Origin: Actinomycetota bacterium
Lineage (GTDB): Bacteria > Actinomycetota > Thermoleophilia > Gaiellales > Gaiellaceae
Reading direction: 5' to 3'
NCBI GenBank assembly: GCA_005885245.1
Contig: VAWR01000056.1
Location: 1-64,000, forward strand
DNA length: 64,000 nucleotides
Shown: piece by piece, positions 1-64,000 of the stretch
Position numbering within the stretch: the stretch's first letter is position 1
How the letters are laid out: each line of letters begins with the position of its first letter
Position numbers and translations under genes: made by a program
The notes under the pieces: generated by a model
Seen by the model: only the letters and a program-made list of their open reading frames with translations
Databases searched by the model: none
What the model was told of the DNA's origin: nothing

Positions 1-1
1 C

Positions 2-631
2 TTATGCGCGGTGTCCCTTGCGGGCAAGCAACGCTGTGCCCTTGCCGGCATCGAACTCCGCAAACTCCGTGAATCCGCGGCGCCCGAGCTCGTCCTTCAG
101 CCGGTCTGGCGTGACGTAGATCGGAGTTCCCGAGCCGAGCGAGAACGCGAATACCGCCTGGCCGCCGGGCGCGAGGACGCGAGTGAGCTCATCGAAGAAC
201 GGGATCATGTTCGCGTGCGCGACGAGGTCGAGCGATGCGTCCGCAAATGGGAGCGCGGACGCGTCGCCGTTCTCGAACCGCACACGTTCGGCGAGCTCCG
301 GCGGCGTCTTGCGTCTGGCCTCCGCGAGCATTGCATCGGCGAGATCGACTCCGACGACCTCAGTTCTCGGAAAGCGACGTGCGATTGCGAACGCGCCTTC
401 GCCGGTACCGGTACCGAGGTCGAGCGCCATGGCCGGAGCCGGGTCGACCGCAGCCAGCGCAGCCTCGTACGGCTCGAGATGCGCGGGATCGCGCATCGTG
501 TCCCAGCTCCCGGCGATCGCGTCGAACTGCTTGCGTACGAGCGGGCGGAAGAAACGCCAGAGCCGCGGGCTCCGTAGAACGGCGTTCGTCGACACTCGCG
601 CAAACTTCCGGCCGAGAGCGCGGCGGTTCAA
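2..631 (-). CDS. class I SAM-dependent methyltransferase (UbiE/Methyltransf_11-like)
   Basis: A 209-residue Rossmann-fold methyltransferase of unknown substrate. The SAM-binding glycine motif LDLGTGTGEG is at about residues 70-79, followed by an acidic strand end (VVGVDLADAML) and a post-motif LDLVAHANM. It uses TTG at 631, which overlaps the TGA of the upstream SAM-hydrolase gene as TTGA, so it is the last gene of the haem/SAM run. The basic N-terminus and the phrase RKQFDAIAGSWDTMRD resemble ubiquinone/menaquinone or porphyrin methyltransferases, but specificity cannot be read from sequence. The stop TAA lies at the very edge of the window. Confidence 0.85.
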   Translation of the reverse strand: MNRRALGRKFARVSTNAVLRSPRLWRFFRPLVRKQFDAIAGSWDTMRDPAHLEPYEAALAAVDPAPAMALDLGTGTGEGAFAIARRFPRTEVVGVDLADAMLAEARRKTPPELAERVRFENGDASALPFADASLDLVAHANMIPFFDELTRVLAPGGQAVFAFSLGSGTPIYVTPDRLKDELGRRGFTEFAEFDAGKGTALLARKGHRA

Positions 632-1440
632 AAGGCGTCCAGGTGAATGCGAATGTCCTGACCTTCCTTGATCCCGAACATCGCCGCAGCGTTACCGCCG
701 TTGATCGCGATCGAGATGTTCCGGTAGGCGTCCTCGTAGAGGATGATGTCGCCCGGCCGGGCGTCGGCGAACGTGCGCGCGGCGACGGCGTAATACCGCT
801 CGGGACCGGCCTGCAGCTCGACGCGGGTCCCGGGCACCACGCCGGCTTTGTCCAGGTGCGAGCGGTCGAGGTTGAGGCCGATGTTCCCGAACCGGTCGAT
901 CGACAGCACGGTCGAGTGGATCCGTGTCGAGCCGACGTCAGGCTGGGGGATGTCGAGACGGGCCAGCGCCTCCGGATCGATCGGCGGCCCGAGCTCGCTG
1001 AGTGGAACGCCGAGTGCGAGATGCGCAGCCGCCGGAGAGAAGAGGTCACGGCCGTGAAACGTGCGCGAGACCGACTCGAGCGCGTACTCGGGATTTGCGA
1101 GCTCGTGCGCCTCGGCGATTCCGCCAAGCTTCTCGGCGGCCGGAATGAGCAGCCCGTTGTCCGGCCCGACGTAGACGCGCCCGTGTCCGTCACGTAGAGC
1201 AAGCGCGCGCCGCGAGCCGCCCACCCCCGGATCGACGACGGCGAGGTGAACTCCCTCGGGCATGAACGGGAGCGTGTTCGCCAGCGTGAGCGCTCCCTGC
1301 AGGACGGCCTGAGGGGCGATGCCATGGGTGATGTCGATGATCTCGACCTCCGGCGCGATCCGCTTCATCACACCGTGACAGGTGCCGACGAAGTCATCCT
1401 CCAGGCCAAAGTCCGTCAGGAATGTGATGACGCGCGCCAC
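628..1440 (-). CDS. SAM hydroxide adenosyltransferase (DUF62 / SAM hydrolase family)
   Basis: A 270-residue member of the fluorinase/chlorinase-like superfamily that hydrolyses S-adenosylmethionine to adenosine and methionine. The N-terminal TFLTDFGLEDDFVG motif (about residues 6-19), the IIDITHGI segment and the VVDPGVGG segment are diagnostic. The C-terminal half is the beta-barrel lobe (DRFGNIGLN, about residue 187). The start is GTG at 1440, overlapping the 3' end of hemD by 25 bases, so it is probably cotranscribed. Family members outside secondary metabolism are hydrolases rather than halogenases; no long halogenase loop is visible. The link to haem genes may be through SAM-dependent porphyrin chemistry, which is inference only. 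Confidence 0.9.
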   Translation of the reverse strand: MARVITFLTDFGLEDDFVGTCHGVMKRIAPEVEIIDITHGIAPQAVLQGALTLANTLPFMPEGVHLAVVDPGVGGSRRALALRDGHGRVYVGPDNGLLIPAAEKLGGIAEAHELANPEYALESVSRTFHGRDLFSPAAAHLALGVPLSELGPPIDPEALARLDIPQPDVGSTRIHSTVLSIDRFGNIGLNLDRSHLDKAGVVPGTRVELQAGPERYYAVAARTFADARPGDIILYEDAYRNISIAINGGNAAAMFGIKEGQDIRIHLDAF

Positions 1441-2063
1441 AGCGCGGCGGAGTCTACGAGGCCCGCGACATCCTGCGTGACTGCTTCCGCCACCACAGTT
1501 AGGCCCGCAGCGCGCGCGGCGGCCGTCGTCTGCGGTCCGATCGTGATCGCGGGCAGGGTCGAGCCAAGTTTGGCCCAGGCGTCCGCGGCGGAAGGTGAAG
1601 CGAGCAGGACGAGGTCACCGTCGGGGGGCGGGAGCACGAGCTCCACGGTGCGGTAGACCGCCCGAAAGTCCGCCGGGAGCTCGTCGGCGAGGAGCCTGCG
1701 GGCGCGCTCGGCACCGACGAAGAGCGCCCGGCCGACGGGTCGCGGGAGCTCTGCCAGGAGCCCTTCCTGCGATGCCAGCGAGGGAATGAGGTCGACGGCG
1801 ATGCCGTCTGCGGCGAGCGCGGCGGCCGTCGCCTCCCCGACAGCTGCGACACGAGGAAGCTCGCCGCGATGACGCGCGGCGAGCTCTACGGCGCCGTTCG
1901 CGCTCGTCACGATCACCCAGTCGTAGCCGCTCACGTCGATCGGACCGTCGTCGATCGCCTCGGTCTCGATCACCGGGCAGGCGACGGCCTCGAATCCTTC
2001 CGCGCGCAAGGCGTTCAGCAGTGGTTCGGCCTGCGCCTGCGGCCTCGTGACGACCACGCGCAT
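1416..2063 (-). CDS. hemD: uroporphyrinogen-III synthase
   Basis: A 215-residue, single-domain HemD that cyclises hydroxymethylbilane to uroporphyrinogen III in the cytosol. It begins MRVVVTRPQAQAEPL, the typical start of the family, and has the conserved WVIVTSANGAV segment around residues 49-59 and a late TIGPQTTAAA motif (about 174-183). HemD proteins diverge strongly, so the call rests on these motifs and on position. Its ATG lies one base after the TGA of hemC, so translational coupling is likely. Length is slightly short compared with common 240-260 residue enzymes but covers both lobes. Confidence 0.9.
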   Translation of the reverse strand: MRVVVTRPQAQAEPLLNALRAEGFEAVACPVIETEAIDDGPIDVSGYDWVIVTSANGAVELAARHRGELPRVAAVGEATAAALAADGIAVDLIPSLASQEGLLAELPRPVGRALFVGAERARRLLADELPADFRAVYRTVELVLPPPDGDLVLLASPSAADAWAKLGSTLPAITIGPQTTAAARAAGLTVVAEAVTQDVAGLVDSAALWRASSHS

Positions 2064-2064
2064 G

Positions 2065-2892
2065 TCAGGCCGAGACGAACGGCATCAGCGCGGCCGCGAC
2101 CTCGCCGGGGTCGTCGCCGCTGCGGCGCTCGATCCAGCTGCCGTCCTCGGCCGCGACAAGGGCTGTCAAATGCTCGCCGTTGTGATGTGCGGCGACCGGA
2201 GCGAGACAGCCGCCGCCGATCACCGCGACGCAGGTGCGCTCGGCTTCGACCCGCCGGCGCGTCTCTCCGTGGTCGCCTGCCCCGACGAGGTGCTCCTCGC
2301 CCGCCCGCACCTGGAGGGCCAGTGCGCCCTGTCCAGCCTCGGGGACCATCTCATCCGGATCGAAGCGGTGACCGATCTCCTTGCCGAGGTTGAGACGGTC
2401 GAGCCCGCACGCCGCGAGCACGATTGCGTCGAGCCCTCGCTCGCCGCGCTTTCGCAGGCGCGTGTCGATGTTGCCGCGCATGGGCTCGATCGAGAGTGTC
2501 GGCTCGAGGGCGAGCAACTGCGCCCTGCGCCGGACTGACGCCGTGCCCACTCGCATGCCCGCACGAAGCGTCGCGGTGCCACAGAGCGCGTCGCGAGGAT
2601 CCTCTCGCTCCAGGTACGCACCGACCGCGAGTCCGTCGGTGTCGGTCGATGTCATGTCTTTCGCCGAGTGCACGGCAACGTCGATGCGTCCGTCGAGCAG
2701 TGCCTCTTCCAGCTCCTTGACGAAGACGCCGCGCGCTCCGATCTCTCCGAACGGGCTTGTCCGGTCGCGATCGCCCGCGGTCGTGATGGGAACGAGCGCG
2801 ATCTCGATACCCGGCCCGCGCAGACGGGCCGCCGCCAGCTCGGCCTGCGTGAGCGCGAGCCTACTGCCGCGGGAACCGACGCGGATCAGCAC
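2065..2892 (-). CDS. hemC: hydroxymethylbilane synthase (porphobilinogen deaminase)
   Basis: Polymerises four porphobilinogen units into hydroxymethylbilane. The protein (275 aa) starts IRVGSRGSRLALTQ, the family signature, carries KDMTSTDTDGL around residues 78-88, and has the dipyrromethane-cofactor cysteine in the GGGCLAPVAAH segment near residue 230. The start codon is GTG at 2892. It is followed immediately by hemD and preceded by hemA with a 111-base gap (2893-3003) in which no gene is seen. Slightly shorter than the usual 300-310 residues, mainly at the C-terminal domain. Confidence 0.95.
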   Translation of the reverse strand: MLIRVGSRGSRLALTQAELAAARLRGPGIEIALVPITTAGDRDRTSPFGEIGARGVFVKELEEALLDGRIDVAVHSAKDMTSTDTDGLAVGAYLEREDPRDALCGTATLRAGMRVGTASVRRRAQLLALEPTLSIEPMRGNIDTRLRKRGERGLDAIVLAACGLDRLNLGKEIGHRFDPDEMVPEAGQGALALQVRAGEEHLVGAGDHGETRRRVEAERTCVAVIGGGCLAPVAAHHNGEHLTALVAAEDGSWIERRSGDDPGEVAAALMPFVSA

Positions 2893-3003
2893 GGCACCAG
2901 GTGCGCTTGACCCGCGTCTGACCGCACAGACTGCGCCTGCGGACGCGCACGAATGCGGTCGGGGCCTGGACGGGGAGCGGGCGACCGATCAGGCTCGCCG
3001 ACT

Positions 3004-4230
3004 TCAGCGCTCGTCCTCGAGACCGAAGAGGTGACGCACCGCATCAGCATAAATCACTCCGTCGGCTGCCGCGGCCGCCTGTTTCATGCGAATTGTCGGG
3101 AGATGCAGGAGTTTGTTCAGGACCGCCGCCGTCACGGACTCTGCAGCACGACGCTCTGCGTCGTTCAGCTTGGCGCGGCGTAGCTCCGCATCGCGGATCT
3201 GTTCGGCCCGGGCGCGCAGCGAAGTGATTGCGGGAACGACGTCCAGCGACGCCTGCCACGCGCGAAAGCGGTCCGCTTCCTCCGCGACGATCGTCTCCGC
3301 ACGCTCGGCCTCGCGGCGCCGGCCGGCGAGCGTCTCGGCCACGACGGCCTCGAGATCGTCGATGTCGTAGAGGTAGCAACCCTCGAGCTCGTGAATGGCG
3401 GGATCGAGGTCACGCGGCACGGCGAGATCGATCAGGAAGAGCGGGCGTCCCTTGCGTGCGGGCAGTGCCCGCGCGACCTGCTCGCGTGTGAGAACCCAAC
3501 CGGGAGCGCTCGTGGACGACAGCACCACGTCGGCCCGCGCAAGCTCCTCCTCGATGCGATCGAGGGGCAAGGCCTCGCCGCCGAAACGTTGCGTGAGCTC
3601 TTCGGCGCGCTGCCCCGTGCGGTTGACGACCGACGCGATCGTCGCCCCACGCGAGACAAGGTTCTTGATGGCCAACTCGCCGACCTTGCCGGCACCGACG
3701 ACAAGGACGCTCCGCCCCTCGAGATCTCCGAACACCTGCTCGGCGAGTGCAGCGGCGGCCGACGACACGGAGGCCGGGCTCTCGCCGATTGCGGTCTGCG
3801 AGCGCGCTTTCTTGCCGGCCTGAAGCGCCTGGCGGAAGAGGCGGTCGAGCAACGGCCCGGTCGCGCCGGCCTCGTGCGCTATCCGCACCTGTCCGAGGAT
3901 CTCTCCCTCGCCCGGAATCATCGAGTCGAGGCCGGCCGCGACGCGGAAGAGGTGGAGCGCCGCCTCTTCGTCGCGAAGCCGGTAGAGGGCCGGGCCCAGC
4001 TCCGACTCGAGCGCCAGCAGTGCGGCCTCCGCCTTCCCTTCTGCCGCGTCCCCGGACTCGTCCGCGAGGTAGAGCTCCGTGCGGTTGCAGGTCGACAGGC
4101 ACACCGCCTCGCCTTGACCACCAGCGAGCGCCTGCGCCAGCTCCGCAGCGCGCGTCCGGTCGAGCGCCGCGCGCTCGCGCAACTCGACGGGCGCCTGATG
4201 ATGCGAGATGCCGACGAGAACGATGCTCAT
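3004..4230 (-). CDS. hemA: glutamyl-tRNA reductase
   Basis: First committed step of C5-pathway haem synthesis: NADPH-dependent reduction of glutamyl-tRNA(Glu) to glutamate-1-semialdehyde. The 408-residue protein begins MSIVLVGISHHQAPVELRE and has the catalytic-cysteine motif STCNRTELY at about residues 47-55, a Rossmann segment VLVVGAGKVGELA in the middle, and a C-terminal dimerisation helix bundle. ATG at 4230 overlaps the TGA of the preceding CcsA-like gene as ATGA. The reading frame is open further upstream, but that extension only shadows the membrane gene and carries no family similarity, so I reject it. Confidence 0.96.
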   Translation of the reverse strand: MSIVLVGISHHQAPVELRERAALDRTRAAELAQALAGGQGEAVCLSTCNRTELYLADESGDAAEGKAEAALLALESELGPALYRLRDEEAALHLFRVAAGLDSMIPGEGEILGQVRIAHEAGATGPLLDRLFRQALQAGKKARSQTAIGESPASVSSAAAALAEQVFGDLEGRSVLVVGAGKVGELAIKNLVSRGATIASVVNRTGQRAEELTQRFGGEALPLDRIEEELARADVVLSSTSAPGWVLTREQVARALPARKGRPLFLIDLAVPRDLDPAIHELEGCYLYDIDDLEAVVAETLAGRRREAERAETIVAEEADRFRAWQASLDVVPAITSLRARAEQIRDAELRRAKLNDAERRAAESVTAAVLNKLLHLPTIRMKQAAAAADGVIYADAVRHLFGLEDER

Positions 4231-5018
4231 GTCGCGAAGTGCGTGACGGGCAGGGCAAGCCGGACGACGGCGACGAGCACGAAGCCGGCCAGGACGAGAT
4301 ACGCGGCGCGTCTGCCGCGCCAGCCTGCGAGCTGGCGCAGCGCGAGATAGCCGGTGTAGACCGTCCAGGTCAGGACGGTCACCGCCATCAACGCATCGAA
4401 GCTGCCCCCACGATCGCGCAGTCGCGCAATCCCAACCGCGATTCCCAGCGTGAGCGCAGGCAGCGCGACTGCGATCGTTCGCGCGGCGACCTCGTCGAGA
4501 CGCGAGAGGGCCGGCGCCGGGAGCCGGAGGATCGAGGTCTCGTGCCGCTTGAGCCGACGCTCCTGCCAGAGGTAGAGCGCAGACAGGGCCGCGGCGAGCG
4601 TGAAGCCGGCGAAGGCGGCGAGCACGAGGCCCACGTGCAAGACGAGGAAGACGTTCGAGTAGTGGCGATGGCCTCCGACCGCGGTTCCGCCACCGACCCG
4701 CGCCGCGACGAGCAGGACGACTGCGAGCGGCAGAACGGTGAGGCCGAGCAGGCGATAGCGCGGCTGACAGCCCCAGATCAGGTAAGCGCCGACGACGAAC
4801 CAGACGAAGAGGTTGAGCGAGCCTGCCCATGTCGACCAGGGGAAACCGTCAGCCCGGGCGGCCTGCACGCCGAGCAGCCCGGTCTGGACGAGCCACCCGA
4901 TGCGAACGCCCCAGGTCGCGAGCCGGCCGGAGATCCCTGGGCGACGTGCATCGCTCAGGTACGCGATTGCCGCCTCTCCGTACGCGAGCAGGGCCGGCCA
5001 GAAGAGCAGTTCAGCCAA
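4227..5018 (-). CDS. CcsA/HemX-like cytochrome c assembly membrane protein
   Basis: A 263-residue polytopic membrane protein with about eight hydrophobic segments, placed between ccmD and hemA. It has the layout of the CcmC/CcsA/HemX haem-handling family: a tryptophan-rich region PWSTWAGSLNLFVWFVVGAY near residues 60-79 and conserved histidines around 114-128 (GGHRHYSNVFLVLHVG). HemX-type proteins are commonly encoded beside hemA and affect its level; CcsA types deliver haem across the membrane. The sequence does not separate the two roles. The start is TTG at 5018, overlapping the ccmD stop by 8 bases. Confidence 0.8.
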   Translation of the reverse strand: MAELLFWPALLAYGEAAIAYLSDARRPGISGRLATWGVRIGWLVQTGLLGVQAARADGFPWSTWAGSLNLFVWFVVGAYLIWGCQPRYRLLGLTVLPLAVVLLVAARVGGGTAVGGHRHYSNVFLVLHVGLVLAAFAGFTLAAALSALYLWQERRLKRHETSILRLPAPALSRLDEVAARTIAVALPALTLGIAVGIARLRDRGGSFDALMAVTVLTWTVYTGYLALRQLAGWRGRRAAYLVLAGFVLVAVVRLALPVTHFAT

Positions 5019-5193
5019 CCGCCACCGCCCGCCGTTCTTCCTCTGCCGCTCGCTTCGTCCGTGCGAGCTCCGCGAGCTCGGCGAGCTCGCGTTCCAGCCG
5101 CTGCAGCTTGAGCGCGATGATGACCACGTACGCGAGGACGACCGCGAAGATCACGAGGTAGGCAGCGGCGACGTACTTCTCCTCGGCGGTCAC
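5011..5193 (-). CDS. ccmD: CcmD-like small membrane protein
   Basis: A 60-residue protein with one transmembrane helix (AAAYLVIFAVVLAYVVIIAL, about residues 9-28) followed by a charged coiled-coil-like tail rich in RLERELAELAEL. This is the size and topology of CcmD, which helps release the haem chaperone CcmE from the CcmABC transporter. It begins with GTG overlapping the TGA of ccmC (GTGA) and runs 8 bases into the CcsA-like gene. CcmD sequences are too short for firm homology, so the name rests on size, topology and operon position. Confidence 0.75.
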   Translation of the reverse strand: MTAEEKYVAAAYLVIFAVVLAYVVIIALKLQRLERELAELAELARTKRAAEEERRAVAVG

Positions 5194-5876
5194 CGGAGAG
5201 CCTCCCGCAGCTCGCGCAGCCGCACGTCGAGGCGTTTTCCCGCCAGCTCGACGTGATAGAGGGTGGCGGCGAGAACGAGCATCGCCCCCCAAGACACGCA
5301 GAAGGTGAAGAACTGCGAGCCGGCCATGTTCGGACCGTGGCGATCGAAGGCAACCGGATGGATGAAGCGTTGCGACAGACGAATCGCCAGGATGCTCACG
5401 GGGACGAGCGCAACACCGAAGAGCGCGTAGACGGCGCTCAGATTGGCGCGGCGCGGACCGGCCGGGACGGAGAAGCGCAACATGAAGTAGGCGGCATAGA
5501 ACAGGAAGAGCACCAGGAACAGGACGAGCTGGTCCTCGTGCCACTCCCACCAGTGTCCCCAGCGGTAGCGGGCCCAGATCGACCCGGTGATGAGGGTGAG
5601 TGCGCCGAAGATCACTCCCTGGTGGATCGCGACGTAGCTTTCGAGGTCGGCGTCGTCGTCACGCTTCCAGAGCACGAGGAGCGCCTTCCACCCACCCCAC
5701 GCAAAGCAGGCGTACGCGGTCAGGGCGATGCCGACGTGGAAGTAGAAGATCTTCTGGTTCAGCCCGTCCGCGTCGAGCGGTGCGTAGAAGAAGACCAGCG
5801 CGATCGCGGCCGACGTAAGGACGAAGGCCAGCCCGGCGAGCGCCGGCAGGCGGTTATTCCGTGACCACGTACTCAA
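5190..5876 (-). CDS. ccmC: haem exporter protein CcmC
   Basis: A six-helix membrane protein of about 228 residues that presents haem to CcmE during cytochrome c maturation. KIFYFHVGIAL (about 42-52) holds the first haem-ligand histidine, and DRHGPNM supplies the second. The tryptophan-rich WWD segment reads WGHWWEWHEDQL (106-117), lacking the canonical WD pair. The likely start is TTG at 5876, inside the end of ccmB; no ATG or GTG in frame preserves the N-terminus without including out-of-frame ccmB sequence. Order ccmA-ccmB-ccmC-ccmD matches system I. Confidence 0.88.
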   Translation of the reverse strand: MSTWSRNNRLPALAGLAFVLTSAAIALVFFYAPLDADGLNQKIFYFHVGIALTAYACFAWGGWKALLVLWKRDDDADLESYVAIHQGVIFGALTLITGSIWARYRWGHWWEWHEDQLVLFLVLFLFYAAYFMLRFSVPAGPRRANLSAVYALFGVALVPVSILAIRLSQRFIHPVAFDRHGPNMAGSQFFTFCVSWGAMLVLAATLYHVELAGKRLDVRLRELREALR

Positions 5877-6492
5877 AGGAAGCCCAGCAAATGATCGCAA
5901 AGAGCGCGTCGTAGAGGGCGAGGAAGCCGACGTAGCGGGCGGGATCGTCGGTGACGCTGGCACCGACGCCGCCGACGACGATCGGGATCGCAAGCGGTAG
6001 GAACAGCAGGGGCAGTAGCAGCTCACGGGCGCGGCTGGCGGCTGCCATCGCTGCGAGCAGAGTGCCCACGGCGGCGATGCCGAGATCCGCCAGGACGACC
6101 CCCGCGATCATCGCGCCGCCCACGGGCCGGAAGAAGAGCGCGAAGGCGGGGACCGCGACGACCTCGGCCAGACCGAGGAAGACCAGGACGGAGATGGCCT
6201 TGCCGAGCCAGATCGCGCTGCGATCGCTCGGCGCGAGCACGAGACCGTCGATCACGCCCTGCTCCCGCTCGGCGGCGAAGGCACGCGAGAGGCCTAGCAG
6301 CGAGGTGAAGACGATCGCGACCCAGAGCAGCCCCGCGGCGGCCAGATCGGACGAGCTCCCGGGCAGCACGAAGTGAAAGATGACGAGCGTCGACAGAACG
6401 AAGAGCAGCATCGCGGGCAACGTGTCCCGGGCGCGCAGTTCGAGCAGGAGATCCTTGCGCGCGAGCGTGCCGACGTCCGCAAGATACGTCAT
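5854..6492 (-). CDS. ccmB: haem ABC exporter permease CcmB
   Basis: A 212-residue permease with six predicted transmembrane segments that works with CcmA. The N-terminus is typical (LARKDLLLELRARDTLPAML), followed by helices including LLFVLSTLVIFHFVLP, and a cytosolic loop FAAEREQGVIDGLVLAPSDR characteristic of CcmB. ATG at 6492 overlaps the ccmA TGA (ATGA). A much longer open frame continues upstream through ccmA and ubiA but is only a GC-driven shadow. The last residues (FEYVVTE) overlap the start of ccmC. Confidence 0.93.
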   Translation of the reverse strand: MTYLADVGTLARKDLLLELRARDTLPAMLLFVLSTLVIFHFVLPGSSSDLAAAGLLWVAIVFTSLLGLSRAFAAEREQGVIDGLVLAPSDRSAIWLGKAISVLVFLGLAEVVAVPAFALFFRPVGGAMIAGVVLADLGIAAVGTLLAAMAAASRARELLLPLLFLPLAIPIVVGGVGASVTDDPARYVGFLALYDALFAIICWASFEYVVTE

Positions 6493-7073
6493 GCGAGCGC
6501 GAGCCTCGCGGAGGCGAAGCGTTCGACGCGAGCCGGATCGTGCGTCGCCAGCGCAACCGCGATTCGCCCGTGTCCTTCTTGCAGCTCGCGATCGAGGAGG
6601 ACGGCGCCGTCGTCGTCGAGCCCGCTGTAGGGCTCGTCCAGGAGGAGCAAGTCGGGGTCGTGCAGCAGCGCACGGCAGAGAGCGAGTCGCTGCAGCATTC
6701 CGCGCGAGTACGAGCCCGCCTGCTCGTGCCGCGCATCCCAGAGGCCGAAGCGTTCGAGCAACATGCCGATTCGCTCGCGTCGCTCGGGAACGCGATAGAG
6801 CCGACCGTAGAGGTCGAGGTTCTCGAGCGCGGTCAGCTCCCGGTAGACCAGCGGCTCGTGGGCGAGGTAGCCGACGCGCCCACGGTCGAGGCGAACGTCG
6901 AGCTCGCCCGCGGTCGGAACGGCCAGCCCGGCGCACAGGCGCAGCAGGGTCGTCTTCCCGGAGCCGTTCGGTCCGGTCACGACGAGAAAGCCGCCGCGAG
7001 GCAGCTCGAACCCCACCCCGCGAAGAACCCGCTTGTCGCCGTAACGCTTCTCCAACCGCCGAGCCCGAATCAC
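6489..7073 (-). CDS. ccmA: haem exporter ATP-binding protein CcmA
   Basis: ABC ATPase of the CcmAB complex, powering release of holo-CcmE. With GTG at 7073 the protein is 194 residues and starts MIRARRLEKRYGDKRVL, matching the family. Walker A GPNGSGKT is at about 34-41, the signature region is YSRGMLQRLALCRALL, and Walker B is LLLLDEP. A second GTG at 7109 would add 12 residues without similarity. It is the first gene of the cytochrome c/haem operon. No clear -10/-35 is visible just upstream. Confidence 0.92.
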   Translation of the reverse strand: MIRARRLEKRYGDKRVLRGVGFELPRGGFLVVTGPNGSGKTTLLRLCAGLAVPTAGELDVRLDRGRVGYLAHEPLVYRELTALENLDLYGRLYRVPERRERIGMLLERFGLWDARHEQAGSYSRGMLQRLALCRALLHDPDLLLLDEPYSGLDDDGAVLLDRELQEGHGRIAVALATHDPARVERFASARLALA

Positions 7074-7126
7074 AGCGCCACTGTAGTCCGGAACGGACTC
7101 CAACCACACGTCCAGCTGGGACTAGC

Positions 7127-7157
7127 CACGGGGTGCCACGGCTTGGGACTGTCCCCG
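7127..7157. repeat. REP-like palindromic element upstream of the RAYT gene
   Basis: A short block with a GGGTGCC half-site (7131-7137) followed by the palindrome GGGACTGTCCC (7145-7155). The same order, a GTGCC element and then a GGGAC-type palindrome, recurs at 33896-33919, where the full GGTGCCTGGCACC is present. It lies about 130 bases before the RAYT transposase. RAYT enzymes usually sit beside the REP sequences they recognise, so I read this as the family's own, partly eroded, substrate site. Confidence 0.55.
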
Positions 7158-7287
7158 GACGTGGCTCACGGTGGCAGGTACGGACTGCCCGTTTCGGCCC
7201 TGGAGTTCGTGCCGGGAGTGTGACGATGCATCCACAGTCGGCCCTCCGGGGCACGGCTGCTGCCGCGCGCGGTCGTAGGCTGGCGCC

Positions 7288-7725
7288 GTGGCGCGCATTC
7301 CTCGGTGTGCTCTCCCCGACGGTTCGTTCCACGCCGGGACTCGCGGCGTGGCGCAGATGCCCATCTACCGGGACAACGAGGACCGGCTCGTCTTCCTGCG
7401 CCTGCTGGCCGTGGCCACGGCACGGTTCGACTGGACCTGTCACGCCTTCTGTCTGATGAGCAACCACTACCACCTGGTGCTCGATGCGACCCGCCAGAAC
7501 CTCTCCGACGGGCTGCAGGTCCTGAACGGCTTCTACGCCCAGGGATTCAACGGGAAGTACAAACGCTGGGGACATCTCTTCGGCGACCGGTTCTGGAGCA
7601 GGTCGCTCCAGGAGGAAGACCTCGAGCGCACATGCCTCTACGTGCTCGCGAACCCGGTACGGGCAGGGCTCTGCGAGCGAATCACCGACTGGCCCTGGAG
7701 CGCCTGCCGCTATGACCTCGGCTAG
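7288..7725 (+). CDS. REP-associated tyrosine transposase (RAYT, Y1_Tnp / IS200-like)
   Basis: A 145-residue HUH single-strand transposase of the TnpA-REP type. The metal-binding HUH motif lies in SNHYHLVLDA (about residues 58-67), and the catalytic tyrosine is probably the one in NGFYAQGFN (about 80-88). The family hallmark GHLFGDRFWS (about 96-105) is present, as is the C-terminal YVLANPVRAGLC helix. It starts GTG with MARIPRC. It is intact and probably domesticated, since no IS boundaries are seen. It ends tail-to-tail with ubiA, overlapping by three bases. A palindromic REP-like site lies upstream and related palindromes occur near 33.8 kb. Confidence 0.93.
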   Translation: MARIPRCALPDGSFHAGTRGVAQMPIYRDNEDRLVFLRLLAVATARFDWTCHAFCLMSNHYHLVLDATRQNLSDGLQVLNGFYAQGFNGKYKRWGHLFGDRFWSRSLQEEDLERTCLYVLANPVRAGLCERITDWPWSACRYDLG

Positions 7726-8582
7726 GTCGCGGCCTCCGCGAGCACGAAGGCGAAGAACACCATGCTCATCACACCGTTCACCGTGAAGAACGCGGCATTC
7801 AACCGCCGCAGGTCGCCGGGTCGGACGAGCGAATGCTCGTACGCGAGCAGCAACGCGACCGCGAGGACGCCGAGCCAGTACAACCAGCCGAGGTGCAAGC
7901 CGAGGCCGACCGCGGCAAGCAAGAGCACCGTCGCCACGTGCAAGAGGCGGGCACCCAAAACCGCACCTTCGACCCCAAACCGCACCGCAACCGAATGCAA
8001 GCCCTGCTGGACGTCGAAGTCCCGATCGAACAGCGAATAGAAGAGGTCGAAGCCGGCCACCCAGAACGCCACGGCTGCACCGAGCGCCCAGGCCTCCCAC
8101 GGCAGCCGCCCGGTGATTGCGACCCACGCGCCAACCGGGGCGAGCCCGTCGACGACTCCCAACCAGATGTGGCTCAGCCACGTGAACCGCTTCAGATACG
8201 GATAGACGACGAAGCCGACCAGTGGAATCGGCCAGAGCCAGCGCACGATCGGATCGAGCTGAAAGCAGGCGACCAGGTAGAGCGCGAACGCGAGCGCACA
8301 GAAGGCCGCCACCTGCAGACGGGAGAGCCGTCCCGACGGCAGCTCGCGATCGGCGGTGCGCGGATTGCGCGCGTCGATCTCCGCATCGATGAGGCGGTTC
8401 AGACCCATCGCCAACGACCGGCCGCCGAGCATGGCCAGGGTGATCCAGACGAGATCGTGGGCGCTCGGGACCTGGCGCACGCACAGCAACGCGCCGATGT
8501 ACGCGAACGGGAGCGCGAAGACCGTGTGCTCGATCTTCACCAGCGACGCGAAACGTCGCGGCAGGGCTGCCGTTGCGTTCAC
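7722..8582 (-). CDS. UbiA-family prenyltransferase
   Basis: A 286-residue intramembrane prenyltransferase with eight or nine helices. The first aspartate-rich motif is NRLIDAEIDARNPRT (about 62-76, N/DxxxDxxxD type) and the second is YSLFDRDFDVQ (about 188-198). These bind the prenyl diphosphate through Mg2+. The best family match is 4-hydroxybenzoate or related quinone-pathway polyprenyltransferases (UbiA/MqnP type); the aromatic acceptor is unknown. GTG at 8582 overlaps the mogA TGA as GTGA. A longer upstream frame lacks family similarity. Confidence 0.9.
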   Translation of the reverse strand: MNATAALPRRFASLVKIEHTVFALPFAYIGALLCVRQVPSAHDLVWITLAMLGGRSLAMGLNRLIDAEIDARNPRTADRELPSGRLSRLQVAAFCALAFALYLVACFQLDPIVRWLWPIPLVGFVVYPYLKRFTWLSHIWLGVVDGLAPVGAWVAITGRLPWEAWALGAAVAFWVAGFDLFYSLFDRDFDVQQGLHSVAVRFGVEGAVLGARLLHVATVLLLAAVGLGLHLGWLYWLGVLAVALLLAYEHSLVRPGDLRRLNAAFFTVNGVMSMVFFAFVLAEAAT

Positions 8583-9058
8583 GTCGACCTGTGCTCGGAC
8601 TGCTCGCCGCCGATCAGCTCGACAGCATGTCGGAGCGCCGGCTTGATCAGCGCGAAGCCGTCGCGGCATCCGCCGGGCGAGCCCGGCAGGTTCACGATCA
8701 GCGTGCGACCGCGGATCCCGGCAACGCCGCGGCCGAGCAGGCCATGCGGCGTTTTTTCGATCGCGTCGGCGCGAAGCGTCTCGGCGATTCCGGGAACGCG
8801 GCGGTCGAGAACGGAGTCCGTCGCCTCGGGAGTGAAGTCGCGTGGCGAGACGCCCGTGCCGCCCGTCGTCAGGATCAACCGGGCATGCTGAGAGAGCTCG
8901 CGCAGCGCCGCGGCGATCTTCGGCCGATCGTCGGGAACGACACGATGCTCGACGTCGAACTTCTCAGCTTCCAGCAGCTCGACCAGAAGGCCCCCGCTCT
9001 CGTCCTCCCGCTCACCCGCCGAGACGCCGTCCGAGACGGTGACGACCGCGGCCCTCAG
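8579..9058 (-). CDS. mogA: molybdenum cofactor biosynthesis protein MogA/MoaB-like (CTG start)
   Basis: Adenylyltransferase-fold protein of molybdopterin synthesis, 159 residues. TTGGTGVSPRDFTPEAT (about residues 65-81) and the late NLPGSPGG motif are family signatures. The conserved start (initiator)-R-A-A-V-V-T-V-S-D falls exactly on CTG at 9058. This CTG overlaps the moaC stop as CTGA and is preceded by AAGGA four bases upstream. No ATG, GTG or TTG is in frame near this position, so CTG initiation coupled to moaC termination is my best reading. Confidence 0.9.
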   Translation of the reverse strand: MRAAVVTVSDGVSAGEREDESGGLLVELLEAEKFDVEHRVVPDDRPKIAAALRELSQHARLILTTGGTGVSPRDFTPEATDSVLDRRVPGIAETLRADAIEKTPHGLLGRGVAGIRGRTLIVNLPGSPGGCRDGFALIKPALRHAVELIGGEQSEHRST

Positions 9059-9504
9059 AGCGGTTCCTTCGTCTTCTCGACGAGGGTCACATCTGACACG
9101 GACATCCCCGGATCGATCGCCTTCGCCATGTCGTAGACGGTCAGCGCGGCGATCGAGACCGCGGTCAGGGCCTCCATCTCGACGCCCGTTTGCGCCGTCG
9201 TCTCGACGACACCCCTGATCTGGACCGCGCCGCCCTCGACTGCCAGCGACACTTCGACGTGCGACAGGGGCAGCGGATGACACAGCGGGATCAACTCGCT
9301 CGTCCGCTTGGCGGCCATGATCCCCGCCACCTGGGCGGTCGTGAGCGCGTCCCCTTTCGGCAGCTTGCTCAGGCGGCGCGCCGTCTCCGGTGCCATCAGA
9401 ACGGTCGCACGCGCGATCGCTCGCCGTCGCGACAACGGCTTGCCGCCGACGTCGACCATGCGCACGTCGCCCGCCTCGCTGACGTGGCTCAGCTCGTCGC
9501 CCAT
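9055..9504 (-). CDS. moaC: cyclic pyranopterin monophosphate synthase
   Basis: Second step of molybdopterin synthesis, converting the MoaA product to cPMP. The 149-residue protein has MVDVGGKPLSRRRAIA near the start, the active-site segment KRTSELIPLCHPLPLSHV (about 70-87), and VEMEALTAVSIAALTVYDMAKA with the catalytic lysine. ATG at 9504 sits 13 bases after the otsA stop. An upstream in-frame ATG at 9558 would overlap otsA by 41 bases and adds nothing conserved. Directly coupled to mogA. Confidence 0.95.
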   Translation of the reverse strand: MGDELSHVSEAGDVRMVDVGGKPLSRRRAIARATVLMAPETARRLSKLPKGDALTTAQVAGIMAAKRTSELIPLCHPLPLSHVEVSLAVEGGAVQIRGVVETTAQTGVEMEALTAVSIAALTVYDMAKAIDPGMSVSDVTLVEKTKEPL

Positions 9505-9517
9505 TCCCTGCTCGATC

Positions 9518-10963
9518 CTAACGGGGCACACGTGCAGCGACTCGATCGAGGGCGGCAAGCTGCAACTCGATCCAGTCGCCGACGTCGTGTTCGCGCACGT
9601 GCTCCCGAATCGACTCCAGCCGACGGCGACGCTCAGCCTCGGGAAGCTTCAGCGCCTCCTCGAGAGCCGCGGCCTGTCCCGCGACGTCGAAGGGATTGAC
9701 CGAGACAGCCCAATCCGCCAATTCGGCGTGGGCGCCGGCGTTTTCAGACAGGACAACAACGCCGTTACGCTCATTCACAAGCGGTGCTTCCTTCGCGACC
9801 AGATTCATTCCGTCGAAGATCGCGTTCACGAGCAGGACATCGAATTGCTTGTATGCCGCGACCGACTTCGGGAAGTCATCGTCGACCTGCAGATCGATGG
9901 GCGCCCAACCGCCCTCACGGAAGCGATCGTTGACGCGCTTCGCCTCGCGCTCGATCACGCGGAGGTACTCCGCGTACTCGGGCACCTCCTGCCGCGAAGG
10001 GTTCAGCAAGGCCAACATGCCGATGCGCTCGATCATCTCGGGATGCGCCTCGAGGTAGAGCTCGAAGGCGCGGAAGCCGCGAACGATGTTCTTCGACGGG
10101 TCGGTCCGGTCGACGCGCACGATCAGCTTGTCGGGCCGGTGCGAAACGATCCCACGTTCCGCCGCGAGCACTTGCTCGCTCCGCGCGAGCTCCTCGAATT
10201 CCGACGTGTCGACGGAGATCGGTGCAACGACGGTCTTCGGCGTCACGTCCTCTCCGAGGAATTCGCGAGCGCTGTAGACGAAGTTTCGGCGCCACCGGTC
10301 CGTCTGGAAGCCGATGAGGTCGTTAGCGGTGAGTCCCTCGTGAATGGCGCGACGCACGCGCTCCGGGCACACACCCCAGTAATCGGGCTGGGGCCAGGGC
10401 ACGTGCACGAAATGCATCAGCGTCGCGTCGGGACACTGCTCCCGAACGAGCCGCGGCGCGAGGTACAGGTGGTAGTCGTGAAAGAAGACAGCGGCATCCG
10501 GAGCCACCTCGAGCTCGGCGATGACGGCCGCCGCAAAACCCGCGTTGACCTCCGCGTAACCATCCGTCCAGGCGGCGTCGAAAGCGCGGTCGAGGTTCGG
10601 CGTGTACGGAAGATTCCAGAGCGAGTGGTGAACGAACCACAGCATCGGGTTCGCGACGACGTCGTAGAACGACCGATACGCATGCTCCTCATGAGCGACG
10701 AGGCGGAGGCGGTAGGGAGCTCCGTCCCGACCCAGCTCGTCCACCGCCGCGCCGGCGAGGCTGCGGTCCTCGTCGGAGATCGCGCTCGCGATCCAGGTCA
10801 CGTCGTGATGTGAGACGAGAGGGCGAAGCGCCGTGACGAGACCGCCGCCGCCTCGCTTCGCCGTCCGGACACCATCCGCGTCGCGCGCATACGACACCGG
10901 CCCCCGGTTCGAGACGACAATCAGCTTTCGGCGCGTGGACGCCGCGTCAGACCGCTGCGACAA
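9518..10963 (-). CDS. otsA: alpha,alpha-trehalose-phosphate synthase (GT20)
   Basis: Transfers glucose from a nucleotide sugar to glucose-6-phosphate to make trehalose-6-phosphate. The 481-residue GT-B enzyme shows LIVVSNRGPVSY, the GGGGLVTAL loop (about 38-46), FFHDYHLYLAPRLV (about 159-172) and RVDRTDPSKNIVRGF near 287-301. The start is TTG at 10963, overlapping the treT stop by 17 bases. No OtsB phosphatase gene lies alongside, although a separate HAD gene could serve. It follows an anti-sigma gene and treT, which suggests stress-induced trehalose synthesis. Confidence 0.92.
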   Translation of the reverse strand: MSQRSDAASTRRKLIVVSNRGPVSYARDADGVRTAKRGGGGLVTALRPLVSHHDVTWIASAISDEDRSLAGAAVDELGRDGAPYRLRLVAHEEHAYRSFYDVVANPMLWFVHHSLWNLPYTPNLDRAFDAAWTDGYAEVNAGFAAAVIAELEVAPDAAVFFHDYHLYLAPRLVREQCPDATLMHFVHVPWPQPDYWGVCPERVRRAIHEGLTANDLIGFQTDRWRRNFVYSAREFLGEDVTPKTVVAPISVDTSEFEELARSEQVLAAERGIVSHRPDKLIVRVDRTDPSKNIVRGFRAFELYLEAHPEMIERIGMLALLNPSRQEVPEYAEYLRVIEREAKRVNDRFREGGWAPIDLQVDDDFPKSVAAYKQFDVLLVNAIFDGMNLVAKEAPLVNERNGVVVLSENAGAHAELADWAVSVNPFDVAGQAAALEEALKLPEAERRRRLESIREHVREHDVGDWIELQLAALDRVAARVPR

Positions 10964-12224
10964 CTGGAACTTCGGCCCCGGAGGTGTCGTTGCCGAGGAG
11001 CTGATTCATGAGCACGAGCCAGTCACGCAGAAGCCGCGGCGTGAGGAAGTGGCGACGCACGAACTCCTTGCCTCTCAGCGCCCGCTGACGCGCCTCCTGG
11101 GGGTCGCGCAAGATCTGGATGCAGGCGTCGGCACATTCGGACGCCGAATCGACCAGCCAGCCCGTCTCGCCGTCCTGGATCTGCGCGACGATTCCGCCGA
11201 CGCGTCCGGCGACTGTTGGCCGGGTCTTCCACAGACCCTCGGTGACCGTCAGGCCGAACCCCTCCTTGATCGACTTCTGGATGACCGCGGCCGAGTGCAC
11301 CTGGAAGGCGTTCACCTCGACCGAGCCCACGTTGTTCAGGTTGGAGAGGATGTAGATGTCGGGATCCCCGCCGGCGTAGGCGACTGTCTGGTTGTAGTAG
11401 TCCCAACCCTCCGGATCATCGTGCGCCATCGAGCCGACGAGCGCGAGCTGCACGTCCGGAAACTCCTCCTTCACCAGGCGGTAAGCGTCGATCACGCCCA
11501 GTGGATCCTTCCAGGGATCGAACCGCGACACCTGCGTCAGCAACGGCCGCTCGACGTCGATGCCGAACTGATCGACGATGTACGCGGCGTCTTCGGCCGA
11601 CAGGGCCATGTTCTTCGGTGCGAGCGGGTCGATCGCGGGGGGCCAGATGTAGCAGGGCGGCAGGCCCTCCGCCTTCGGAACGTACTCGCGCATGTGAAAG
11701 ATCGCCGCGTCGTAGCGCCGGATGGAGGGGAGGATGAAGTCGAACACCTCCTGGTTCGGCGTCGAGAAATCGATGTGCCCGCGCCAGACCCATGACGCGC
11801 GCGAGTTCGGGAAGTGGTCGATCATGCCGGCAGGCTGGGGGTCGTGGACGATCACGAAGTCGTAATCGTCCTCGAACTCCTGCGCGTTCAATTCCTGGTA
11901 GCGCCCGTAGATCTGGCGCTGCTCCGCGGTCAGGCCCTGCGGATTCCCCTGCAGGCCGTTGTGGATTGTCTTCGTGACGTTCCAGAACTCCTCGCCACCC
12001 TTGATGATCCGCCACTCGGCGTCGAGGCCGGCGTCCTGCATCAGGGGGATGAGCGTGTAGTTGATCTCCGCGACGCCACCGCCGAACGCCGTGGCTGAGA
12101 GATGGACGACGCGCTTGCCGACGAGCGGCTCGGCCAGACGCCGGATCTCGTCCATCAGCCCACGCGTGGCGATGGTCGCGTAGTCAGCGAGCGACTTGTG
12201 TCCGGCGTTGACGAGTTGAAGCAT
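10947..12224 (-). CDS. treT: trehalose synthase TreT-like glycosyltransferase (GT4)
   Basis: GT-B enzyme of about 425 residues that joins nucleotide-activated glucose to free glucose to make trehalose directly. Diagnostic parts are HLSATAFGGGVAEINYTLIP, VWRGHIDFS, QVSRFDPWKDPLGVIDAY and KEGFGLTVTEGLWK, which carries the family's EX7E catalytic region. The start is either ATG 12224 or ATG 12263, neither with a strong ribosome site; I chose the one giving MLQLVNAGHKSL. Placed between an RsbW-like anti-sigma gene and otsA, it gives a second, phosphate-free route to trehalose. Confidence 0.9.
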   Translation of the reverse strand: MLQLVNAGHKSLADYATIATRGLMDEIRRLAEPLVGKRVVHLSATAFGGGVAEINYTLIPLMQDAGLDAEWRIIKGGEEFWNVTKTIHNGLQGNPQGLTAEQRQIYGRYQELNAQEFEDDYDFVIVHDPQPAGMIDHFPNSRASWVWRGHIDFSTPNQEVFDFILPSIRRYDAAIFHMREYVPKAEGLPPCYIWPPAIDPLAPKNMALSAEDAAYIVDQFGIDVERPLLTQVSRFDPWKDPLGVIDAYRLVKEEFPDVQLALVGSMAHDDPEGWDYYNQTVAYAGGDPDIYILSNLNNVGSVEVNAFQVHSAAVIQKSIKEGFGLTVTEGLWKTRPTVAGRVGGIVAQIQDGETGWLVDSASECADACIQILRDPQEARQRALRGKEFVRRHFLTPRLLRDWLVLMNQLLGNDTSGAEVPVVAAV

Positions 12225-12277
12225 GGTCGGGGCGCGCTCGTTCCAGCGACGGTCGCGCAGCATACAGCCCGAGGTGG

Positions 12278-12724
12278 CTAACCCAATGCCTTCGCGAAAC
12301 GCAACCGGGATCCTCTTCCGCCCGGCTGCGTTCCGATCTCGACCTCGTCGGCGATCGCCCGGATGATCGCGATCCCGAGCCCTCCTTCCGACAGCCCGTC
12401 GGGCGCGTCGGGCGAATGCAAAGGGTCGAAGCCCCCACCCTCGTCGGTCACCTCGATCACGAGCCGGTCGGGAAGCAACTCGTACGAGATCTCCACGACC
12501 CCGACATCCTCCTCACCGTAGGCGTGTCGCACCGAATTGGACGCCGCCTCCGTCAGGGCGAGCTTGAGGTCGGCGACGAGCTCATCCGACAACGAGCGCA
12601 GACGAGCGATCCCGGTCAGGGCCAGACGACACAGCGTGATGTATTCCGCCCGTGCCGGAATGGTCAGCCGCACCACCACGCCGTCGCCGTTTTGGCTCGG
12701 CGTCATCGCGTGGGCTGCAACCAT
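12278..12724 (-). CDS. RsbW/SpoIIAB-like anti-sigma regulatory factor (serine kinase)
   Basis: A 148-residue GHKL ATPase of the anti-sigma-B/F type. It holds an N box ALTEAASNSVRHAY (about 56-69), a G1 box VTDEGGGFDP (about 92-101) and a G2 box GGLGIAIIRAIAD (about 113-125). Such proteins bind an alternative sigma factor and phosphorylate an antagonist. No sigma or antagonist gene is adjacent. Instead treT and otsA follow 14-54 bases downstream on the same strand. A sigma-B-like promoter precedes the gene, which suggests autoregulation. Confidence 0.9.
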   Translation of the reverse strand: MVAAHAMTPSQNGDGVVVRLTIPARAEYITLCRLALTGIARLRSLSDELVADLKLALTEAASNSVRHAYGEEDVGVVEISYELLPDRLVIEVTDEGGGFDPLHSPDAPDGLSEGGLGIAIIRAIADEVEIGTQPGGRGSRLRFAKALG

Positions 12725-12736
12725 CGCGAGAAAGGT

Positions 12737-12761
12737 TTACCAAAGAACAGCACAGCTAAAC
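12737..12761 (-). promoter_or_regulatory. sigma-B/F-type promoter candidate for the anti-sigma/trehalose operon
   Basis: Read on the minus strand, GTTT (12761-12758), a 15-base spacer and TGGTAA (12742-12737) closely match the sigma-B/SigF consensus GTTT-N14-16-GGGTAT/A. The predicted start of transcription is about 12730, only a few bases before the ATG at 12724. The same span is also bounded by GGTTTA and TAAACC inverted arms. Confidence 0.5.
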
Positions 12762-12829
12762 TCCTTAAACCTGCCGAGAATTGAGGCGCTAGGGCGCTGT
12801 GGGGAGCTTATGCCCCGCGGCGAGGCGCT

Positions 12830-14056
12830 CTAACCCGTCGGGAGCTGCCGCTCGCCCAGCGTCACCGCGATCTTCTTTCGCGCGCCGTCCCTGACCACCG
12901 TGAACACGGCGACCTCTTTCGGCTCGAGCGAGAAGGAGACGAGCCTGACGACGTCGTCCGCGCCTCGCACGGGAGTACCGTCGATGGCGACGATGACGTC
13001 GCCTCCCGTCGCGAGGCCTTGGATGCCAAGGACGTCGACGTCCTTCGTTCCGCCCCGAAGACCGGCCCGGTCAGCCGGGCTGCCCCCGGTGACGCCGACG
13101 ATCAGGGCGCCACGGCCCACGTGGTAGCCGAGGGCACGGGCGAGGGATGGAGTCATGTTCTCGGTCGTGATCCCGACGTAGGCGTAGTTGACGCGCCCCC
13201 TGGCGATCAACTGCGCTGCCGACCGTTTGGCGGCATCGATCGGAATCGCAAAGCCGATGCCGCTGTCGTTGCCGGTCCCCGGAGCGGTCTGGATCTGCGC
13301 ATTGATCCCGATCACCCGGCCGCGGGCGTCGAAAAGGGGCCCGCCGGAGTTGCCGTGGGTGATCGGCGCGTCCGTCTGGATCGCATCCACCACCTTGTAG
13401 TGCTGGACCGTCAGGGCCTTGATCGAGCGATGAATCGCCGAGACCACGCCGACCGTCAGCGTGTTCTCGTTGCCGAGCGGGCTGCCGATCGCGGCCACCG
13501 GCTGCCCGACGACTACCGACGCTGACTCGCCCAGCGGCACCGGCGACAGCGAGTGAGCCCTTGGATCGACGCGCAGCAGGCCGACGTCGTCGTACAGGTC
13601 CCAGCCGACCACCTTCGCCTCGACGCGATCGCCGTCCGCGAATTCGAGGAACAGATGCTCCGCCGGCCGGACCGTTGCCGCCTCGCCCGCGTTCGTGATC
13701 ACGTGCGAGTTCGTCAGCACGTAGCCCTTCGAGGAGATGACGAAGCCGGAGCCCTGCGAGACCTCCGTCGACTGGGCGGCCGGATTGCCGAAGTAGGCGA
13801 AGATCGTGACGACGCCGGGAGATCGCCCGGCGAAGATCCGCTCCGGGTCGAAGTGGTTGCCGGCGAGCGCAGGCACCTTGGACGTTGCGGCTGCAGGCAG
13901 TGAAAGCGGCGCCGCCGCCCGGGCCCGCACCACAACGGTTTTCGTGCCCTCGTCGAGCCAACCCGAACTCTTGCCGATCCCCAGTGCAGCGCCGCCGCCG
14001 AGTACGGCGGCGGCCACGGTTAGCGCGGCGAGAGCCGGAGCCCGCATCGGGCTCAC
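12830..14056 (-). CDS. membrane-anchored HtrA/DegP-type serine protease (S1C) with PDZ domain
   Basis: A 408-residue extracytoplasmic quality-control protease. An N-terminal hydrophobic segment (residues 5-28) is the anchor or signal. The catalytic triad is His118 (LTNSHVIT), Asp157 (YDDVGLL) and Ser237 (THGNSGGP), and one PDZ domain occupies about 300-400. The start is GTG overlapping the histidine kinase TGA (GTGA), so the protease is cotranscribed with a two-component system, as in CssRS/HtrA or MprAB/PepD. This implies envelope-stress control. Confidence 0.95.
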   Translation of the reverse strand: MSPMRAPALAALTVAAAVLGGGAALGIGKSSGWLDEGTKTVVVRARAAAPLSLPAAATSKVPALAGNHFDPERIFAGRSPGVVTIFAYFGNPAAQSTEVSQGSGFVISSKGYVLTNSHVITNAGEAATVRPAEHLFLEFADGDRVEAKVVGWDLYDDVGLLRVDPRAHSLSPVPLGESASVVVGQPVAAIGSPLGNENTLTVGVVSAIHRSIKALTVQHYKVVDAIQTDAPITHGNSGGPLFDARGRVIGINAQIQTAPGTGNDSGIGFAIPIDAAKRSAAQLIARGRVNYAYVGITTENMTPSLARALGYHVGRGALIVGVTGGSPADRAGLRGGTKDVDVLGIQGLATGGDVIVAIDGTPVRGADDVVRLVSFSLEPKEVAVFTVVRDGARKKIAVTLGERQLPTG

Positions 14057-15489
14057 TGTAGCGACGGCTCTCGCACGCGCTCGTTTTCCCGTGAAATCGC
14101 GGAATCCGTCGGAGTCGCCGGCAGCACGAGCGAGAAGAGCGTTCGCCCGGGCGCCGGCTCGAGCTCGACCGAGCCTCCCATCAGCTCGGCCAGCTCGCGC
14201 GCGATCGCCAGGCCGAGGCCGCTCCCCGAGGCCACCGCGCCCTCGAGTCGGTAGAACCGGTCGAAGATGTGGTCTGAATGCTCCGGTGGAATGCCGGGGC
14301 CCTCGTCCTCGACCGCCAGCAGGGCAGAACTGTTTCGGCGCGCCGCCGCGAGACGGACCGGGGTCCCTGGCGGCGTGTGGACGAGGGCGTTCTCGACCAG
14401 GATGCGCCCGATCTGCAAGACGCGCTCCTCGTCACCCAGCGCCGTGACCTCCACCTCCCCGCCGTCGACGGCGAGATGGTGGTCGGTCGACAGAGCCACG
14501 GCGTGGAATTCCTCGGCCAGGGTCTCTGCCAGCGAGCTGAGATCGATCCGCTCTCTTTCGACCGTCAGGCGGCCCGCATCCAGACGAGAGAGGTCGAGAA
14601 GCTCCGTGGCGAGCTTCGTCAGCCGCTCGACCTGCTCCCTCATCGTGGCCATGAACTCAGCCTGCGTCTTCGGATCGAGCTCCTCGTCGGTCATCAGCTC
14701 GAGAAAGCCGGCGAGCGAGAAGAGAGGCGTCCGCAGCTCGTGGGAGGCGTTGGCGATGAACTCACGCCGGGCCCGCTCGAGCTGCGCCAGGCGCTGACGC
14801 ATTCGCTCGAAGGCCGCAGCAAGCTGCCCGAGCTCGTCGCGCCCGCGGTCGACGACGGGTTCACCGAAGTCGCCGCTGGCAATGCGGTCCGCGGCGCGTT
14901 CGAGTCGGCGGATCCGGCGCGCGAAGATCGAGGCGGCGACGTAGCCGACGAGAAGGGACATGCCCAGAGCAATCAGGCCCGCGACCACCAGCCGGCTCCG
15001 GACGAACGCAATGCTGCTCAGTGAATCGTGCAATGAGGCCCGCAGGAGAACGACCGGCCCCGCCGCGAGTGGATAGGCCGCCTCGGCGAAGTGCTCGCCC
15101 CTCGAGGTGACCGTGCCGCTGACCGGCTTGAACTCGGTGAATGCGCGCAGCGCGAGCGGGTCGTTCTCGACATCCGCAGAGCTGACGGTGTTCGAGTCCG
15201 CGCGGACGACGATGGTGGGCGGGTTGTAGACGAGCACGGTGAAGTAGACGACGCGCGCGTCGGTGCTCGCCTCGGCCGCCTGGATCGTGTCGTCGAGCGC
15301 ATAGCTCGGGCTGTTCGCGAGCCCCACCCCGACCGACGGCGCAGCCTCTCGAAGCTGCGCGAGCTTGGCATTCGTCAACTTCCGTTCGAGCGACGGGACG
15401 ACGATCAGGTCGACCAGCACCAGCGCGGCGGCAACCACCACGGCAAGCCCGAGCCCCAGGCGCGCGCCGACGCTTCGGAGCGGGTTCAT
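14053..15489 (-). CDS. sensor histidine kinase (HAMP-HisKA-HATPase)
   Basis: A 478-residue membrane sensor kinase. Transmembrane helix 1 (about 10-31) and helix 2 (about 167-190) flank an extracytoplasmic sensor of about 130 residues, followed by HAMP (190-245). HisKA has the phosphoacceptor His250 in FIANASHELRTP, and the ATPase has N box ILVENALVHTPPG, G1 VEDEGPGIPPEH and G2 GSGLGLAIAREL. ATG at 15489 overlaps the response-regulator TGA (ATGA), and its own stop overlaps htrA. The ligand is unknown; the partner protease suggests cell-envelope stress. Confidence 0.95.
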   Translation of the reverse strand: MNPLRSVGARLGLGLAVVVAAALVLVDLIVVPSLERKLTNAKLAQLREAAPSVGVGLANSPSYALDDTIQAAEASTDARVVYFTVLVYNPPTIVVRADSNTVSSADVENDPLALRAFTEFKPVSGTVTSRGEHFAEAAYPLAAGPVVLLRASLHDSLSSIAFVRSRLVVAGLIALGMSLLVGYVAASIFARRIRRLERAADRIASGDFGEPVVDRGRDELGQLAAAFERMRQRLAQLERARREFIANASHELRTPLFSLAGFLELMTDEELDPKTQAEFMATMREQVERLTKLATELLDLSRLDAGRLTVERERIDLSSLAETLAEEFHAVALSTDHHLAVDGGEVEVTALGDEERVLQIGRILVENALVHTPPGTPVRLAAARRNSSALLAVEDEGPGIPPEHSDHIFDRFYRLEGAVASGSGLGLAIARELAELMGGSVELEPAPGRTLFSLVLPATPTDSAISRENERVREPSLQ

Positions 15490-16184
15490 CGATCCCGGAA
15501 GCGGTAGCCGACGCCCCGCACGGTGAGGATGTACTCGGGCTCGGCGGGGTCGAACTCGAGCTTCTCGCGGAGATGCCGGACATGGACGTCGATCGTCCGC
15601 GGCTCCCGGTAGTCAGCCCCACCCCACAGCGACTCGAGCAGCATTCGGCGGCTGTAGACGCGTCCCGGATGGGAAGCGAGGATTCTCAGCAGCTCGAACT
15701 CGACATACGTGAGCTGCACCTGAACCCCCCGCACCTCGACCGAACGCCGGGCCAGATCGATCTCGAGCCCGTCCAGGGAGATCAGATCACCGTCGGGACC
15801 GGGCTGCCGCGACGCCGAGGCGCGCCGCAGGAGGGCCCTCACGCGGCTGCGAAACTCGCGGATCGAGAAGGGCTTCGTGATGTAGTCATCCGCGCCCAGC
15901 TCGAGCCCGAGCACCTTGTCGAGTTCGTCGTCGCGCGCGGTCAGCATGATGATCGGCACCTCGCTCTCGGCGCGCAGCCGCTTGCAGACCTCCAGGCCGT
16001 CGAGCTTCGGCAGCATCAGGTCCAGGACGACGAGATCGACGTGCTCGGACTGGAAGAGCCTGAGCGCGTCTTCGCCGTCCCGGGCCTGCAGGACGCGGAA
16101 GCCCTCACGTTCCAGGGGGTACGCGAGGAGCTTCTGGATCGAGTCCTCGTCGTCGACGAGGAGGATGGTCGAGGAGTCGGGCAT
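15486..16184 (-). CDS. OmpR/PhoB-family response regulator
   Basis: A 232-residue regulator with a receiver domain (1-120; acidic pair DD11-12, phosphoacceptor Asp55 in VVLDLMLP, Lys104 in ITKPF) and a winged-helix DNA-binding domain (about 130-230; LTYVEFELLRILASHPGRVYS type). First gene of the regulator-kinase-HtrA run. The divergent M28-like gene starts 70 bases away, so the interval 16185-16253 probably carries both promoters. Confidence 0.96.
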   Translation of the reverse strand: MPDSSTILLVDDEDSIQKLLAYPLEREGFRVLQARDGEDALRLFQSEHVDLVVLDLMLPKLDGLEVCKRLRAESEVPIIMLTARDDELDKVLGLELGADDYITKPFSIREFRSRVRALLRRASASRQPGPDGDLISLDGLEIDLARRSVEVRGVQVQLTYVEFELLRILASHPGRVYSRRMLLESLWGGADYREPRTIDVHVRHLREKLEFDPAEPEYILTVRGVGYRFRDR

Positions 16185-16219
16185 GTCGGCTCGGCGTGGT
16201 TTGCCTGCCGGGCATCAGT

Positions 16220-16248
16220 TTGCCAGGAGATACGGCGCCTACTATAGC
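16220..16248 (+). promoter_or_regulatory. sigma-70-type promoter, probably giving a leaderless mRNA
   Basis: TTGCCA (16220-16225), a 17-base spacer and TATAGC (16243-16248). Transcription would begin about 16254-16256, at the ATG (16254) of the M28-like gene, so the transcript would be leaderless or nearly so. No ribosome-binding site precedes the ATG, which agrees. Confidence 0.6.
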
Positions 16249-16253
16249 CCCGT

Positions 16254-18131
16254 ATGGCCACCGTTCCGCCCCGGACCGAGCGGCGCCGGCCGCGTCCCGG
16301 CTCGGTGCTGCGGCCGGTCAACGGCCGGCTCTATCGCGGGACCTGGCTGCTCGTCGGACTGCCGCTCCTCGTCACGGCGTTTAGCGTCGCCCGGCCGACC
16401 GCGCTGCCGCGCGCGTTCCTGCCGGCGTTCGACGGCCAGGCGGCGAAGCAGCTCACAAAGGATCTCGTCGAGTCAAGGGACCCGAACCGCTCTCCCGGCC
16501 GGCTCGACGCGGCCGACTGGTTCCGCGAGCAACTCGCGCCCTATGGGCTGCCCGTCCGGACGGAGCGCTTCAGCGCCGTCATCCCCGGGCGAGGCAGGGT
16601 CGAGTTGCAGAACCTCCTTGCCGAGGTGGTCGGGCCCGCGCCCGGAACGATCGTCGTCATGGCGCATCGCGACAACGACGGCACCGGACCGGGCGCAAAC
16701 GACAACGCGTCCGGGACCGCAATGCTGATTCAGCTCGCGCGCGCCTACGGCTCGCCGCCCGGCGTCTCGAGCGGCAGGCTGCACCCAAACCACACGATCC
16801 TCTTCCTCTCCACCGACGGGGGCGCCTTCGGGGGGCTCGGCGCCGCGTGGTTTGCCGCGCATTCGCCCGGACGGCACGATGTCGCCGCGGTCATCAACCT
16901 CGACGCCGTCGGAGGCACCGGGCCGGTGCGCCTGCAACTCAACGGCGATACGCCTCGAACGCCGTCCGGGACGTTTCTGGAGACGATCTCGGCGCGCATT
17001 GCCGCGCAGATCGGCCATCGGCCGGCCCGGCCGAGTGCGCTCGCCCAACTCGTCGACCTCGGCTTTCCGTTCTCGCTCTACGAGCAGGCGCCGTTTCTCG
17101 CCAAGGGAATTGCGGCGGTAACGATCACGACCGCCGGGGACAAGCCGCCCAATCCGCTGACGGACACGCTGGACGGACTGAGCGCGAGCCGGCTGGGCGA
17201 GGTCGGTCGCGCCGCCCAGGACGCGATCGGGACGCTCGACGAGGGACTCGAGTTCGCCCAGGGCACGTCGAGCTATGTGTACGTCGGCTCGCGGCTGGTC
17301 CGGGGTTGGGCGGTGGAGCTCGTCCTCATCGCGTGTCTGTTGCCATTTATGGCAACAGCAATCGACCTGTTCGCGCGCTGCCGGCGCCGCCGGATCCCGC
17401 TCGGCCCGGCCCTGCGCGCCTATCGCAGCCGCCTCGGGTTCTGGATCTGGACGATCGGCCTCTTCGAGCTGTTCGCGCTCGCCGGCGTCTGGCCCGGCGG
17501 AACGGCCCGGCCGATCGCGCCGTACAGCGCAGTTGCACACGACTGGCCCGCACGAGGTCTCCTCGGCCTCGGCGCGCTGGTCCTCATTGGCTGGTTCGTC
17601 ACGCGCGAGCGTCTGCTTCCGCGCCGTCAGGTGACCCACGAGGAGGAGCTCGCCGGGCACACGGTCTCGCTGCTCTGCCTTGGCGTCCTCTCGCTGCTCG
17701 TCGTCGGCACGAATCCATTTGCACTCCTGTTCCTCCTGCCGACGTTGCATGTCTGGCTGTGGCTTCCGCAAGTACGCGGTGCGCCCCTCGCGGCGCGCCT
17801 GGGCGTGCTTGCGGTCGGCCTCGCCGGCCCGGCACTCTTGCTCGGGTCGTTCGCAACACGGTTCGGTCTGGGCTGGGACGCCGTGTGGTATCTGGCAGAG
17901 CTGCGCGCGATCGGCTACGTACCGTTCATCGTGATGCCATTCCTGGTCATCTGGCTCGCGGCGACGGGCCAGCTGGCGGCACTCGCCGCGCGCAGATACG
18001 CGCCGTACCCCGCCGCCGCGGAGCTACCTCCGCGAGGTCCGCTGAGACGGGCGCTGCGGGCGACGGTCCTCGGCGTGCGCGCGCGCCGCGCGCGCCCATC
18101 CGAGGGCGCACTCGAGGCGTTGGAGGGCTAG
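16254..18131 (+). CDS. M28-type peptidase-like multi-pass membrane protein, catalytic residues partly lost
   Basis: A 625-residue protein with one N-terminal membrane helix (31-45), an extracytoplasmic M28-like domain (about 60-345), then about six or seven helices. Metal-site parts HRD (138-140) in MAHRDND and Asp150 in GANDNASG are present, and Asp217 in NLDAVGG. The catalytic Glu-Glu pair is absent: the segment reads STDGGAFGGLG (186-196), and the last metal histidine position reads YEQAPF. It may therefore be inactive as an aminopeptidase, or a binding protein. It precedes the sortase by no gap. Confidence 0.8.
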   Translation: MATVPPRTERRRPRPGSVLRPVNGRLYRGTWLLVGLPLLVTAFSVARPTALPRAFLPAFDGQAAKQLTKDLVESRDPNRSPGRLDAADWFREQLAPYGLPVRTERFSAVIPGRGRVELQNLLAEVVGPAPGTIVVMAHRDNDGTGPGANDNASGTAMLIQLARAYGSPPGVSSGRLHPNHTILFLSTDGGAFGGLGAAWFAAHSPGRHDVAAVINLDAVGGTGPVRLQLNGDTPRTPSGTFLETISARIAAQIGHRPARPSALAQLVDLGFPFSLYEQAPFLAKGIAAVTITTAGDKPPNPLTDTLDGLSASRLGEVGRAAQDAIGTLDEGLEFAQGTSSYVYVGSRLVRGWAVELVLIACLLPFMATAIDLFARCRRRRIPLGPALRAYRSRLGFWIWTIGLFELFALAGVWPGGTARPIAPYSAVAHDWPARGLLGLGALVLIGWFVTRERLLPRRQVTHEEELAGHTVSLLCLGVLSLLVVGTNPFALLFLLPTLHVWLWLPQVRGAPLAARLGVLAVGLAGPALLLGSFATRFGLGWDAVWYLAELRAIGYVPFIVMPFLVIWLAATGQLAALAARRYAPYPAAAELPPRGPLRRALRATVLGVRARRARPSEGALEALEG

Positions 18132-18839
18132 ATGCGCCGGCCGCTGCGGATCCTCGGAACCGTCCTCGTCGTCGCGGGATCACTGACCCTCGTCTGGGCC
18201 GTCGTCGTCTGGCAGTGGCAGGACCCCTTCACCGCCCTGTACACGAAGTGGAAGCAACACCAGCTCTCATCCCAGTACGACAAGCGCGTGCACACCTTCG
18301 TCGGTTCGGTGTCGGGCGGCTCGCTGGCGGCCGAACGGGGCAGCATCGCGCGTGAGGCGAAGGCGTATCGGGACGACTCGGCGCGAGGCGAGGCGATTGG
18401 CCGGCTACACGTTCCACGGATGGGTCTGAACATGGTGCTCGTGAACGGCACCGACCACGACACCTTGAAGAAAGGGCCGGGACGCGACCTGAGGACCTTC
18501 ATGCCGGGGCAGAACAGGCTCGTCTACATCGCGGGCCACCGGACGACGTACCTCGCGCCGTTCTCGCACATCGACCGGATGCGCAGCGGTGACCGGGTCA
18601 CGATCGATGTGCCCTACGGCACGTTCATCTATTCCGTCACGCGCCACCGCATCGTCGCGGCGACGGATCTGTCGGTGCTGCGCTCGCCACGGTACGAGGT
18701 CGTCGAGCTCCAAGCCTGCCACCCACGCTTCTTCGCTTCGCACCGCTACATCGTCTATGCCCGTCTCGTGCGAGTCGAGCCGCACGGCGCGAAGGCATAC
18801 GACGTGAGTGCACTCGCTGCTCAGCCGAGCGGCAGGTAA
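18132..18839 (+). CDS. class E-like sortase
   Basis: A 235-residue cysteine transpeptidase anchored by an N-terminal helix (8-27). Catalytic residues are His136 in IAGHRTTYLAPF, Cys196 in ELQACHPRF and Arg205 in FASHRYIVYAR. Class E enzymes dominate GC-rich actinobacteria, where they attach LAxTG-type proteins to peptidoglycan; no substrate with a sorting signal is seen nearby. It starts ATG directly after the TAG of the M28-like gene and overlaps the convergent moeA by 19 bases. Confidence 0.9.
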   Translation: MRRPLRILGTVLVVAGSLTLVWAVVVWQWQDPFTALYTKWKQHQLSSQYDKRVHTFVGSVSGGSLAAERGSIAREAKAYRDDSARGEAIGRLHVPRMGLNMVLVNGTDHDTLKKGPGRDLRTFMPGQNRLVYIAGHRTTYLAPFSHIDRMRSGDRVTIDVPYGTFIYSVTRHRIVAATDLSVLRSPRYEVVELQACHPRFFASHRYIVYARLVRVEPHGAKAYDVSALAAQPSGR

Positions 18840-20014
18840 GACACCTTCGCGCCCGCCGCGAGCTCCCCTCGGCCTCGCGGCGACAGAACGAGTGAGTCCG
18901 CCGCGGCAGCACGCGCGATCATGTGCGAGTCCTGGCCGGTGACGGGCTCGAGCACAACACCATCGTCCGATCGGCGCCGGCGCGCGCGCACGAACTCGTC
19001 ACGTTGCTCATTCCGGCGAACTGCGGCGGCAAGTCGGCCTTCGAGGAAGACGGGCCCCGGCTCCGCTGCGCCCTGGAGAGCGAGCAGCGCAGGGCGGACG
19101 AAGAGCTCGGCGCCGACCAGCGTCGAGACCGGATTGCCGGGTAGGCCGAACACGAGCGTGCGTCCTCGCACGCCGAACGCCAGCGGCTTCCCGGGCTTCA
19201 CGGCGATGCCCCAAAAGACCTCCTCGACGCCGAGCTCGGCAAGGACGCGGCGCACGAGATCGTGCGGCCCGACAGACACACCGCCCGAGGTGACGAGCAC
19301 GTCGGCTCGAACCCCGCGCTCGAGCGCCGCACGATGGGAAGCTTCGTCGTCGGCGACGGCCGGAAGCACGTCGACGGCGGCGCCGGCGGAGGCGAGCGCG
19401 GTCGCGAGGAGAACGCCGTTCGCCTCATAGACCTCTCCGGCACCGAGCGGCTGGCCGGGGGAGCGCAGCTCGGTCCCGGTGGTGAGAACGGCAACGCGCG
19501 GAGGCTGCGAACACGTGACACGCTCGAGCCCCGCAGCTGCGAGTGCACCGATCTGCGCTGCGGCCAACCGCGCACCATTCGGCACCACGACGTCACCTGC
19601 GTGTACGTCGCCGCCACGAGGCCGGATGTTTTCCCCCTGGTCAACAGCACTTCCGATCTCCACTCTGTTGTCCGTCTCGACAACGTACTCGATCGGGATG
19701 ACGGCATCCGCTCCAGCCGGCACGACGCCGCCCGTGGCGATCGCCATCGCCTCACCTCGTTCGAGGGCTCGCTGCGCCGGCACACCCGCGGCGATGCGCG
19801 CGACGACCGGCAGGCGTCCCGGCGTGTCCTCGGAACGAACCGCGAAGCCGTCCATCGCCGAGCTGGGAAAGGGGGGCAGATCGACGACTGCGCGAGCATC
19901 CTCCACCACGATTCGACCGGCCGCAGCCCCGATCGGCACCGCTTCGGAGTCGAGGGGGGTCACCCGTTCGAGAACGCGTGCGAGCGCTGCCGCGAGCGAG
20001 AGCAGCTCAGCCAT
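18821..20014 (-). CDS. moeA: molybdopterin molybdenumtransferase MoeA
   Basis: Inserts molybdate into adenylated molybdopterin; 397 residues. Segments include DLPPFPSSAMDGFAVRS (about 45-61), ATGGVVPAGADAVIPIEYV (about 93-111), TTGTELRSPGQPLGAG, VLVTSGGVSVGPHD and VFGLPGNPVS. ATG at 20014 gives MAELLSLAAALARVL. It stands apart from moaC/mogA, transcribed away from the divergent glycosyltransferase gene, with a 28-base gap carrying a TATAAC motif. Confidence 0.95.
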   Translation of the reverse strand: MAELLSLAAALARVLERVTPLDSEAVPIGAAAGRIVVEDARAVVDLPPFPSSAMDGFAVRSEDTPGRLPVVARIAAGVPAQRALERGEAMAIATGGVVPAGADAVIPIEYVVETDNRVEIGSAVDQGENIRPRGGDVHAGDVVVPNGARLAAAQIGALAAAGLERVTCSQPPRVAVLTTGTELRSPGQPLGAGEVYEANGVLLATALASAGAAVDVLPAVADDEASHRAALERGVRADVLVTSGGVSVGPHDLVRRVLAELGVEEVFWGIAVKPGKPLAFGVRGRTLVFGLPGNPVSTLVGAELFVRPALLALQGAAEPGPVFLEGRLAAAVRRNEQRDEFVRARRRRSDDGVVLEPVTGQDSHMIARAAAADSLVLSPRGRGELAAGAKVSYLPLG

Positions 20015-20042
20015 GGCGAGCCCAGCGTATAACCTCGCGCTC

Positions 20043-20981
20043 GTGATCTCCGTCGTGGTACCGGTGCACGACGAGGAGCGAAGCATCGCGCTTCTCTACG
20101 ACGAGCTCACCTGGGCGCTCGAACCGGTCGGCGCGGCCTGGGAGGCAATCTTCGTGGACGACGGCTCGACCGATGGAACGTTCGCCGCGCTCACCCGGTT
20201 GCACAACGGAACACATAACGTCCGAGTCGTCCGCCTGCGCCGAAACTTCGGCAAGGCGGCCGCGCTCGTCGCCGGCTTCGACCAGGCACGCGGCGACATC
20301 GTCGTCACGATCGACGGCGATCTTCAGGACGACCCCGCCGAGATTCCGCGGCTCCTGGCCAAGCTCGACGAGGGCTTCGACCTCGTCTCCGGGTGGAAGA
20401 CGCGCCGACAAGATCCGCTCTCGCGCCGTCTGCTCTCGAGGCTCTTCAACCGCGTCACGAGCGCCTTCTCCGGCGTACGGCTCCACGACATGAACTGCGG
20501 GCTCAAGGCGTACCGCGCCGAAGTCGTACATGGACTGCGTCTCTACGGTGAGCTGCACCGCTTCATCCCGGTCCTCGCTCACTACCGCGGCTTCCGGATC
20601 GCGGAGCTGCCCGTCAACCACCGGCCGCGTGAACACGGGCGCTCGCGGTACGGCGTCGAGCGCTATCTACGGGGCTTTCTCGACCTCCTCACCGTCTCGT
20701 TCATCGGGCGCTACCGCCATCGGCCGCTACACCTGTTCGGCGGCCTCGGGCTCGTCCTCGGCTTGATCGGTTCGGCGGTCCTCGTCTATCTGACCGTGAT
20801 CAAGGCTCTCGGGCACGCGATCGGCCAGCGGCCGCTGCTGATGCTGGGAGTACTGCTCGTCGTGATCGGCATGCAGTTCTTCTCACTGGGGCTGATCAGC
20901 GAGATGATCACGAGCCATCACGAGGAGCGCGCGCAGGAGCGCGAGCGCGTCGAGCTGCTCGTCGACGAAATCCTTTCCTGA
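20043..20981 (+). CDS. GT2 glycosyltransferase, DPM1/GtrB-like with C-terminal membrane helices
   Basis: A 312-residue polyprenyl-phosphate sugar synthase type. The GT-A domain begins ISVVVPVHDEERS, with the metal-binding DGDLQDDP near residues 87-94 and a C-terminal pair of helices (about 240-295) typical of GtrB or bactoprenol-phosphate transferases. GTG at 20043 is preferred; an ATG at 20013 would overlap the moeA start. A TATAAC at 20028-20033 places the transcript start almost on the GTG. Followed by two more sugar/membrane genes. Confidence 0.9.
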   Translation: MISVVVPVHDEERSIALLYDELTWALEPVGAAWEAIFVDDGSTDGTFAALTRLHNGTHNVRVVRLRRNFGKAAALVAGFDQARGDIVVTIDGDLQDDPAEIPRLLAKLDEGFDLVSGWKTRRQDPLSRRLLSRLFNRVTSAFSGVRLHDMNCGLKAYRAEVVHGLRLYGELHRFIPVLAHYRGFRIAELPVNHRPREHGRSRYGVERYLRGFLDLLTVSFIGRYRHRPLHLFGGLGLVLGLIGSAVLVYLTVIKALGHAIGQRPLLMLGVLLVVIGMQFFSLGLISEMITSHHEERAQERERVELLVDEILS

Positions 20982-20988
20982 GCAACAG

Positions 20989-22089
20989 TTGGCGGTGCCT
21001 CCGGCACTCGAACCCGTCGTCGACGCACCGTTGCGAGTCTGCTACTTCGGAACGTACGAGCGTCGCTACCCCAGGAACGCGCAGGTCGTGTCGTGCCTGC
21101 GCGGCGCCGGTGTGGACGTGCAGGAGGAACACATCTCGGTCTGGGACGACGTCCGTCACGGTTGGGCCGCCGGACCGGGCAGCGCGCTGCGTCTCGCTGC
21201 CGCCGAGGCGCGCCTGTTCGCCCGGCGACCACCCGGCTTCGACGCCTTCCTCGTGGGCTATCCCGGACACCTCGACGTCCCGGCCGCGCGTCGTGCGGCG
21301 CAGGGACGACCGGTCGTCTTCAATCCGCTCGTCTCGCTGGCCGACACGCTCGTCTCGGACCGCCGGCGGTTCCGGCCCGGCTCGGTCGCCGCCAGGGCGC
21401 TCGAAGCTATCGACCGACGCGCCTTCCGCAGCGCGGACGTGGTCGTGGCCGACACGGAGGCGCACGGGCGCTACCTCGCGGAGCTGGCAGGGCTCGGTGA
21501 AGTGCCCGTCTGCTTCGTCGGCGCCGAGGAGCGGCTCTTCCGGCCCGGCTGGCGTCCCCCGGAGCGATTCACGGTCCTCTTCGTCGGCAAGCTGATCCCG
21601 TTGCAAGGCGTCGAGACGATTCTGCAGGCGGCCGGATTCGCAGCGGAGCTCCCGTTCCGGATCGTCGGCAGCGGCCAGCTCGACGGGCTGCTCGCCGCTG
21701 CACCGCCGAACGTGGAGCACATTCCCTGGGTCGAGTACGAGCGCTTGCCGGGAGAGCTCCGGCAGGCGGGATGCGCACTCGGAATCTTCGGGACCACCGG
21801 CAAGGCGCAGCGCGTCATTCCGAACAAGGCGTTTCAGGCCCTCGCCAGCGGCGCCCCGCTGGTCACGGCCGACACGCCGGCTGCGCGGGAGCTGCTCGTC
21901 GACGGCGAGAGCGCCCTACTCGTCCCGGCCGGAGATCCACAGAGGCTCGCCGAGGCGATTCGATTGCTCGCGGCCGACACCGATCTCTCTGAGCGCATCG
22001 CCGCAGGCGGCCGGGCCGCCTACGAGCGTCAGGCCAGCGAGGCAGTGCTCGGCGAGCGCTGGCGGAAGATCATCGAACGGCTCCTGTGA
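20989..22089 (+). CDS. GT4-family glycosyltransferase
   Basis: A 366-residue GT-B glycosyltransferase of unknown sugar specificity. The C-terminal domain shows VLFVGKLIPLQGVETILQA (about 197-215), a VIPNKAFQALASGAPLVT acceptor/donor region near 275-292 and a late E-rich ARELLVDGESALLVPAG. It starts TTG at 20989 (GTG at 20995 possible), 7 bases after the GT2 gene, and its TGA overlaps the next GTG. Probably part of cell-surface glycan synthesis with the GT2 and DUF2079 proteins. Confidence 0.9.
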   Translation: MAVPPALEPVVDAPLRVCYFGTYERRYPRNAQVVSCLRGAGVDVQEEHISVWDDVRHGWAAGPGSALRLAAAEARLFARRPPGFDAFLVGYPGHLDVPAARRAAQGRPVVFNPLVSLADTLVSDRRRFRPGSVAARALEAIDRRAFRSADVVVADTEAHGRYLAELAGLGEVPVCFVGAEERLFRPGWRPPERFTVLFVGKLIPLQGVETILQAAGFAAELPFRIVGSGQLDGLLAAAPPNVEHIPWVEYERLPGELRQAGCALGIFGTTGKAQRVIPNKAFQALASGAPLVTADTPAARELLVDGESALLVPAGDPQRLAEAIRLLAADTDLSERIAAGGRAAYERQASEAVLGERWRKIIERLL

Positions 22090-23519
22090 AGCGCCTCCCT
22101 TTCCTTCCGAGCGCGCGCATGCTCCTTGCCGCCGGCGTTGCCGCATACGCCGCCGGCTTCGCGGCCCTCTCCGCACTCCGTCACGACGCCTTCGTGACCG
22201 GACGCTTCGACCTCGGGAACATGGTGCAGGCCGTCTGGTCGACCGCGCACGGCCACCCGCTGCGGATGACGGACCTCCACGGCGACCAGATCTCGCGGCT
22301 CGCAGCACACGTCGATCCCATCCTCGTGCTCTTCGCTCCACTGTGGTGGCTCTGGCCCAGCCCACAGCTGTTGCTCGTCGCGCAGGCACTCGTGGTCGCG
22401 CTCGGCGCCGTCCCGGTCTTCCTCCTCGCGCGCAAGCACCTCCGCTCGGCGCGCGCCGGACTCGGCTTCGCGCTCGCCTACCTCCTGTATCCCGCGACCG
22501 GCTGGCTGACCCTGAACGAGTTCCATCCCGTCGCACTCGCGACCACCTTTCTCCTGGTCGCGTTCTGGTACCTCGACGAGGACCGGCTGCTTCCGTTCGC
22601 ACTGTTCGCGATCGCAGCGGCCGCCTGCAAGGAGGAGATCGCGCTCGTCGTTGCAGGCTTCGGGATCTGGTATGCACTCGCGCGGCGAAGGTGGATCGCC
22701 GGCGTTGTCATCGCGGCCGCCGGAGGCATCTGGGCGGCGATCGCCATCGCGGTTGTCATCCCGCATTACAACGCCGGCGCTGAATCGGACTTCTACGGAC
22801 GCTACAGCGAGGTCGGCGGCTCCGCAGGCGGGATCCTGAAGACAGCCGTGACGCATCCCCTCCGGATCGCGGAAGCGGCGTTTAGCTCACGCGACCTCCA
22901 GTACCTCCTCCAGCTCGTCATGCCGCTCGCCGGCCTGTGCCTCCTCGCGCCGCTCGTCCTGGTTGCCGCGCTCCCGGAGCTTGCGATCAATCTCCTGTCG
23001 GCGACGACGACCCAGACGTCGATCCACTTTCACTACACGGCGGGTCTCATCCCACCGCTCGTGATCGCCGCGGTCTTCGGGGCCAAGCGACTCGGCCGTT
23101 GGGCTGTACCCATCGCAATGCTCGTCGTCCTCGCGGCGCTCATCGGCAACTACCGGTTGGGCCCGATCCCCGGCTGGCGACATCTCCCGGGCGGCGAGCA
23201 GTTCCAGGCGACCGCGCAGCGCGTCACCGACCACGATCGGATCGCCGATCGCGCGCTCTCGCTCATTCCGCACAGTGCTGTCGTCAGCGCGACGAATACG
23301 CTCGGCGGACATCTCTCGGCCCGCGCGCGCGTCCTGAGCTTCCCGTTCCTGCAGGACGCCACGTGGGTGGCCGCTGACGAGACGCAGCCCGGCTTCGCCG
23401 ACCGCTATGCGCCGCTGCCGACGGCGATCCAGCTCGGAGCGCTACGACGGAACCCGGAGTGGCGACTCGTCTTCGAGCAGGACGGGATCCTGATCTTTCA
23501 CCGGCGCTCGGCGACGTAG
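22086..23519 (+). CDS. DUF2079 multi-pass membrane protein
   Basis: A 477-residue membrane protein with about nine to eleven helices. It has the family marks RFDLGNMVQAVWSTAHGHPL (about 40-59), DQISRLAAHVDPILVLFAPLW and a DEDRL loop. The family is of unknown function and resembles GT-C glycosyltransferases in layout. GTG at 22086 overlaps the preceding TGA (GTGA). The last 26 codons overlap the 3' end of the convergent GT87 gene, an unusually long antisense overlap of 78 bases. Confidence 0.87.
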   Translation: MKRLPFLPSARMLLAAGVAAYAAGFAALSALRHDAFVTGRFDLGNMVQAVWSTAHGHPLRMTDLHGDQISRLAAHVDPILVLFAPLWWLWPSPQLLLVAQALVVALGAVPVFLLARKHLRSARAGLGFALAYLLYPATGWLTLNEFHPVALATTFLLVAFWYLDEDRLLPFALFAIAAAACKEEIALVVAGFGIWYALARRRWIAGVVIAAAGGIWAAIAIAVVIPHYNAGAESDFYGRYSEVGGSAGGILKTAVTHPLRIAEAAFSSRDLQYLLQLVMPLAGLCLLAPLVLVAALPELAINLLSATTTQTSIHFHYTAGLIPPLVIAAVFGAKRLGRWAVPIAMLVVLAALIGNYRLGPIPGWRHLPGGEQFQATAQRVTDHDRIADRALSLIPHSAVVSATNTLGGHLSARARVLSFPFLQDATWVAADETQPGFADRYAPLPTAIQLGALRRNPEWRLVFEQDGILIFHRRSAT

Positions 23520-24692
23520 GCCGGCGAGGACGAGGGCGTACAGGGCAACGACGACGAGATCGCGAAGCAGGACGAGCCAGACGTAGCCGCCGAGGCCGAA
23601 CACGTCGCGGTAGTGGAAGAACCAGAGCTGGGCCAGGACGAGGGCAACGGCGGCGAGAGCCCATGCCGCGGGGCCGAGCAGCGCTACGAAGGGAACGAGC
23701 CAGACCAGGTACTGGGGAGAGAAGAAACGCGTGAATGCGAGGAAGCCGCCGATCGCCGCTGCAAACGCGACGGTCAATCGCCGAGGATCGTCCCGGCCGC
23801 GGAGGTAGAGCCACGCCACAGCGAGCACGGCCAGACCCTGCGCCACCGAGCTCAGCACGGCGAGTGCGTCCGGCAGGGAACCGACCAGGTCGTAGGAGAT
23901 CGCGTGCCCGGTTCGGTGGACGACGGTCGCGGTGTAGAGGCCGAGTCGATCGGAGACGGCAAGCGCCGAGCCGGCGAGGCTCTCCACCTGCAGCGAGCGG
24001 CCGGCCTGCGCACGGAAGCTCTCGGCGAGGCCGTGCGGCGAGAGCGCGAGGAACGGCACGATCAGGAGCGCGGCAGCACCCGTGAAAGCGCCCAGCGCAC
24101 GCAAGGCCTTCTCCCGTCCACCCGTGCGCCACACGAAGGCGAGCGCCGGAGGCAACAGGACGATCGGATACACCTTGGCAGCGAAGGCAACTCCGGCAAG
24201 TGCGAGCGCAGCGACAGCGCCGCCGGCGAGGAGCAGCCCGAGTGCGGCGATCGTCAGGAGGGCCGGCCACGCGTCGTAGGTGTTGAGCGAGATCGGTCCG
24301 AGCGCGAGCGGAGAAAGCGCGAACAACAGAGTGCCCGACCAGATCCGCGATTCCGACGCGCCGAGCCGGACGAGGAGCAAGGCGATCACGACCAGCGTCG
24401 CAACGCCGCAGAGTGCCATCAACGTCTTGAAGGCGGCGTTGTAGTGCGACGAACCGAACGCGGCGGGCGGGAGGAAGACCGCAAGCGCACCGGGCGGGTA
24501 CTCCATGAAGAAGTCGCGATAGGGAACACGGCCGTCGAAGACGACCTGCGCAAAACCCTGGTAGAGGTGGACGTCACGAAAGCGTGCCGCCCGGAAGAGT
24601 CCGCCGTCCGGAACCGCGCAGGCGGCGAGGTAGACCGGCGTCGCGACGGCCGCCGCGCGCAGCGCGAGCCTACGGCGGGGATCCGTTACCAG
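23442..24692 (-). CDS. GT87-like (DUF2029) polyprenyl-phosphate-dependent glycosyltransferase, non-standard start
   Basis: A membrane mannosyltransferase-like GT-C protein with many helices. The conserved luminal motif runs from HLYQGFAQVVFDGRVPYRDF into FMEYPPGALAVF. The first in-frame ATG (24506) lies inside this motif, so the true start is upstream. In-frame codons back into the PBP gene include no ATG, GTG or TTG; CTG occurs at 24662 and 24692. I use 24692 because it keeps a basic segment (TDPRRRLALR) before the first helix (about 416 residues). It overlaps the PBP gene end. Confidence 0.75.
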   Translation of the reverse strand: MVTDPRRRLALRAAAVATPVYLAACAVPDGGLFRAARFRDVHLYQGFAQVVFDGRVPYRDFFMEYPPGALAVFLPPAAFGSSHYNAAFKTLMALCGVATLVVIALLLVRLGASESRIWSGTLLFALSPLALGPISLNTYDAWPALLTIAALGLLLAGGAVAALALAGVAFAAKVYPIVLLPPALAFVWRTGGREKALRALGAFTGAAALLIVPFLALSPHGLAESFRAQAGRSLQVESLAGSALAVSDRLGLYTATVVHRTGHAISYDLVGSLPDALAVLSSVAQGLAVLAVAWLYLRGRDDPRRLTVAFAAAIGGFLAFTRFFSPQYLVWLVPFVALLGPAAWALAAVALVLAQLWFFHYRDVFGLGGYVWLVLLRDLVVVALYALVLAGLRRRAPVKDQDPVLLEDESPLRVPS

Positions 24693-26844
24693 GGACCTGG
24701 GAGAAACCGTCGGTGCCGTTCCCCGAGCGCGTCGTCGTCTGCGGCGGCGTGTATGAGCCCGAGCCGGACGAGGAGGAGGAGGAGTAGTACCCGCCGCTCA
24801 TTGCGTACTGGAGGTTGTGCGCGATCCAGATCGGCGAATCCTTCGGGGTCGGAAACGCCTTCGGGAACCGGGCGTAGTAGGAGGCCCGCTCCATGAACAG
24901 CTTCCAGATAGTCGCGGGGAAGGTGGGGCCGGAGACGGAGATTCCGTGGACCGAGCGCATCGGGATCTCGCCCCCCGGATAGCCGATCCAGACGGTCGCC
25001 TCGAGCCCGGGGACGAAACCGCAGAACCACGCGTCTGCGAAGTTGTCCGTCGTCCCGGTCTTTCCGGCCGAGGTCTTGCCGAAGTACGCGCCGACACCGG
25101 TGCCGGATGTCATGTTCTCCTCGAGGATCCGCACGACCTCGGCGGCGACCCAGTCGGGCACGGCGCGCCTGCGTTGGGGCACACCCCAGCCCGCGTCGGT
25201 GTCGACCTTCCCGCCGGGCAGGACGACCTTTCGGATCGCCATCGGCTTCGAGTAGATGCCGCCGGCCGCCAGCGTCGCGTAGACCGAGGCCATGTCCATC
25301 GGCGTCACGACGCGAGAGCCGAGGCCCATGGAGGGAACGTAGGCGCCGTCGCTCGTGTGGAGGTCCGTCTGAACACCGAGGCGGCGCGCGATGTCGGCGA
25401 TGTTCTCCGGGCCGACGTCGAGCGACAGACGTGCGTACACGGTGTTGTCGGAGCGCAACGTGCCGTTCTCGATCGAGGTCGCGCCGATGTAGGTGTGGTC
25501 GTACGTCTGCGGGCACCAGGCGGTCGGCGGATTGGTGTCGCACGATCCGGTTCCGCTCGGGTCGTACTTGAACGGAGCCGAGAGATAGGTCGTCGTCGCA
25601 GGGTTGATCCCCTGAGAGACCGCCGTCGTGAGGACGATCGCCTTGAAGGTCGAGCCCGGCTGGCGACGCGCCGACGACGCGAAATTCACCTGGTTCTTCG
25701 GATTGCCCGGACTCACCTCGGTCATCGCCCGGATCGCGCCGTTCCCCGGATTGATCGAGACGATCGCTGCGGCCGGGTCGGTGGAATAGGGCAGCGTGCG
25801 CTTGATCGCCTCGAGCGCGAAGCGCTGCAGACGCGGATCGATGGTGGTGTACACCCTCAGTCCGCCGGAACGCACGGTGTTCGAGCCGTACTGCCTCTGC
25901 AGCTCGTCACGCACGTAGCTGAAGAAGTACGGCTCGCGGATATGCGTGTACAGACGTCCGGCCTTGAGATGCAGGTTTCGAACCGCAACCGCATTTGCGT
26001 ACTCGCTCGAGGTGAGATCACCGTTCTCGAGCATTGCCTTCAGCACCTCATCGCGGCGCGCAATCGCCTGGGACGGGCGATGGAACGGGTCGAACAGCGA
26101 CGGCGCCTGCGGGAGCCCGGCGAGGAGCGCGGATTCGGTCAGGCTCAGCTTGCGCGCCGGCTTCGAAAAGTACGTCTGCGCCGCCGCTTCGATCCCGTAG
26201 GCGTGGTTTCCGTAGTAGACCTGGTTCATATAGGCGGTCAGGATCCACTGCTTGCCGCCGTGGCCCCCGTATTCCGAGTCCTTCTGCCGGGCGAGCTTGA
26301 TCGCGAGGCACGCCTCGGTCGCCTTGCGCCCGAGCGTCTGCGACTTCTTCTTGATGTAGAGGTTGCGGACGAGCTGCTGCGTGATCGTCGAGCCCCCCTG
26401 CACGACCTTCCCTGCTCTCACGTCCGCGTAAAGGGCGCGCACGATGCCGAACCAGTCGAGTGCGCCATGGCTGAAGAACCGGCGATCCTCGATGGCGACC
26501 GTCGCCTTGGGGACCCAGTCGCTGATCTGTGCGAGCGGGATCGGTTGGCGGTTTCTCTCCGCCGGGATCGAGCCCAGCAGTGAGCCGTCCGCTGCGTACA
26601 CGAACGAGTTCTCACCGACCTCGACGGGCTTGAGCGAGTCGAGATCGCAACTCGACATGAACACAGCTGCGCCGGTGAAGCTCGAGACGACGAGCACGAC
26701 GAAGGTGCCGAGGAGGATCCCGAGCGCGAGTCGTCCGACGCGCTTGCGCCGGTTCCTCACCCGTTCGCGCCTTCGCTTTCTCAAACGCTGGAGCAGCAGG
26801 GGGTCGGGCGCCGGACGGCGGCGCCCTCGGGGCGGTGGGCTCAC
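24670..26844 (-). CDS. class A penicillin-binding protein (bifunctional transglycosylase/transpeptidase)
   Basis: A 724-residue peptidoglycan synthase. It has a very basic cytosolic tail (1-37), one membrane helix (38-60), and a GT51 transglycosylase with catalytic Glu119 in AIEDRRFFSH and GGSTITQQLVRN. The transpeptidase has Ser398 in PGSTFK, an SDN motif around residue 469 and KTGT near 598. The C-terminus is a Ser/Gly/Thr-rich tail. It starts GTG overlapping the mscS stop (GTGA), so both may be made together. Confidence 0.96.
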   Translation of the reverse strand: MSPPPRGRRRPAPDPLLLQRLRKRRRERVRNRRKRVGRLALGILLGTFVVLVVSSFTGAAVFMSSCDLDSLKPVEVGENSFVYAADGSLLGSIPAERNRQPIPLAQISDWVPKATVAIEDRRFFSHGALDWFGIVRALYADVRAGKVVQGGSTITQQLVRNLYIKKKSQTLGRKATEACLAIKLARQKDSEYGGHGGKQWILTAYMNQVYYGNHAYGIEAAAQTYFSKPARKLSLTESALLAGLPQAPSLFDPFHRPSQAIARRDEVLKAMLENGDLTSSEYANAVAVRNLHLKAGRLYTHIREPYFFSYVRDELQRQYGSNTVRSGGLRVYTTIDPRLQRFALEAIKRTLPYSTDPAAAIVSINPGNGAIRAMTEVSPGNPKNQVNFASSARRQPGSTFKAIVLTTAVSQGINPATTTYLSAPFKYDPSGTGSCDTNPPTAWCPQTYDHTYIGATSIENGTLRSDNTVYARLSLDVGPENIADIARRLGVQTDLHTSDGAYVPSMGLGSRVVTPMDMASVYATLAAGGIYSKPMAIRKVVLPGGKVDTDAGWGVPQRRRAVPDWVAAEVVRILEENMTSGTGVGAYFGKTSAGKTGTTDNFADAWFCGFVPGLEATVWIGYPGGEIPMRSVHGISVSGPTFPATIWKLFMERASYYARFPKAFPTPKDSPIWIAHNLQYAMSGGYYSSSSSSGSGSYTPPQTTTRSGNGTDGFSQVPGNGSPP

Positions 26845-27557
26845 GCGTAGACGCCTTCCGCCCGGAGCGTCTCGTAGGCGCGCAGGCGAAGCTCACGCTG
26901 CACCCGCTCGGCGGCGGCCTCGTCGGAGGCGGGCACGCGAAGAACGACGGTCGCACTCCCCGACAGATCGCTCACGAACGCCTCGGCGCCGTCCGCGAGG
27001 GTGCGAAGCCGGTCCACGACGGCACTCAAGTCTCGGCCTAGTGGAACCTGGAGGCTGATCTCGGCGACCTTCTCTCGACTGCGAATCGTGGAATTGCGAA
27101 TCGTATCCGAGGCCAGCTTCTCGTTCGGGATCACCAGGCGATCGCCGTTCGCGGTGCGCACGAAGGTATAGATGAGCCCGATCTCTTCGACGATTCCCTC
27201 GGTGTCCTCGACCACGACGTCGTCGCCGAGCCGCAACGGCTGGGTAAATGCGATCAGCAGACCGGCCACGAAGTTCCCGAGCGTCCGCTGGGAGGCGAAG
27301 CCGACGACGATCCCGAGCACCGCGGAGGACGCGAGCAGTCCGCCGGCAACCGCCCGGACCTGCGGGATCACGAGCAGCGCGGAGAGCAGGCCGACGAACA
27401 TGATCGTCGTCGTCACGCTCCGCCGAACGACCCGATAGCGCGTGATCGCCTCGGGCGGAAGATCGCGGCGCGCGATGCGCCGGTCGATCAGGCGCGCCAC
27501 CACGGTGGTGGCGAACATCACGACACCCACGATGACCAGTCGCTGCCAGAGCGGCAT
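26841..27557 (-). CDS. small-conductance mechanosensitive channel (MscS family)
   Basis: A 238-residue MscS-type channel releasing solutes on osmotic down-shock. Three N-terminal helices are seen; the pore helix is LLASSAVLGIVVGFASQRTL (about 85-104), followed by GNFVAGLLIAFTQPLRLGD and the beta-domain with GIVEEIGLIYTFVR and VIPNEKLAS. Starts ATG at 27557, six bases after the small gene upstream, and overlaps the PBP gene as GTGA. Confidence 0.94.
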   Translation of the reverse strand: MPLWQRLVIVGVVMFATTVVARLIDRRIARRDLPPEAITRYRVVRRSVTTTIMFVGLLSALLVIPQVRAVAGGLLASSAVLGIVVGFASQRTLGNFVAGLLIAFTQPLRLGDDVVVEDTEGIVEEIGLIYTFVRTANGDRLVIPNEKLASDTIRNSTIRSREKVAEISLQVPLGRDLSAVVDRLRTLADGAEAFVSDLSGSATVVLRVPASDEAAAERVQRELRLRAYETLRAEGVYA

Positions 27558-27563
27558 GCGCCT

Positions 27564-27692
27564 CTATTCGACGGGAGAGCCACCGTCCTTTGCCACGCGG
27601 GCCCACCGAAAACCCGAATCCGCGCGGACGATCCGGCCGAGCCCGGAGTCGACTTCGACCAGCAGCAAGACATCGAGGGCGCCAACCTTCAC
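27564..27692 (-). CDS. small hypothetical protein (42 aa)
   Basis: A short open frame that starts GTG overlapping the DUF2203 TGA (GTGA) and ends seven bases before the mscS ATG, so it fits the operon exactly. It encodes [17 protein letters not shown], then a basic middle (GRIVRADSGFRWARVAK), ending SPVE. Third-position G+C is high, as in neighbouring genes. I recognise no family. It could equally be a spacer with a chance frame. Confidence 0.45.
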   Translation of the reverse strand: MKVGALDVLLLVEVDSGLGRIVRADSGFRWARVAKDGGSPVE

Positions 27693-28090
27693 AGCGGCAG
27701 TGGCTTCCGCCCCGCAAAGCCCTCGTCGACTCCGTGCCAGTAGCGAACCTCGTCCTCCCCGAGCTTCCAGCAGAGCAGCACGTCTTCGTCACCCCGTTTT
27801 GCCGGAAAGTCGAGCAGGCCCTCTTCGAGGGACTTGACCTCGGCGCCGGCGGCGTTGATCCGCTCGGCGCATTCGGCGATCCCGGCAGCCTCATGCTGGA
27901 TCGTCGCTGCGGCCTCCCGCAGGTCGCTCGGCATCATGTCGCCGCCGTTGCCGGCGATGCGCGTCACGAGCTCGATCTGCAGTTTCTGTGCGGCGGTGAG
28001 CTTGCGGCGGTGCTCGACCATCCGCTCGACGACGGGTCGCAGCTCGGCGAGCGCGGCGTTCGCCTCCTCGGGCGTGAAGGTGCGCGCCAT
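27689..28090 (-). CDS. DUF2203 family protein
   Basis: A 133-residue soluble, largely helical protein beginning MARTFTPEEANAALAELRPV, the DUF2203 signature, with a C-terminal LCWKLGEDEVRYWHGVDEGF segment that is the most conserved part of the family. Function is unknown. It is divergently transcribed from the PIG-V-like gene, 23 bases apart, and heads a run with a small gene, mscS and the PBP. Confidence 0.88.
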   Translation of the reverse strand: MARTFTPEEANAALAELRPVVERMVEHRRKLTAAQKLQIELVTRIAGNGGDMMPSDLREAAATIQHEAAGIAECAERINAAGAEVKSLEEGLLDFPAKRGDEDVLLCWKLGEDEVRYWHGVDEGFAGRKPLPL

Positions 28091-28113
28091 CGCGGCACTA
28101 TGATCATCCGGCC

Positions 28114-29244
28114 GTGCGCCCGGGTCAAAGGCAAGCGCTCGATGTCTACCTCTGGAGCCGCGCGGCGATCTGGAGCGCCGCGATCTTCGCTCTGTACTGG
28201 TTCGAGCCCAATCGACATCCACACGCGGACCGCTGGGACTCGCCGCTGATCCACGATCTCGGGTCGTTGACCGACGTCTGGGCTCGTTGGGACAGCGTGT
28301 TCTTCGTCCGCATCGCCGAACACGGCTACGACGGCGCCTCTGCCGCCTTCTATCCGCTCTACCCCGGGCTCATCGCGGTGCTCGGGCGCGTCTTCTTCGG
28401 CCACTACGTCCTGGCCGGCGTCGTCATCTCGCTTGCCGCCGCACTGGGCTCGTTCTTGCTGCTGCACCGGCTGGCGCTGCAGCGGCTCGGCGAAGAAGGC
28501 GCCTGGCGCACTGTCGTCTATCTCGCAATCTTTCCGATGTCGCTGTTCCTCCAGGCGGTGTACAGCGAATCGCTTTACCTCCTGCTTGTGCTGGCGGCGT
28601 TTCTCGCGGCGGAGCGCGGCAGCTTCAAAGGTGCAGGCCTGCTCAGCGGACTGGCGATCCTCACACGAGTCACCGGTGTGGCGCTTCTTCCTGCGCTTGC
28701 AATCCTGGCCTGGCGGGAGCGCGAACGTCTGCGCGCTTTCGCAGGACTGGCGGTTGCCGTGCCTGTCGCCGCCGTCTATCCGCTCGTGCTCTGGCAACAG
28801 CTGGGCGACCCCTGGGCCTTCTGGAACGCCCAGGACCAGTGGCATCGGCACCTCTCGCCGGCCGGCCCGTTCGGTGGCATCTGGAGTGCGCTGACCCACT
28901 GGACTCCCTCCAACGCAGGCCCCCAGCATGCCGTCGCGGTCAACACGGAAGGACTCGTCGCGCTCGTGCTCTTCGTCGGGCTGACGGTCGTAGCATGGCG
29001 CCGGTTCGGAGCGCCGTACGGGCTCTTCGCCGCCTTGAGCCTCGCGCTTCCGCTCAGCTACCCGAGCTCGCGCTGGCCGCTCCTCTCTCTACCGCGCTTC
29101 GGTTTGGTGATCTTCCCTCTCTTCCTCGCAGTCGCCGCCCTCGCTGCCGAGCGGCCCCGTGTCCACACAGCGATCGTCGCGTGCAGCGCGCTCTTCCTCG
29201 GTGTCGCCGTGGTGCAGTGGGCGCTCTGGCAGTGGGTCGCGTGA
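28114..29244 (+). CDS. PIG-V-like membrane mannosyltransferase
   Basis: A 376-residue GT-C protein with about nine helices. The motif WARWDSVFFVRIAEHGYDG (about 64-82), followed by AAFYPLYPGLIAVLG, is the hallmark of the PIG-V/GPI mannosyltransferase II relatives found in actinobacteria. It probably uses a polyprenyl-phosphate mannose donor; the acceptor is unknown. GTG at 28114 follows a TATGAT box (28099-28104) by nine bases, so the mRNA is nearly leaderless. The HAD gene starts within its stop (GTGA). Confidence 0.87.
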   Translation: MRPGQRQALDVYLWSRAAIWSAAIFALYWFEPNRHPHADRWDSPLIHDLGSLTDVWARWDSVFFVRIAEHGYDGASAAFYPLYPGLIAVLGRVFFGHYVLAGVVISLAAALGSFLLLHRLALQRLGEEGAWRTVVYLAIFPMSLFLQAVYSESLYLLLVLAAFLAAERGSFKGAGLLSGLAILTRVTGVALLPALAILAWRERERLRAFAGLAVAVPVAAVYPLVLWQQLGDPWAFWNAQDQWHRHLSPAGPFGGIWSALTHWTPSNAGPQHAVAVNTEGLVALVLFVGLTVVAWRRFGAPYGLFAALSLALPLSYPSSRWPLLSLPRFGLVIFPLFLAVAALAAERPRVHTAIVACSALFLGVAVVQWALWQWVA

Positions 29245-29861
29245 AGGCCGCCGAACTCGACGCCGTGACACTGGACGCACACGGGACGCTGCTGCGGCTC
29301 CGCGATCCGGTCCCAGCGCTGCTCGGCGCACTCGCCGAACGCGGAGTCCAGCGAAGCGCGGAGACGGTGGAGGCAGGCTTCCGAGTGGAGGCAGCGCACT
29401 ACGGCCCCCGCGCGAGCGAAGGGCACGACGAGGACAGCCTCGCTCGTTTGCAGCGCGAATGCGCGGGCGTTTTCCTCGACGCCGTGGAGTCCGATCTCGA
29501 TGTCGACGAGTTCGCCCCGGCGTACGTCGGCTCCCTCCGGTTCGAGGTGCTTCCCGGAGTGGTGAAGTCGCTCGGGCGGCTACACGCGCTCGGACTCGCC
29601 CTTGCGGTCGTGGCCAACTGGGATCTCAGCCTGCAGCGACTGCTCGTCGAAGCAGGCATCGGCGACCGCTTCGCCATCGTCATCCACGCCGCTCTCAAAC
29701 CGGCGCCCGACGGGATTCTCCGAGCGCTGGGCGAGCTCGGGGTCCAGCCCGGTCGGGCGTTGCACGTCGGCGACGACGGCGCGGACGAAGAGGCCGCTCG
29801 GAGAGCCGGCGCGCACTTTGCGTGGGCGCCTCTGCCGGCGGTCGTCTCGGGGCTCGCGTGA
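29241..29861 (+). CDS. HAD-family hydrolase
   Basis: A 206-residue haloacid-dehalogenase-type phosphatase. Motif I reads TLDAHGTLLRL (about 9-19), with His where DxDGT phosphatases have Asp. Motif II is VVANWDLS, the lysine is in HAALKPAPDG, and motif IV is HVGDDGADEEAARRAG (about 170-185). Substrate unknown. The gene sits between the mannosyltransferase and the CPBP protease, with GTGA overlaps on both sides, so all three are translationally coupled. Confidence 0.88.
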   Translation: MKAAELDAVTLDAHGTLLRLRDPVPALLGALAERGVQRSAETVEAGFRVEAAHYGPRASEGHDEDSLARLQRECAGVFLDAVESDLDVDEFAPAYVGSLRFEVLPGVVKSLGRLHALGLALAVVANWDLSLQRLLVEAGIGDRFAIVIHAALKPAPDGILRALGELGVQPGRALHVGDDGADEEAARRAGAHFAWAPLPAVVSGLA

Positions 29862-30565
29862 AGAAACCGCTCGTTCTCTGGAGCAGTTTCGTCGCAGCGT
29901 TCGCGACCCTGAGCTACTCGCTTCGCTTCACCGAGGGGAAGCCGCCAAAGGATCTGCTCTACAAGTGGTCGACGGCCGCGGGCAACCTCTTCCAGTTCGC
30001 GATCATTGCCGCGATCGTCTACGGAATCGCCGGACTGGGCGAGCGCCGACGGCTCCTGGCGCTCCGACGACCCACATCGTGGCGTCGGTCGGTCAAGATC
30101 GGGATCGGGATCGGGATCGGGATGATCGCACTGAGTTATGTGCTCGCCCCGCTTCTCCATCCCGGCCAGGAGCAGGGAATCACACCCGATACCTGGCAAC
30201 CCGATCACGCTGCGGCCTACGTCGGGAACGGTCTCGTGGTCGCCGTCGTCGCTCCAATCGTGGAGGAGCTCACCTTCCGGGGTCTCGGGTACTCGCTGCT
30301 CGTTCGCTACGGGCGCTGGACGGCGATCGTCCTCGTCGGAATCGCGTTCGGGCTCGCGCACGGTCTCGTCGAGGCGTTTCCCTTCCTCGCCGCGTTCGGG
30401 GCAGGCCTCGCCTATCTCCGCAGCAAGGTCGATAGCGTGTACCCGGGCATGGTCGTGCACGGCCTCTTCAACGCAGTCGCATTGACCGTTGCCGTTTCGG
30501 GCAAACCCCAGGCGGATATTCTGCGCGCGTGCGCCGCGGCCTGGTCTGCGCCTTCGCTCTTCTGA
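29858..30565 (+). CDS. CPBP-family intramembrane metalloprotease
   Basis: A 235-residue membrane protein of the Abi/CAAX protease class. Motif 1 is VEELTFRGLGYSLL (Glu-Glu and Arg, about 133-146), motif 2 FGLAHGLVEAF supplies His, and motif 3 is VVHGLFNAVAL. An unusual tandem GATCGG repeat (30097-30120) encodes IGIGIGIG in one helix. Starts GTG overlapping the HAD stop (GTGA) and overlaps the next gene by 37 bases. The substrate is unknown. Confidence 0.9.
   Translation: MKKPLVLWSSFVAAFATLSYSLRFTEGKPPKDLLYKWSTAAGNLFQFAIIAAIVYGIAGLGERRRLLALRRPTSWRRSVKIGIGIGIGMIALSYVLAPLLHPGQEQGITPDTWQPDHAAAYVGNGLVVAVVAPIVEELTFRGLGYSLLVRYGRWTAIVLVGIAFGLAHGLVEAFPFLAAFGAGLAYLRSKVDSVYPGMVVHGLFNAVALTVAVSGKPQADILRACAAAWSAPSLF
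30097..30120. repeat. hexanucleotide tandem repeat GATCGG x4 inside the CPBP gene
   Basis: Four perfect GATCGG copies, in frame, encoding alternating Ile-Gly in a predicted transmembrane helix. Copy-number change would add or remove two residues without a frameshift. Confidence 0.8.
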
Positions 30566-31890
30566 TCCTCGTTCCGGCCGCGACCGGAGCGCCGACACCT
30601 GCCGTCACCGTGCAGGCCACCCCGACGGCGGGCCAGGCACCCCTCCAGGTGACTTTCGCTGCAAGTGGTGAGGCGATCTCGTACCACTGGGACTTCGGCG
30701 ACGGCAGCTCAGCGGACGGCCCGAACGTCCAGCACACGTACGCCGCCGGCCGCTGGACAGCGACGCTGACCGCCCGCTCGAGCAGCGGCGAGACGTCGAC
30801 GCAGACGACGGTCGTCACCGCATACGGCCTCACCCTCACAGCGCCCAATCCGGCCAGGTACGGGCGGCGCGCCGTTTTCCGCGGATCCCTGGTTCCGGCA
30901 GAGGGCAACGTCGCCGTTGCGCTGACCGGGCCACGCGGCAGGCTCGCCACTGCGCGGACCAAGGGGAACGGCGCCTACACGGCGGTCGCCCGCGTCCGGC
31001 AGCCCGGCGCCTACGTTGCGACGAGCGAGCGCGCAGCGTCGACACCCTTCGAGGTACGAGTCGCGCCGAAGCTCGTGACCGGCTTTGCGGGTAGCGGCGC
31101 GCGCGGCAGCCCCTACTTCTTCACCGCGCGGCTGGTTCCCGCGAGCGCCGGCAAGCTCGCCCTCAGGATCACGCGTGAGGGCGAGGTGCTGATCGACCAC
31201 ACGTACCAGGCCAGCGTTCGCGTCAAGCTCGACACACGCAGGCTGACGAGCTACGAGGTTCGAGTCGAGGCGCTTCCGAACGCCGGCTACGCGGGAGTCT
31301 CGCGGGTCAGGCAGGCGAACGTCGTGCTTCCCAGGCTCGCCGTCGGCGCACGTAACGGCGCGGTCGCGCAGCTCGGCGACCAGCTGCGGCGGCAGCACTA
31401 TGCGGCGCCGTACGGGCTGAGCTTCGACGGTCGGATGGTGGATGCCGTCTATGCCTTCCAGAAGGTGAACGGCCTTCCGCGGACCGGCGTCGTCGACCAG
31501 CGCTTCTGGCGCGCGCTCTCCAATCCCCGCTCGGCCCGGCCCCGCTTTGCGCGCCCCGCTTCTCACCTCGAGGTCAACAAAGGCCTCCAGGTCCTCTACG
31601 TCGTCCGCCACGCGGGTGTCGCCCTGATCGTCCCGATCTCGACTGCCGGCGTCCCCGGTACCTACACCCCGGTGGGACGGTTTGCCGTCTATCGCAAGGT
31701 GGTCGGCTTCGACCCCAGCCCACTCGGCACGCTGTACGACCCGCTGTACTTCACTGGTGGCTATGCAATCCACGGCAATCCCTCGGTGCCGCCCTACCCT
31801 GCGAGCCATGGCTGCGTCCGCGTTCCGATGTGGGTCGCGCCGTATCTTTATCGCACGATCCCGTACGGCGAGACGGTCTACGTGTACTAG
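30529..31890 (+). CDS. secreted L,D-transpeptidase with PKD and peptidoglycan-binding domains
   Basis: A 453-residue exported protein. The signal peptide RRGLVCAFALLILVPAATGA is followed by a PKD domain (about 26-95, with YHWDFGDGSS), Ig-like segments, a peptidoglycan-binding repeat (about 283-328, VDAVYAFQKVNGLPRTGVVD) and a YkuD catalytic domain ending with HGNPSVPPYPASHGCVRVP, whose His and Cys are catalytic. It makes 3-3 peptidoglycan cross-links or attaches proteins. It starts GTG 37 bases inside the CPBP gene. Confidence 0.92.
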   Translation: MRRGLVCAFALLILVPAATGAPTPAVTVQATPTAGQAPLQVTFAASGEAISYHWDFGDGSSADGPNVQHTYAAGRWTATLTARSSSGETSTQTTVVTAYGLTLTAPNPARYGRRAVFRGSLVPAEGNVAVALTGPRGRLATARTKGNGAYTAVARVRQPGAYVATSERAASTPFEVRVAPKLVTGFAGSGARGSPYFFTARLVPASAGKLALRITREGEVLIDHTYQASVRVKLDTRRLTSYEVRVEALPNAGYAGVSRVRQANVVLPRLAVGARNGAVAQLGDQLRRQHYAAPYGLSFDGRMVDAVYAFQKVNGLPRTGVVDQRFWRALSNPRSARPRFARPASHLEVNKGLQVLYVVRHAGVALIVPISTAGVPGTYTPVGRFAVYRKVVGFDPSPLGTLYDPLYFTGGYAIHGNPSVPPYPASHGCVRVPMWVAPYLYRTIPYGETVYVY

Positions 31891-31894
31891 CCTC

Positions 31895-32317
31895 ATGCTC
31901 GCCGTGATCGCGCTGACCGGGTGCGCCGGCAAGACGCGCCCCGTCGCCTACGCAGACCTCACGAGCAAAGTGGGGCCGATCGAGTTCACCCGGATCTACG
32001 TTCGGCTCTTTCGAACGCGGACGTCCCTCCTCAAGCTGCTTCGCCAGATGAACCCGGGTCGCACCGTTCGACTGCCGGCGATCGACTTCGGACGCCGGGA
32101 GGTGTTTCTCGTCGCCACGGGTCCCCGGTCGAGCACGGGCTACGCGCTCCGAATCGTGCGCGTCCAAGACGAAGGGAGCCGTGTCGTAGTCGTCGTACAC
32201 GAGGAGACGCCGTCTCTCGGCGATCCGGTCGAGGCCCGGGTGACGTACCCATACCGGCTGATCGCGCTGCCCCGAAGCGACGAGCCTGTCAAGCTCAAAT
32301 GGCCAGGACGACCGTGA
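31895..32317 (+). CDS. putative lipoprotein with PrcB-like C-terminal domain
   Basis: A 140-residue protein whose N-terminus, MLAVIALTGCAGK, is a very short signal ending in a lipobox (LTGC). The body contains VFLVATGPRSSTGYALRIVRV and a late beta strand YPYRLIALPRS; the TGY core resembles the protease-complex PrcB C-terminal fold. It starts 4 bases after the transpeptidase stop. The signal lacks the usual basic residues at this ATG, and no upstream in-frame start exists. Function unknown. Confidence 0.7.
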   Translation: MLAVIALTGCAGKTRPVAYADLTSKVGPIEFTRIYVRLFRTRTSLLKLLRQMNPGRTVRLPAIDFGRREVFLVATGPRSSTGYALRIVRVQDEGSRVVVVVHEETPSLGDPVEARVTYPYRLIALPRSDEPVKLKWPGRP

Positions 32318-32598
32318 ACAACGATCCCCTCATCCGCCGGCTCCGCCAGGAAATCTCCGACACGGACCGTGCCATCGTGGACTCGCTGAACGTGCGTCTG
32401 CGACTGGTCGCGCGCCTCAAGAGCTACAAGGAATCGCGCGGAATCGGCTTCGTCGACCCGGAGCGGGAGGAGTGGATGCTGCAGTACCTCCAGCGCGCAA
32501 ATCGCGGCCCGCTTTCGAACGAAGGACTGAAGGAGCTCTTCGAGGAGATTCTCGACCTGACGAAGCGCGAAGTCGCTCGCGGGGAAGACCGCGCCTAA
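32314..32598 (+). CDS. chorismate mutase (AroQ type II)
   Basis: A 94-residue helical enzyme that turns chorismate into prephenate for Phe/Tyr synthesis. Visible AroQ residues are the N-terminal arginine in RRLRQEISDTDRAIVDSLN, RLRLVARLKSYKESRG with catalytic Arg and Lys, and a C-terminal ELFEEILDLTKREV. GTG at 32314 overlaps the lipoprotein TGA (GTGA); an ATG at 32299 is an alternative. It ends tail-to-tail with the bifunctional-nuclease gene (four shared bases). Confidence 0.9.
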   Translation: MNNDPLIRRLRQEISDTDRAIVDSLNVRLRLVARLKSYKESRGIGFVDPEREEWMLQYLQRANRGPLSNEGLKELFEEILDLTKREVARGEDRA

Positions 32599-33101
32599 TC
32601 GTCTTCGGGCTCGACGGCGAACTCGTCGGGCGTCACCTGGTCGAGGAACTGCTTGAACTCCGAGACCTTCGACTCGATCTCCTCTTCGGTGACCTCCTCG
32701 CCTTCGAACTCGATCGCGGATTCCTCGATCACGTCGTCGGCGGCGAAGATCGGAGCGTCGGCGCGAATGGCCAGAGCGATCGCATCGGACGGGCGCGAGT
32801 CGACCTCGATCTCCGAGCCGTCCAGTTGTACGGTGATCTGCGCGTAGAAAGTGTTCTCGCGCAACTCGGTCACCGTGATGCGCGTCACCTGCGCTCCGAG
32901 TTGCTCCAGCATGTCCGTCACCAGGTCGTGCGTCATCGGTCTCGGGGTCGACGCGCTCTGCAATTTCATCAGGATCGCCGCCGCCTCCGGATGCCCGATC
33001 CAGATCGGGAGGAACTTGTTTCCTTCAGCCGTCTTGAGAAGCACGATCGGCTGCTTGCCGACCAGATCGAAGCTCACCCCGTAGATCTGCATCTCCTGCA
33101 T
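32595..33101 (-). CDS. bifunctional nuclease family protein (BFN/DUF151)
   Basis: A 168-residue protein beginning MQEMQIYGVSFDLVGKQPIVLL, with IWIGHPEAAAI (about 33-43), the typical RPMTHDLVTDMLEQLGA and SRPSDAIALAIRADAPIFA of the BFN family, then an acidic UVR-like tail. Family members are associated with DNase/RNase activity; the bacterial role is unclear. Starts at 33101 (a second ATG lies nine bases later). The preceding 52-codon gene is on the same strand. Confidence 0.92.
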   Translation of the reverse strand: MQEMQIYGVSFDLVGKQPIVLLKTAEGNKFLPIWIGHPEAAAILMKLQSASTPRPMTHDLVTDMLEQLGAQVTRITVTELRENTFYAQITVQLDGSEIEVDSRPSDAIALAIRADAPIFAADDVIEESAIEFEGEEVTEEEIESKVSEFKQFLDQVTPDEFAVEPEDD

Positions 33102-33120
33102 GGGCCACTCTGATGGTAGC

Positions 33121-33279
33121 TCAGGGGTCTCGCGGCGAAACCTCGTCAAGCGGCACCACAATGCGTTCGCCGGTCGCGACATCCTCCAACTCGGCGCGCC
33201 GGTTCGGCACGCTCATGGGTTCAAGCCCACGGAGCACGTAGGAACGACCTTCATAGGTGACGAGATCTCCGATCTTCAT
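33121..33279 (-). CDS. small hypothetical protein (52 aa), beta-rich
   Basis: An ATG-to-TGA frame of 53 codons, MKIGDLVTYEGRSYVLRGL followed by EPMSVPNRR, AELEDVATGERIVVPLDEV and SPRDP. The pattern of alternating strands and the KIGDLVTYEGRSYVLRG opening look like a small SH3/KOW-like barrel. It ends 19 bases before the BFN start and reads in the same direction, so it is probably in that operon. Function is unknown. Confidence 0.72.
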   Translation of the reverse strand: MKIGDLVTYEGRSYVLRGLEPMSVPNRRAELEDVATGERIVVPLDEVSPRDP

Positions 33280-33341
33280 TGCCGCAGGTGAGGACAGACG
33301 CCGCTTCTGCCATCGGCACCCGGGTCACGCCGCGGTATCCC

Positions 33342-33725
33342 TTAGTCGGAGCGTTCTTTCAGACGCCACTCAGCAACGTCACGGATACTCACGATGCCGA
33401 TGGCACGTTCGCCTGCGACGACAGGAATGTGGCGGAAGCCGCGCTCGATCATCGTCTCGCCGGCGTCCTCGACCGATGCGTCTGCGGACATCGTCACCGG
33501 ATCGGGCGTCATCCATTCGCGCACGCGCGCCTCGCTGGAATGAACCCGGCCGGCGACCGCACGCATCAGGTCCCGTTCCGTAAAGATGCCGATCATCCGG
33601 CCGAAGTCCGAGACGACGACGGCACCGACCTCCGCAGCCGTCATCTTCTCGGCAGCCTCCCCGATCGTGTCCGACGGCTCGACCGTCAGGACGTCCTCGG
33701 TCATCACGTCGGCCAACGTCGCCAT
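33342..33725 (-). CDS. CBS-pair domain protein
   Basis: A 127-residue protein made only of two CBS motifs: MATLADVMTEDVLTVEPSD through GIFTERDLMRAV (about 1-57), and VREWMTPDPVTMSAD through GIVSIRDVAEWRL (about 68-122). Such stand-alone pairs bind adenosine nucleotides and act as energy sensors. ATG at 33725 is chosen because upstream residues show no similarity. Regulatory partner unknown. Confidence 0.93.
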   Translation of the reverse strand: MATLADVMTEDVLTVEPSDTIGEAAEKMTAAEVGAVVVSDFGRMIGIFTERDLMRAVAGRVHSSEARVREWMTPDPVTMSADASVEDAGETMIERGFRHIPVVAGERAIGIVSIRDVAEWRLKERSD

Positions 33726-33830
33726 GCGGGCGAGCATAGGGCCGAACGAGGGACTAGGCAAATTGCCGGGCGGCCTAACATCAGGTTCTGAAGTACTAAC
33801 GCGGCGCTCTCTCGTGACGAAGACGTACCC

Positions 33831-33844
33831 GTGCCTGGCACCGG
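33831..33844. repeat. REP palindrome copy 1
   Basis: GTGCCTGGCACCGG, a perfect inverted repeat GTGCC-T-GGCAC. The same 14 bases recur at 33897-33910. Confidence 0.75.
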
Positions 33845-33895
33845 TAATTCCCGAAGCGTGCGGCGCTTCTCGCGGGGCCGTCACACTTTCGTAGC

Positions 33896-33919
33896 GGTGC
33901 CTGGCACCGGGACGTTCCC
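33896..33919. repeat. REP palindrome copy 2 with adjoining GGGACGTTCCC element
   Basis: GGTGCCTGGCACC followed by GGGACGTTCCC. Its two-part layout matches the site upstream of the RAYT gene (GGGTGCC, then GGGACTGTCCC at 7145-7155), linking these palindromes to the RAYT. Confidence 0.72.
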
Positions 33920-34053
33920 TAACGGGACGCGGCTGCTAGTTGTAACGGCGAGATCGTCAGCGTTGGCTGGCACGTCTCCGTTGCAACACGACCCTGCCGC
34001 CGCGAGTGCCGGCTTAGCCGGCGTTCGCTTACGACGACTGCTCGGATAATGAA

Positions 34054-34096
34054 CCGAAGAACATCATCATGGCGCGAAGCGCCGGATGTTCTTCGG
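34054..34096 (-). terminator. hairpin just downstream of tRNA-Ile, likely terminator or processing structure
   Basis: Perfect 12-base arms CCGAAGAACATC (34054-34065) and GATGTTCTTCGG (34085-34096), with an inner GGCGC-GAA-GCGCC stem. It starts four bases after the tRNA 3' end on the minus strand. No clear U-run follows, so termination is inferred from position. Confidence 0.55.
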
Positions 34097-34100
34097 AATG

Positions 34101-34174
34101 TGGGCGATCGTGGATTCGAACCACGGACCTCCGCCTTATCAGAGCGGCGCTCTAACCAACTGAGCTAATCGCCC
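34101..34174 (-). tRNA. tRNA-Ile (anticodon GAT)
   Basis: A 74-base cloverleaf on the minus strand. The acceptor stem GGGCGAT pairs with ATCGCCC and the discriminator base is A. The D arm is TAGCTCAGTTGGTTAGAGC, the anticodon loop CTGATAA contains GAT, and the T arm has GGTTCGAATCC. CCA is not encoded, so it is added after transcription. It lies alone, not in an rRNA operon. Confidence 0.97.
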
Positions 34175-34201
34175 GCGAGAGCGGCCAGTGTAGCCGCTTC
34201 G

Positions 34202-34450
34202 CTAGTGGAGAAAGTCGGTGCGGGCGAGGTAATCCTCGACGGCGAGGAGGAAGGTCGAGTCCTTCGCAAGCTCCTCGAGCGTTCCCTTCGTCTCGTCGTC
34301 CAGATCCTCGTCACGGGCGAGCTCGGTCAGGAAGCTTCCCATCTGACCGTCTCGCGACAACGCCGCCATCCGGAGGAAGATCTGCTTCGCCTCGTCGTCC
34401 TGCGAGATCGCCTCGAGGGACTCCATGTCGTTCAGCCATAGCCCGAGCAT
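34202..34450 (-). CDS. small acidic helical protein, function unknown (82 aa)
   Basis: An 82-residue protein rich in Asp, Glu and Leu (ESLEAISQDDEAKQIFLRMA, then LARDEDLDDETKGTLEEL), predicted all-helical with no membrane segment. Codon use and lack of stops agree with a real gene. It lies between parB and tRNA-Ile on the same strand, with a small inverted repeat (34455-34483) between it and parB. ATG at 34450 is used; ATG at 34426 is an alternative. I recognise no family. Confidence 0.72.
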   Translation of the reverse strand: MLGLWLNDMESLEAISQDDEAKQIFLRMAALSRDGQMGSFLTELARDEDLDDETKGTLEELAKDSTFLLAVEDYLARTDFLH

Positions 34451-34501
34451 GACACCCGTTGAACGCCCCGAAGGCCGAACGGGATACGGGTTTTTGCGGC
34501 T

Positions 34502-35333
34502 CTAGGTCGAAGCGGCTTGTTCCAGCGCCTCGACGAGCTCGGCCAGCTCGGTCTCGTCGGCGAAGGCGATCTCCAGGCGATTCGACGTGATGCGGCTGGA
34601 GAAGCCGGTGATGCGGTCTGCCGCCGTCTTCGCCCTGGCAACGAGGGCAGGGTCGAGGCTGGCGGCCTGGCGGCGTTGCTTGGTCTTGGCGCCGGCCCAG
34701 CGCGCGGCGCGCTCGGCAGCCCGAACCGACATCCCCTTCTGGACGATCTTGCGCGCGAGCGCGCGCCGCCCCTCGTGATCCGGCACTGCCAAAACGGCGC
34801 GCGCGTGGCCCTCCGTCAGCTGGCCACGCTCGACCAGCTTCAGGACGTCCTCGGGCAGCTCGAGCAGCCGCACCCGATTCGACACTGCCGGCTTCGACTT
34901 GCCGACGCGCTCGGCGAGCTCGCCGAGTGACAGGCCGAACTCGTCCAGAACCACGGCGAACGCTCGGGCTTCCTCGATCGGTGACAGATCCTCGCGCGCG
35001 ACGTTCTCGACGAGGCCGAGGAGGAGCGTGTCACGGTCGTCGGCCTCTCGGACGACCGCGGGAACCGTCTTGAGCTTCGCCTCACGCGCCGCTCGCCAGC
35101 GCCGCTCGCCAGCGATCAGCTCGTAGCCACCGGCCGTGCGCGGTCGGACGAGGACCGGCTGCACGACGCCCTGGGCCCGGACGGAGTCGGCAAGACCCGC
35201 GCCGGCGTCGGTGTCGAAGCGGCGGCGGGGCTGGCGCGGATTCGGATGGATGGCGTCGACCGGCAGCTCGGCCAGCTCGGTGAAGGTCGCGCCGCCGAGC
35301 AGGACTTCCAGGCCGCGACCGAGACCTCTTCTC

Positions 35334-35350
<17 letters not shown>
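34502..35350 (-). CDS. parB: chromosome partitioning protein ParB
   Basis: A CTP-dependent parS-binding clamp, 282 residues. It has RRGLGRGLEVLLGG at the start, the ParB CTPase motif GERRWRAAR (about 91-99), GLVENVAREDLSPIEEARAF, a helix-turn-helix around LSLGELAERVGKSKPAVSNR and a C-terminal dimerisation region. The likely start is TTG at 35350, which overlaps the parA end by 17 bases and has GGAG just upstream. It lies about 4 kb from dnaA, as expected for origin-proximal parABS. Confidence 0.93.
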
Positions 35351-36086
<736 letters not shown>

Positions 36087-36099
36087 GTTGCCAGCGTAC

Positions 36100-36699
36100 T
36101 CAGCCCAACGGACGCTTACGCGCAACACCGGTTCGGCGTGGAAAGCCTGCAGGAGTCGATCGCAGCTTGCACAAGAGGAGCAGGCCTTGTCGCTCTTCGG
36201 CGAGCTCGCCGCCCAACCGTTCGGCCACCCGGCCGACGCGGGCCGTGTCCGCGCTCGGACCGACCCACAGGACGACCCCGCCTCCCGGCGCTACGAGCGG
36301 CAGGCACCATTCGGCCGCGACCGGCGGCGGTGCAAGCGCTTTCGCAACCGCGACGCCGTAGACATCGGTCTCCTGCTCCTCTGCCCGTCCCTGGACGACG
36401 CGGGCGTTCGGCGGCGCCCACTCGCACAGGAACTGGCACTTGCGGCCGTTCGCCTCCAACAGCGTCACTTCGCGGTCCGGGAGCGACGCGGCGAGCGGAA
36501 TCCCGGGAATACCGCCACCTGAGCCCACGTCGACGATCGGTCCGGCGAACCGCGTCACGAGCTCCACTCCGCGGAGCGAGTCCTCGACCAGTGCGCGACG
36601 CGCCTCTTGCACGTCGCCGATGGCGGTCAGGCCGGGAGTCTCGACCAAAGCGCGGAGCCAGCGCCGAAGGCGCAAGTCACACGGGTCGAACGACGACAT
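36100..36699 (-). CDS. rsmG: 16S rRNA (guanine-527-N7) methyltransferase RsmG
   Basis: A 199-residue SAM methyltransferase acting on 16S rRNA. IVDVGSGGGIPGIPLA (about 55-70) is the classic RsmG/GidB motif, with LLEANGRKCQFL and VAKALAPPPVAAEWCLPL after it. The gene overlaps the jag 3' end by 23 bases, in the common yidC-jag-rsmG-parA order. Confidence 0.95.
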   Translation of the reverse strand: MSSFDPCDLRLRRWLRALVETPGLTAIGDVQEARRALVEDSLRGVELVTRFAGPIVDVGSGGGIPGIPLAASLPDREVTLLEANGRKCQFLCEWAPPNARVVQGRAEEQETDVYGVAVAKALAPPPVAAEWCLPLVAPGGGVVLWVGPSADTARVGRVAERLGGELAEERQGLLLLCKLRSTPAGFPRRTGVARKRPLG

Positions 36700-37348
36700 A
36701 GCGATTCGGCTCCGTGCCCTCGCTCGTCGTCTCGACGCCGTCGAACTCCTTCAGGTGCACGTGGACGACCTTGCGCTCGACGGCGGTCATCGGCTCGAGC
36801 TCGACCGGTTCGCGGTCGGAGAGCGCTCGCTCGGCCGAACGGACCGCGAGCGACTCGAGGGTCGCGCGGCGGCGGTCCCGGTACCCGGCGGCGTCGACCA
36901 CGACCTCCTTTCGATCCTCGGGGTGCCGGCGCCACATCACCGCGTTCGCGAGGTACTGGACGGCGTCGATCGTCTGGCCGTGCCTACCGATCAGCATCCC
37001 GAGATCCGGGCCCGAGCACGATGCGGTGATCAGCTCGTCTTCCTCGTCGAGCTCGATCCTCGCGGTCACGCCGATCCCCTCGACGATTCGCGTTACCAGA
37101 GCACGAACCTCGGAGACGAGGTCGGTCTCGTCCGAGGGGCTCTCCTCTACGACCGGTTCGGTCGAGACGCGGGCGATGACGCGGGCGGGGGTGAAGCCGA
37201 CGCCCAGTAGGCCCCGCTCGCCCTCGGTGACGACCTGGAAGTGCACCGCCGCCTTGTCGACGCCGGGATGCTGCTTCTCCAGCTCCCGCAGAGCCGCCCA
37301 CTTGGCTTCTCCGACCGTTTCGCCGGCCGCCTCGACCTGAAGCTCCAT
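36677..37348 (-). CDS. Jag/KhpB RNA-binding protein
   Basis: A 223-residue RNA-binding regulator. It has an N-terminal Jag-N domain (VEAAGETVGEAKWAALREL), a KH-like domain with GMLIGRHGQTIDAVQYLAN (about 117-135) and an R3H domain near 180-205 (LEPMTAVERKVVHVHLKEF). Its ATG overlaps the yidC TGA as TGATG. It is widely associated with cell-division and membrane-protein control. Confidence 0.94.
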   Translation of the reverse strand: MELQVEAAGETVGEAKWAALRELEKQHPGVDKAAVHFQVVTEGERGLLGVGFTPARVIARVSTEPVVEESPSDETDLVSEVRALVTRIVEGIGVTARIELDEEDELITASCSGPDLGMLIGRHGQTIDAVQYLANAVMWRRHPEDRKEVVVDAAGYRDRRRATLESLAVRSAERALSDREPVELEPMTAVERKVVHVHLKEFDGVETTSEGTEPNRYVVVRPV

Positions 37349-38145
37349 CAGCGGCGCGCCTTCTTCTTGCGCTTGACCCGGCGCGGCGGACCGGGCTGCG
37401 GAGGCTCGACAGCCGCAGGGGCTTGGGCCGCGTCAGGCTGGGCCTCCTTCGGAGGCGTACGCGACGTGCGTTTCTGGGGGGCCGGCGCCGCGACCTTGGG
37501 GATCAGGCGACGGGTGATCAGGCCCTGCCCGACCGTCCACAGGTTCGTGGTCATCCAGTACAGGACGAGGCCGGTCGGGAAGCGCACGATGAACGGAATG
37601 AAGGCGAACGGGAGGATCATCATCAGCACCCGCTGCGACTGCTGCATCGTCCCGGACATGAAGTACGTCGAGGCGAACTGGCTGAGCACGTAGATCGCGA
37701 TCAGGATCCAGCCCGACCAGTGCGCGTTCGCGTGCTGCGCGATGTTCGGCACAAAGTGCAGCCACGAGAGGTTGCCCGGCGGGGGGTGCTTGGCGAAGTG
37801 CCGCAGCGTGTAGAAGAGGCCGATGAAGATCGGCAACTGGGCGACGAGCGGCAGGCACGAGGCCGCCGGATTGATGTTGTTCTCCTTGTAGAACTTCATC
37901 AGCTCTTCGTTGAGCTTCTGGCGGTCGCCCTTGTACTTGCGTTGGATCTCCTTCATCTGCGGCGCGTGGGCCTGCATGTTCTGCATCGAGTGGATCTGCT
38001 TCACCGTCAGCGGGACGAGCAGCATCCGGACGATGATCGTCAGGCCGACGATCGACCACGCCCAGGGCAGGCCGACCGAATGCAGCCCGTTCAGGACGTG
38101 TCTGAGGAGGTGCTCGAGCGGCGTCAGAATGCTCGCGACGATCAC
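37348..38145 (-). CDS. yidC: membrane protein insertase YidC (short Gram-positive type)
   Basis: A 265-residue insertase lacking the large periplasmic domain of proteobacteria. Five helices are visible; the conserved basic-groove region reads WSIVGLTIIVRMLLVPLTV (about 30-48), then QMKEIQRKYKGDRQKLNEEL and FPTGLVLYWMTTNLWTVGQ. A Lys/Arg-rich tail (RRVKRKKKARR) probably contacts ribosomes. It starts GTG overlapping the yidD stop (GTGA). Confidence 0.95.
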   Translation of the reverse strand: MIVASILTPLEHLLRHVLNGLHSVGLPWAWSIVGLTIIVRMLLVPLTVKQIHSMQNMQAHAPQMKEIQRKYKGDRQKLNEELMKFYKENNINPAASCLPLVAQLPIFIGLFYTLRHFAKHPPPGNLSWLHFVPNIAQHANAHWSGWILIAIYVLSQFASTYFMSGTMQQSQRVLMMILPFAFIPFIVRFPTGLVLYWMTTNLWTVGQGLITRRLIPKVAAPAPQKRTSRTPPKEAQPDAAQAPAAVEPPQPGPPRRVKRKKKARR

Positions 38146-38372
38146 GGGAAGACCTTCTGGTCGTGCGCGTAATCCACTCCGCCGCGGCTCCACGGATTGC
38201 ACCGGAGCAGGCGCCAGCCGGCGAGCACCGTCCCCTTGAAGAGCCCGAACTCCTTGTACGCGTCGATCGCGTACTGCGAGCACGACGGGTGGTATTTGCA
38301 CTGGCCCACGCCGAGGAACGGGGCCAGCGTGAACCGGTACGCCCAGACCGCCGCCACGCCCACGTACCTCAC
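38142..38372 (-). CDS. yidD: membrane protein insertion efficiency factor YidD
   Basis: A 76-residue amphipathic protein with the invariant CKYHPSCSQYAIDAY (about 25-39) and GWRLLRCNPWSRGGVDY. It usually accompanies rnpA and yidC. The start is GTG at 38372 (MRYVGVAAVWAYRF); an in-frame extension upstream has no similarity. The gap to rnpA (38373-38466) shows no other gene. Confidence 0.93.
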   Translation of the reverse strand: MRYVGVAAVWAYRFTLAPFLGVGQCKYHPSCSQYAIDAYKEFGLFKGTVLAGWRLLRCNPWSRGGVDYAHDQKVFP

Positions 38373-38466
38373 GATGCAAACTCCAAAACGAGCGTCTTCG
38401 GTCGGCTGCGCAGCCGGACGCACGAGCAAGTCCGCGCGTCCTGAGATCGGCATCGCAAGCGACGCC

Positions 38467-38814
38467 TCACGCTGCTACCTTCGACAGGACTTCGTCGACG
38501 CGCTCCTCGAGCCACGCGGACCCGTTCGCGGTGACGGCCTCGGGCAACCCGGGCCTGACGATCAAGACGTAATCGCGGTCGCCGGGAAGCCCCCCGAGCC
38601 GAGCGCGCCAGACCTCGCGGAGCTGCCGCTTGATCCGGTTGCGCACGACGGCATTCCCGGCCGCTCGAGGCACAGCGAGACCGAGCCTCGGCTCGCCTGG
38701 ATCGTCCTCACGCTCGAACCAGTAGAGGACGAGGAATCGGGTCGAGGTCGAGCGGCCCTGGCGATAGACAGCGTCGAAATCTCGCGAGCGAGAGAGGCGG
38801 TTCCTACGCTGCAC
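38467..38814 (-). CDS. rnpA: ribonuclease P protein component
   Basis: The protein subunit (115 aa) of the tRNA 5'-processing ribozyme. It shows RRNRLSRSRDFDAVYRQGRS near the start and the family's RNR motif in AVVRNRIKRQLREVWR (about 62-77). GTG at 38814 lies 11 bases after rpmH, in the universal rpmH-rnpA order. Confidence 0.95.
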   Translation of the reverse strand: MQRRNRLSRSRDFDAVYRQGRSTSTRFLVLYWFEREDDPGEPRLGLAVPRAAGNAVVRNRIKRQLREVWRARLGGLPGDRDYVLIVRPGLPEAVTANGSAWLEERVDEVLSKVAA

Positions 38815-38825
38815 GGTGTGACGCT

Positions 38826-38960
38826 TTATGCGGAGAGACGCTTCCGGCCCCGCGCGCGACGGCGCTTCAGGATCGCGCGGCCCGCGCGCGTCGCCATGCG
38901 CGCACGAAAGCCGTGCTTGCGCTTCCGCCGTCGAACATTGGGCTGGTAGGTGCGTTTCAC
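38826..38960 (-). CDS. rpmH: 50S ribosomal protein L34
   Basis: A 44-residue, highly basic ribosomal protein, [18 protein letters not shown], then [13 protein letters not shown] and [13 protein letters not shown], unmistakable L34. It starts GTG at 38960, preceded by AGGAAAG-type purine-rich sequence further upstream. First gene of the minus-strand arm from the origin. The frame is too short to stand out but is certain. Confidence 0.97.
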
Positions 38961-39008
38961 GAGGTCGAAGAGGGAGGAAAGTGCCCCGAAGCGGAGCCGT
39001 GGCGGGCC

Positions 39009-39014
39009 AGTATA
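39009..39014 (-). promoter_or_regulatory. -10 element (TATACT) for rpmH
   Basis: On the minus strand TATACT (39014-39009), about 49 bases before the rpmH GTG. No good -35 is seen at 17 bases; the perfect DnaA box lies about 22 bases upstream of it, so DnaA may influence this promoter. Confidence 0.5.
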
Positions 39015-39035
39015 GATGAGCGTTGGTGCACAGAG

Positions 39036-39044
39036 TTATCCACA
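39036..39044 (+). promoter_or_regulatory. perfect DnaA box
   Basis: TTATCCACA, an exact match to the consensus, in the rpmH-dnaA gap. Confidence 0.8.
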
Positions 39045-39170
39045 CGGCCGCAAGTGAGAAGTGCCTCCAAATGTGACGAACCGTCACCCTTCCTCCACAG
39101 GTGTGGAGAGGGATGTGGAGTTCCGGAAAGCCCTGCAAACGGGCAACATTTCATCCCCAGTTTCCACGCG

Positions 39171-39199
39171 TTGTAGGTGCGCGGGGACGCTGCTATGCT
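39171..39199 (+). promoter_or_regulatory. dnaA: dnaA promoter candidate
   Basis: TTGTAG (39171-39176), 17 bases, then TATGCT (39194-39199). Start of transcription near 39206. A GGAGAGGAG ribosome site follows, about 12 bases before the GTG at 39238. Confidence 0.6.
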
Positions 39200-39237
39200 C
39201 GCCGCTCCCCTGAGCCGGAGAGGAGTGGTACGGCGGC

Positions 39238-40593
39238 GTGGATCGCCCCATTGAGCTGACTGCGGAGAGCTTGTGGAACGAGGTCGCCGGTCGGCTCCAA
39301 GGGGCCCTCAACGAGACCACGTACCGAACGTGGTTCGCGGAGGCCGACGGCGTCGAGCTCTCTGACGACGCCTTCGTCCTCGCCGTCCCGAACGACTTCA
39401 CCCGCGAGTGGATCGAGGGCCATTTCCTGGGCCTGATCGGCGCCGCGGTCCGCGACGTCACGGGCCAGGAACGGCGCGTGGCGCTCTCCGTCACCGAGCG
39501 GATCCCCGCCGCTATGCCGGCACCGGCCGAGGCACCCAAGCGTGCCGGTGCCCCGGCGCCGGACTCGGGGATGAACCCGAAGTACACGTTCGACCTGTTC
39601 GTGATCGGCTCGTCCAACCGCTTCGCGCACGCTGCGGCGCTCGCCGTGGCCGAAGCGCCGGCGCAGGCTTACAACCCCCTCTTCATCTACGGCGGTACGG
39701 GCCTCGGCAAGACGCACCTGATGCAAGCGATCGCGCAGTACGTCGCGGAGCACTCCAGTGACCTTTCGGTCCGCTACGTGACCAGCGAGACCTTCATGAA
39801 CGACTTCATCAACTCGCTGCGCGACAAGCGCATCGAGGGCTTCAAGCAGCGCTACCGAACCTACGACCTGCTCCTCGTGGACGACGTGCAGTTCTTCGAG
39901 CACAAGGAGCGGATCCAGGAGGAGTTCTTCCACACCTTCAACTCCCTCTACGAGGCGGGGTCCCAGATCGTCATGTCCTCGGACCGGCCGCCGCGAGATA
40001 TCGCGACTCTCGAGGAGAGGCTGCGCTCCCGGTTCGAGTGGGGCCTGATCACCGACGTGCAGCCACCGGACCTCGAGACTCGCATCGCGATCCTGCGGAA
40101 AAAGGTCAAGACCGACGGGATCCACGTTCCCGATCCCCAGGTGCTCTCGTTCATCGCTTCGCGCATCTCGACCAACATCCGCGAGCTCGAGGGTGCACTC
40201 ACGCGGGTCGTCGCCTTCTCGTCCCTCACCGGCCGCTCGCTCTCAGTCGAGCTCGCCGAAGACGTCCTGAAGGATGTCTTCCCACAGGGCGAGGCTGCGG
40301 AGGTCTCCATTCGCCGCATCCAGGAGCTCGTGTCCGAACGCTTCCAGCTATCGATGGACGAGCTCTGCGGCGACAAACGCTCCCAGAACATCGTCTATCC
40401 ACGGCAGGTTGCGATGTACCTCTCGCGCGAGCTCACCGACTCCTCGCTTCCGAAGATCGGCAAGGAATTCGGCGGTCGCGACCACACGACGGTCATCCAC
40501 GCGACTTCCAAGATCGCCCGTCTCATCCGTGAGGACAGATCTGTCTACAACCTTGTGCAGGAATTGACCGCACGTGTGAAGCAGGTCCGCTGA
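39238..40593 (+). CDS. dnaA: chromosomal replication initiator DnaA
   Basis: A 451-residue AAA+ initiator. Domain I is about 1-85, a short Pro/Ala-rich linker runs to 112, AAA+ domain III has Walker A GGTGLGKT (152-159) and Walker [10 protein letters not shown], and domain IV has the DNA-binding signature [11 protein letters not shown] near the end. It starts GTG at 39238, as many actinobacterial dnaA genes do. Domain II is very short compared with streptomycetes. Confidence 0.97.
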
Positions 40594-40756
40594 GGTGCTG
40601 TGGCTGTTGACGGATGGCTTCTGTCCACCATCTGCATCCCCTGCGAGAATGGGTCAACCGCCCCGCTGGAGGCCCCTCTCCACGGTCCCCACACCCCCTA
40701 TTACTACAACGAGGTTTTCTTAAATGATTGAAACCAACACCATAGTGGGGACAGGG
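40594..40756. other. dnaA-dnaN intergenic region, possible unwinding element
   Basis: 163 bases without a gene. Degenerate DnaA-box-like TCCAC elements (TCTGTCCAC, CCTCTCCAC) are followed by an A/T-rich stretch (about 40698-40740: CCCTATTACTACAACGAGG then TTTTCTTAAATGATTG), the most AT-rich segment I noticed in the window. In other actinobacteria oriC lies here. AGTGGGGACAGGG just before 40757 is the dnaN ribosome site. Confidence 0.55.
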
Positions 40757-41854
40757 ATGAAAATCGTTACGCAAAGGGGCGACCTGGCGCAGAAGCTCGG
40801 CGTCGTTGCTCGTGCGGTCTCGACCCGTGCGAGCGTGCAGATTCTGTCCGGTGTCTTGCTCCGTGCGGAGGGAAGTCGCTTGCACCTGGCGGCGACCGAC
40901 ATGGAGTTGTCGTTGCGCTCCTCGGTGGACGCCCAGATCGACGGGGACGGCTCCATCGTCGTGCCGGGGAGGCTGCTGGTGGAGCTCGTCAGGCTGCTGC
41001 CCGAGAGCGAGGTGACGATCGAGCATCGCGCCGAGGAGAGTGTCGTGCACGTCACGTCCGGCTCCTCGACCTCCACGCTACACACGTACGCGGCGGAGGA
41101 TTTTCCGCGTCTGCCTGACCTCGACGCGGTGGGCACGTTCACCGTGGACCGTGTGTCGCTGCTCGACACCGTCTCGCGGGTGGCGCGGTCCGCGTCGCGC
41201 GACGAATCGCGGCCGGTGCTGACCGGAATCCTCGTGCGCTTCGAGGCCGGCAAGCTCGTGATGGCGGCGCCCGACTCCTACCGGTCGTCGGTGAAGGAGA
41301 CGGAGCTCGGTGGTGACGTCCCGGAGTTGGAAGCGATCATCCCGGCCCGGGCCCTCGCGGAGCTCTCACGGATCGCGCAGGCGGGCGATGCCGTCGAGTT
41401 GGGCGTGCACGACAACCAGGTGGTGTTCGCAGCGGACGATGTGTGGCTGACGACCCGCCGCATCGACGGACAATTTCCGAACTACAAGCAGCTGTTGCCG
41501 GAGACGTTCGAGTACGACGTGACGCTTCCGCGGAACGAGGTATTGGACGTCGTTCGCCGTGTCGGGATCATGGTGCAGCGAACGTCGCCGATCCAGTTGC
41601 GCTTCGCCGAAGGTGAACTGACCGTCTTCGCGCGAACGCAGGACATCGGCGAAGCAAAGGAATCACTGCCGGTGCAGTTTTCCGGCGAACCGCTCGAGAT
41701 CGGATTCAACGCGGAGTTCCTCCGCGAGGGCATCGAGTCGATCGGCGAAGACGAGATCAAGCTACGGCTGATCTCGCCGCTTCGTCCCGCAGTGATCGAG
41801 GGTGGCGAGGACGACCCGACGTACCTGATCATGCCGATCCGGTTGCCGGGATGA
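40757..41854 (+). CDS. dnaN: DNA polymerase III beta sliding clamp
   Basis: A 365-residue processivity clamp with three repeated domains. MKIVTQRGDLAQKLG at ATG 40757 is the family start, with a purine-rich ribosome site directly before it; an upstream ATG at 40724 adds 11 non-conserved residues. Later parts include SRPVLTGILVRFEAG, the RRIDGQFPNYKQLLP motif, and the C-terminal YLIMPIRLPG. Confidence 0.97.
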   Translation: MKIVTQRGDLAQKLGVVARAVSTRASVQILSGVLLRAEGSRLHLAATDMELSLRSSVDAQIDGDGSIVVPGRLLVELVRLLPESEVTIEHRAEESVVHVTSGSSTSTLHTYAAEDFPRLPDLDAVGTFTVDRVSLLDTVSRVARSASRDESRPVLTGILVRFEAGKLVMAAPDSYRSSVKETELGGDVPELEAIIPARALAELSRIAQAGDAVELGVHDNQVVFAADDVWLTTRRIDGQFPNYKQLLPETFEYDVTLPRNEVLDVVRRVGIMVQRTSPIQLRFAEGELTVFARTQDIGEAKESLPVQFSGEPLEIGFNAEFLREGIESIGEDEIKLRLISPLRPAVIEGGEDDPTYLIMPIRLPG

Positions 41855-41909
41855 GAACGACTCGAGCTGTCGCCGATCCGGAGAGGCTGAGCGAAGGCAG
41901 ACGGCCAGG

Positions 41910-42971
41910 CTGATCGTCGGCACGGTTTCGCTGCGCAACATCCGGTCGTACGCTCGCCTCGACCTCGACCTCGAGCCGGGATTGGTGCTCGTCGTCGGGC
42001 CGAACGGCGCCGGCAAGACGAACCTGCTCGAGTCGCTGCACGTGGGAACCCAGGGCTTTTCGCCTCGCACTCGCGCCGATGCGCAACTCGTTCGTTTCGG
42101 CGAACGGGCCGGCCGGATCGGGCTCGGTGGTAAACGGGGCGAGCGGGCAGTCGAGCTCGAGGTGACGATTGAGCTGGGGGAAGGGAAGAGGGCGAAGCTG
42201 AACGGGGCCTCGCTGCGCGCTGCCGAACAGCTGCGGTCCGAGGTCGCAACGTTGGTGTTCACGCCAGACCGGCTTGCGGTGGTCAAGGGAGGCCCTGCCG
42301 TGCGTCGCGCCTATTTCGATCGGGTGATCGGCAGGCTGCTGCCCGCTCGTGCGCCCATGATCATCGAGTACGGCGCTGCAATCGCACAGCGAAACGCTGC
42401 CCTACGCCGTGCGTCCGGAGGCTATTCGTCCCGCGATGCGATCGGACCGTGGACGGAGCAGGTCGCGGCGCTGGGGCAGCAGCTCGTCGAAGCCCGGACG
42501 GAAGTGGTCGCAGCACTGGCGCCGGGCTTCGCGGCTCGAGCCGACGAGCTCGGCTTGCCTGCCGCGCGCATGAGCTATGACGGAGAGCCGCCGACCGCCG
42601 AGGCACTCGAAGCCCGGCTCGAGCGGGACCTCGAGCGGGGTGCCACCGGGCTCGGCCCGCATCTCGACGACGTCGTTCTGACGAGCGGCGCGCGCGACCT
42701 ACGCAGTTTCGGTTCGCAGGGGGAGCAGCGGCTGACGGTGCTCGCCCTCCTGCTGGCGGAGGCCGAGCTCATCGCAGAGCGCCGCGGCTTCGCGCCGCTC
42801 CTGCTTCTCGACGACGTCCTCTCGGAGCTCGATCCGGACCGCAGGCGAGTGCTCGCCACCCGTGTCCTCGAGGGCGGGCAGACGCTGATCACGGCCACGC
42901 AGGCATCCTCGCTGCCGATGCGTCCGGCGCAGCTGCTGGAGGTCTCGCCGGGGCTCGTCCGGGCGGCCTGA
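41910..42971 (+). CDS. recF: DNA repair/replication protein RecF (CTG start)
   Basis: An SMC-like ATPase of about 353 residues for gap repair. The conserved opening (initiator)-I-V-G-T-V-S-L-R-N-I-R-S-Y lies before Walker A GPNGAGKT (30-37). It then shows LRSEVATLVFTPDRLAVVKGGP and the C-terminal signature near SFGSQGEQRLTVLALLLAEA and LLLDDVLSELD. The first in-frame TTG/GTG (41982/41985) would remove the first strand and leave Walker A near the N-terminus. The only fitting start is CTG at 41910, 55 bases after the dnaN stop. Confidence 0.92.
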   Translation: MIVGTVSLRNIRSYARLDLDLEPGLVLVVGPNGAGKTNLLESLHVGTQGFSPRTRADAQLVRFGERAGRIGLGGKRGERAVELEVTIELGEGKRAKLNGASLRAAEQLRSEVATLVFTPDRLAVVKGGPAVRRAYFDRVIGRLLPARAPMIIEYGAAIAQRNAALRRASGGYSSRDAIGPWTEQVAALGQQLVEARTEVVAALAPGFAARADELGLPAARMSYDGEPPTAEALEARLERDLERGATGLGPHLDDVVLTSGARDLRSFGSQGEQRLTVLALLLAEAELIAERRGFAPLLLLDDVLSELDPDRRRVLATRVLEGGQTLITATQASSLPMRPAQLLEVSPGLVRAA

Positions 42972-43423
42972 TGGAACGTGTCGGCAACGCGATCGCCCGC
43001 GAGCTCGGCCGCTTCGGTCCCGCCACAGGGATGGCGCCCTTGCTGGAGGTCTGGTCCTCGGCCGTCGGTGCGGAGATCGCCCGCCATGCGTGGCCTGCCC
43101 GGCTTGCGAGAGACGGGACACTGCACGTGCACGCGCGGGATTCGATCTGGGCGTTCGAGCTCACGGCGCGCGCAGATGAGATTCGCGCCCGTCTCGGCGC
43201 GGTCGCTCCACGGCGTATTGCGTTCTCGCCGGGACCTCTTCCCGAGTCCGTCGAGGACAAGCTCGAACCCGCCCGCCGCCGACCTCCGAAACCGACCGCG
43301 GAACACCTGGCGAAGGCGGAGTCACTCGTCCGAGTGATTCGTGACGAAGACCTTCGCAAAGTGGTCGCAAACGCGATCGCCGCAAGCTTTTCTAGCGCAG
43401 ATAACGACCGCTCGTTTTGCTAG
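42971..43423 (+). CDS. DciA-like (DUF721) helicase-loading protein
   Basis: A 150-residue protein with the DUF721 core, EVWSSAVGAEIARHAWPARL (about 26-45) and LHVHARDSIWAFELTARADEI. DciA replaces DnaC as loader of DnaB helicase in most bacteria. ATG at 42971 overlaps the recF stop (TGATG). Between recF and gyrB, the standard actinobacterial place. Confidence 0.9.
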   Translation: MERVGNAIARELGRFGPATGMAPLLEVWSSAVGAEIARHAWPARLARDGTLHVHARDSIWAFELTARADEIRARLGAVAPRRIAFSPGPLPESVEDKLEPARRRPPKPTAEHLAKAESLVRVIRDEDLRKVVANAIAASFSSADNDRSFC

Positions 43424-43445
43424 AATTCGGGGTGCCCGCAAGTAG

Positions 43446-45860
<2,415 letters not shown>

Positions 45861-45861
45861 T

Positions 45862-45890
45862 CCGCGGAAAGTGCTTCGCACTTTCCGCGG
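45862..45890 (+). promoter_or_regulatory. strong hairpin between gyrB and gyrA
   Basis: A perfect 13-base stem CCGCGGAAAGTGC with GCACTTTCCGCGG around a TTC loop, starting two bases after the gyrB TAA. No U-run follows, so it looks like an mRNA-stability or processing structure, or an attenuating element, rather than a classic terminator. Confidence 0.7.
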
Positions 45891-45932
45891 GTGGAGGGAA
45901 GATCATCGCTTCGCTTGATGGAGTTTTGAGAA

Positions 45933-48900
45933 ATGTCTGACTTGACAAACGAACCACTGGGCGCCGGCCGCGTCGAGACGCGCGAGCTCGATCAGGAGGT
46001 TCGCACCAGCTTCCTCGACTACGCGATGAGCGTGATCGTGAGCCGCGCACTGCCGGACGTCCGCGACGGGTTGAAGCCCGTGCACCGCCGCGTCCTCTAT
46101 GCGATGCACGAGGCCGGCTTGCAGCCGAACCGGCCGACGAGAAAGTCCGCCCGCGTCGTCGGCGACGTGATGGGCAATTACCACCCACACGGCGATTCCG
46201 CGATCTATGACGCGCTCGTCCGTCTCGCCCAGCCGTTCTCGATGCGCTATCCGCTCATCGACGGCCAGGGATACTTCGGGTCGGTCGACGGCGATCCGGC
46301 CGGAGCGATGCGCTACTGCCTGACCGGCGACACACGCGTGGCAACGCCGGAAGGGACGGTCAGGCTCGACTCGATCGTTCCCGATGCGGAGCCCGAGTCC
46401 GACAACCCGGTCTCGCTCGAGGTGCTCGACCGGCTCGGCCGCCCGGTGCGAGCCTCGATGTTCTTCCACTCTGGCGAGCACCCGACCCTTCGTCTTCGCA
46501 CGGTCGAAGGATTCGGGCTCAAGGGCACGGTCAACCATCCAGTTCTCTGCCTGGTCGACATGGCCGGCGTCCCGCTACTGATGTGGAAGCTGCTCGACGA
46601 GGTCGCGCGCGGTGACCGTGTCCTCGTCCTGCGCAAGGCCCGCGCTGATTCGGGCGAGATCTCGAATCGTGACCATGCGACAGCGACTCTGATGGGCGCG
46701 TTCGTCGCCGAGGGATGGTTCGGCAAGCGGCGGGGGGGCTTCAACAACGTCGACCGGGAGTTCTTCGAGACGGTTCTCTCGGTGTACGACGAGGTCGTCG
46801 GCGGTCCCCGCTACGTCTACGAGAGGACGATCCGCTCCGGCAGTCTGCTGCGCGAGCTCGACGTGCACAACCTCGAGTCGGTGCGCAGGAGTCCGCTCGC
46901 GTGCCTGGTCGGGGTTTCGAGCGCCGAGAAGGAGATTCCCGAGCTCGTCTGGCGTAGCCCTTTGGCTTTCAAGCAGGCGTTCCTGCGAGCTCTCTTCACG
47001 GGAGATGGCTCATGCTCGCTTCTGCCGCGCAACAGCATCCAGATCTCGTACTCGACCCGCAGCGACAAGCTCGCAGACGACATTCAGAAGCTCTTGCTCG
47101 AGTTCGGTGTTATCAGCCGCCTCTGTCGGTACGCGAAAGGCGAAGTGAAGGTCGTCATCGGAAACCGCCGCGACGCTCGGTTGTTCGCAACCAGAGTCGG
47201 TTTCCTCGGCGCAAAGCAGCTGAAGCTCGAACAGGCATTGATCTCGCTTCCCTCTCTCGGCGCGCTGCGTAGCCGCGATCGCGTCCCGCACGTCGCCGAC
47301 TACATCCGAGCCGAGTCGGGCGCGACGTCTGTGAACAGGGACTGGCTGGGCCGTCACAACGTTGACCACATTGAGCGTTGGCAGCAAGGGGGGACGGCGA
47401 TCCGCGAGCGGATCGCGAGCGAGGAGGTCAAGAACGTCATCGAGCCTCTCGTCTCGGGCGACTACTACTACGCGACGGTCGAATCGGTCACGGTCGGTGC
47501 GGTCGAGCCTGTCTACTCGCTTCGCGTCGACACCGACGACCACGCGTTCGTCACCAACGGGTTCATCAGCCACAACACGGAATGCCGACTGTCGCGGATG
47601 GCGACCGAGCTGCTGCGCGACATCGATGCGGACACGGTCGACTTCGAGCCGAACTACGACGAGTCACGACGCCAGCCGACCGTCCTGCCGTCACGGTTCC
47701 CCAACCTGCTCGTCAACGGTTCGTCGGGAATCGCCGTCGGCATGGCGACGAACGTGCCGCCGCACAACCTCGGCGAGGTCGTCGAGGGAATCATCGCCAT
47801 GATCGAGGACCCGAACATCGACGTCGAGCGGCTCTCGCAGCACATCAAGGGCCCCGACTTTCCGACCGGCGGGTCGATCGTCGGGCGCGGCGGCATTCGC
47901 GACGCGTACCGGTCGGGCCGCGGCCGGATCACGGTGCGCGGCCGCGCACACATCGAGCAGCTGCGCGGCGGCAAGAGCGCGATCATCATCACCGAGCTTC
48001 CCTACGGCGTCCGCAAGGCCGGCGAGGGCGGCGTGATCGAGAAGATCGCGGACCTGGTCAAGGCGGGTACGCTCACCGAGGTCCCGATGTCGGACGAGGC
48101 GCTGCAGGACCACTCCGACAAGGAAGGGATGCGCATCTACGTTGAGCTCAAGCGCGAGGCCGTTCCGCAGGTCGCGCTGAACAAGCTCTTCAAGCTCACT
48201 CCCTTGCAGACGACCTTCGGGTACAACGCCGTCGCGCTGGTCGACGGCGTGCCCAAGACGCTCTCGCTCCTGGAGCTGATCAGGCACTACCTCGAGTACC
48301 AGCGCGAGGTCGTCACACGCCGGTCCAAGTTCGAGCTGCGGAAGGCCGAGAAGCAGGCCCATGTACTCGAGGGGTACCTGAAGGCGCTCGACCAGCTCGA
48401 CGCCGTGATCGCCCTCATCCGCGCCGCCGCTGACACCGACGAGGCGCGCACCGGTCTCCAGCGAGACTTCGAGCTGTCGGAGATCCAGGCCCAGGCGATC
48501 CTCGACCTGCGCCTCTCGCGCCTGACGAAGCTCGCGCGCGAGGAGATCCAGCGCGACTACGCCGACCTTCAGGAACGCATCGCCGAGTTGCGGGCGATCC
48601 TCGGCGATCCTGCGCGGATCGACGGCGTGATCAGGGAAGAGCTGCTGGAGATCAAGGAGGCGTATGGCAAGTCCGACGACCGCCGCACCGAGATCGTGCA
48701 GGCGGAGGACGAGCTCGAGCTGGAGGACCTGATCGCGGAAGAGGACATGGTGATCGCGATCACCCGCTCCAACTACATCAAGCGCTTACCGGTCACGACG
48801 TATCGCGAGCAGCGCCGCGGCGGCATCGGCGTCATGGGCATGGATCTGAAGGACGAGGATTACATCGAGCACCTCTTCGTCGCGTCGACGCACGATTACA

Positions 48901-49715
48901 TCCTTTTCTTCACGAACGTCGGCAAGGTCTACCGGCTCAAGGTGCACGAGCTGCCGCTCGGCTCGCGCCAGTCCAAGGGGCGGGCGATTCAGAACCTGTT
49001 GCCCTTCCGGCAGGACGAGCAGGTGCGCGCAGTGGTGCAAACGCGGAACTTCGAGGAGTCGGAGTATCTCGTGTTCGCGACGAAGAAGGGGGTCGTCAAG
49101 AAGACACGGTTGTCGGCGTACAACACACCGCTCCGCTCGGACGGGATCATTGCGATCAAGATGCGCGACGGAGACGAGCTCGTCGGCGTCCGGCACGCTT
49201 CGGGTAGCGACGACGTCCTCATGGTCTCGCGCAAGGGACAGGCGATCCGCTTCCACGAGACCGACGTGCGGCCGATGGGACGCGATGCCTCGGGTGTCCA
49301 GGGGATGCGTCTGCGAACCGCCGATGAAGTGATCGCGGTGAACATCGCGCACGACGATGCCGACGTCCTGGTCGTGACCGAGAACGGGTACGGCAAGCGG
49401 ACGCCGGTGCGCGACTATCCGGTGAAGGGACGAGGCGGCCTTGGGGTCAAGACGGTTCAACTCACCGAGGCGAAGGGGCAGCTCGCGGGCTCGCGGGTCG
49501 TCCGCGACGGCTATCAGGTGATGCTCATCTCGGACGGCGGGACGGTCATCCGCATGGCGGTCGACGACATCAAGCGGTCGGGTCGCTCGACCCAGGGGGT
49601 CATCGTCATGCGACTGCGAGAGGGCGAGCATGTCTCGAGCCTGGCGCCGGTGGTCGAGCCTGCAGAGGACAAGAGCGATGCCCCAAATGAGTTAGAACCT
49701 GTGCTCGAGCCCTGA
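45933..49715 (+). CDS. gyrA: DNA gyrase subunit A precursor containing an intein
   Basis: A 1260-residue precursor. The extein halves (128 and 712 residues) join to an 840-residue GyrA. The N part has [22 protein letters not shown] and ends with catalytic Tyr128 in AGAMRY; after the intein it resumes [13 protein letters not shown], then [21 protein letters not shown]. The C-terminal beta-pinwheel carries the GyrA-box region [11 protein letters not shown]. The ATG follows TGGAG. Splicing is needed for activity because the intein separates the tyrosine from its domain. Confidence 0.96.
46317..47576 (+). mobile_element. GyrA intein (420 aa) with LAGLIDADG homing endonuclease
   Basis: Inserted directly after the catalytic tyrosine (RY/TE), the same site as mycobacterial GyrA inteins. 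Splicing block A is [13 protein letters not shown] with Cys1; block B is [17 protein letters not shown]; block F is [17 protein letters not shown]; block G is FISHN followed by Thr. Between B and F are two LAGLIDADG-like helices, [10 protein letters not shown] and [10 protein letters not shown], both keeping an acidic residue, so the endonuclease may be active. Length 420 equals my recollection of the M. leprae GyrA intein. Confidence 0.95.
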
Positions 49716-49847
49716 GTTGAGGCCACAAATCTCCGCAATGCGCGCTCTCGAACGGGGGACATTTTGAAGAAACCCCTTCCCGATCAGGAAAAAGAGCGGT
49801 ATACCTTTGAAACAAGGGGTACCTCCGGAACGGAAGACGAGGGCGAC

Positions 49848-50159
49848 ATGGCAGTCAGTCGACAGGTAGACCTTCTCGAGCCCATCGACCTCGCAGAGCA
49901 TCTCGGCAAGGTCGAGCTCTATCTCGGACAGGTCTGCCAGATCGCGGGCATCTCGAAGATGCAGCTCGATTACTGGACGAACAAGGCGCAGATCCCGACC
50001 AAGGGCAAGAAGCAGCGGATCTACGACATCGAGGCGCTCGAGACGGTCATGCTCATCAAGCAGGCGAAGGACAAGGGCCTCAATCTCGGCGCCGCGATCG
50101 ACGCAGCTCGCCGCTTCCGCGAACTGTCCGCGCAGAATCCGCCAGTTTCGCCGGCCTGA
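49848..50159 (+). CDS. MerR-family transcriptional regulator
   Basis: A 103-residue protein with a single winged HTH domain: VCQIAGISKMQLDYWTNKAQ (about 26-45) followed by a wing PTKGKKQRIYDIEALETVML. There is no long effector domain. ATG at 49848 has GAGGG six bases upstream. An upstream TTG at 49764 would add 28 residues without similarity. It lies 132 bases after gyrA; that gap has an imperfect stem (49798-49823, GGTATACC... GGGGTACC). Targets unknown. Confidence 0.85.
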   Translation: MAVSRQVDLLEPIDLAEHLGKVELYLGQVCQIAGISKMQLDYWTNKAQIPTKGKKQRIYDIEALETVMLIKQAKDKGLNLGAAIDAARRFRELSAQNPPVSPA

Positions 50160-50176
50160 CGATCCCCGGGGGGTGC

Positions 50177-51001
50177 CTACCGCGCAAGGGTAGGAGCTGC
50201 CGCCGCGCGTAGCCTTGCGGCCGCTTCTTCCGGCGCAAGGGTATTGACGAAGATCTCTGCGCCGAGCTCGAGGCCGGCAAAGATCGTCAGTCGCGGAAAC
50301 AGGACCAGCTGCCAGTCGCGGTCGCTGTGTTCGAGCCACGCGTTCAGCGGCGCTGGCCCTTCCAGGGTGTGCAAGTGCCGGACGACCTTCGCGAGGAGCC
50401 GCAGCGCGGGTCCCAGTCGGTCGCTGCTCAAGGCGTCGGGTTCAGGATCCACGGGCGCCACGACTGTCTCGTACGGGACGCGGCTCGCCCAGGGGCAGGC
50501 GACGGTCAACCCGCCTTCGGTGAGGACGGTTTCGCCCCGAGGCCGGGCCCGATGACGAGGCGGTTCCGGCAGCCAGACGAGCTGTGAGTGCGAATGCGGC
50601 AGGCTCGCGCCCGCCTCGCGGCCCTCGTTCAGGAGCGGAAAGATGTAGCCGGGCTCCGCCCGAGCTCGCCTGCGCCAGGCGTCCGCGACCAGGTCGAGCT
50701 CCCTGTCCTCCAGCTCGGCAATGGAGCGCACGTGCCGCCGGCTGTGGACGACGACCTCTTGTCGGGCGAATGCCGGGTAGAGATTTGGAACGACGCGCAC
50801 GCTCCAATCGCCCTCCTCCGGCAGGACGAGCGCCTGCGGCGGGGTCATGTGCTCATGACCTGCGCAGAATGGGCACGACGCGAGCTCCTCCGGCGTCGGC
50901 GGATCGAGCTGCGGGCGTGAGGCGCCCGGACGCCTGGCCCGGCCGGGCGCGATCACAGCGAGGCGCCCTGACTCCGGATCGCGGCGAAGCTCGCCGCTCA
51001 G
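50177..51001 (-). CDS. galT: galactose-1-phosphate uridylyltransferase-like HIT protein (CTG start)
   Basis: A 274-residue nucleotidyltransferase. The conserved opening (initiator)[18 protein letters not shown] starts exactly at CTG 51001, which overlaps the SPFH-gene TGA as CTGA; the first GTG (50956) would delete this motif. The zinc-binding CPFCAGHE lies near residue 43, and the catalytic HIT-like motif is [12 protein letters not shown] (His-x-His). Shorter than E. coli GalT (348), so the sugar could be other than galactose. Confidence 0.85.
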
Positions 51002-51762
51002 GTCGTCTCGCCGGGCCTTTTTTCCAGGAAAGGCCTGATCAGGTCGACCGGGAAGACGATCGTCGTTGCCTGCGACGAGCCGAGCTCGAGCAGCGTCTGC
51101 AAGTAGCGCAGCTGTAGTGCGACCGGCTGCTCGCCGATCACCGCGGCGGCGTCCTTCAGTCGCTCGGCCGCCTGGAACTCACCCTCGGCGTTGATGATCT
51201 TTGCGCGCCGCTCACGCTCGGCCTCGGCCTGTCGTGCCATGGCACGCTGCATCGACGACGGTATCTCGACGTCTTTGACCTCGACGATCGACACCTTGAT
51301 CCCCCACGGTGCCGTGGACTCGTCGATGATGCCCTGCAGGATCGCGTTGATCTTCTCGCGCTCCGAGAGCAGCTCGTCGAGCACGTGCTGACCCAGCACC
51401 GAGCGCAACGTCGTCTGCGCGATCTGCGACGTCGCGACCATGAAGTTCTCGATCTGCACGATCGCAGCCTTCGGGTCGACGATCCGGAAGTAGGCGACCG
51501 CGTTGACGCGCACGGGCACGTTGTCCTTCGTGATCACTTCCTGCGGCGGGATCGTCAGCGTGATCGTGCGCAGGTCGACCTTGACCATCCGGTCGACGAC
51601 GGGGATGAGCAGGAACAGGCCAGGTCCCTTCGGGGCCGGGAGGAGTCGCCCGAGACGGAAGATGATTCCACGCTCGTACTCGCGCGCAACCTTGATCGCC
51701 GAGAAGAGGAACAGGACGACCAGAAAGAGCAGGACGGCGACGATGATGATCGCGGCGCTCAC
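50998..51762 (-). CDS. SPFH/stomatin-like membrane protein
   Basis: A 254-residue slipin-type protein with an N-terminal hairpin helix (3-22), [20 protein letters not shown], a band-7 domain to about 180 ([19 protein letters not shown]) and a coiled-coil region [19 protein letters not shown]. It is encoded just after an NfeD protein, the standard partner: the pair forms a membrane microdomain protease complex. Its TGA overlaps the galT CTG. Confidence 0.94.
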
Positions 51763-51851
51763 GGAGGTGATCCTACGCGGTCGGTCCTAGCTGGGGGAAT
51801 TTCCCGGTTCCCCCGGACCCCTTCCATTGGTTCGCTGCGCGAACGGACGTT

Positions 51852-53132
51852 TCACGTCGGTTCGGGTCGGACCGTGATGACCAGTCCGTCGAGCGACTCG
51901 ACTCGAACTCGTTCGCCGGGGTGAAGCTGCTCGCCGCCGGGTGTTCGCGCCTGCCAGAGCTCGCCGTTGACGTAGACGAGGCCGTTCCCGCGAACCTCGC
52001 CGACGGAGCCGGCGATCATCTGGGGGTCGACCTCGACCGGCTTGTGTCGTACCTGCCAGGCCTTGCTGACCGCGAACGCCCACACGGCGCCGAGCCCGAC
52101 CGCCACGCTGATGACGAGCGGTTTCGACGTGTGGTACGGCGCAGGGGCGTTCTGGAAGAGCATGATCGAGCCGACTGCCAGGCAGATGAGTCCGGCAACC
52201 GTGAGCGCACCGTGACTCGTGACATGCACGTCGGCGACGAGTAGGCCGACGCCGAGGAGCAGGAGTAGCAACCCCGCCCAGCTGATCGGCAGCACCGAGA
52301 AACCGAACAGCGCGGTCACGAGCGAGACGGCTCCGAGTGCGCCCGGAAGTACGACTCCCGGGTGGAAGATCTCGAAGCCGATCCCGGCGAGGCCCGCGAG
52401 GAAGAGCAGCGGCAGGATGTTCGGGTCGAGCAGCGTGTTCAGCACGCGCGCGAAGAAGCTCATGTGGGAGTTGTGGATCTCGGCGCCGGCGAGTTGGCGG
52501 ACGTATCCGCGCGGCTTGGTCTTCACGCCTCGAGCCTGCTTGAGGAGGGCGGGTACCGTCGGGGCGATCGCGTCGATCACGTGCATGCGGAGCGCCTCCG
52601 GCGCTGTCGCGTTCGTGGCCACGCGAACCGCGCGGTCCGCCCACTCGGCGTTGCGGCCGTGACTCTGCGCCAGTGCCCGCAACGAGGCGGCCTCGTGGTT
52701 GATGAGCTTGCGCCGGAGATCCTTGCCGATGTTCTGTCCGCCCGAATCGATCGGTGTCGACGAGCCGATGTTCGTCTCCGGCGCCATCGCGAGGTAGTCC
52801 GCCGCCTCGGCGATCCATACTCCGGCCGAGCCTGCGAACGAGCCGTTCGGGCCGACCCAGACGAGGACGGGGAGCTTCGCGCTCAATTCGCAGAGCACGA
52901 TCTTGTCCTTCGAGTCGAGCAGCCCGCCCGGTGTGTGGAGGACGATCACCGCAGCCGCATAACCGTCCTTCGGAGCCTGGCTCAGCTGATGGCAGAGGTA
53001 GTTCTGCGTGACCGGGTTGACGTCTCCGTCGAAGTGGATCGCGAGAACCTTCGGAGTCGCCGCGCCGGCCGGAGAGGCAAGCGCGAGAAGCGCTCCGAGG
53101 AGCAAAAGTCCCCGCAAAAAGGCGCTCTTCAA
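51852..53132 (-). CDS. NfeD-family membrane serine protease
   Basis: A 426-residue protein: signal/anchor (5-25), a ClpP-like protease domain with nucleophile Ser102 in SFAGSAGVWIAEAADYLAM, four helices (about 225-330), then a C-terminal OB-fold NfeD domain (GSVGEVRGNGLVYVNGELWQ, about 365-384). The typical start is TTG at 53132. The long form (NfeD1b) usually cleaves the C-terminus of its stomatin partner, encoded next. Confidence 0.92.
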   Translation of the reverse strand: MKSAFLRGLLLLGALLALASPAGAATPKVLAIHFDGDVNPVTQNYLCHQLSQAPKDGYAAAVIVLHTPGGLLDSKDKIVLCELSAKLPVLVWVGPNGSFAGSAGVWIAEAADYLAMAPETNIGSSTPIDSGGQNIGKDLRRKLINHEAASLRALAQSHGRNAEWADRAVRVATNATAPEALRMHVIDAIAPTVPALLKQARGVKTKPRGYVRQLAGAEIHNSHMSFFARVLNTLLDPNILPLLFLAGLAGIGFEIFHPGVVLPGALGAVSLVTALFGFSVLPISWAGLLLLLLGVGLLVADVHVTSHGALTVAGLICLAVGSIMLFQNAPAPYHTSKPLVISVAVGLGAVWAFAVSKAWQVRHKPVEVDPQMIAGSVGEVRGNGLVYVNGELWQARTPGGEQLHPGERVRVESLDGLVITVRPEPT

Positions 53133-53217
53133 CTCGTAAGGATTCTATCAGGACAACGCCTGCACCCTTGAGGCCGACAGGATGGGCAGGCACCCTTGTT
53201 TCAGGATCGCCGCCGTC

Positions 53218-53346
53218 ATGAGGCTTCTCCTTGCCGCAGCACTCGCTTTTTTCGCCGCGCCCGCGGCGGCCTTCGCCGATGCGACGCTGACCATGCGCGA
53301 AGTGCCGCTGCACGGCGAGCGCACGTTGGCGGCGTCGGCGGCTTAG
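53218..53346 (+). pseudogene. signal-peptide segment of the amidase gene, ending in an in-frame TAG
   Basis: ATG 53218 opens MRLLLAAALAFFAAPAAAFA, a good Sec signal peptide, then TMREVPLHGERTLAASAA and TAG (53344-53346). The frame continues without shift into FDMVGLHWRGPG of the amidase. Homologues that I recall run straight through this junction. So this is the detached 5' end of one gene, by nonsense mutation, sequencing error or readthrough. ATG at 53182 is an alternative start. Confidence 0.75.
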
Positions 53347-53352
53347 TTCGAC

Positions 53353-55281
53353 ATGGTCGGTCTGCACTGGCGCGGCCCCGGCTCGGTCCAGTTCCGCACG
53401 CGTTCGCAGGCCGGCAGGTGGAGTGCCTGGCGCCGCGCCGATCCCGAGGGTGAGGACCTGCCGGACGTTGGGAGCGCCGAAACGCGGGCCAGCCGCGGTT
53501 GGCGCCTCGGGAACCCGTACTGGACAGGGCCGTCCAATCGCATCGCGTATCGGCTTCACGGCCGCGTCCTCCGACTGCGCACCTACTTCGTCCGGAGTCC
53601 GGAGGAACGCATCCCGTTACGGCGCGTGTCCATGGCGGGCTCGCCGCCGATCCTCTCCCGCTTCGCCTGGGGGGCGAACGAGGCGATCAGGCGAGCGCCG
53701 CCGAGCTACGCGCCGAGCGTGCAGTTCGCGCTGGTTCATCACACGGCCGGGACGAACTCGTACACGGCGTCGCAGTCGGCGGCGATCGTGCGCGGCATCG
53801 AGGTCTACCACGTCCAGGGAAACGGCTGGAACGACATCGGCTACAACTTTCTCGTCGACAAGTACGGCCAGGTTTTCGAGGGCCGATACGGCGGAGTGGA
53901 CAAGAATGTGATCGGCGCGCACGCCGAGGGTTTCAACACCGGTTCCGTCGGAGTTGCGATGCTCGGGACCTACGGGTCGGCTGCGCCCCCCACCGTGGCG
54001 CGGAACGCCCTGGCCAGTCTGCTCGCCTGGCGGCTCGACCTTGCACACGTCGACCCGAGGTCGACCCTCACGTGGGTCTCGGGTGGAAACGCGAAGTTTG
54101 CGGCGGGCGTACCGGTGATCTTGCGGGCTGTCTCGGGTCACCGTGACACGGGCTTCACCAGCTGTCCGGGGGCCGCCCTCTATGCTCAGCTCGGCGCAAT
54201 CGCCCAGAAGGCCGCTTCGGTCGGGCTCCCCAAGCTCTACGGCCCCGCCGTGCACGGCAGTCTCGGCGGCCAGGTGCGCTTTCAGGCGCGTCTGAGCCAG
54301 GCGCTTTCGTGGACGGTGACGGTGGCCGACTCCACGGGCGCGGTCGTCGCGACGGGAACCGGGACGAGCCAGGTCGTCGACTGGACGTGGGACGCCTCGA
54401 CGGTCACGCCCGGTCTGTACGCCTGGACGATCGCGGCCGGCGATTCCCTCCGCCCGGCAACCGGAACGATCGGTGCGAAATCCGTCGCCCTCGCGCTCAC
54501 CTCGGCGGCTGCAACCCCGCGGACGATTACCCCGGATGGCGACGGCCAGACGGACTTCAGCCAGATCTCGTACACGTTGAGCGCGCCCGCGACGGTGACT
54601 GCGACGCTACGCGGTCCAGACGGAGGCGAGCTTTCCGTGCTGTTCTCGCAACGACGTCAACCCGGCAAACAGTCGTTCCGCTTCGCCGCCGCGGGTGTCG
54701 CCGACGGCCGCTACGAGATCGTGTTGAGCGCGACCGATGGAAAGCAGACGGTGACCTCCATCGTGCCCGTGCTCGTCGACCGCACCGTTCGGCTCTTCGC
54801 GGCGGCCCCGGCGGCCTTTTCTCCGAACGGAGACGGGGTGGCCGATGAGCTCGCTTTCAGCTTCGAGCTCACCCAGTCCGCGTCCGTCCACCTCGACATC
54901 GCACAGGCGGGCAAGACGGTCGCGTCCGTCTACTCCGCTGACCTGCAGCCGGGCTCGCAGAGCGTCACATGGACCGGGGCAGGCGTGAAGGACGGCAAGT
55001 ACGCCGGAGTCCTCACTGCGACCAACGACGTCGGCTCGGTCGTGCACACCCTCCTGTTCCGGATCGACCGAGTGCCTCCGCAACTGCGTGTGCTCTCGTT
55101 CCCGCGACTGCGCTTCCGGGTCAGCGAAGCGGCGATGATCCGCCTGACGCTCAACGGCAGGCTCCTGACCAGAACCGTACGGGCGGGCATCTTCTCCTTC
55201 CGCAGCGCGCGTGTCCGCAGCGTGCGTATCTTCGCGAGGGACGCTGCCGGGAACCTCAGCCGGACGCTGAGGTATCCGTAG
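53353..55281 (+). CDS. N-acetylmuramoyl-L-alanine amidase (PGRP type) with FlgD-like repeats, lacking its own signal peptide
   Basis: A 642-residue body. N-terminal beta region VGLHWRGPGSVQFRTRS; amidase domain (about 108-285) with zinc His in FALVHHTAGTN, substrate residues GAHAEGFNTGSVGVAML and Cys in SGHRDTGFTSCPG; then two or three FlgD/Ig-like repeats (TPDGDGQTDFS and SPNGDGVADELAFSF). It cleaves the sugar-peptide bond of peptidoglycan. The ATG at 53353 is only the first downstream of the in-frame TAG and gives a protein with no export signal. It overlaps birA by 26 bases. Confidence 0.85.
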   Translation: MVGLHWRGPGSVQFRTRSQAGRWSAWRRADPEGEDLPDVGSAETRASRGWRLGNPYWTGPSNRIAYRLHGRVLRLRTYFVRSPEERIPLRRVSMAGSPPILSRFAWGANEAIRRAPPSYAPSVQFALVHHTAGTNSYTASQSAAIVRGIEVYHVQGNGWNDIGYNFLVDKYGQVFEGRYGGVDKNVIGAHAEGFNTGSVGVAMLGTYGSAAPPTVARNALASLLAWRLDLAHVDPRSTLTWVSGGNAKFAAGVPVILRAVSGHRDTGFTSCPGAALYAQLGAIAQKAASVGLPKLYGPAVHGSLGGQVRFQARLSQALSWTVTVADSTGAVVATGTGTSQVVDWTWDASTVTPGLYAWTIAAGDSLRPATGTIGAKSVALALTSAAATPRTITPDGDGQTDFSQISYTLSAPATVTATLRGPDGGELSVLFSQRRQPGKQSFRFAAAGVADGRYEIVLSATDGKQTVTSIVPVLVDRTVRLFAAAPAAFSPNGDGVADELAFSFELTQSASVHLDIAQAGKTVASVYSADLQPGSQSVTWTGAGVKDGKYAGVLTATNDVGSVVHTLLFRIDRVPPQLRVLSFPRLRFRVSEAAMIRLTLNGRLLTRTVRAGIFSFRSARVRSVRIFARDAAGNLSRTLRYP

Positions 55282-55846
55282 CCCAGGCGTCGTAGGCCCG
55301 CTCGAGCCGGACCAGGATCTCGACGAGGAGCCGGGCCCGGTCGACGGGCTCGCCGAGTTCGAGCCGCAGCGAGGTCGGCTCGGTACGGGCATCCTCCGGA
55401 AGCTGCTCCGAGGTCTGGTTGACGTTGACGCCGACGCCGAGAACGACCCGACCCTCGCTCGATTCGGCCAGGATTCCCGCCACTTTCCGCCCGTCGATCA
55501 GCACGTCGTTGGGGAACTCGATGACCGGCTCGATCCCGGTCAGCTCTGCGATCGCCTCGGCAACCGCGCCGCCGGCAATCAGCGAGAGCTCGGGCAGCCT
55601 GGCGGCCGCGACTCGAGGCAGGAGCAGCACCGAGACGAGCACACTCGTTCGGGCAGAGGCCTGCCAGCTGCGGCCGAGCCGGCCGCGGCCCTCGGTCTGT
55701 TCCTCTGCGACCGCAACCGTGCCCTCGGCCGCTTCCTCTCGGAGCAGGCGCTGCGTCGACGGGCAGACCTCTTCGTACAGGTAGACGTGGCCGAAGCGGC
55801 CGCGCAGAAGCGGTTTCACGGCGTCGGGGGCGAGCGAATCCGCCAC
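55256..55846 (-). CDS. birA: biotin--[acetyl-CoA carboxylase] ligase, catalytic domain only
   Basis: A 196-residue minimal BirA. It has CPSTQRLLREEA (about 28-39), the biotinyl-AMP loop EGRGRLGRSW (52-61), EFPNDVLIDGRKVAGIL (about 109-125, where KWPND is usual) and GVGVNVNQTSEQLP. It lacks both the N-terminal HTH and the C-terminal SH3-like domain, so it cannot be a repressor. It would biotinylate the acetyl-CoA carboxylase carrier; accD lies 8 kb away. Confidence 0.88.
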   Translation of the reverse strand: MADSLAPDAVKPLLRGRFGHVYLYEEVCPSTQRLLREEAAEGTVAVAEEQTEGRGRLGRSWQASARTSVLVSVLLLPRVAAARLPELSLIAGGAVAEAIAELTGIEPVIEFPNDVLIDGRKVAGILAESSEGRVVLGVGVNVNQTSEQLPEDARTEPTSLRLELGEPVDRARLLVEILVRLERAYDAWATDTSASG

Positions 55847-55867
55847 GCTCCTACACTAGAGCGCACA

Positions 55868-56476
55868 ATGCAACTGCCACGTAGCCGCCGCCGTCCAATT
55901 CACCAGACCTTCCGTTCGGAGGGGCCACTCGTCTATGCACGGCTGAGCGATCCGATTCTGGTGAAACGAGCGAAGGACGGCGACAGGCAGGCGCTCGCGG
56001 CGCTCTGTGAGCGGCACGCCCCGCGCGTGGAGAAGCTCGCCGGGCACCTCTTGCGTGATCCGGAAGATGCCCGCGACGCTGCCCAGGAGGCGCTGACGAA
56101 GCTCTGTACTCGGATCGGACAGTTCCGGGGGGAATCGCAGTTCTCCACGTGGCTGCACCGCCTGACCATGAATGCCTGCAGCGACGTTGCGAAGCGTCAG
56201 AGCGCCCGGGCCTGCGAACCGCTGCTCGAGGATCGCCGGGCGTCGACCGATGCCGACCCGGCGCGCGAGGCCGATCGAGCGGAGCTCCGTGGCGAGTTGA
56301 ACCGTCGCCTCGGCGAGATTCCGCCCGACCAGGCCCGAGTGGTCGTCCTGAAGGACGCGCTCGGCCTGTCGTTCGAAGAGATCGCCGCTGCAGCCAGGAT
56401 GCCCGTCGGAACGGCGAAGTGCTACGCGCACCGGGGCCGCAATCAGCTGCGGGACAAGCTCTCGGACGTCGCGTGA
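55868..56476 (+). CDS. ECF-type sigma-70 RNA polymerase sigma factor
   Basis: A 202-residue sigma factor. Region 2 is [19 protein letters not shown] (about 62-80) with [12 protein letters not shown]; region 4 is [20 protein letters not shown] (about 167-186) followed by [10 protein letters not shown]. No zf-HC2 anti-sigma gene is adjacent; fabZ follows by 10 bases, so it may cotranscribe with or control fatty-acid genes. ATG 55868 follows a TACACT box (55852-55857) closely. An extended N-terminus (about 25 residues) is unusual. Confidence 0.88.
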
Positions 56477-56486
56477 TCATCGGCCG

Positions 56487-56927
56487 GTGACCGTCACGAC
56501 GCCTTTCGGCCGGGAAGCGATCGAGGAGATCCTTCCCCACCGCGAGCCCTTTCTCTTGATCGACGAGGTGCTCGAGCTTCGGCCGGGCGAGGGCGCGGTC
56601 GCCCGGAAGACCGTGCGCGAGGACGAGTGGTACCTCCGCGGTCACTTTCCGGGCCGTCCGGTGATGCCCGGCGTCCTGATCGTCGAGGCCCTGGCTCAGA
56701 CCGGCGCTGTGGCGGTGTTGAGCGAGGAGGAGAACCGCGGTCGGCTGGCGCTCTTCGCAGGCATCGACGAGTGCCGGTTCAAGCGTCTCGTCGAGCCGGG
56801 CGACGTGCTCGAGTTGCGCTGCGACCTCGAACGCGTCCGCGGGCCGATCGGTCGCGGGAAGGCGGAGGCACGGGTCGGCGGCGAGCTCGCGTGTCGAGCA
56901 GTGCTGACCTTCGCGGTGGAGCGATGA
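56487..56927 (+). CDS. fabZ: 3-hydroxyacyl-ACP dehydratase FabZ
   Basis: A 146-residue hot-dog dehydratase of [22 protein letters not shown] (about 12-28) and the catalytic-His motif [20 protein letters not shown] (52-71) are complete, with the Glu in the helix. GTG at 56487 lies 10 bases after the sigma gene. First of the fabZ-fabH-fabD-fabG-fabF run. Confidence 0.96.
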
Positions 56928-57026
56928 GCGGCGCGCGGAGATGGTGAACCCTGAAGAAGCGGGCTCGTGGGGGAAGCATGGTTTCCCTCACGGGAGAGAG
57001 CCGCAGGCGAACGACGCGGGGGAGCA

Positions 57027-58016
57027 ATGATCGGCAAAGCGGCCGGGCCGCCGATCTCGATCACGGGTCTGGGTGCCTATGCCCCGGATCGCGTGCTCAC
57101 GAACGATGAGCTCTCGACGATCGTCGACACGACCGATGAGTGGATCATGGAGCGCACGGGCATTCGGGAACGCCGGATCGCCGCGCCCGAGCAGGCCCTC
57201 ACCGACCTCGCCCTTCCGGCCGCGCACGCGGCACTCGACGGGGCGGGGGTGGCGGCGCGCGACATCGACCTTCTGCTCTGCGCAACCGTCACGCCGGACA
57301 TGATGTTCCCCACGTCGAGCGCTCTCCTCGCAGACATGCTGGGCGCGGAGGACGCCGCGGCGTGCGACCTCCTCGCCGGCTGCACGGGCTTCATGTATGC
57401 GCTTGCGCAGGCGTACGGAATGATCGCTGCGGGTCTCGCCGGCCGCGCACTGGTCGTCGGTGGAGACGTCCTGTCGCGCATCCTCGACTGGACCGACCGC
57501 TCGACCCTCGTGCTGTTCGGAGACGGTGCGGGCGCGGTGGTGCTCGAGAAGGTCGATCGCCCGGGCTTCCTGGGCTTCGAGCTCGGAGCGGACGGCGGCG
57601 GCGGGGTCCACCTCTCGCTTCCGGGTAGCGGCTCTCGTCACATCGAGGACGCGACGGGCAACGGTTACGTGCAGATGAACGGAAGAGAGGTCTTCAAGTT
57701 CGCGACCCGCGTCCTCGTCTCATCCGCACAAGCCGTGCTCGATCGCTGTGACGCCTCCGTCGACGACGTCGACGTCTACATTCCCCACCAGGCGAACGTC
57801 AGAATCATGGATCATGCGGCCCAGAAGCTGGGCATCCCGCGCGAGCGCATGGTGGTTAACGTTGACCGGTATGGCAATACCTCATCCGGTTCGATCCCGC
57901 TGGCACTGGCGGACGCGCAGGCGCAAGACAGGTTGAAGGAAGGAGATCTGGTGCTGATGACGGGCATGGGAGCAGGGCTCACCTGGGGCTCCGCGCTGAT
58001 GGAGTGGACCCGATGA
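57027..58016 (+). CDS. fabH: 3-oxoacyl-ACP synthase III
   Basis: A 329-residue condensing enzyme starting fatty-acid chains from acyl-CoA and malonyl-ACP. The nucleophile is Cys119 in LLAGCTGFMYAL, with His in VYIPHQANVRI and Asn in VDRYGNTSSGSIPLAL. ATG 57027 follows GGGGGAG; the 99-base gap after fabZ contains GGGAA and TTTCCC arms around 56981-56996. Its TGA overlaps fabD (ATGA). Confidence 0.96.
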   Translation: MIGKAAGPPISITGLGAYAPDRVLTNDELSTIVDTTDEWIMERTGIRERRIAAPEQALTDLALPAAHAALDGAGVAARDIDLLLCATVTPDMMFPTSSALLADMLGAEDAAACDLLAGCTGFMYALAQAYGMIAAGLAGRALVVGGDVLSRILDWTDRSTLVLFGDGAGAVVLEKVDRPGFLGFELGADGGGGVHLSLPGSGSRHIEDATGNGYVQMNGREVFKFATRVLVSSAQAVLDRCDASVDDVDVYIPHQANVRIMDHAAQKLGIPRERMVVNVDRYGNTSSGSIPLALADAQAQDRLKEGDLVLMTGMGAGLTWGSALMEWTR

Positions 58017-58945
58017 AGAGGGGCCTCGTCGCATTCTGCTTCCCCGGCCAGGGCTCGCTCGAGGTGGGCATGGGCCGGGACATCGCCGCGGCTGTGCCGG
58101 AAGCGATGGACGTCTTCGAGCGGAGCAGCATCGCTGCCGGGCTCGATCTCAAGCGGCTTTGCTTCGAAGCCTCCGAGGAGGAGCTGGTCGAGACGGAGGT
58201 GCAACAGCCCGCCCTCGTCGCGACGAGTCTCGCTGTCTTGGCCGCACTTCGCGCGCGCGGGATCAAGCCCGATTTCGTCATCGGCCACTCGGTGGGAGAG
58301 TTCGCCGCGCTTGCGGCGGCGGGAGCGCTGAAGGTCGAAGAGGCGGTGGCGCTCGTGCGGGAGCGTGGATTGGCGATGGCCGAGGCCGCGCGCACGAATC
58401 CCGGCTCGATGGCCGCGATCCTCGGCCTTGACGACGAAGTCGTCGAGCGCATCTGCCGGCGCATCCTCAACGTGTGGCCTGCGAACTACAACTGCCCCGG
58501 CCAGATCGTGGTCTCCGGCGAGACCCTCGCGGTCGACGAAGCGTGTGCCACCGCCGAGGAGGAGGGCGCGCGCCGTGCCGTGAAGTTGCGGGTCTCCGGC
58601 GCCTTCCACAGCCCGCTCGTGGCACGCGCCGCCGATCGGCTGCGACCCGCACTGGAGCGGGTCAGGTTCGTCGAGCCGACCGCACCCTTCATGTCCACGG
58701 TGACCGCCCGGATCGAGTCGGCAAAGCGGATGGGCCCCTTGCTGGTCGAGCAGCTCACCGCGCCCGTTCGGTTCACGCAGGCAGCGCAGGCGTTGATCAA
58801 GGAAGGCGCGCACACCTTCGTCGAGGTCGGTCCAGGCAACGTGCTCGGCGGGCTCGTGAAGCGAATCGATCGGAGCGTGAAGACCGTGTCCGTCTCGACG
58901 CCCGAGGAGATCGACAAGCTCGAGGAGACCCTCGCCTCTGCCTGA
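58013..58945 (+). CDS. fabD: malonyl-CoA:ACP transacylase
   Basis: A 310-residue transferase loading malonate onto ACP. FCFPGQGSLEVGMG at the start forms the oxyanion region, the nucleophile is Ser93 in GHSVGEFAAL, and catalytic His is in SGAFHSPLV (about 201). GPGNVLGGLVKR is the C-terminal signature. ATG 58013 overlaps the fabH TGA. Confidence 0.96.
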   Translation: MKRGLVAFCFPGQGSLEVGMGRDIAAAVPEAMDVFERSSIAAGLDLKRLCFEASEEELVETEVQQPALVATSLAVLAALRARGIKPDFVIGHSVGEFAALAAAGALKVEEAVALVRERGLAMAEAARTNPGSMAAILGLDDEVVERICRRILNVWPANYNCPGQIVVSGETLAVDEACATAEEEGARRAVKLRVSGAFHSPLVARAADRLRPALERVRFVEPTAPFMSTVTARIESAKRMGPLLVEQLTAPVRFTQAAQALIKEGAHTFVEVGPGNVLGGLVKRIDRSVKTVSVSTPEEIDKLEETLASA

Positions 58946-59672
58946 ACTGCGATTCGCGTCGCTGGAAGGGAAGACCGCCCTCGTCACCGGCGGTTCGCGG
59001 GGGATCGGGCGGGCAATCGCCGTCGAGCTCGCGCGTGCCGGGGCCGATGTCACTCTCAGCTACCGCTCGGGCAAGGACGAGGCGGAGGAGGTGGCGAAGG
59101 AGGCGGGCGCTCGCGCCGTCGAGGCCGACGTCTCGGATCCTGAGCAGGCGAGGTCGTTGGTCGATGCTGCCGGCGAGCTCGACGTACTCGTCAACAACGC
59201 GGGCATCACGCGCGATGGGTTGCTCGCGCGTATGTCGGACGAAGACTGGCGGATCGTGATCGAGACGAATCTTCACGGCACGTTCCATACGTGCAGAGCC
59301 GCGGTGCGCGGAATGATGAAGCGCCGCGTCGGCGCGATCGTCAACGTCTCGAGCATCGTCGGCCTGCACGGGAATCCGGGCCAGACGAATTACTCGGCCT
59401 CCAAGGCGGGCATCATCGGCTTCACGAAGGCACTCGCACGCGAGCTCGGCAATCGGGGCGTACGCGCAAACGTCGTAGCGCCGGGCTACATCGATACGCG
59501 GTTGACGCAGGTGATCGCCGACGACATGAAGGAGCTCATGCTGGCCAACACTCCGCTCGGCCGCTTCGGCCGGCCGGAGGACGTCGCGGGGGCGGTACGG
59601 TTCCTATGCTCGGACGCCGCCGCTTTCATCACCGGCGAGGTCTTGCTCGTCGACGGGGGACTGGGGATGTAA
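58938..59672 (+). CDS. fabG: 3-oxoacyl-ACP reductase FabG (CTG start)
   Basis: An SDR reductase of about 244 residues. The canonical opening LEGKTALVTGGSRGIGRAI, with the NADP Rossmann loop, lies wholly upstream of the first in-frame GTG (59091). Upstream to the previous stop only CTG codons are available: 58938, 58947 and 58962. I chose 58938, which has GAGGAG about ten bases before it and overlaps the fabD end. Catalytic Ser, Tyr, Lys are in VNVSSIVGLHG and YSASKAGIIGF. Its stop overlaps fabF (TAATG). Confidence 0.92.
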   Translation: MPELRFASLEGKTALVTGGSRGIGRAIAVELARAGADVTLSYRSGKDEAEEVAKEAGARAVEADVSDPEQARSLVDAAGELDVLVNNAGITRDGLLARMSDEDWRIVIETNLHGTFHTCRAAVRGMMKRRVGAIVNVSSIVGLHGNPGQTNYSASKAGIIGFTKALARELGNRGVRANVVAPGYIDTRLTQVIADDMKELMLANTPLGRFGRPEDVAGAVRFLCSDAAAFITGEVLLVDGGLGM

Positions 59673-60931
59673 TGGCTGTCAACGGCAACGGACATAGGCG
59701 AGTCGTCATCACCGGGATCGGAGCCCTCACACCCCTCGGCAACGACGCCGAGACCTCCTGGCGGAACCTGGTCGCCGGTGAGTCGGGGGCGGGCCCGATC
59801 ACGCAGTTCGATTCGAGTGACTACTTCGTCCATTTCGCGTGCGAGGTGAAGGACTTCGACCCTTCGAACTGGATCGACCGCAAGCAGGCGAGGCGGATGG
59901 ACCGGTTCGCCCAGCTCATCCTGGCCGCTGCGCGCCAGGCCGAGGCCGACTCGGGACTCGAAATCGCCGCCGACGGCGATCGCATCGGTGCATCGATCGC
60001 AACCGGGATCGGTGGGATCAAGTCGTTCCAGGATTGCTACGACACATTGATCCGGCGGGGGCCCGACCGGGTGAACCCGTTTGCGATCCCGTGCATCATC
60101 CCGAACATGGGCGCGGGCTGGGTATCGATGGAGCTCGGCACACGCGGTCCGTTGTCCTCCGAGTGCACGGCGTGCGCAGCGTCGAACATGGCGATCGGGC
60201 AGGGGCTCGACGACATTCGACTCGGGCGGGCGGACGTGATGCTGTGCGGCGGCACTGAATCCGCGATCAACCAGGTCGGCATCGCCGGCTTCGGCGCGAT
60301 GCGCGCCCTCTCGCGGCGAAACGACGACCCGAAGGGGGCGAGCCGCCCGTTCGACGCAGGGCGCGACGGATTCGTGATGGGCGAGGCCGGTGCGGTGCTT
60401 GTCCTCGAAGAGCTCGAGCGCGCCCGCGCACGAGGCGCCAAGATCTACGCGGAGGTTGCCGGATACGGGCTTTCCTCCGATGCGAAGCACGTGACCGAGC
60501 CAGATCCGACCGGCCGAAATCCCGCCCGGGCGATGACGATGGCCTTTGCGGACGCGGGAATCGATCCGAAGGAGGTGGACTACATCAACGCGCACGGAAC
60601 CTCGACTCCGCTGGGCGACGCGGCGGAGACGCGCGTCATCAAGCTTGCGCTCGGCGAGGAGAAGGCAGGTATGACGCCGATCTCGTCGACGAAGGGCGCG
60701 ACCGGCCATTGTCTCGGAGCCGGCGGCGCCGTCGAAGCGATCTTTTCGACGCTCGCGATCCGCGACGGCAAGCTTCCGCCCACGATCAACTACGAGGTGG
60801 AGGACCCGGAGTGCGACCTCGACTACATCCCGAACGAGTCGCGTGACGCCGACGTGCGCGTCTCGGTGTCGAACTCGTTCGGCTTCGGCGGGCACAACGC
60901 GTCGATCGTCCTGAAGCGCCTACAGGAGTAG
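59672..60931 (+). CDS. fabF: 3-oxoacyl-ACP synthase II
   Basis: A 419-residue elongating condensing enzyme. The active-site Cys168 lies in ECTACAASNMAIG; the two histidines are in NAHGTSTPLGDAAE and GATGHCLGAGGAVEA. It starts ATG within the fabG stop. No acyl carrier protein gene lies between fabG and fabF or elsewhere in this run, although that is its usual place. It uses the FSNSFGFGGHN-type C-terminal motif (VSNSFGFGGHN). Confidence 0.96.
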   Translation: MAVNGNGHRRVVITGIGALTPLGNDAETSWRNLVAGESGAGPITQFDSSDYFVHFACEVKDFDPSNWIDRKQARRMDRFAQLILAAARQAEADSGLEIAADGDRIGASIATGIGGIKSFQDCYDTLIRRGPDRVNPFAIPCIIPNMGAGWVSMELGTRGPLSSECTACAASNMAIGQGLDDIRLGRADVMLCGGTESAINQVGIAGFGAMRALSRRNDDPKGASRPFDAGRDGFVMGEAGAVLVLEELERARARGAKIYAEVAGYGLSSDAKHVTEPDPTGRNPARAMTMAFADAGIDPKEVDYINAHGTSTPLGDAAETRVIKLALGEEKAGMTPISSTKGATGHCLGAGGAVEAIFSTLAIRDGKLPPTINYEVEDPECDLDYIPNESRDADVRVSVSNSFGFGGHNASIVLKRLQE

Positions 60932-60938
60932 CCACGCT

Positions 60939-61586
60939 GTGGCGGCGGACCGGTGGGCAACGTTCGACTGCTACGGAACGCTGATCGACTGGAACGGCGG
61001 GATTCGCCGGGAGCTGGCCCGGGTTTTCGGCGAGGAGCGGGCTGATACCCAGCTCGAGCGCTACCACGAGGTCGAGCCGGCGCTGCAGGTGGGCGGCGGG
61101 CGCACCTACCGCGAGGTCATGACGGCGGCGATGGGCGAGCTGGGTGCACCTCTGGGAGAGGAGGCGGGCCTCGCTGCCGCTCTCCCGTCATGGGAGCCGT
61201 TCCAGGAGGTGCGGGCCGCCCTCGAGGAGGCCCGTGCCAGGGGTTGGAAGCTGGCCATCCTGTCCAACTCGGACCGTGACCTGATCGATGCGTCACTGGC
61301 GCAGATCGGTGTCTCGTTCGAGCTCGCCATCGTCGCGTCGGAGATCGGCTCGTACAAGCCGGCGCCTACCCACTGGCTGCGGTTCTTCGAAGTGACGGGT
61401 GCGCCGCGGGAGTTGCACGTCCACGTGGCCCAGAGCCACTATCACGACATCGTGCCGGCGCACGAGCTGGGCCTGCGCACGATCTGGATCAACCGCTATG
61501 CGGAACGTCACGAGCTGCGACCCTCGCGCGAGCTCTCCGATCTAGCCGGGCTGCCCGACACACTCGATGAACTTGTCCGTGCCTGA
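60939..61586 (+). CDS. haloacid dehalogenase-like (HAD) hydrolase
   Basis: A 215-residue HAD protein, L-2-haloacid dehalogenase-like: motif I TFDCYGTLIDWNGG (about 8-21), motif II ILSNSDRDLI, Lys in GSYKPAPTHW, then HVAQSHYHDIVPAHELGL, which keeps the acidic pair partly. Substrate unknown. GTG start 7 bases after fabF. It overlaps the GNAT gene by 20 bases. Confidence 0.88.
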   Translation: MAADRWATFDCYGTLIDWNGGIRRELARVFGEERADTQLERYHEVEPALQVGGGRTYREVMTAAMGELGAPLGEEAGLAAALPSWEPFQEVRAALEEARARGWKLAILSNSDRDLIDASLAQIGVSFELAIVASEIGSYKPAPTHWLRFFEVTGAPRELHVHVAQSHYHDIVPAHELGLRTIWINRYAERHELRPSRELSDLAGLPDTLDELVRA

Positions 61587-62481
61587 AGGGTTCAGCGTCC
61601 GCGAAGCAACGGCGGCCGACGTCGAGCCCGCCGCCGCGGTCCTCAACGCCGAGGAAGTGGATCTGCGTGGACACTCGGACTGGGGAGTCGATGAGACGAC
61701 CCACATCTGGCGGCTTGCAAATCTCGAGGCGACCTGGATGGTCGAGACGACCGAAGGCCTGACTGCCGCCGTTGTGTTGGCGATCGACCGCGGTGGTGAA
61801 CGTGAGGCCTGGGTGACGGTCCATCCGGACTTCACGGGACAGGGCCTCGCGACGGCTCTGCTCGCGACGACCGAACAGCACGCTCGCGCAGCCGGGCTGA
61901 CCAAGTTGAAGCTGGGTGCGTTCGCCGAGAACGAGGGAGCGTGCAGGCTCTTCGAACGCCACGGTTTTCGGGAGGCACGCCACTACTTCGGCATGCGGAT
62001 CGACTTCGATCGCCCGCCGAGCCCTCCCACGTGGCCTCCCGGCATCGAGGTCGCGACGTTCCAGCCTGACGATGCGAGAGCGTTCCATCAGGCGCTTGGC
62101 GAATCGTTCGAGGACGAGTGGGGATTCCATCATCCACCCTTCGAAGAGTGGAAACGAGAGCGCCTCGACGTGCCGGAGACGGACACGTCTCTGTGGTTCG
62201 TCGTACGCGACGGCGACGAGATCGCCGCCGTCGCACGCTGCGATCCGAAGCGCGAGGGAGGAGGCTGGGTCGGCGCACTCGGCGTGAGAAGGGCGTGGCG
62301 CAAGCGGGGGATCGGGCTCGCCCTCCTGCGGCATGCATTCGTCGAGTTCCACCGGCGAGGCGAGTCGCACGTCGGCCTTGGCGTCGATACGCAGAACGCG
62401 AGCGGAGCGACGCGTCTCTACGAGCGGGCAGGCATGCGCGTGCTCAACGAGGACGTCGTGTACGAGAAGGATCTGACGTGA
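61567..62481 (+). CDS. tandem GNAT-family N-acetyltransferase (MshD-like layout)
   Basis: A 304-residue protein with two GNAT domains. The first (about 10-145) has the acetyl-CoA loop VHPDFTGQGLATALL and ENEGACRLFERHGF; the second (about 160-304) has VRRAWRKRGIGLALLRHA and NASGATRLYERAGM. The double layout is that of mycothiol synthase, but I see nothing that fixes mycothiol as its product. Its TGA overlaps the next GTG. Confidence 0.88.
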   Translation: MNLSVPEGFSVREATAADVEPAAAVLNAEEVDLRGHSDWGVDETTHIWRLANLEATWMVETTEGLTAAVVLAIDRGGEREAWVTVHPDFTGQGLATALLATTEQHARAAGLTKLKLGAFAENEGACRLFERHGFREARHYFGMRIDFDRPPSPPTWPPGIEVATFQPDDARAFHQALGESFEDEWGFHHPPFEEWKRERLDVPETDTSLWFVVRDGDEIAAVARCDPKREGGGWVGALGVRRAWRKRGIGLALLRHAFVEFHRRGESHVGLGVDTQNASGATRLYERAGMRVLNEDVVYEKDLT

Positions 62482-63254
62482 GCCGCCTCCGGGCGAAATG
62501 CCCGGACTGCAAGACCTTCACGGCGGTAGCGCTCGGGCCGGAGTACGAGTGCCATGCCTGCGGCCGTGTCTTTCGCTCCGGTCTGGTTCGTGTTCCACAG
62601 GCCTGGGGCGAGGGCGGCGAGGCGATGGCGGAGGCGGCTTGGCTCGAGCTGCCGCAGCCGGAGACCGCAATCGTCGAGGGCGACACTCTGGAGGAGCAGA
62701 ACCTTGCGCTCGCCGCCGATCTGCCCGAGCGACCGCTCGTGCTCGGCGGCTGCTGTTGCGCCCACATCGGCGCCGTCGAGGGTCTGGCAGCGCGTCAGGA
62801 GCGGCTGTCTCTGATCTGGTTCGATGCCCACGGCGACCTCAACACGCCCGAAACGTCGCCGTCCGGGAACCTGTGGGCGACACCGCTACGGACGCTGATC
62901 GACTCGGGCGCCGTGCGGGCCGAGGATGTCGCGCTCGTCGGCGCACGGAGCCTCGATGCGCCCGAGCAGGAGTACATCTCCGCTCGGGGCATTCGCGTCG
63001 GCGAGGAGGGCATCGGAAGGGCACTTGATGGTTCGGCCTGCGCCTACGTCGCGTTCGACGTGGATGTGCTGGAGCCCTCCGAAGTCTCCGTTTTCATGCC
63101 GGAGCCGGGCGGTTTCTCACTCGCTGAGGCCGAGCGCTTGCTGCGGGCGATCGACGCCCGGACGAACGTCCTCGGGGCCGGATTCACGGGCGCCACGTTC
63201 GAAGCCGCGAACGTCGGCCCTCTGGCCAGGCTCGCCGCGGCGCTCGAGCTCTAG
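62478..63254 (+). CDS. zinc-ribbon fused to an arginase/ureohydrolase-fold domain
   Basis: A 258-residue protein. Residues 1-35 form a four-cysteine zinc ribbon (C8, C11, C25, C28), unusual for ureohydrolases. The rest resembles a shortened arginase/agmatinase: DAHGD (116-120) in WFDAHGDLNTPETSPSGN and FDVDVLEPSEV (D194, D196) keep four of the usual manganese ligands. The GGDHS loop, however, reads GGCCCAHIG, and the N-terminal half is short. Guanidino-compound hydrolysis is possible but unproven. GTG at 62478 overlaps the GNAT stop (GTGA). Confidence 0.8.
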   Translation: MSRLRAKCPDCKTFTAVALGPEYECHACGRVFRSGLVRVPQAWGEGGEAMAEAAWLELPQPETAIVEGDTLEEQNLALAADLPERPLVLGGCCCAHIGAVEGLAARQERLSLIWFDAHGDLNTPETSPSGNLWATPLRTLIDSGAVRAEDVALVGARSLDAPEQEYISARGIRVGEEGIGRALDGSACAYVAFDVDVLEPSEVSVFMPEPGGFSLAEAERLLRAIDARTNVLGAGFTGATFEAANVGPLARLAAALEL

Positions 63255-63304
63255 GGCGCGCACGCAACCGTCGGCGCTTGGCGCCCGTCTAAACTCGACT
63301 GTTC

Positions 63305-64000
63305 ATGTCCTCTCGGATCGACGTCTCCATCGAGCACCGGAACGTCCCAGAGCCACCGGGAAAGAAACACCCGAACACGTGTCCCGCCTGCGATTCGCAC
63401 TACCGGGACGACGAGCTCGAGGCGGCTCTCTGGGTGTGCCCGCACTGCGGTCACCACTTCACGATGCGCGCTCGGACTCGGATCGCGTCGCTGGCGGACG
63501 AAGGCTCGTTCTCGGAGGAAGCAGCCGACCTCCGTTCGGAGGACCCGCTCGACTTCTTCGACCTTCGTCCCTACACCGAACGGCTCGCGGAGGCCGAGAT
63601 GAAGACCGGGCTCGGCGAGGCGATGGTGATCGGCCAGGCCGCGATCGACGGCAACGGTTGCGAGCTGGCGGTGATGGACTTCTCCTTCATGGGCGGCTCG
63701 ATGGGCAGCGTCGTCGGAGAAAAGTTCTCTCGAGCATGCGACAGTGCCGCGCAGCGCGGCGTGCCGCTCGTCTCCATCACCGCGTCCGGCGGCGCGCGGA
63801 TGCAGGAGGGGATCCTGTCCCTGATGCAGCTGCCGAAGACGGTCTGCGCCGTCGAGGATCTGCACGACGCGGGTCAACCGATGATCAGCGTGATGACACA
63901 CCCGACGACCGCTGGGGTGCTGGCGAGCTTTGCCAGCCTGGGCGACGTGATCGTTGCCGAGCCCGGAGCTCTCCTCGCCTTCACCGGGCCGCGAGTCGTC
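63305..64000 (+). CDS. accD: acetyl-CoA carboxylase carboxyltransferase subunit beta (partial)
   Basis: The first 232 residues of AccD, cut by the window edge. Cys4 zinc ribbon C26, C29, C45, C48 (TCPACD and CPHCGHHF), then the crotonase-fold segment DFSFMGGSMGSVVGEKFSRA and ITASGGARMQEGILSLMQL. It supplies malonyl-CoA for the FASII genes upstream. ATG at 63305, 50 bases after the arginase-like gene. Whether accA is fused or follows cannot be seen. Confidence 0.96.
   Translation, partial: MSSRIDVSIEHRNVPEPPGKKHPNTCPACDSHYRDDELEAALWVCPHCGHHFTMRARTRIASLADEGSFSEEAADLRSEDPLDFFDLRPYTERLAEAEMKTGLGEAMVIGQAAIDGNGCELAVMDFSFMGGSMGSVVGEKFSRACDSAAQRGVPLVSITASGGARMQEGILSLMQLPKTVCAVEDLHDAGQPMISVMTHPTTAGVLASFASLGDVIVAEPGALLAFTGPRVV

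Follow-up and report, generated by a model that had tools for sequence, protein, structure and literature searches.

The window, by which we mean the whole stretch of 64,000 nucleotides analysed here, contains a gene for a putative secreted cell-wall amidase that is interrupted by a TAG codon at positions 53344-53346. This raises the question of whether the codon reflects a mutation, a faulty base in the assembly, or a stop that the organism puts to use. On the forward strand, translation from the ATG at 53218-53220 gives MRLLLAAALAFFAAPAAAFADATLTMREVPLHGERTLAASAA, the TAG and then FDMVGLHWRGPG in a single reading frame. In agreement with the initial annotation, which had described an in-frame TAG splitting the signal peptide from the amidase body, the codon lies 42 codons past this ATG and between these two parts of the protein. 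In relatives, the protein continues unbroken with a sense codon at this position. Beyond it the frame stays open from 53347 to a second TAG at 55279-55281, and the body ORF (53353-55281) encodes 642 amino acids.

The 5′ part of the gene (53218-53343, forward strand) has 42 codons and comprises the ATG, a typical signal peptide and the beginning of the mature N-terminus. It is truly coding, as TLTMREVPLHGERVLAATSTQFDMVGLHWQGPG of the nearest relative (locus L004) aligns with it gap-free across the stop; this relative (G009) reads ATLTMREVPLHGERVLAATSTQFDMVGLHWQGPG, and the equivalent in the window is ATLTMREVPLHGERTLAASAA*FDMVGLHWRGPG, with the stop given as an asterisk. Since the protein of the relatives is unbroken and the alignment has no gaps, the two ORFs of the window represent two parts of what was ancestrally a single gene. 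The same alignment rules out that the TAG merely marks a place where two ORFs meet by chance. Upstream of the amidase lies a divergent gene (51852-53144, reverse strand), which looks like a putative NfeD/ClpP-type membrane protease. It adjoins the amidase gene in G009, G002 and G001 as well, and the order of the two genes is conserved with these relatives.

The remainder of the gene (53347-55281, forward strand, with its normal end at the TAG 55279-55281) carries an Amidase_2/PGRP domain and FlgD-type Ig repeats. Pfam matches in the body are found for Amidase_2 (PF01510, E=1.7e-14, 54.7 bits against a curated cut-off of 26) and for the FlgD-type Ig repeats (PF13860, E=2.7e-9). The amidase part aligns to solved peptidoglycan recognition proteins, among them the PGRP domain 4zxm (E=9e-22), and retains the H, Y, H and C motifs; VHHTAG, IGYNFLV and GHRDTGFTSCPG are presumably the zinc-binding and catalytic motifs. 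By its predicted architecture of signal peptide, Amidase_2 domain and FlgD-Ig repeats, the gene product is a predicted secreted N-acetylmuramoyl-L-alanine amidase.

The codon was compared across 52 distinct homologues from two collections of related actinobacterial genomes, mostly metagenome-assembled genomes (MAGs) of Gaiellaceae/Thermoleophilia. None of the 52 has a stop at the column of the TAG; all display a sense codon, CGC or CGG in most cases. The nearest homologue (G009, 77% identical over 642 residues) has CAG, which is one base away from TAG, and the second-nearest has GAG. Inspection of the same locus in relatives, which the initial annotation had proposed as a check, thus gave a sense codon throughout. 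Judged by these homologues, the stop is private to the source genome, a soil-bacterium draft of about 90% completeness in 213 contigs. Neither a second copy of the amidase gene nor any other Amidase_2 gene was found in this roughly 90% complete genome. Almost all related genera retain the amidase gene. One other broken copy was seen among the relatives, the homologue of G006 (L031, contig G006:C157), which has an internal deletion with a change of frame in the Amidase_2 region, at about 1522-1528. A second in-frame TAG in the source genome, noticed in G000:C82:9931-10476 (reverse strand; L002), was rejected as a parallel case, being the ordinary end of a different gene that bears FlgD-Ig repeats.

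The body downstream of the stop provides information on the age of the change. Compared with the nearest relative it displays a dN of 0.157 and a dS of 1.01 (dN/dS 0.156), much like the dN/dS of 0.140 obtained for the closest pair of intact relatives. When amino-acid changes were counted in relative-rate comparisons using four outgroups (62 versus 49, 49 versus 49, 47 versus 42, and 23 versus 41), no consistent excess private to the window lineage emerged, and the 642 codons of the body contain no further stop or frameshift. Among the 5778 single substitutions possible in the body, 155 would produce a stop; in the absence of selection, the branch as a whole should have gathered about 26 new stops, and none is observed. 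Hence, loss of constraint, if real, can account for no more than about 11% of the branch; the bound is rough, as the estimate is a simple one that assumes equal rates and the dS is large. Relaxed selection marks older pseudogenes and need not be present in a newly arisen nonsense allele; it was not detected in the body. These codon comparisons show that purifying selection acted on the body up to the very recent past, and the continued constraint leaves a stop that is very recent, a base that is in error, or a stop that is tolerated by way of read-through.

The last of these, programmed or regulated UAG read-through, would mean that a fraction of ribosomes makes the full-length exported amidase and that the stop tunes secretion of a lytic enzyme; regulated read-through controlling export was one of three options in the initial annotation. 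An intact and constrained body would fit such a mechanism, as would the placement of the stop at a point where reading through yields a normal preprotein. However, a very recent change predicts an intact body equally well, and the stop is absent from the homologues described above. In addition, release factor 1 (RF1, prfA) is complete in the source genome (449 bits, over the cut-off), a CUA anticodon occurs in 0 of its 41 tRNA genes (genome about 90% complete), and no PylS was found above the cut-off in this genome of about 90% completeness, where a single weak match, far below the cut-off, is a fragment of lysyl-tRNA synthetase. The RNA downstream of the TAG displays no stimulatory structure, as it folds slightly worse than shuffled sequences (z of +0.9 and +1.1). 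With conservation, a suppressor tRNA, PylS and a structural signal all lacking and RF1 present, control of export by regulated read-through did not hold up, and we regard it as very improbable. The narrower proposal of read-through at a regulated low rate in one species, with termination efficiency controlling the export of the only Amidase_2 amidase, appears more improbable still.

Reassignment of TAG to an amino acid in the source organism would explain the single in-frame TAG, which is the only point in its favour. However, TAG terminates 16 of the 45 window genes with a visible end, including the amidase gene itself. Together with the presence of RF1 and the lack of both a CUA-anticodon tRNA and PylS, this makes reassignment a negligible prospect and bears out the view taken in the initial annotation, namely that TAG ends other genes of the stretch and has kept its meaning.

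The first ATG after the stop (53353-53355, forward strand) may serve as a re-initiation site. Under this explanation the locus would be a two-part gene, in which translation stops at the TAG and restarts at ATG 53353 to yield an adaptive intracellular amidase. The ATG lies only 6 bases past the TAG, near enough for termination-reinitiation, and the product, having no signal peptide, would remain in the cytoplasm. However, the start is not conserved, being ATG in 22 of the 52 relatives and CTC in 23, and the sequence upstream of it has no clear Shine-Dalgarno motif. Furthermore, we know of no evident substrate in the cytoplasm for a peptidoglycan amidase with FlgD-Ig repeats. A conserved internal start was rejected in view of the CTC codons, and an adaptive two-part gene seems highly unlikely. 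We regard the ATG as incidental, some re-initiation at it being conceivable.

The stop is therefore most likely an ordinary private nonsense change in a metagenome-type assembly, either a genuine mutation of recent date or a mistake in the consensus. These were the other two options of the initial annotation (recent nonsense mutation or sequencing error), and a private stop, a CAG in the nearest relative and unrelaxed selection fit both. We give somewhat better than even odds to the view that one base changed recently and created a stop codon in a secreted amidase gene that is normal in other respects, resulting in an allele without special function. A serious possibility, to which we assign a lower probability of rather more than one in three, is that, in this metagenome-derived draft, the TAG results from a wrong base in the consensus or assembly or from the base of a minority strain, and that living cells of the organism encode a normal amidase with a sense codon at this position. 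A single base change is enough for this, the draft is fragmented into its 213 contigs, and almost all of the publicly named relatives are MAGs obtained from soil or sediment. The broken homologue of G006 indicates that assemblies of this kind do contain damaged copies. The gene itself bears no sign of relaxed selection, and its strong conservation favours an error over a real mutation; as the genome yielded no other Amidase_2 gene and related genera keep this one so widely, its loss may be costly, which makes a base error likelier.

On the other hand, direct evidence of an error is absent. As a control, neighbouring genes of the window were compared with the syntenic contigs of six relatives, and no other convincing broken gene was found in the window by this comparison. 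Apparent internal stops near 37440, near 30433 and at 15789-15888 were dismissed as shadow frames or as stop-to-stop extensions that precede the true start codon; the stop near 37440 belongs to a shadow frame across a YidC-like gene joined to the Jag-like gene that follows it. No damage is apparent in any other window gene for which close relatives exist, which argues against a general excess of errors in the window and tips the balance slightly towards a genuine recent mutation and away from a base error.

In a cell bearing the nonsense allele, RF1 would stop ribosomes at codon 43 and a peptide of 42 residues would be released. Output of the exported amidase would presumably be little or none; a trace of product might arise by re-initiation at ATG 53353 and would stay cytoplasmic for want of a signal peptide. 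The allele would then be an ordinary nonsense allele or a young pseudogene.

Private single stops are to be expected in draft genomes, and the case in itself matters little. It is mainly of use as a worked example, in which the state of the codon in relatives serves to tell functional read-through apart from a new nonsense mutation or an erroneous base. Were read-through real, a lytic enzyme would be controlled in an unusual way.

Compared with ordinary nonsense alleles and young pseudogenes, the window gene shares the private in-frame stop, the intact downstream frame, unrelaxed selection and the sense codon in all relatives, and in the assembled sequence it does not differ from them. With programmed stop-codon read-through it shares an in-frame stop before a conserved body, but it differs in that the stop is not conserved, suppressor tRNA and structural signal are lacking, and RF1 is present. 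As a member of the Amidase_2/PGRP family (PF01510), in the actinobacterial secreted form with PF13860 repeats that occurs across related genera, it shares the signal peptide, the domain, the H/Y/H/C motifs and the FlgD-Ig repeats, and differs from these amidases by the break at codon 43.

Follow-up and report, generated by a model that had tools for sequence, protein, structure and literature searches.

CTG as the apparent start codon of two housekeeping genes, fabG and recF, in the Gaiellaceae

At least two housekeeping genes of the Gaiellaceae, fabG of fatty acid synthesis and recF of DNA repair, appear to start at CTG. The Gaiellaceae are soil bacteria known mostly from environmental DNA, and CTG is a start codon that is almost never seen in bacteria. 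We analysed a stretch of 64,000 nucleotides (hereafter the window), which lies in contig 170 of a draft genome of 3.2 Mb in 213 contigs (G000). With good confidence, we favour as the best overall explanation that fabG of the window initiates at CTG 58938, an old start codon that has been retained in the Gaiellaceae and that also serves recF. An earlier note on this DNA had proposed, for fabG as a single gene, that translation begins at CTG. Orthologues support that proposal and also single out CTG 58938 among the candidates. The finding is wider than the one gene, since it extends to recF and, less firmly, to a moaB-like and a galT-like gene.

The fabG frame of the window is open from 58881, directly behind an in-frame TGA at 58878-58880, to its stop codon at 59670-59672. 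Ahead of the glycine motif TGGSRGIG, which forms the Rossmann loop, this frame contains no ATG, GTG or TTG, and CTG occurs at 58938, 58947 and 58962 only. The first canonical codon, GTG 59091, lies past TGGSRGIG. The CTG and GTG positions are as the earlier note gave them, and a start at GTG 59091 would indeed delete the loop, as it had pointed out. Its distance of about 100 bases from the upstream TGA holds for the glycine motif but not for the first CTG, which is about 60 bases away. Counted from CTG 58938, the proposed fabG gene (3-oxoacyl-ACP reductase; 58938..59672, + strand) has 244 codons plus the stop. Its product scored 309.9 bits against NCBIfam TIGR01830 over residues 14-242, above the cut-off of 297.75, and fell below the own cut-offs of several PRK FabG models. 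TGGSRGIG and YSASK stand in one frame, that is, a TGxxxGxG loop together with YxxxK, motifs that we take to mark the FabG/3-oxoacyl-ACP reductase type. We conclude that the gene encodes a predicted FabG. The Pfam adh_short match opens at residue 12 counted from CTG 58938, and solved relatives align from residues 5-14 (among 60 matches listed of 311).

The gene sits between fabD and fabF, with a fabH-like ORF, named from its sequence, ahead of fabD. Upstream, fabD (malonyl-CoA:ACP transacylase; 58013..58945, + strand) scored 291.3 bits against NCBIfam TIGR00128 (cut-off 260.9), and its TGA stop codon at 58943-58945 overlaps the proposed fabG start. Downstream, fabF (59672..60931, + strand; TIGR03150, 582 bits, cut-off 493.75) begins at ATG in a TAATG overlap with the fabG stop. 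The whole fab cluster occupies 56352-60931 of the window, where ORFs that look FabZ-like and FabH-like are followed by fabD, fabG and fabF; an acyl carrier protein gene is absent between fabG and fabF. The earlier note assumed that the enzyme is essential. The genome of the window has 22 FabG-like matches, and this gene might accordingly be a decayed copy, or be expressed as a short form from GTG 59091, while another FabG does the work. We consider this highly improbable: the frame is intact and above the TIGR01830 cut-off, most orthologues with 64-91% identity preserve the loop and the residues ahead of it (F-A/C-S-L-E/D-G-K...TGGSRGIG), and the gene has its place between fabD and fabF.

We gathered 96 fabG loci from 94 of the 103 Gaiellaceae genomes searched, together with eight loci from two sister families; the other nine Gaiellaceae genomes, one of them from the genus of the window, had no fabG match at E 1e-70. 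To class the loci, we took the canonical codon closest to the loop within the range of 9-30 codons ahead of it, and we located the fabD stop for each. Among the Gaiellaceae loci, 43 were of the GTG class, 22 of the TTG class and nine of the ATG class, 21 had CTG only, and one had none of these. Eight of the nine loci from the genus of the window are CTG-only. Measured from the fabD stop, the CTG of the 21 CTG-only loci is at -5 nt in 19 and at -8 in one; in G116 it lies clear of fabD, 166 nt beyond the stop and preceded by GGGAG. In other Gaiellaceae loci the -5 codon is TTG (18 loci) or GTG (one locus), and many loci start elsewhere, chiefly at the -1 offset (GTG 30, ATG 6, TTG 2). In the sister families the -5 codon is ATG in four loci and GTG in two, and the other two loci have TTG at -11. 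The earlier note had suggested looking at whether the CTG is conserved in orthologues or replaced there, and both are the case: it is the only candidate in loci from 10 Gaiellaceae genera, and elsewhere its place is taken by TTG, GTG or ATG.

In the CTG-only loci, in-frame CTG at other fabD codon positions (59 tested) occurred in 5 of 1210 cases. The CTG at -5 thus exceeds chance, although the contrast of 19/21 with 5/1210 is inflated and partly built in, as the loci were chosen for having CTG. Independent support for a CTG start comes from relatives, in which this codon is replaced by TTG, GTG or ATG. Such replacement by other start codons in orthologues was seen both for the -5 codon of fabG and for the corresponding codon of recF, described below. 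In a quick tree of fabG with many weak branches, the distribution of CTG and not-CTG requires at least 11 changes, and CTG is present among early-branching members of the family. Single loci differ in detail. G001, from the genus of the window, is without the CTG and has GTG instead, and its fabD stop lies 207 nt before the motif. In G025 a GTG is present in addition to the CTG, 12 codons ahead of the motif, and the CTG-only locus of G006 has canonical codons 47-58 codons upstream, beyond the 9-30 codon range. The fabG of G016 (L006, L035), with 83% identity, lacks both CTG and any canonical codon over the part of the upstream frame inspected; a start might lie at an ATA 17 codons ahead of the loop. 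Two genomes, G065 (L115, L180) and G080 (L138, L142), each carry two loci of the fabD-fabG type on separate contigs.

The genome of the window is a draft, and a sequencing or assembly error could in principle have turned an ATG, GTG or TTG into CTG. We regard the chance of this as very small: eight of nine fabG loci from the genus of the window have CTG at the same offset, as do loci of other genera, several of them in differently named records, and CTG is at the start of recF in 35 of 37 loci.

The position of the start is likewise indicated by the orthologues. The proposed initiation codon, CTG 58938..58940 (+ strand), lies in an 8-nt overlap with fabD (CTGCCTGA), and a Shine-Dalgarno-like AGGAG inside fabD (58923..58927, + strand) precedes it with a spacer of 10 nt. 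Among the 21 CTG-class loci, AGGAG at spacer 10 was found in 12, another GGAG-containing word in eight and GGTG in one. A Shine-Dalgarno-like sequence at normal distance was thus present at fabG, the gene whose loci were examined for this feature. Direct observations are that the codon is CTG, that it is conserved, that other start codons replace it in relatives and that a Shine-Dalgarno-like sequence precedes it.

We considered it unlikely that fabG starts at one of the two further CTG codons. Both are in the fabG frame upstream of the Rossmann loop, and the second CTG (58947..58949, + strand) is one nucleotide past the fabD stop codon, inside the usual range for re-start. However, among CTG-class loci only the genome of the window has this codon (0 of 20 others have a counterpart at +4 from the fabD stop), and the Shine-Dalgarno-like GAGGAG is 19 nt away from it. 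The third CTG (58962..58964, + strand) is an ordinary leucine codon of S-L-E-G-K, which across the 96 Gaiellaceae loci is CTC in 62, CTG in 28, CTT in three, CTA in two and TTG in one. Hence, CTG 58938 was picked over 58947 and 58962 because it is this position that orthologues conserve. The overlap of the two frames at the fabD stop, where fabG is +1 relative to fabD in the CTG class, would also permit a FabD-FabG fusion made by +1 frameshifting near that stop, with no start codon for fabG at all. We judge this very unlikely, as loci with GTGA or ATGA overlaps combine another frame relation with a canonical start, in the TTG loci, which share the frame relation of the CTG class, the place is occupied by a canonical TTG, and the CTG of G116 is well separated from the fabD stop. 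We conclude that fabG of the window most likely starts at CTG 58938, which would be an evolutionarily retained start.

A comparison of the window with contigs from the same genus flagged two further genes, recF and the galT-like gene. The recF gene (41910..42971, + strand; TIGR00611, 254.2 bits, cut-off 172) has a proposed CTG start at 41910, and a dnaN-type stop precedes it at 41852-41854. The Pfam match opens five residues from the CTG, with no canonical codon between. We read 37 Gaiellaceae recF loci from 17 genera, a sample that leans to near relatives (the best 30 of 92 genomes matched, a single locus of G026 and of G090, and five more loci). The start codon was CTG in 35 and GTG in two (G003 and G009, both from the genus of the window), with no other codon seen. 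By comparison, the leucine seven codons past the start is CTC in 15, CTG in 12 and CTT in 10 of the same loci, and CTG accounts for 96 of 326 leucine codons in the 60 codons after the start. An in-frame canonical codon up to 40 codons upstream was present in three of the 37 loci. Among 20 outgroup recF genes, the homologous codon is GTG in 10, ATG in one and CTG in none; the other nine have no start codon exactly there, their nearest canonical codons being at other positions. One outgroup gene (G132) has no canonical codon within 25 codons, only a CTG three codons before the anchor. Judged by the C-terminal motif of dnaN, the recF CTG overlaps the dnaN stop in 16 of the 37 loci. In the 21 loci without this overlap the start is CTG in 19. 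Since the CTG persists without the overlap, coupling cannot be a full explanation. The case for recF is stronger than that for fabG, with CTG nearly fixed in the loci read and replaced only by GTG.

On thinner evidence, two more genes of the window show the same CTG pattern as fabG. A moaB/mog-like gene (8579..9058, - strand) has a proposed CTG start at 9058-9056, where it overlaps, as CTGA, with the end of an upstream gene resembling moaC. Its Pfam MoCF_biosynth match opens at residue 4, no canonical codon lies between the CTG and the match, and the next canonical codon is 60 codons past the CTG. In the one close orthologue compared (G026), the aligned codon is GTG. The galT-like gene (50177..51001, - strand) has a possible CTG start at 51001-50999, also in a CTGA overlap with the upstream stop. 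The CTG is at the same codon in G000, G001, G002 and G009, and not in G004 and G006. A GTG 15 codons past the CTG is an alternative start, and conservation between the two is the sole support for the CTG; the Pfam GalP_UDP_transf match begins only at residue 81, and the domain is therefore not decisive for this start.

Further candidate CTG starts were noticed in passing. A GT87 gene of the window (23445-24662) has one, and in G009 CTG is also present, with a GTG 19 codons further up. In a sigma-70 gene of G000 (L200:17024-18085, - strand), the frame opens two codons before the CTG, which is preceded by AGGAG with a spacer of 9 and followed by the next canonical codon 55 codons on. Other candidates in G000 are in genes for an acyl-CoA carboxylase-type carboxyltransferase (L204) and an FAD oxidoreductase (L189). 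In G026, a purA-like gene (near 387,660; L293) has CTG where G090 has ATG, before AHVPATVIVGAQWGDEGKG, a possible CTG start. At the aligned start of a small conserved protein, G026 (104296-104514, L279) has GTG and G090 (1613214-1613423, L314) has CTG; in both genomes GAGGTG precedes this codon by 7 nt, and the letters are NTGNCTGA-like, as they are at fabG.

We also looked at CTG starts across whole genomes. Comparisons of G000 with G026 (58 pairs kept) and of G026 with G090 were dropped, since wrong-frame or mis-anchored pairs dominated; pairs without any start in the reference made up 88/208 and 87/208. A gene model based on codon usage gave only CTG near the onset of coding in 14 of 257 genes of G000, 26 of 772 of G026 and 47 of 799 of G090, lists that include many unclear cases; neither CTG nor a canonical codon was near the onset in 10, 25 and 40 genes, respectively. 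Shine-Dalgarno words of at least four letters preceded 5/14, 10/26 and 13/47 of the CTG-only onsets. The corresponding fractions were 0.19, 0.20 and 0.19 for random internal CTG codons, and 0.48, 0.51 and 0.43 for canonical candidates, taken as the best within the span searched. In 347 orthologue pairs of G026 and G090 we found CTG opposite NTG in 14 and CTG in both in 20; 60 pairs of G000 and G026 gave one and four, and 65 pairs of G000 and G090 gave three and two. For control codons in the 347 pairs the counts were GTC 31, ATC 11, GCG 11, CTC 10, GAG 4, ACG 4, TCG 4 and AAG 1. The count of 14 in these pairs is above those of GAG, ACG, TCG and AAG, and has no clear margin over GTC, ATC, GCG and CTC. 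We give no genome-wide rate of CTG starts, because many of the orthologue-pair rows are plainly internal leucine codons or wrong frames.

A broader reading would be that the Gaiellaceae use CUG as a regular fourth start codon, following an ancestral shift in initiation stringency that was kept family-wide. Such a shift might lie in the initiator tRNA, IF3, the ribosome or reinitiation, and CTG would thereby have replaced GTG or ATG at many genes. We hold this to be possible, if rather less probable than its opposite. If it were true, perhaps a few percent of the genes in a soil lineage would have wrongly annotated N-termini.

For fabG itself, we infer initiation at CTG 58938, methionine as the first residue and coupling to fabD from the sequences compared. 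Translation would begin at CTG 58938 to give (f)Met-PELRFASLEGKTALVTGG. Ribosomes may reach this codon by way of the AGGAG that lies within fabD 10 nt before it, by re-start after termination at the overlapping stop of fabD, or by both, and the CUG would most likely be read by the ordinary initiator tRNA. The codon may be regarded as an old, retained initiation codon of the Gaiellaceae that is interchangeable with TTG, GTG and ATG, and that would also serve recF and probably some other genes. G000 has 41 tRNA matches; the loci of the best 30 of these were scanned and gave one tRNA-Met (CAT). Its anticodon stem is GGG/CCC, presumably typical of initiators, which would make this tRNA initiator-like. 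An IF3 match came from 29 of the 31 genomes, G000 among them. No unusual initiator tRNA was seen among those best 30 of 41 tRNA matches, and no unusual IF3 in the search of the 31 genomes. The IF3 match of G002 (G002:C78:8015-8269, L258) contains one in-frame TGA, perhaps an assembly error.

To our knowledge, CTG is not accepted as a start by the gene finders in common use for bacteria. Gene callers that ignore it would cut or mis-start RecF, FabG and perhaps other proteins in the Gaiellaceae. A gene that retains its CTG start across 17 genera, with GTG as the sole substitute, would offer a natural system for studying what sets start-codon stringency. It would also allow one to ask whether termination-reinitiation relaxes that stringency.

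Among the literature matches listed for CTG or CUG starts, there was no report for the Gaiellaceae or Gaiellales. Weak initiation at CUG in bacteria is already known. One study reports 70S complexes from E. coli in which a variant initiator tRNA is bound at CUG, with weak pairing at the first position (PMC11497404). Another, citing Hecht and co-workers, names seven codons as the strongest for initiation in E. coli, CUG being one of them (PMC12350097). Switches to CUG are almost absent in a prokaryote survey, where ancestral starts had changed to CUG in 2 of 61,358 AUG, 1 of 5,080 GUG and 1 of 2,468 UUG cases (PMC5622118). The Gaiellaceae genes resemble the rare cases from E. coli and from prokaryote surveys in using CUG as a near-cognate start. 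However, the switches in that survey are isolated, whereas 35 of the 37 genomes read, which represent 17 genera, share the CUG at recF. There is also a likeness to the GTG and TTG starts of high-GC Actinomycetota, as the position and the overlap architecture are the same and the codons are interchangeable in fabG. In contrast, a mycobacterial library study reports that CTG was not enriched as a start and that CTG starts are few there (PMC4633059). Coupled overlapping gene pairs (NTGA and the like) are matched by the 8-nt overlap of fabD and fabG and by CTGA at dnaN/recF and at the galT-like and moaB-like genes; in the Gaiellaceae, however, the initiator is CTG, and it persists in 19 of 21 recF loci without the overlap. 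Finally, non-AUG starts of chloroplast genes are likewise reported to have been kept in evolution (PMC9845219), whereas the Gaiellaceae are free-living bacteria.
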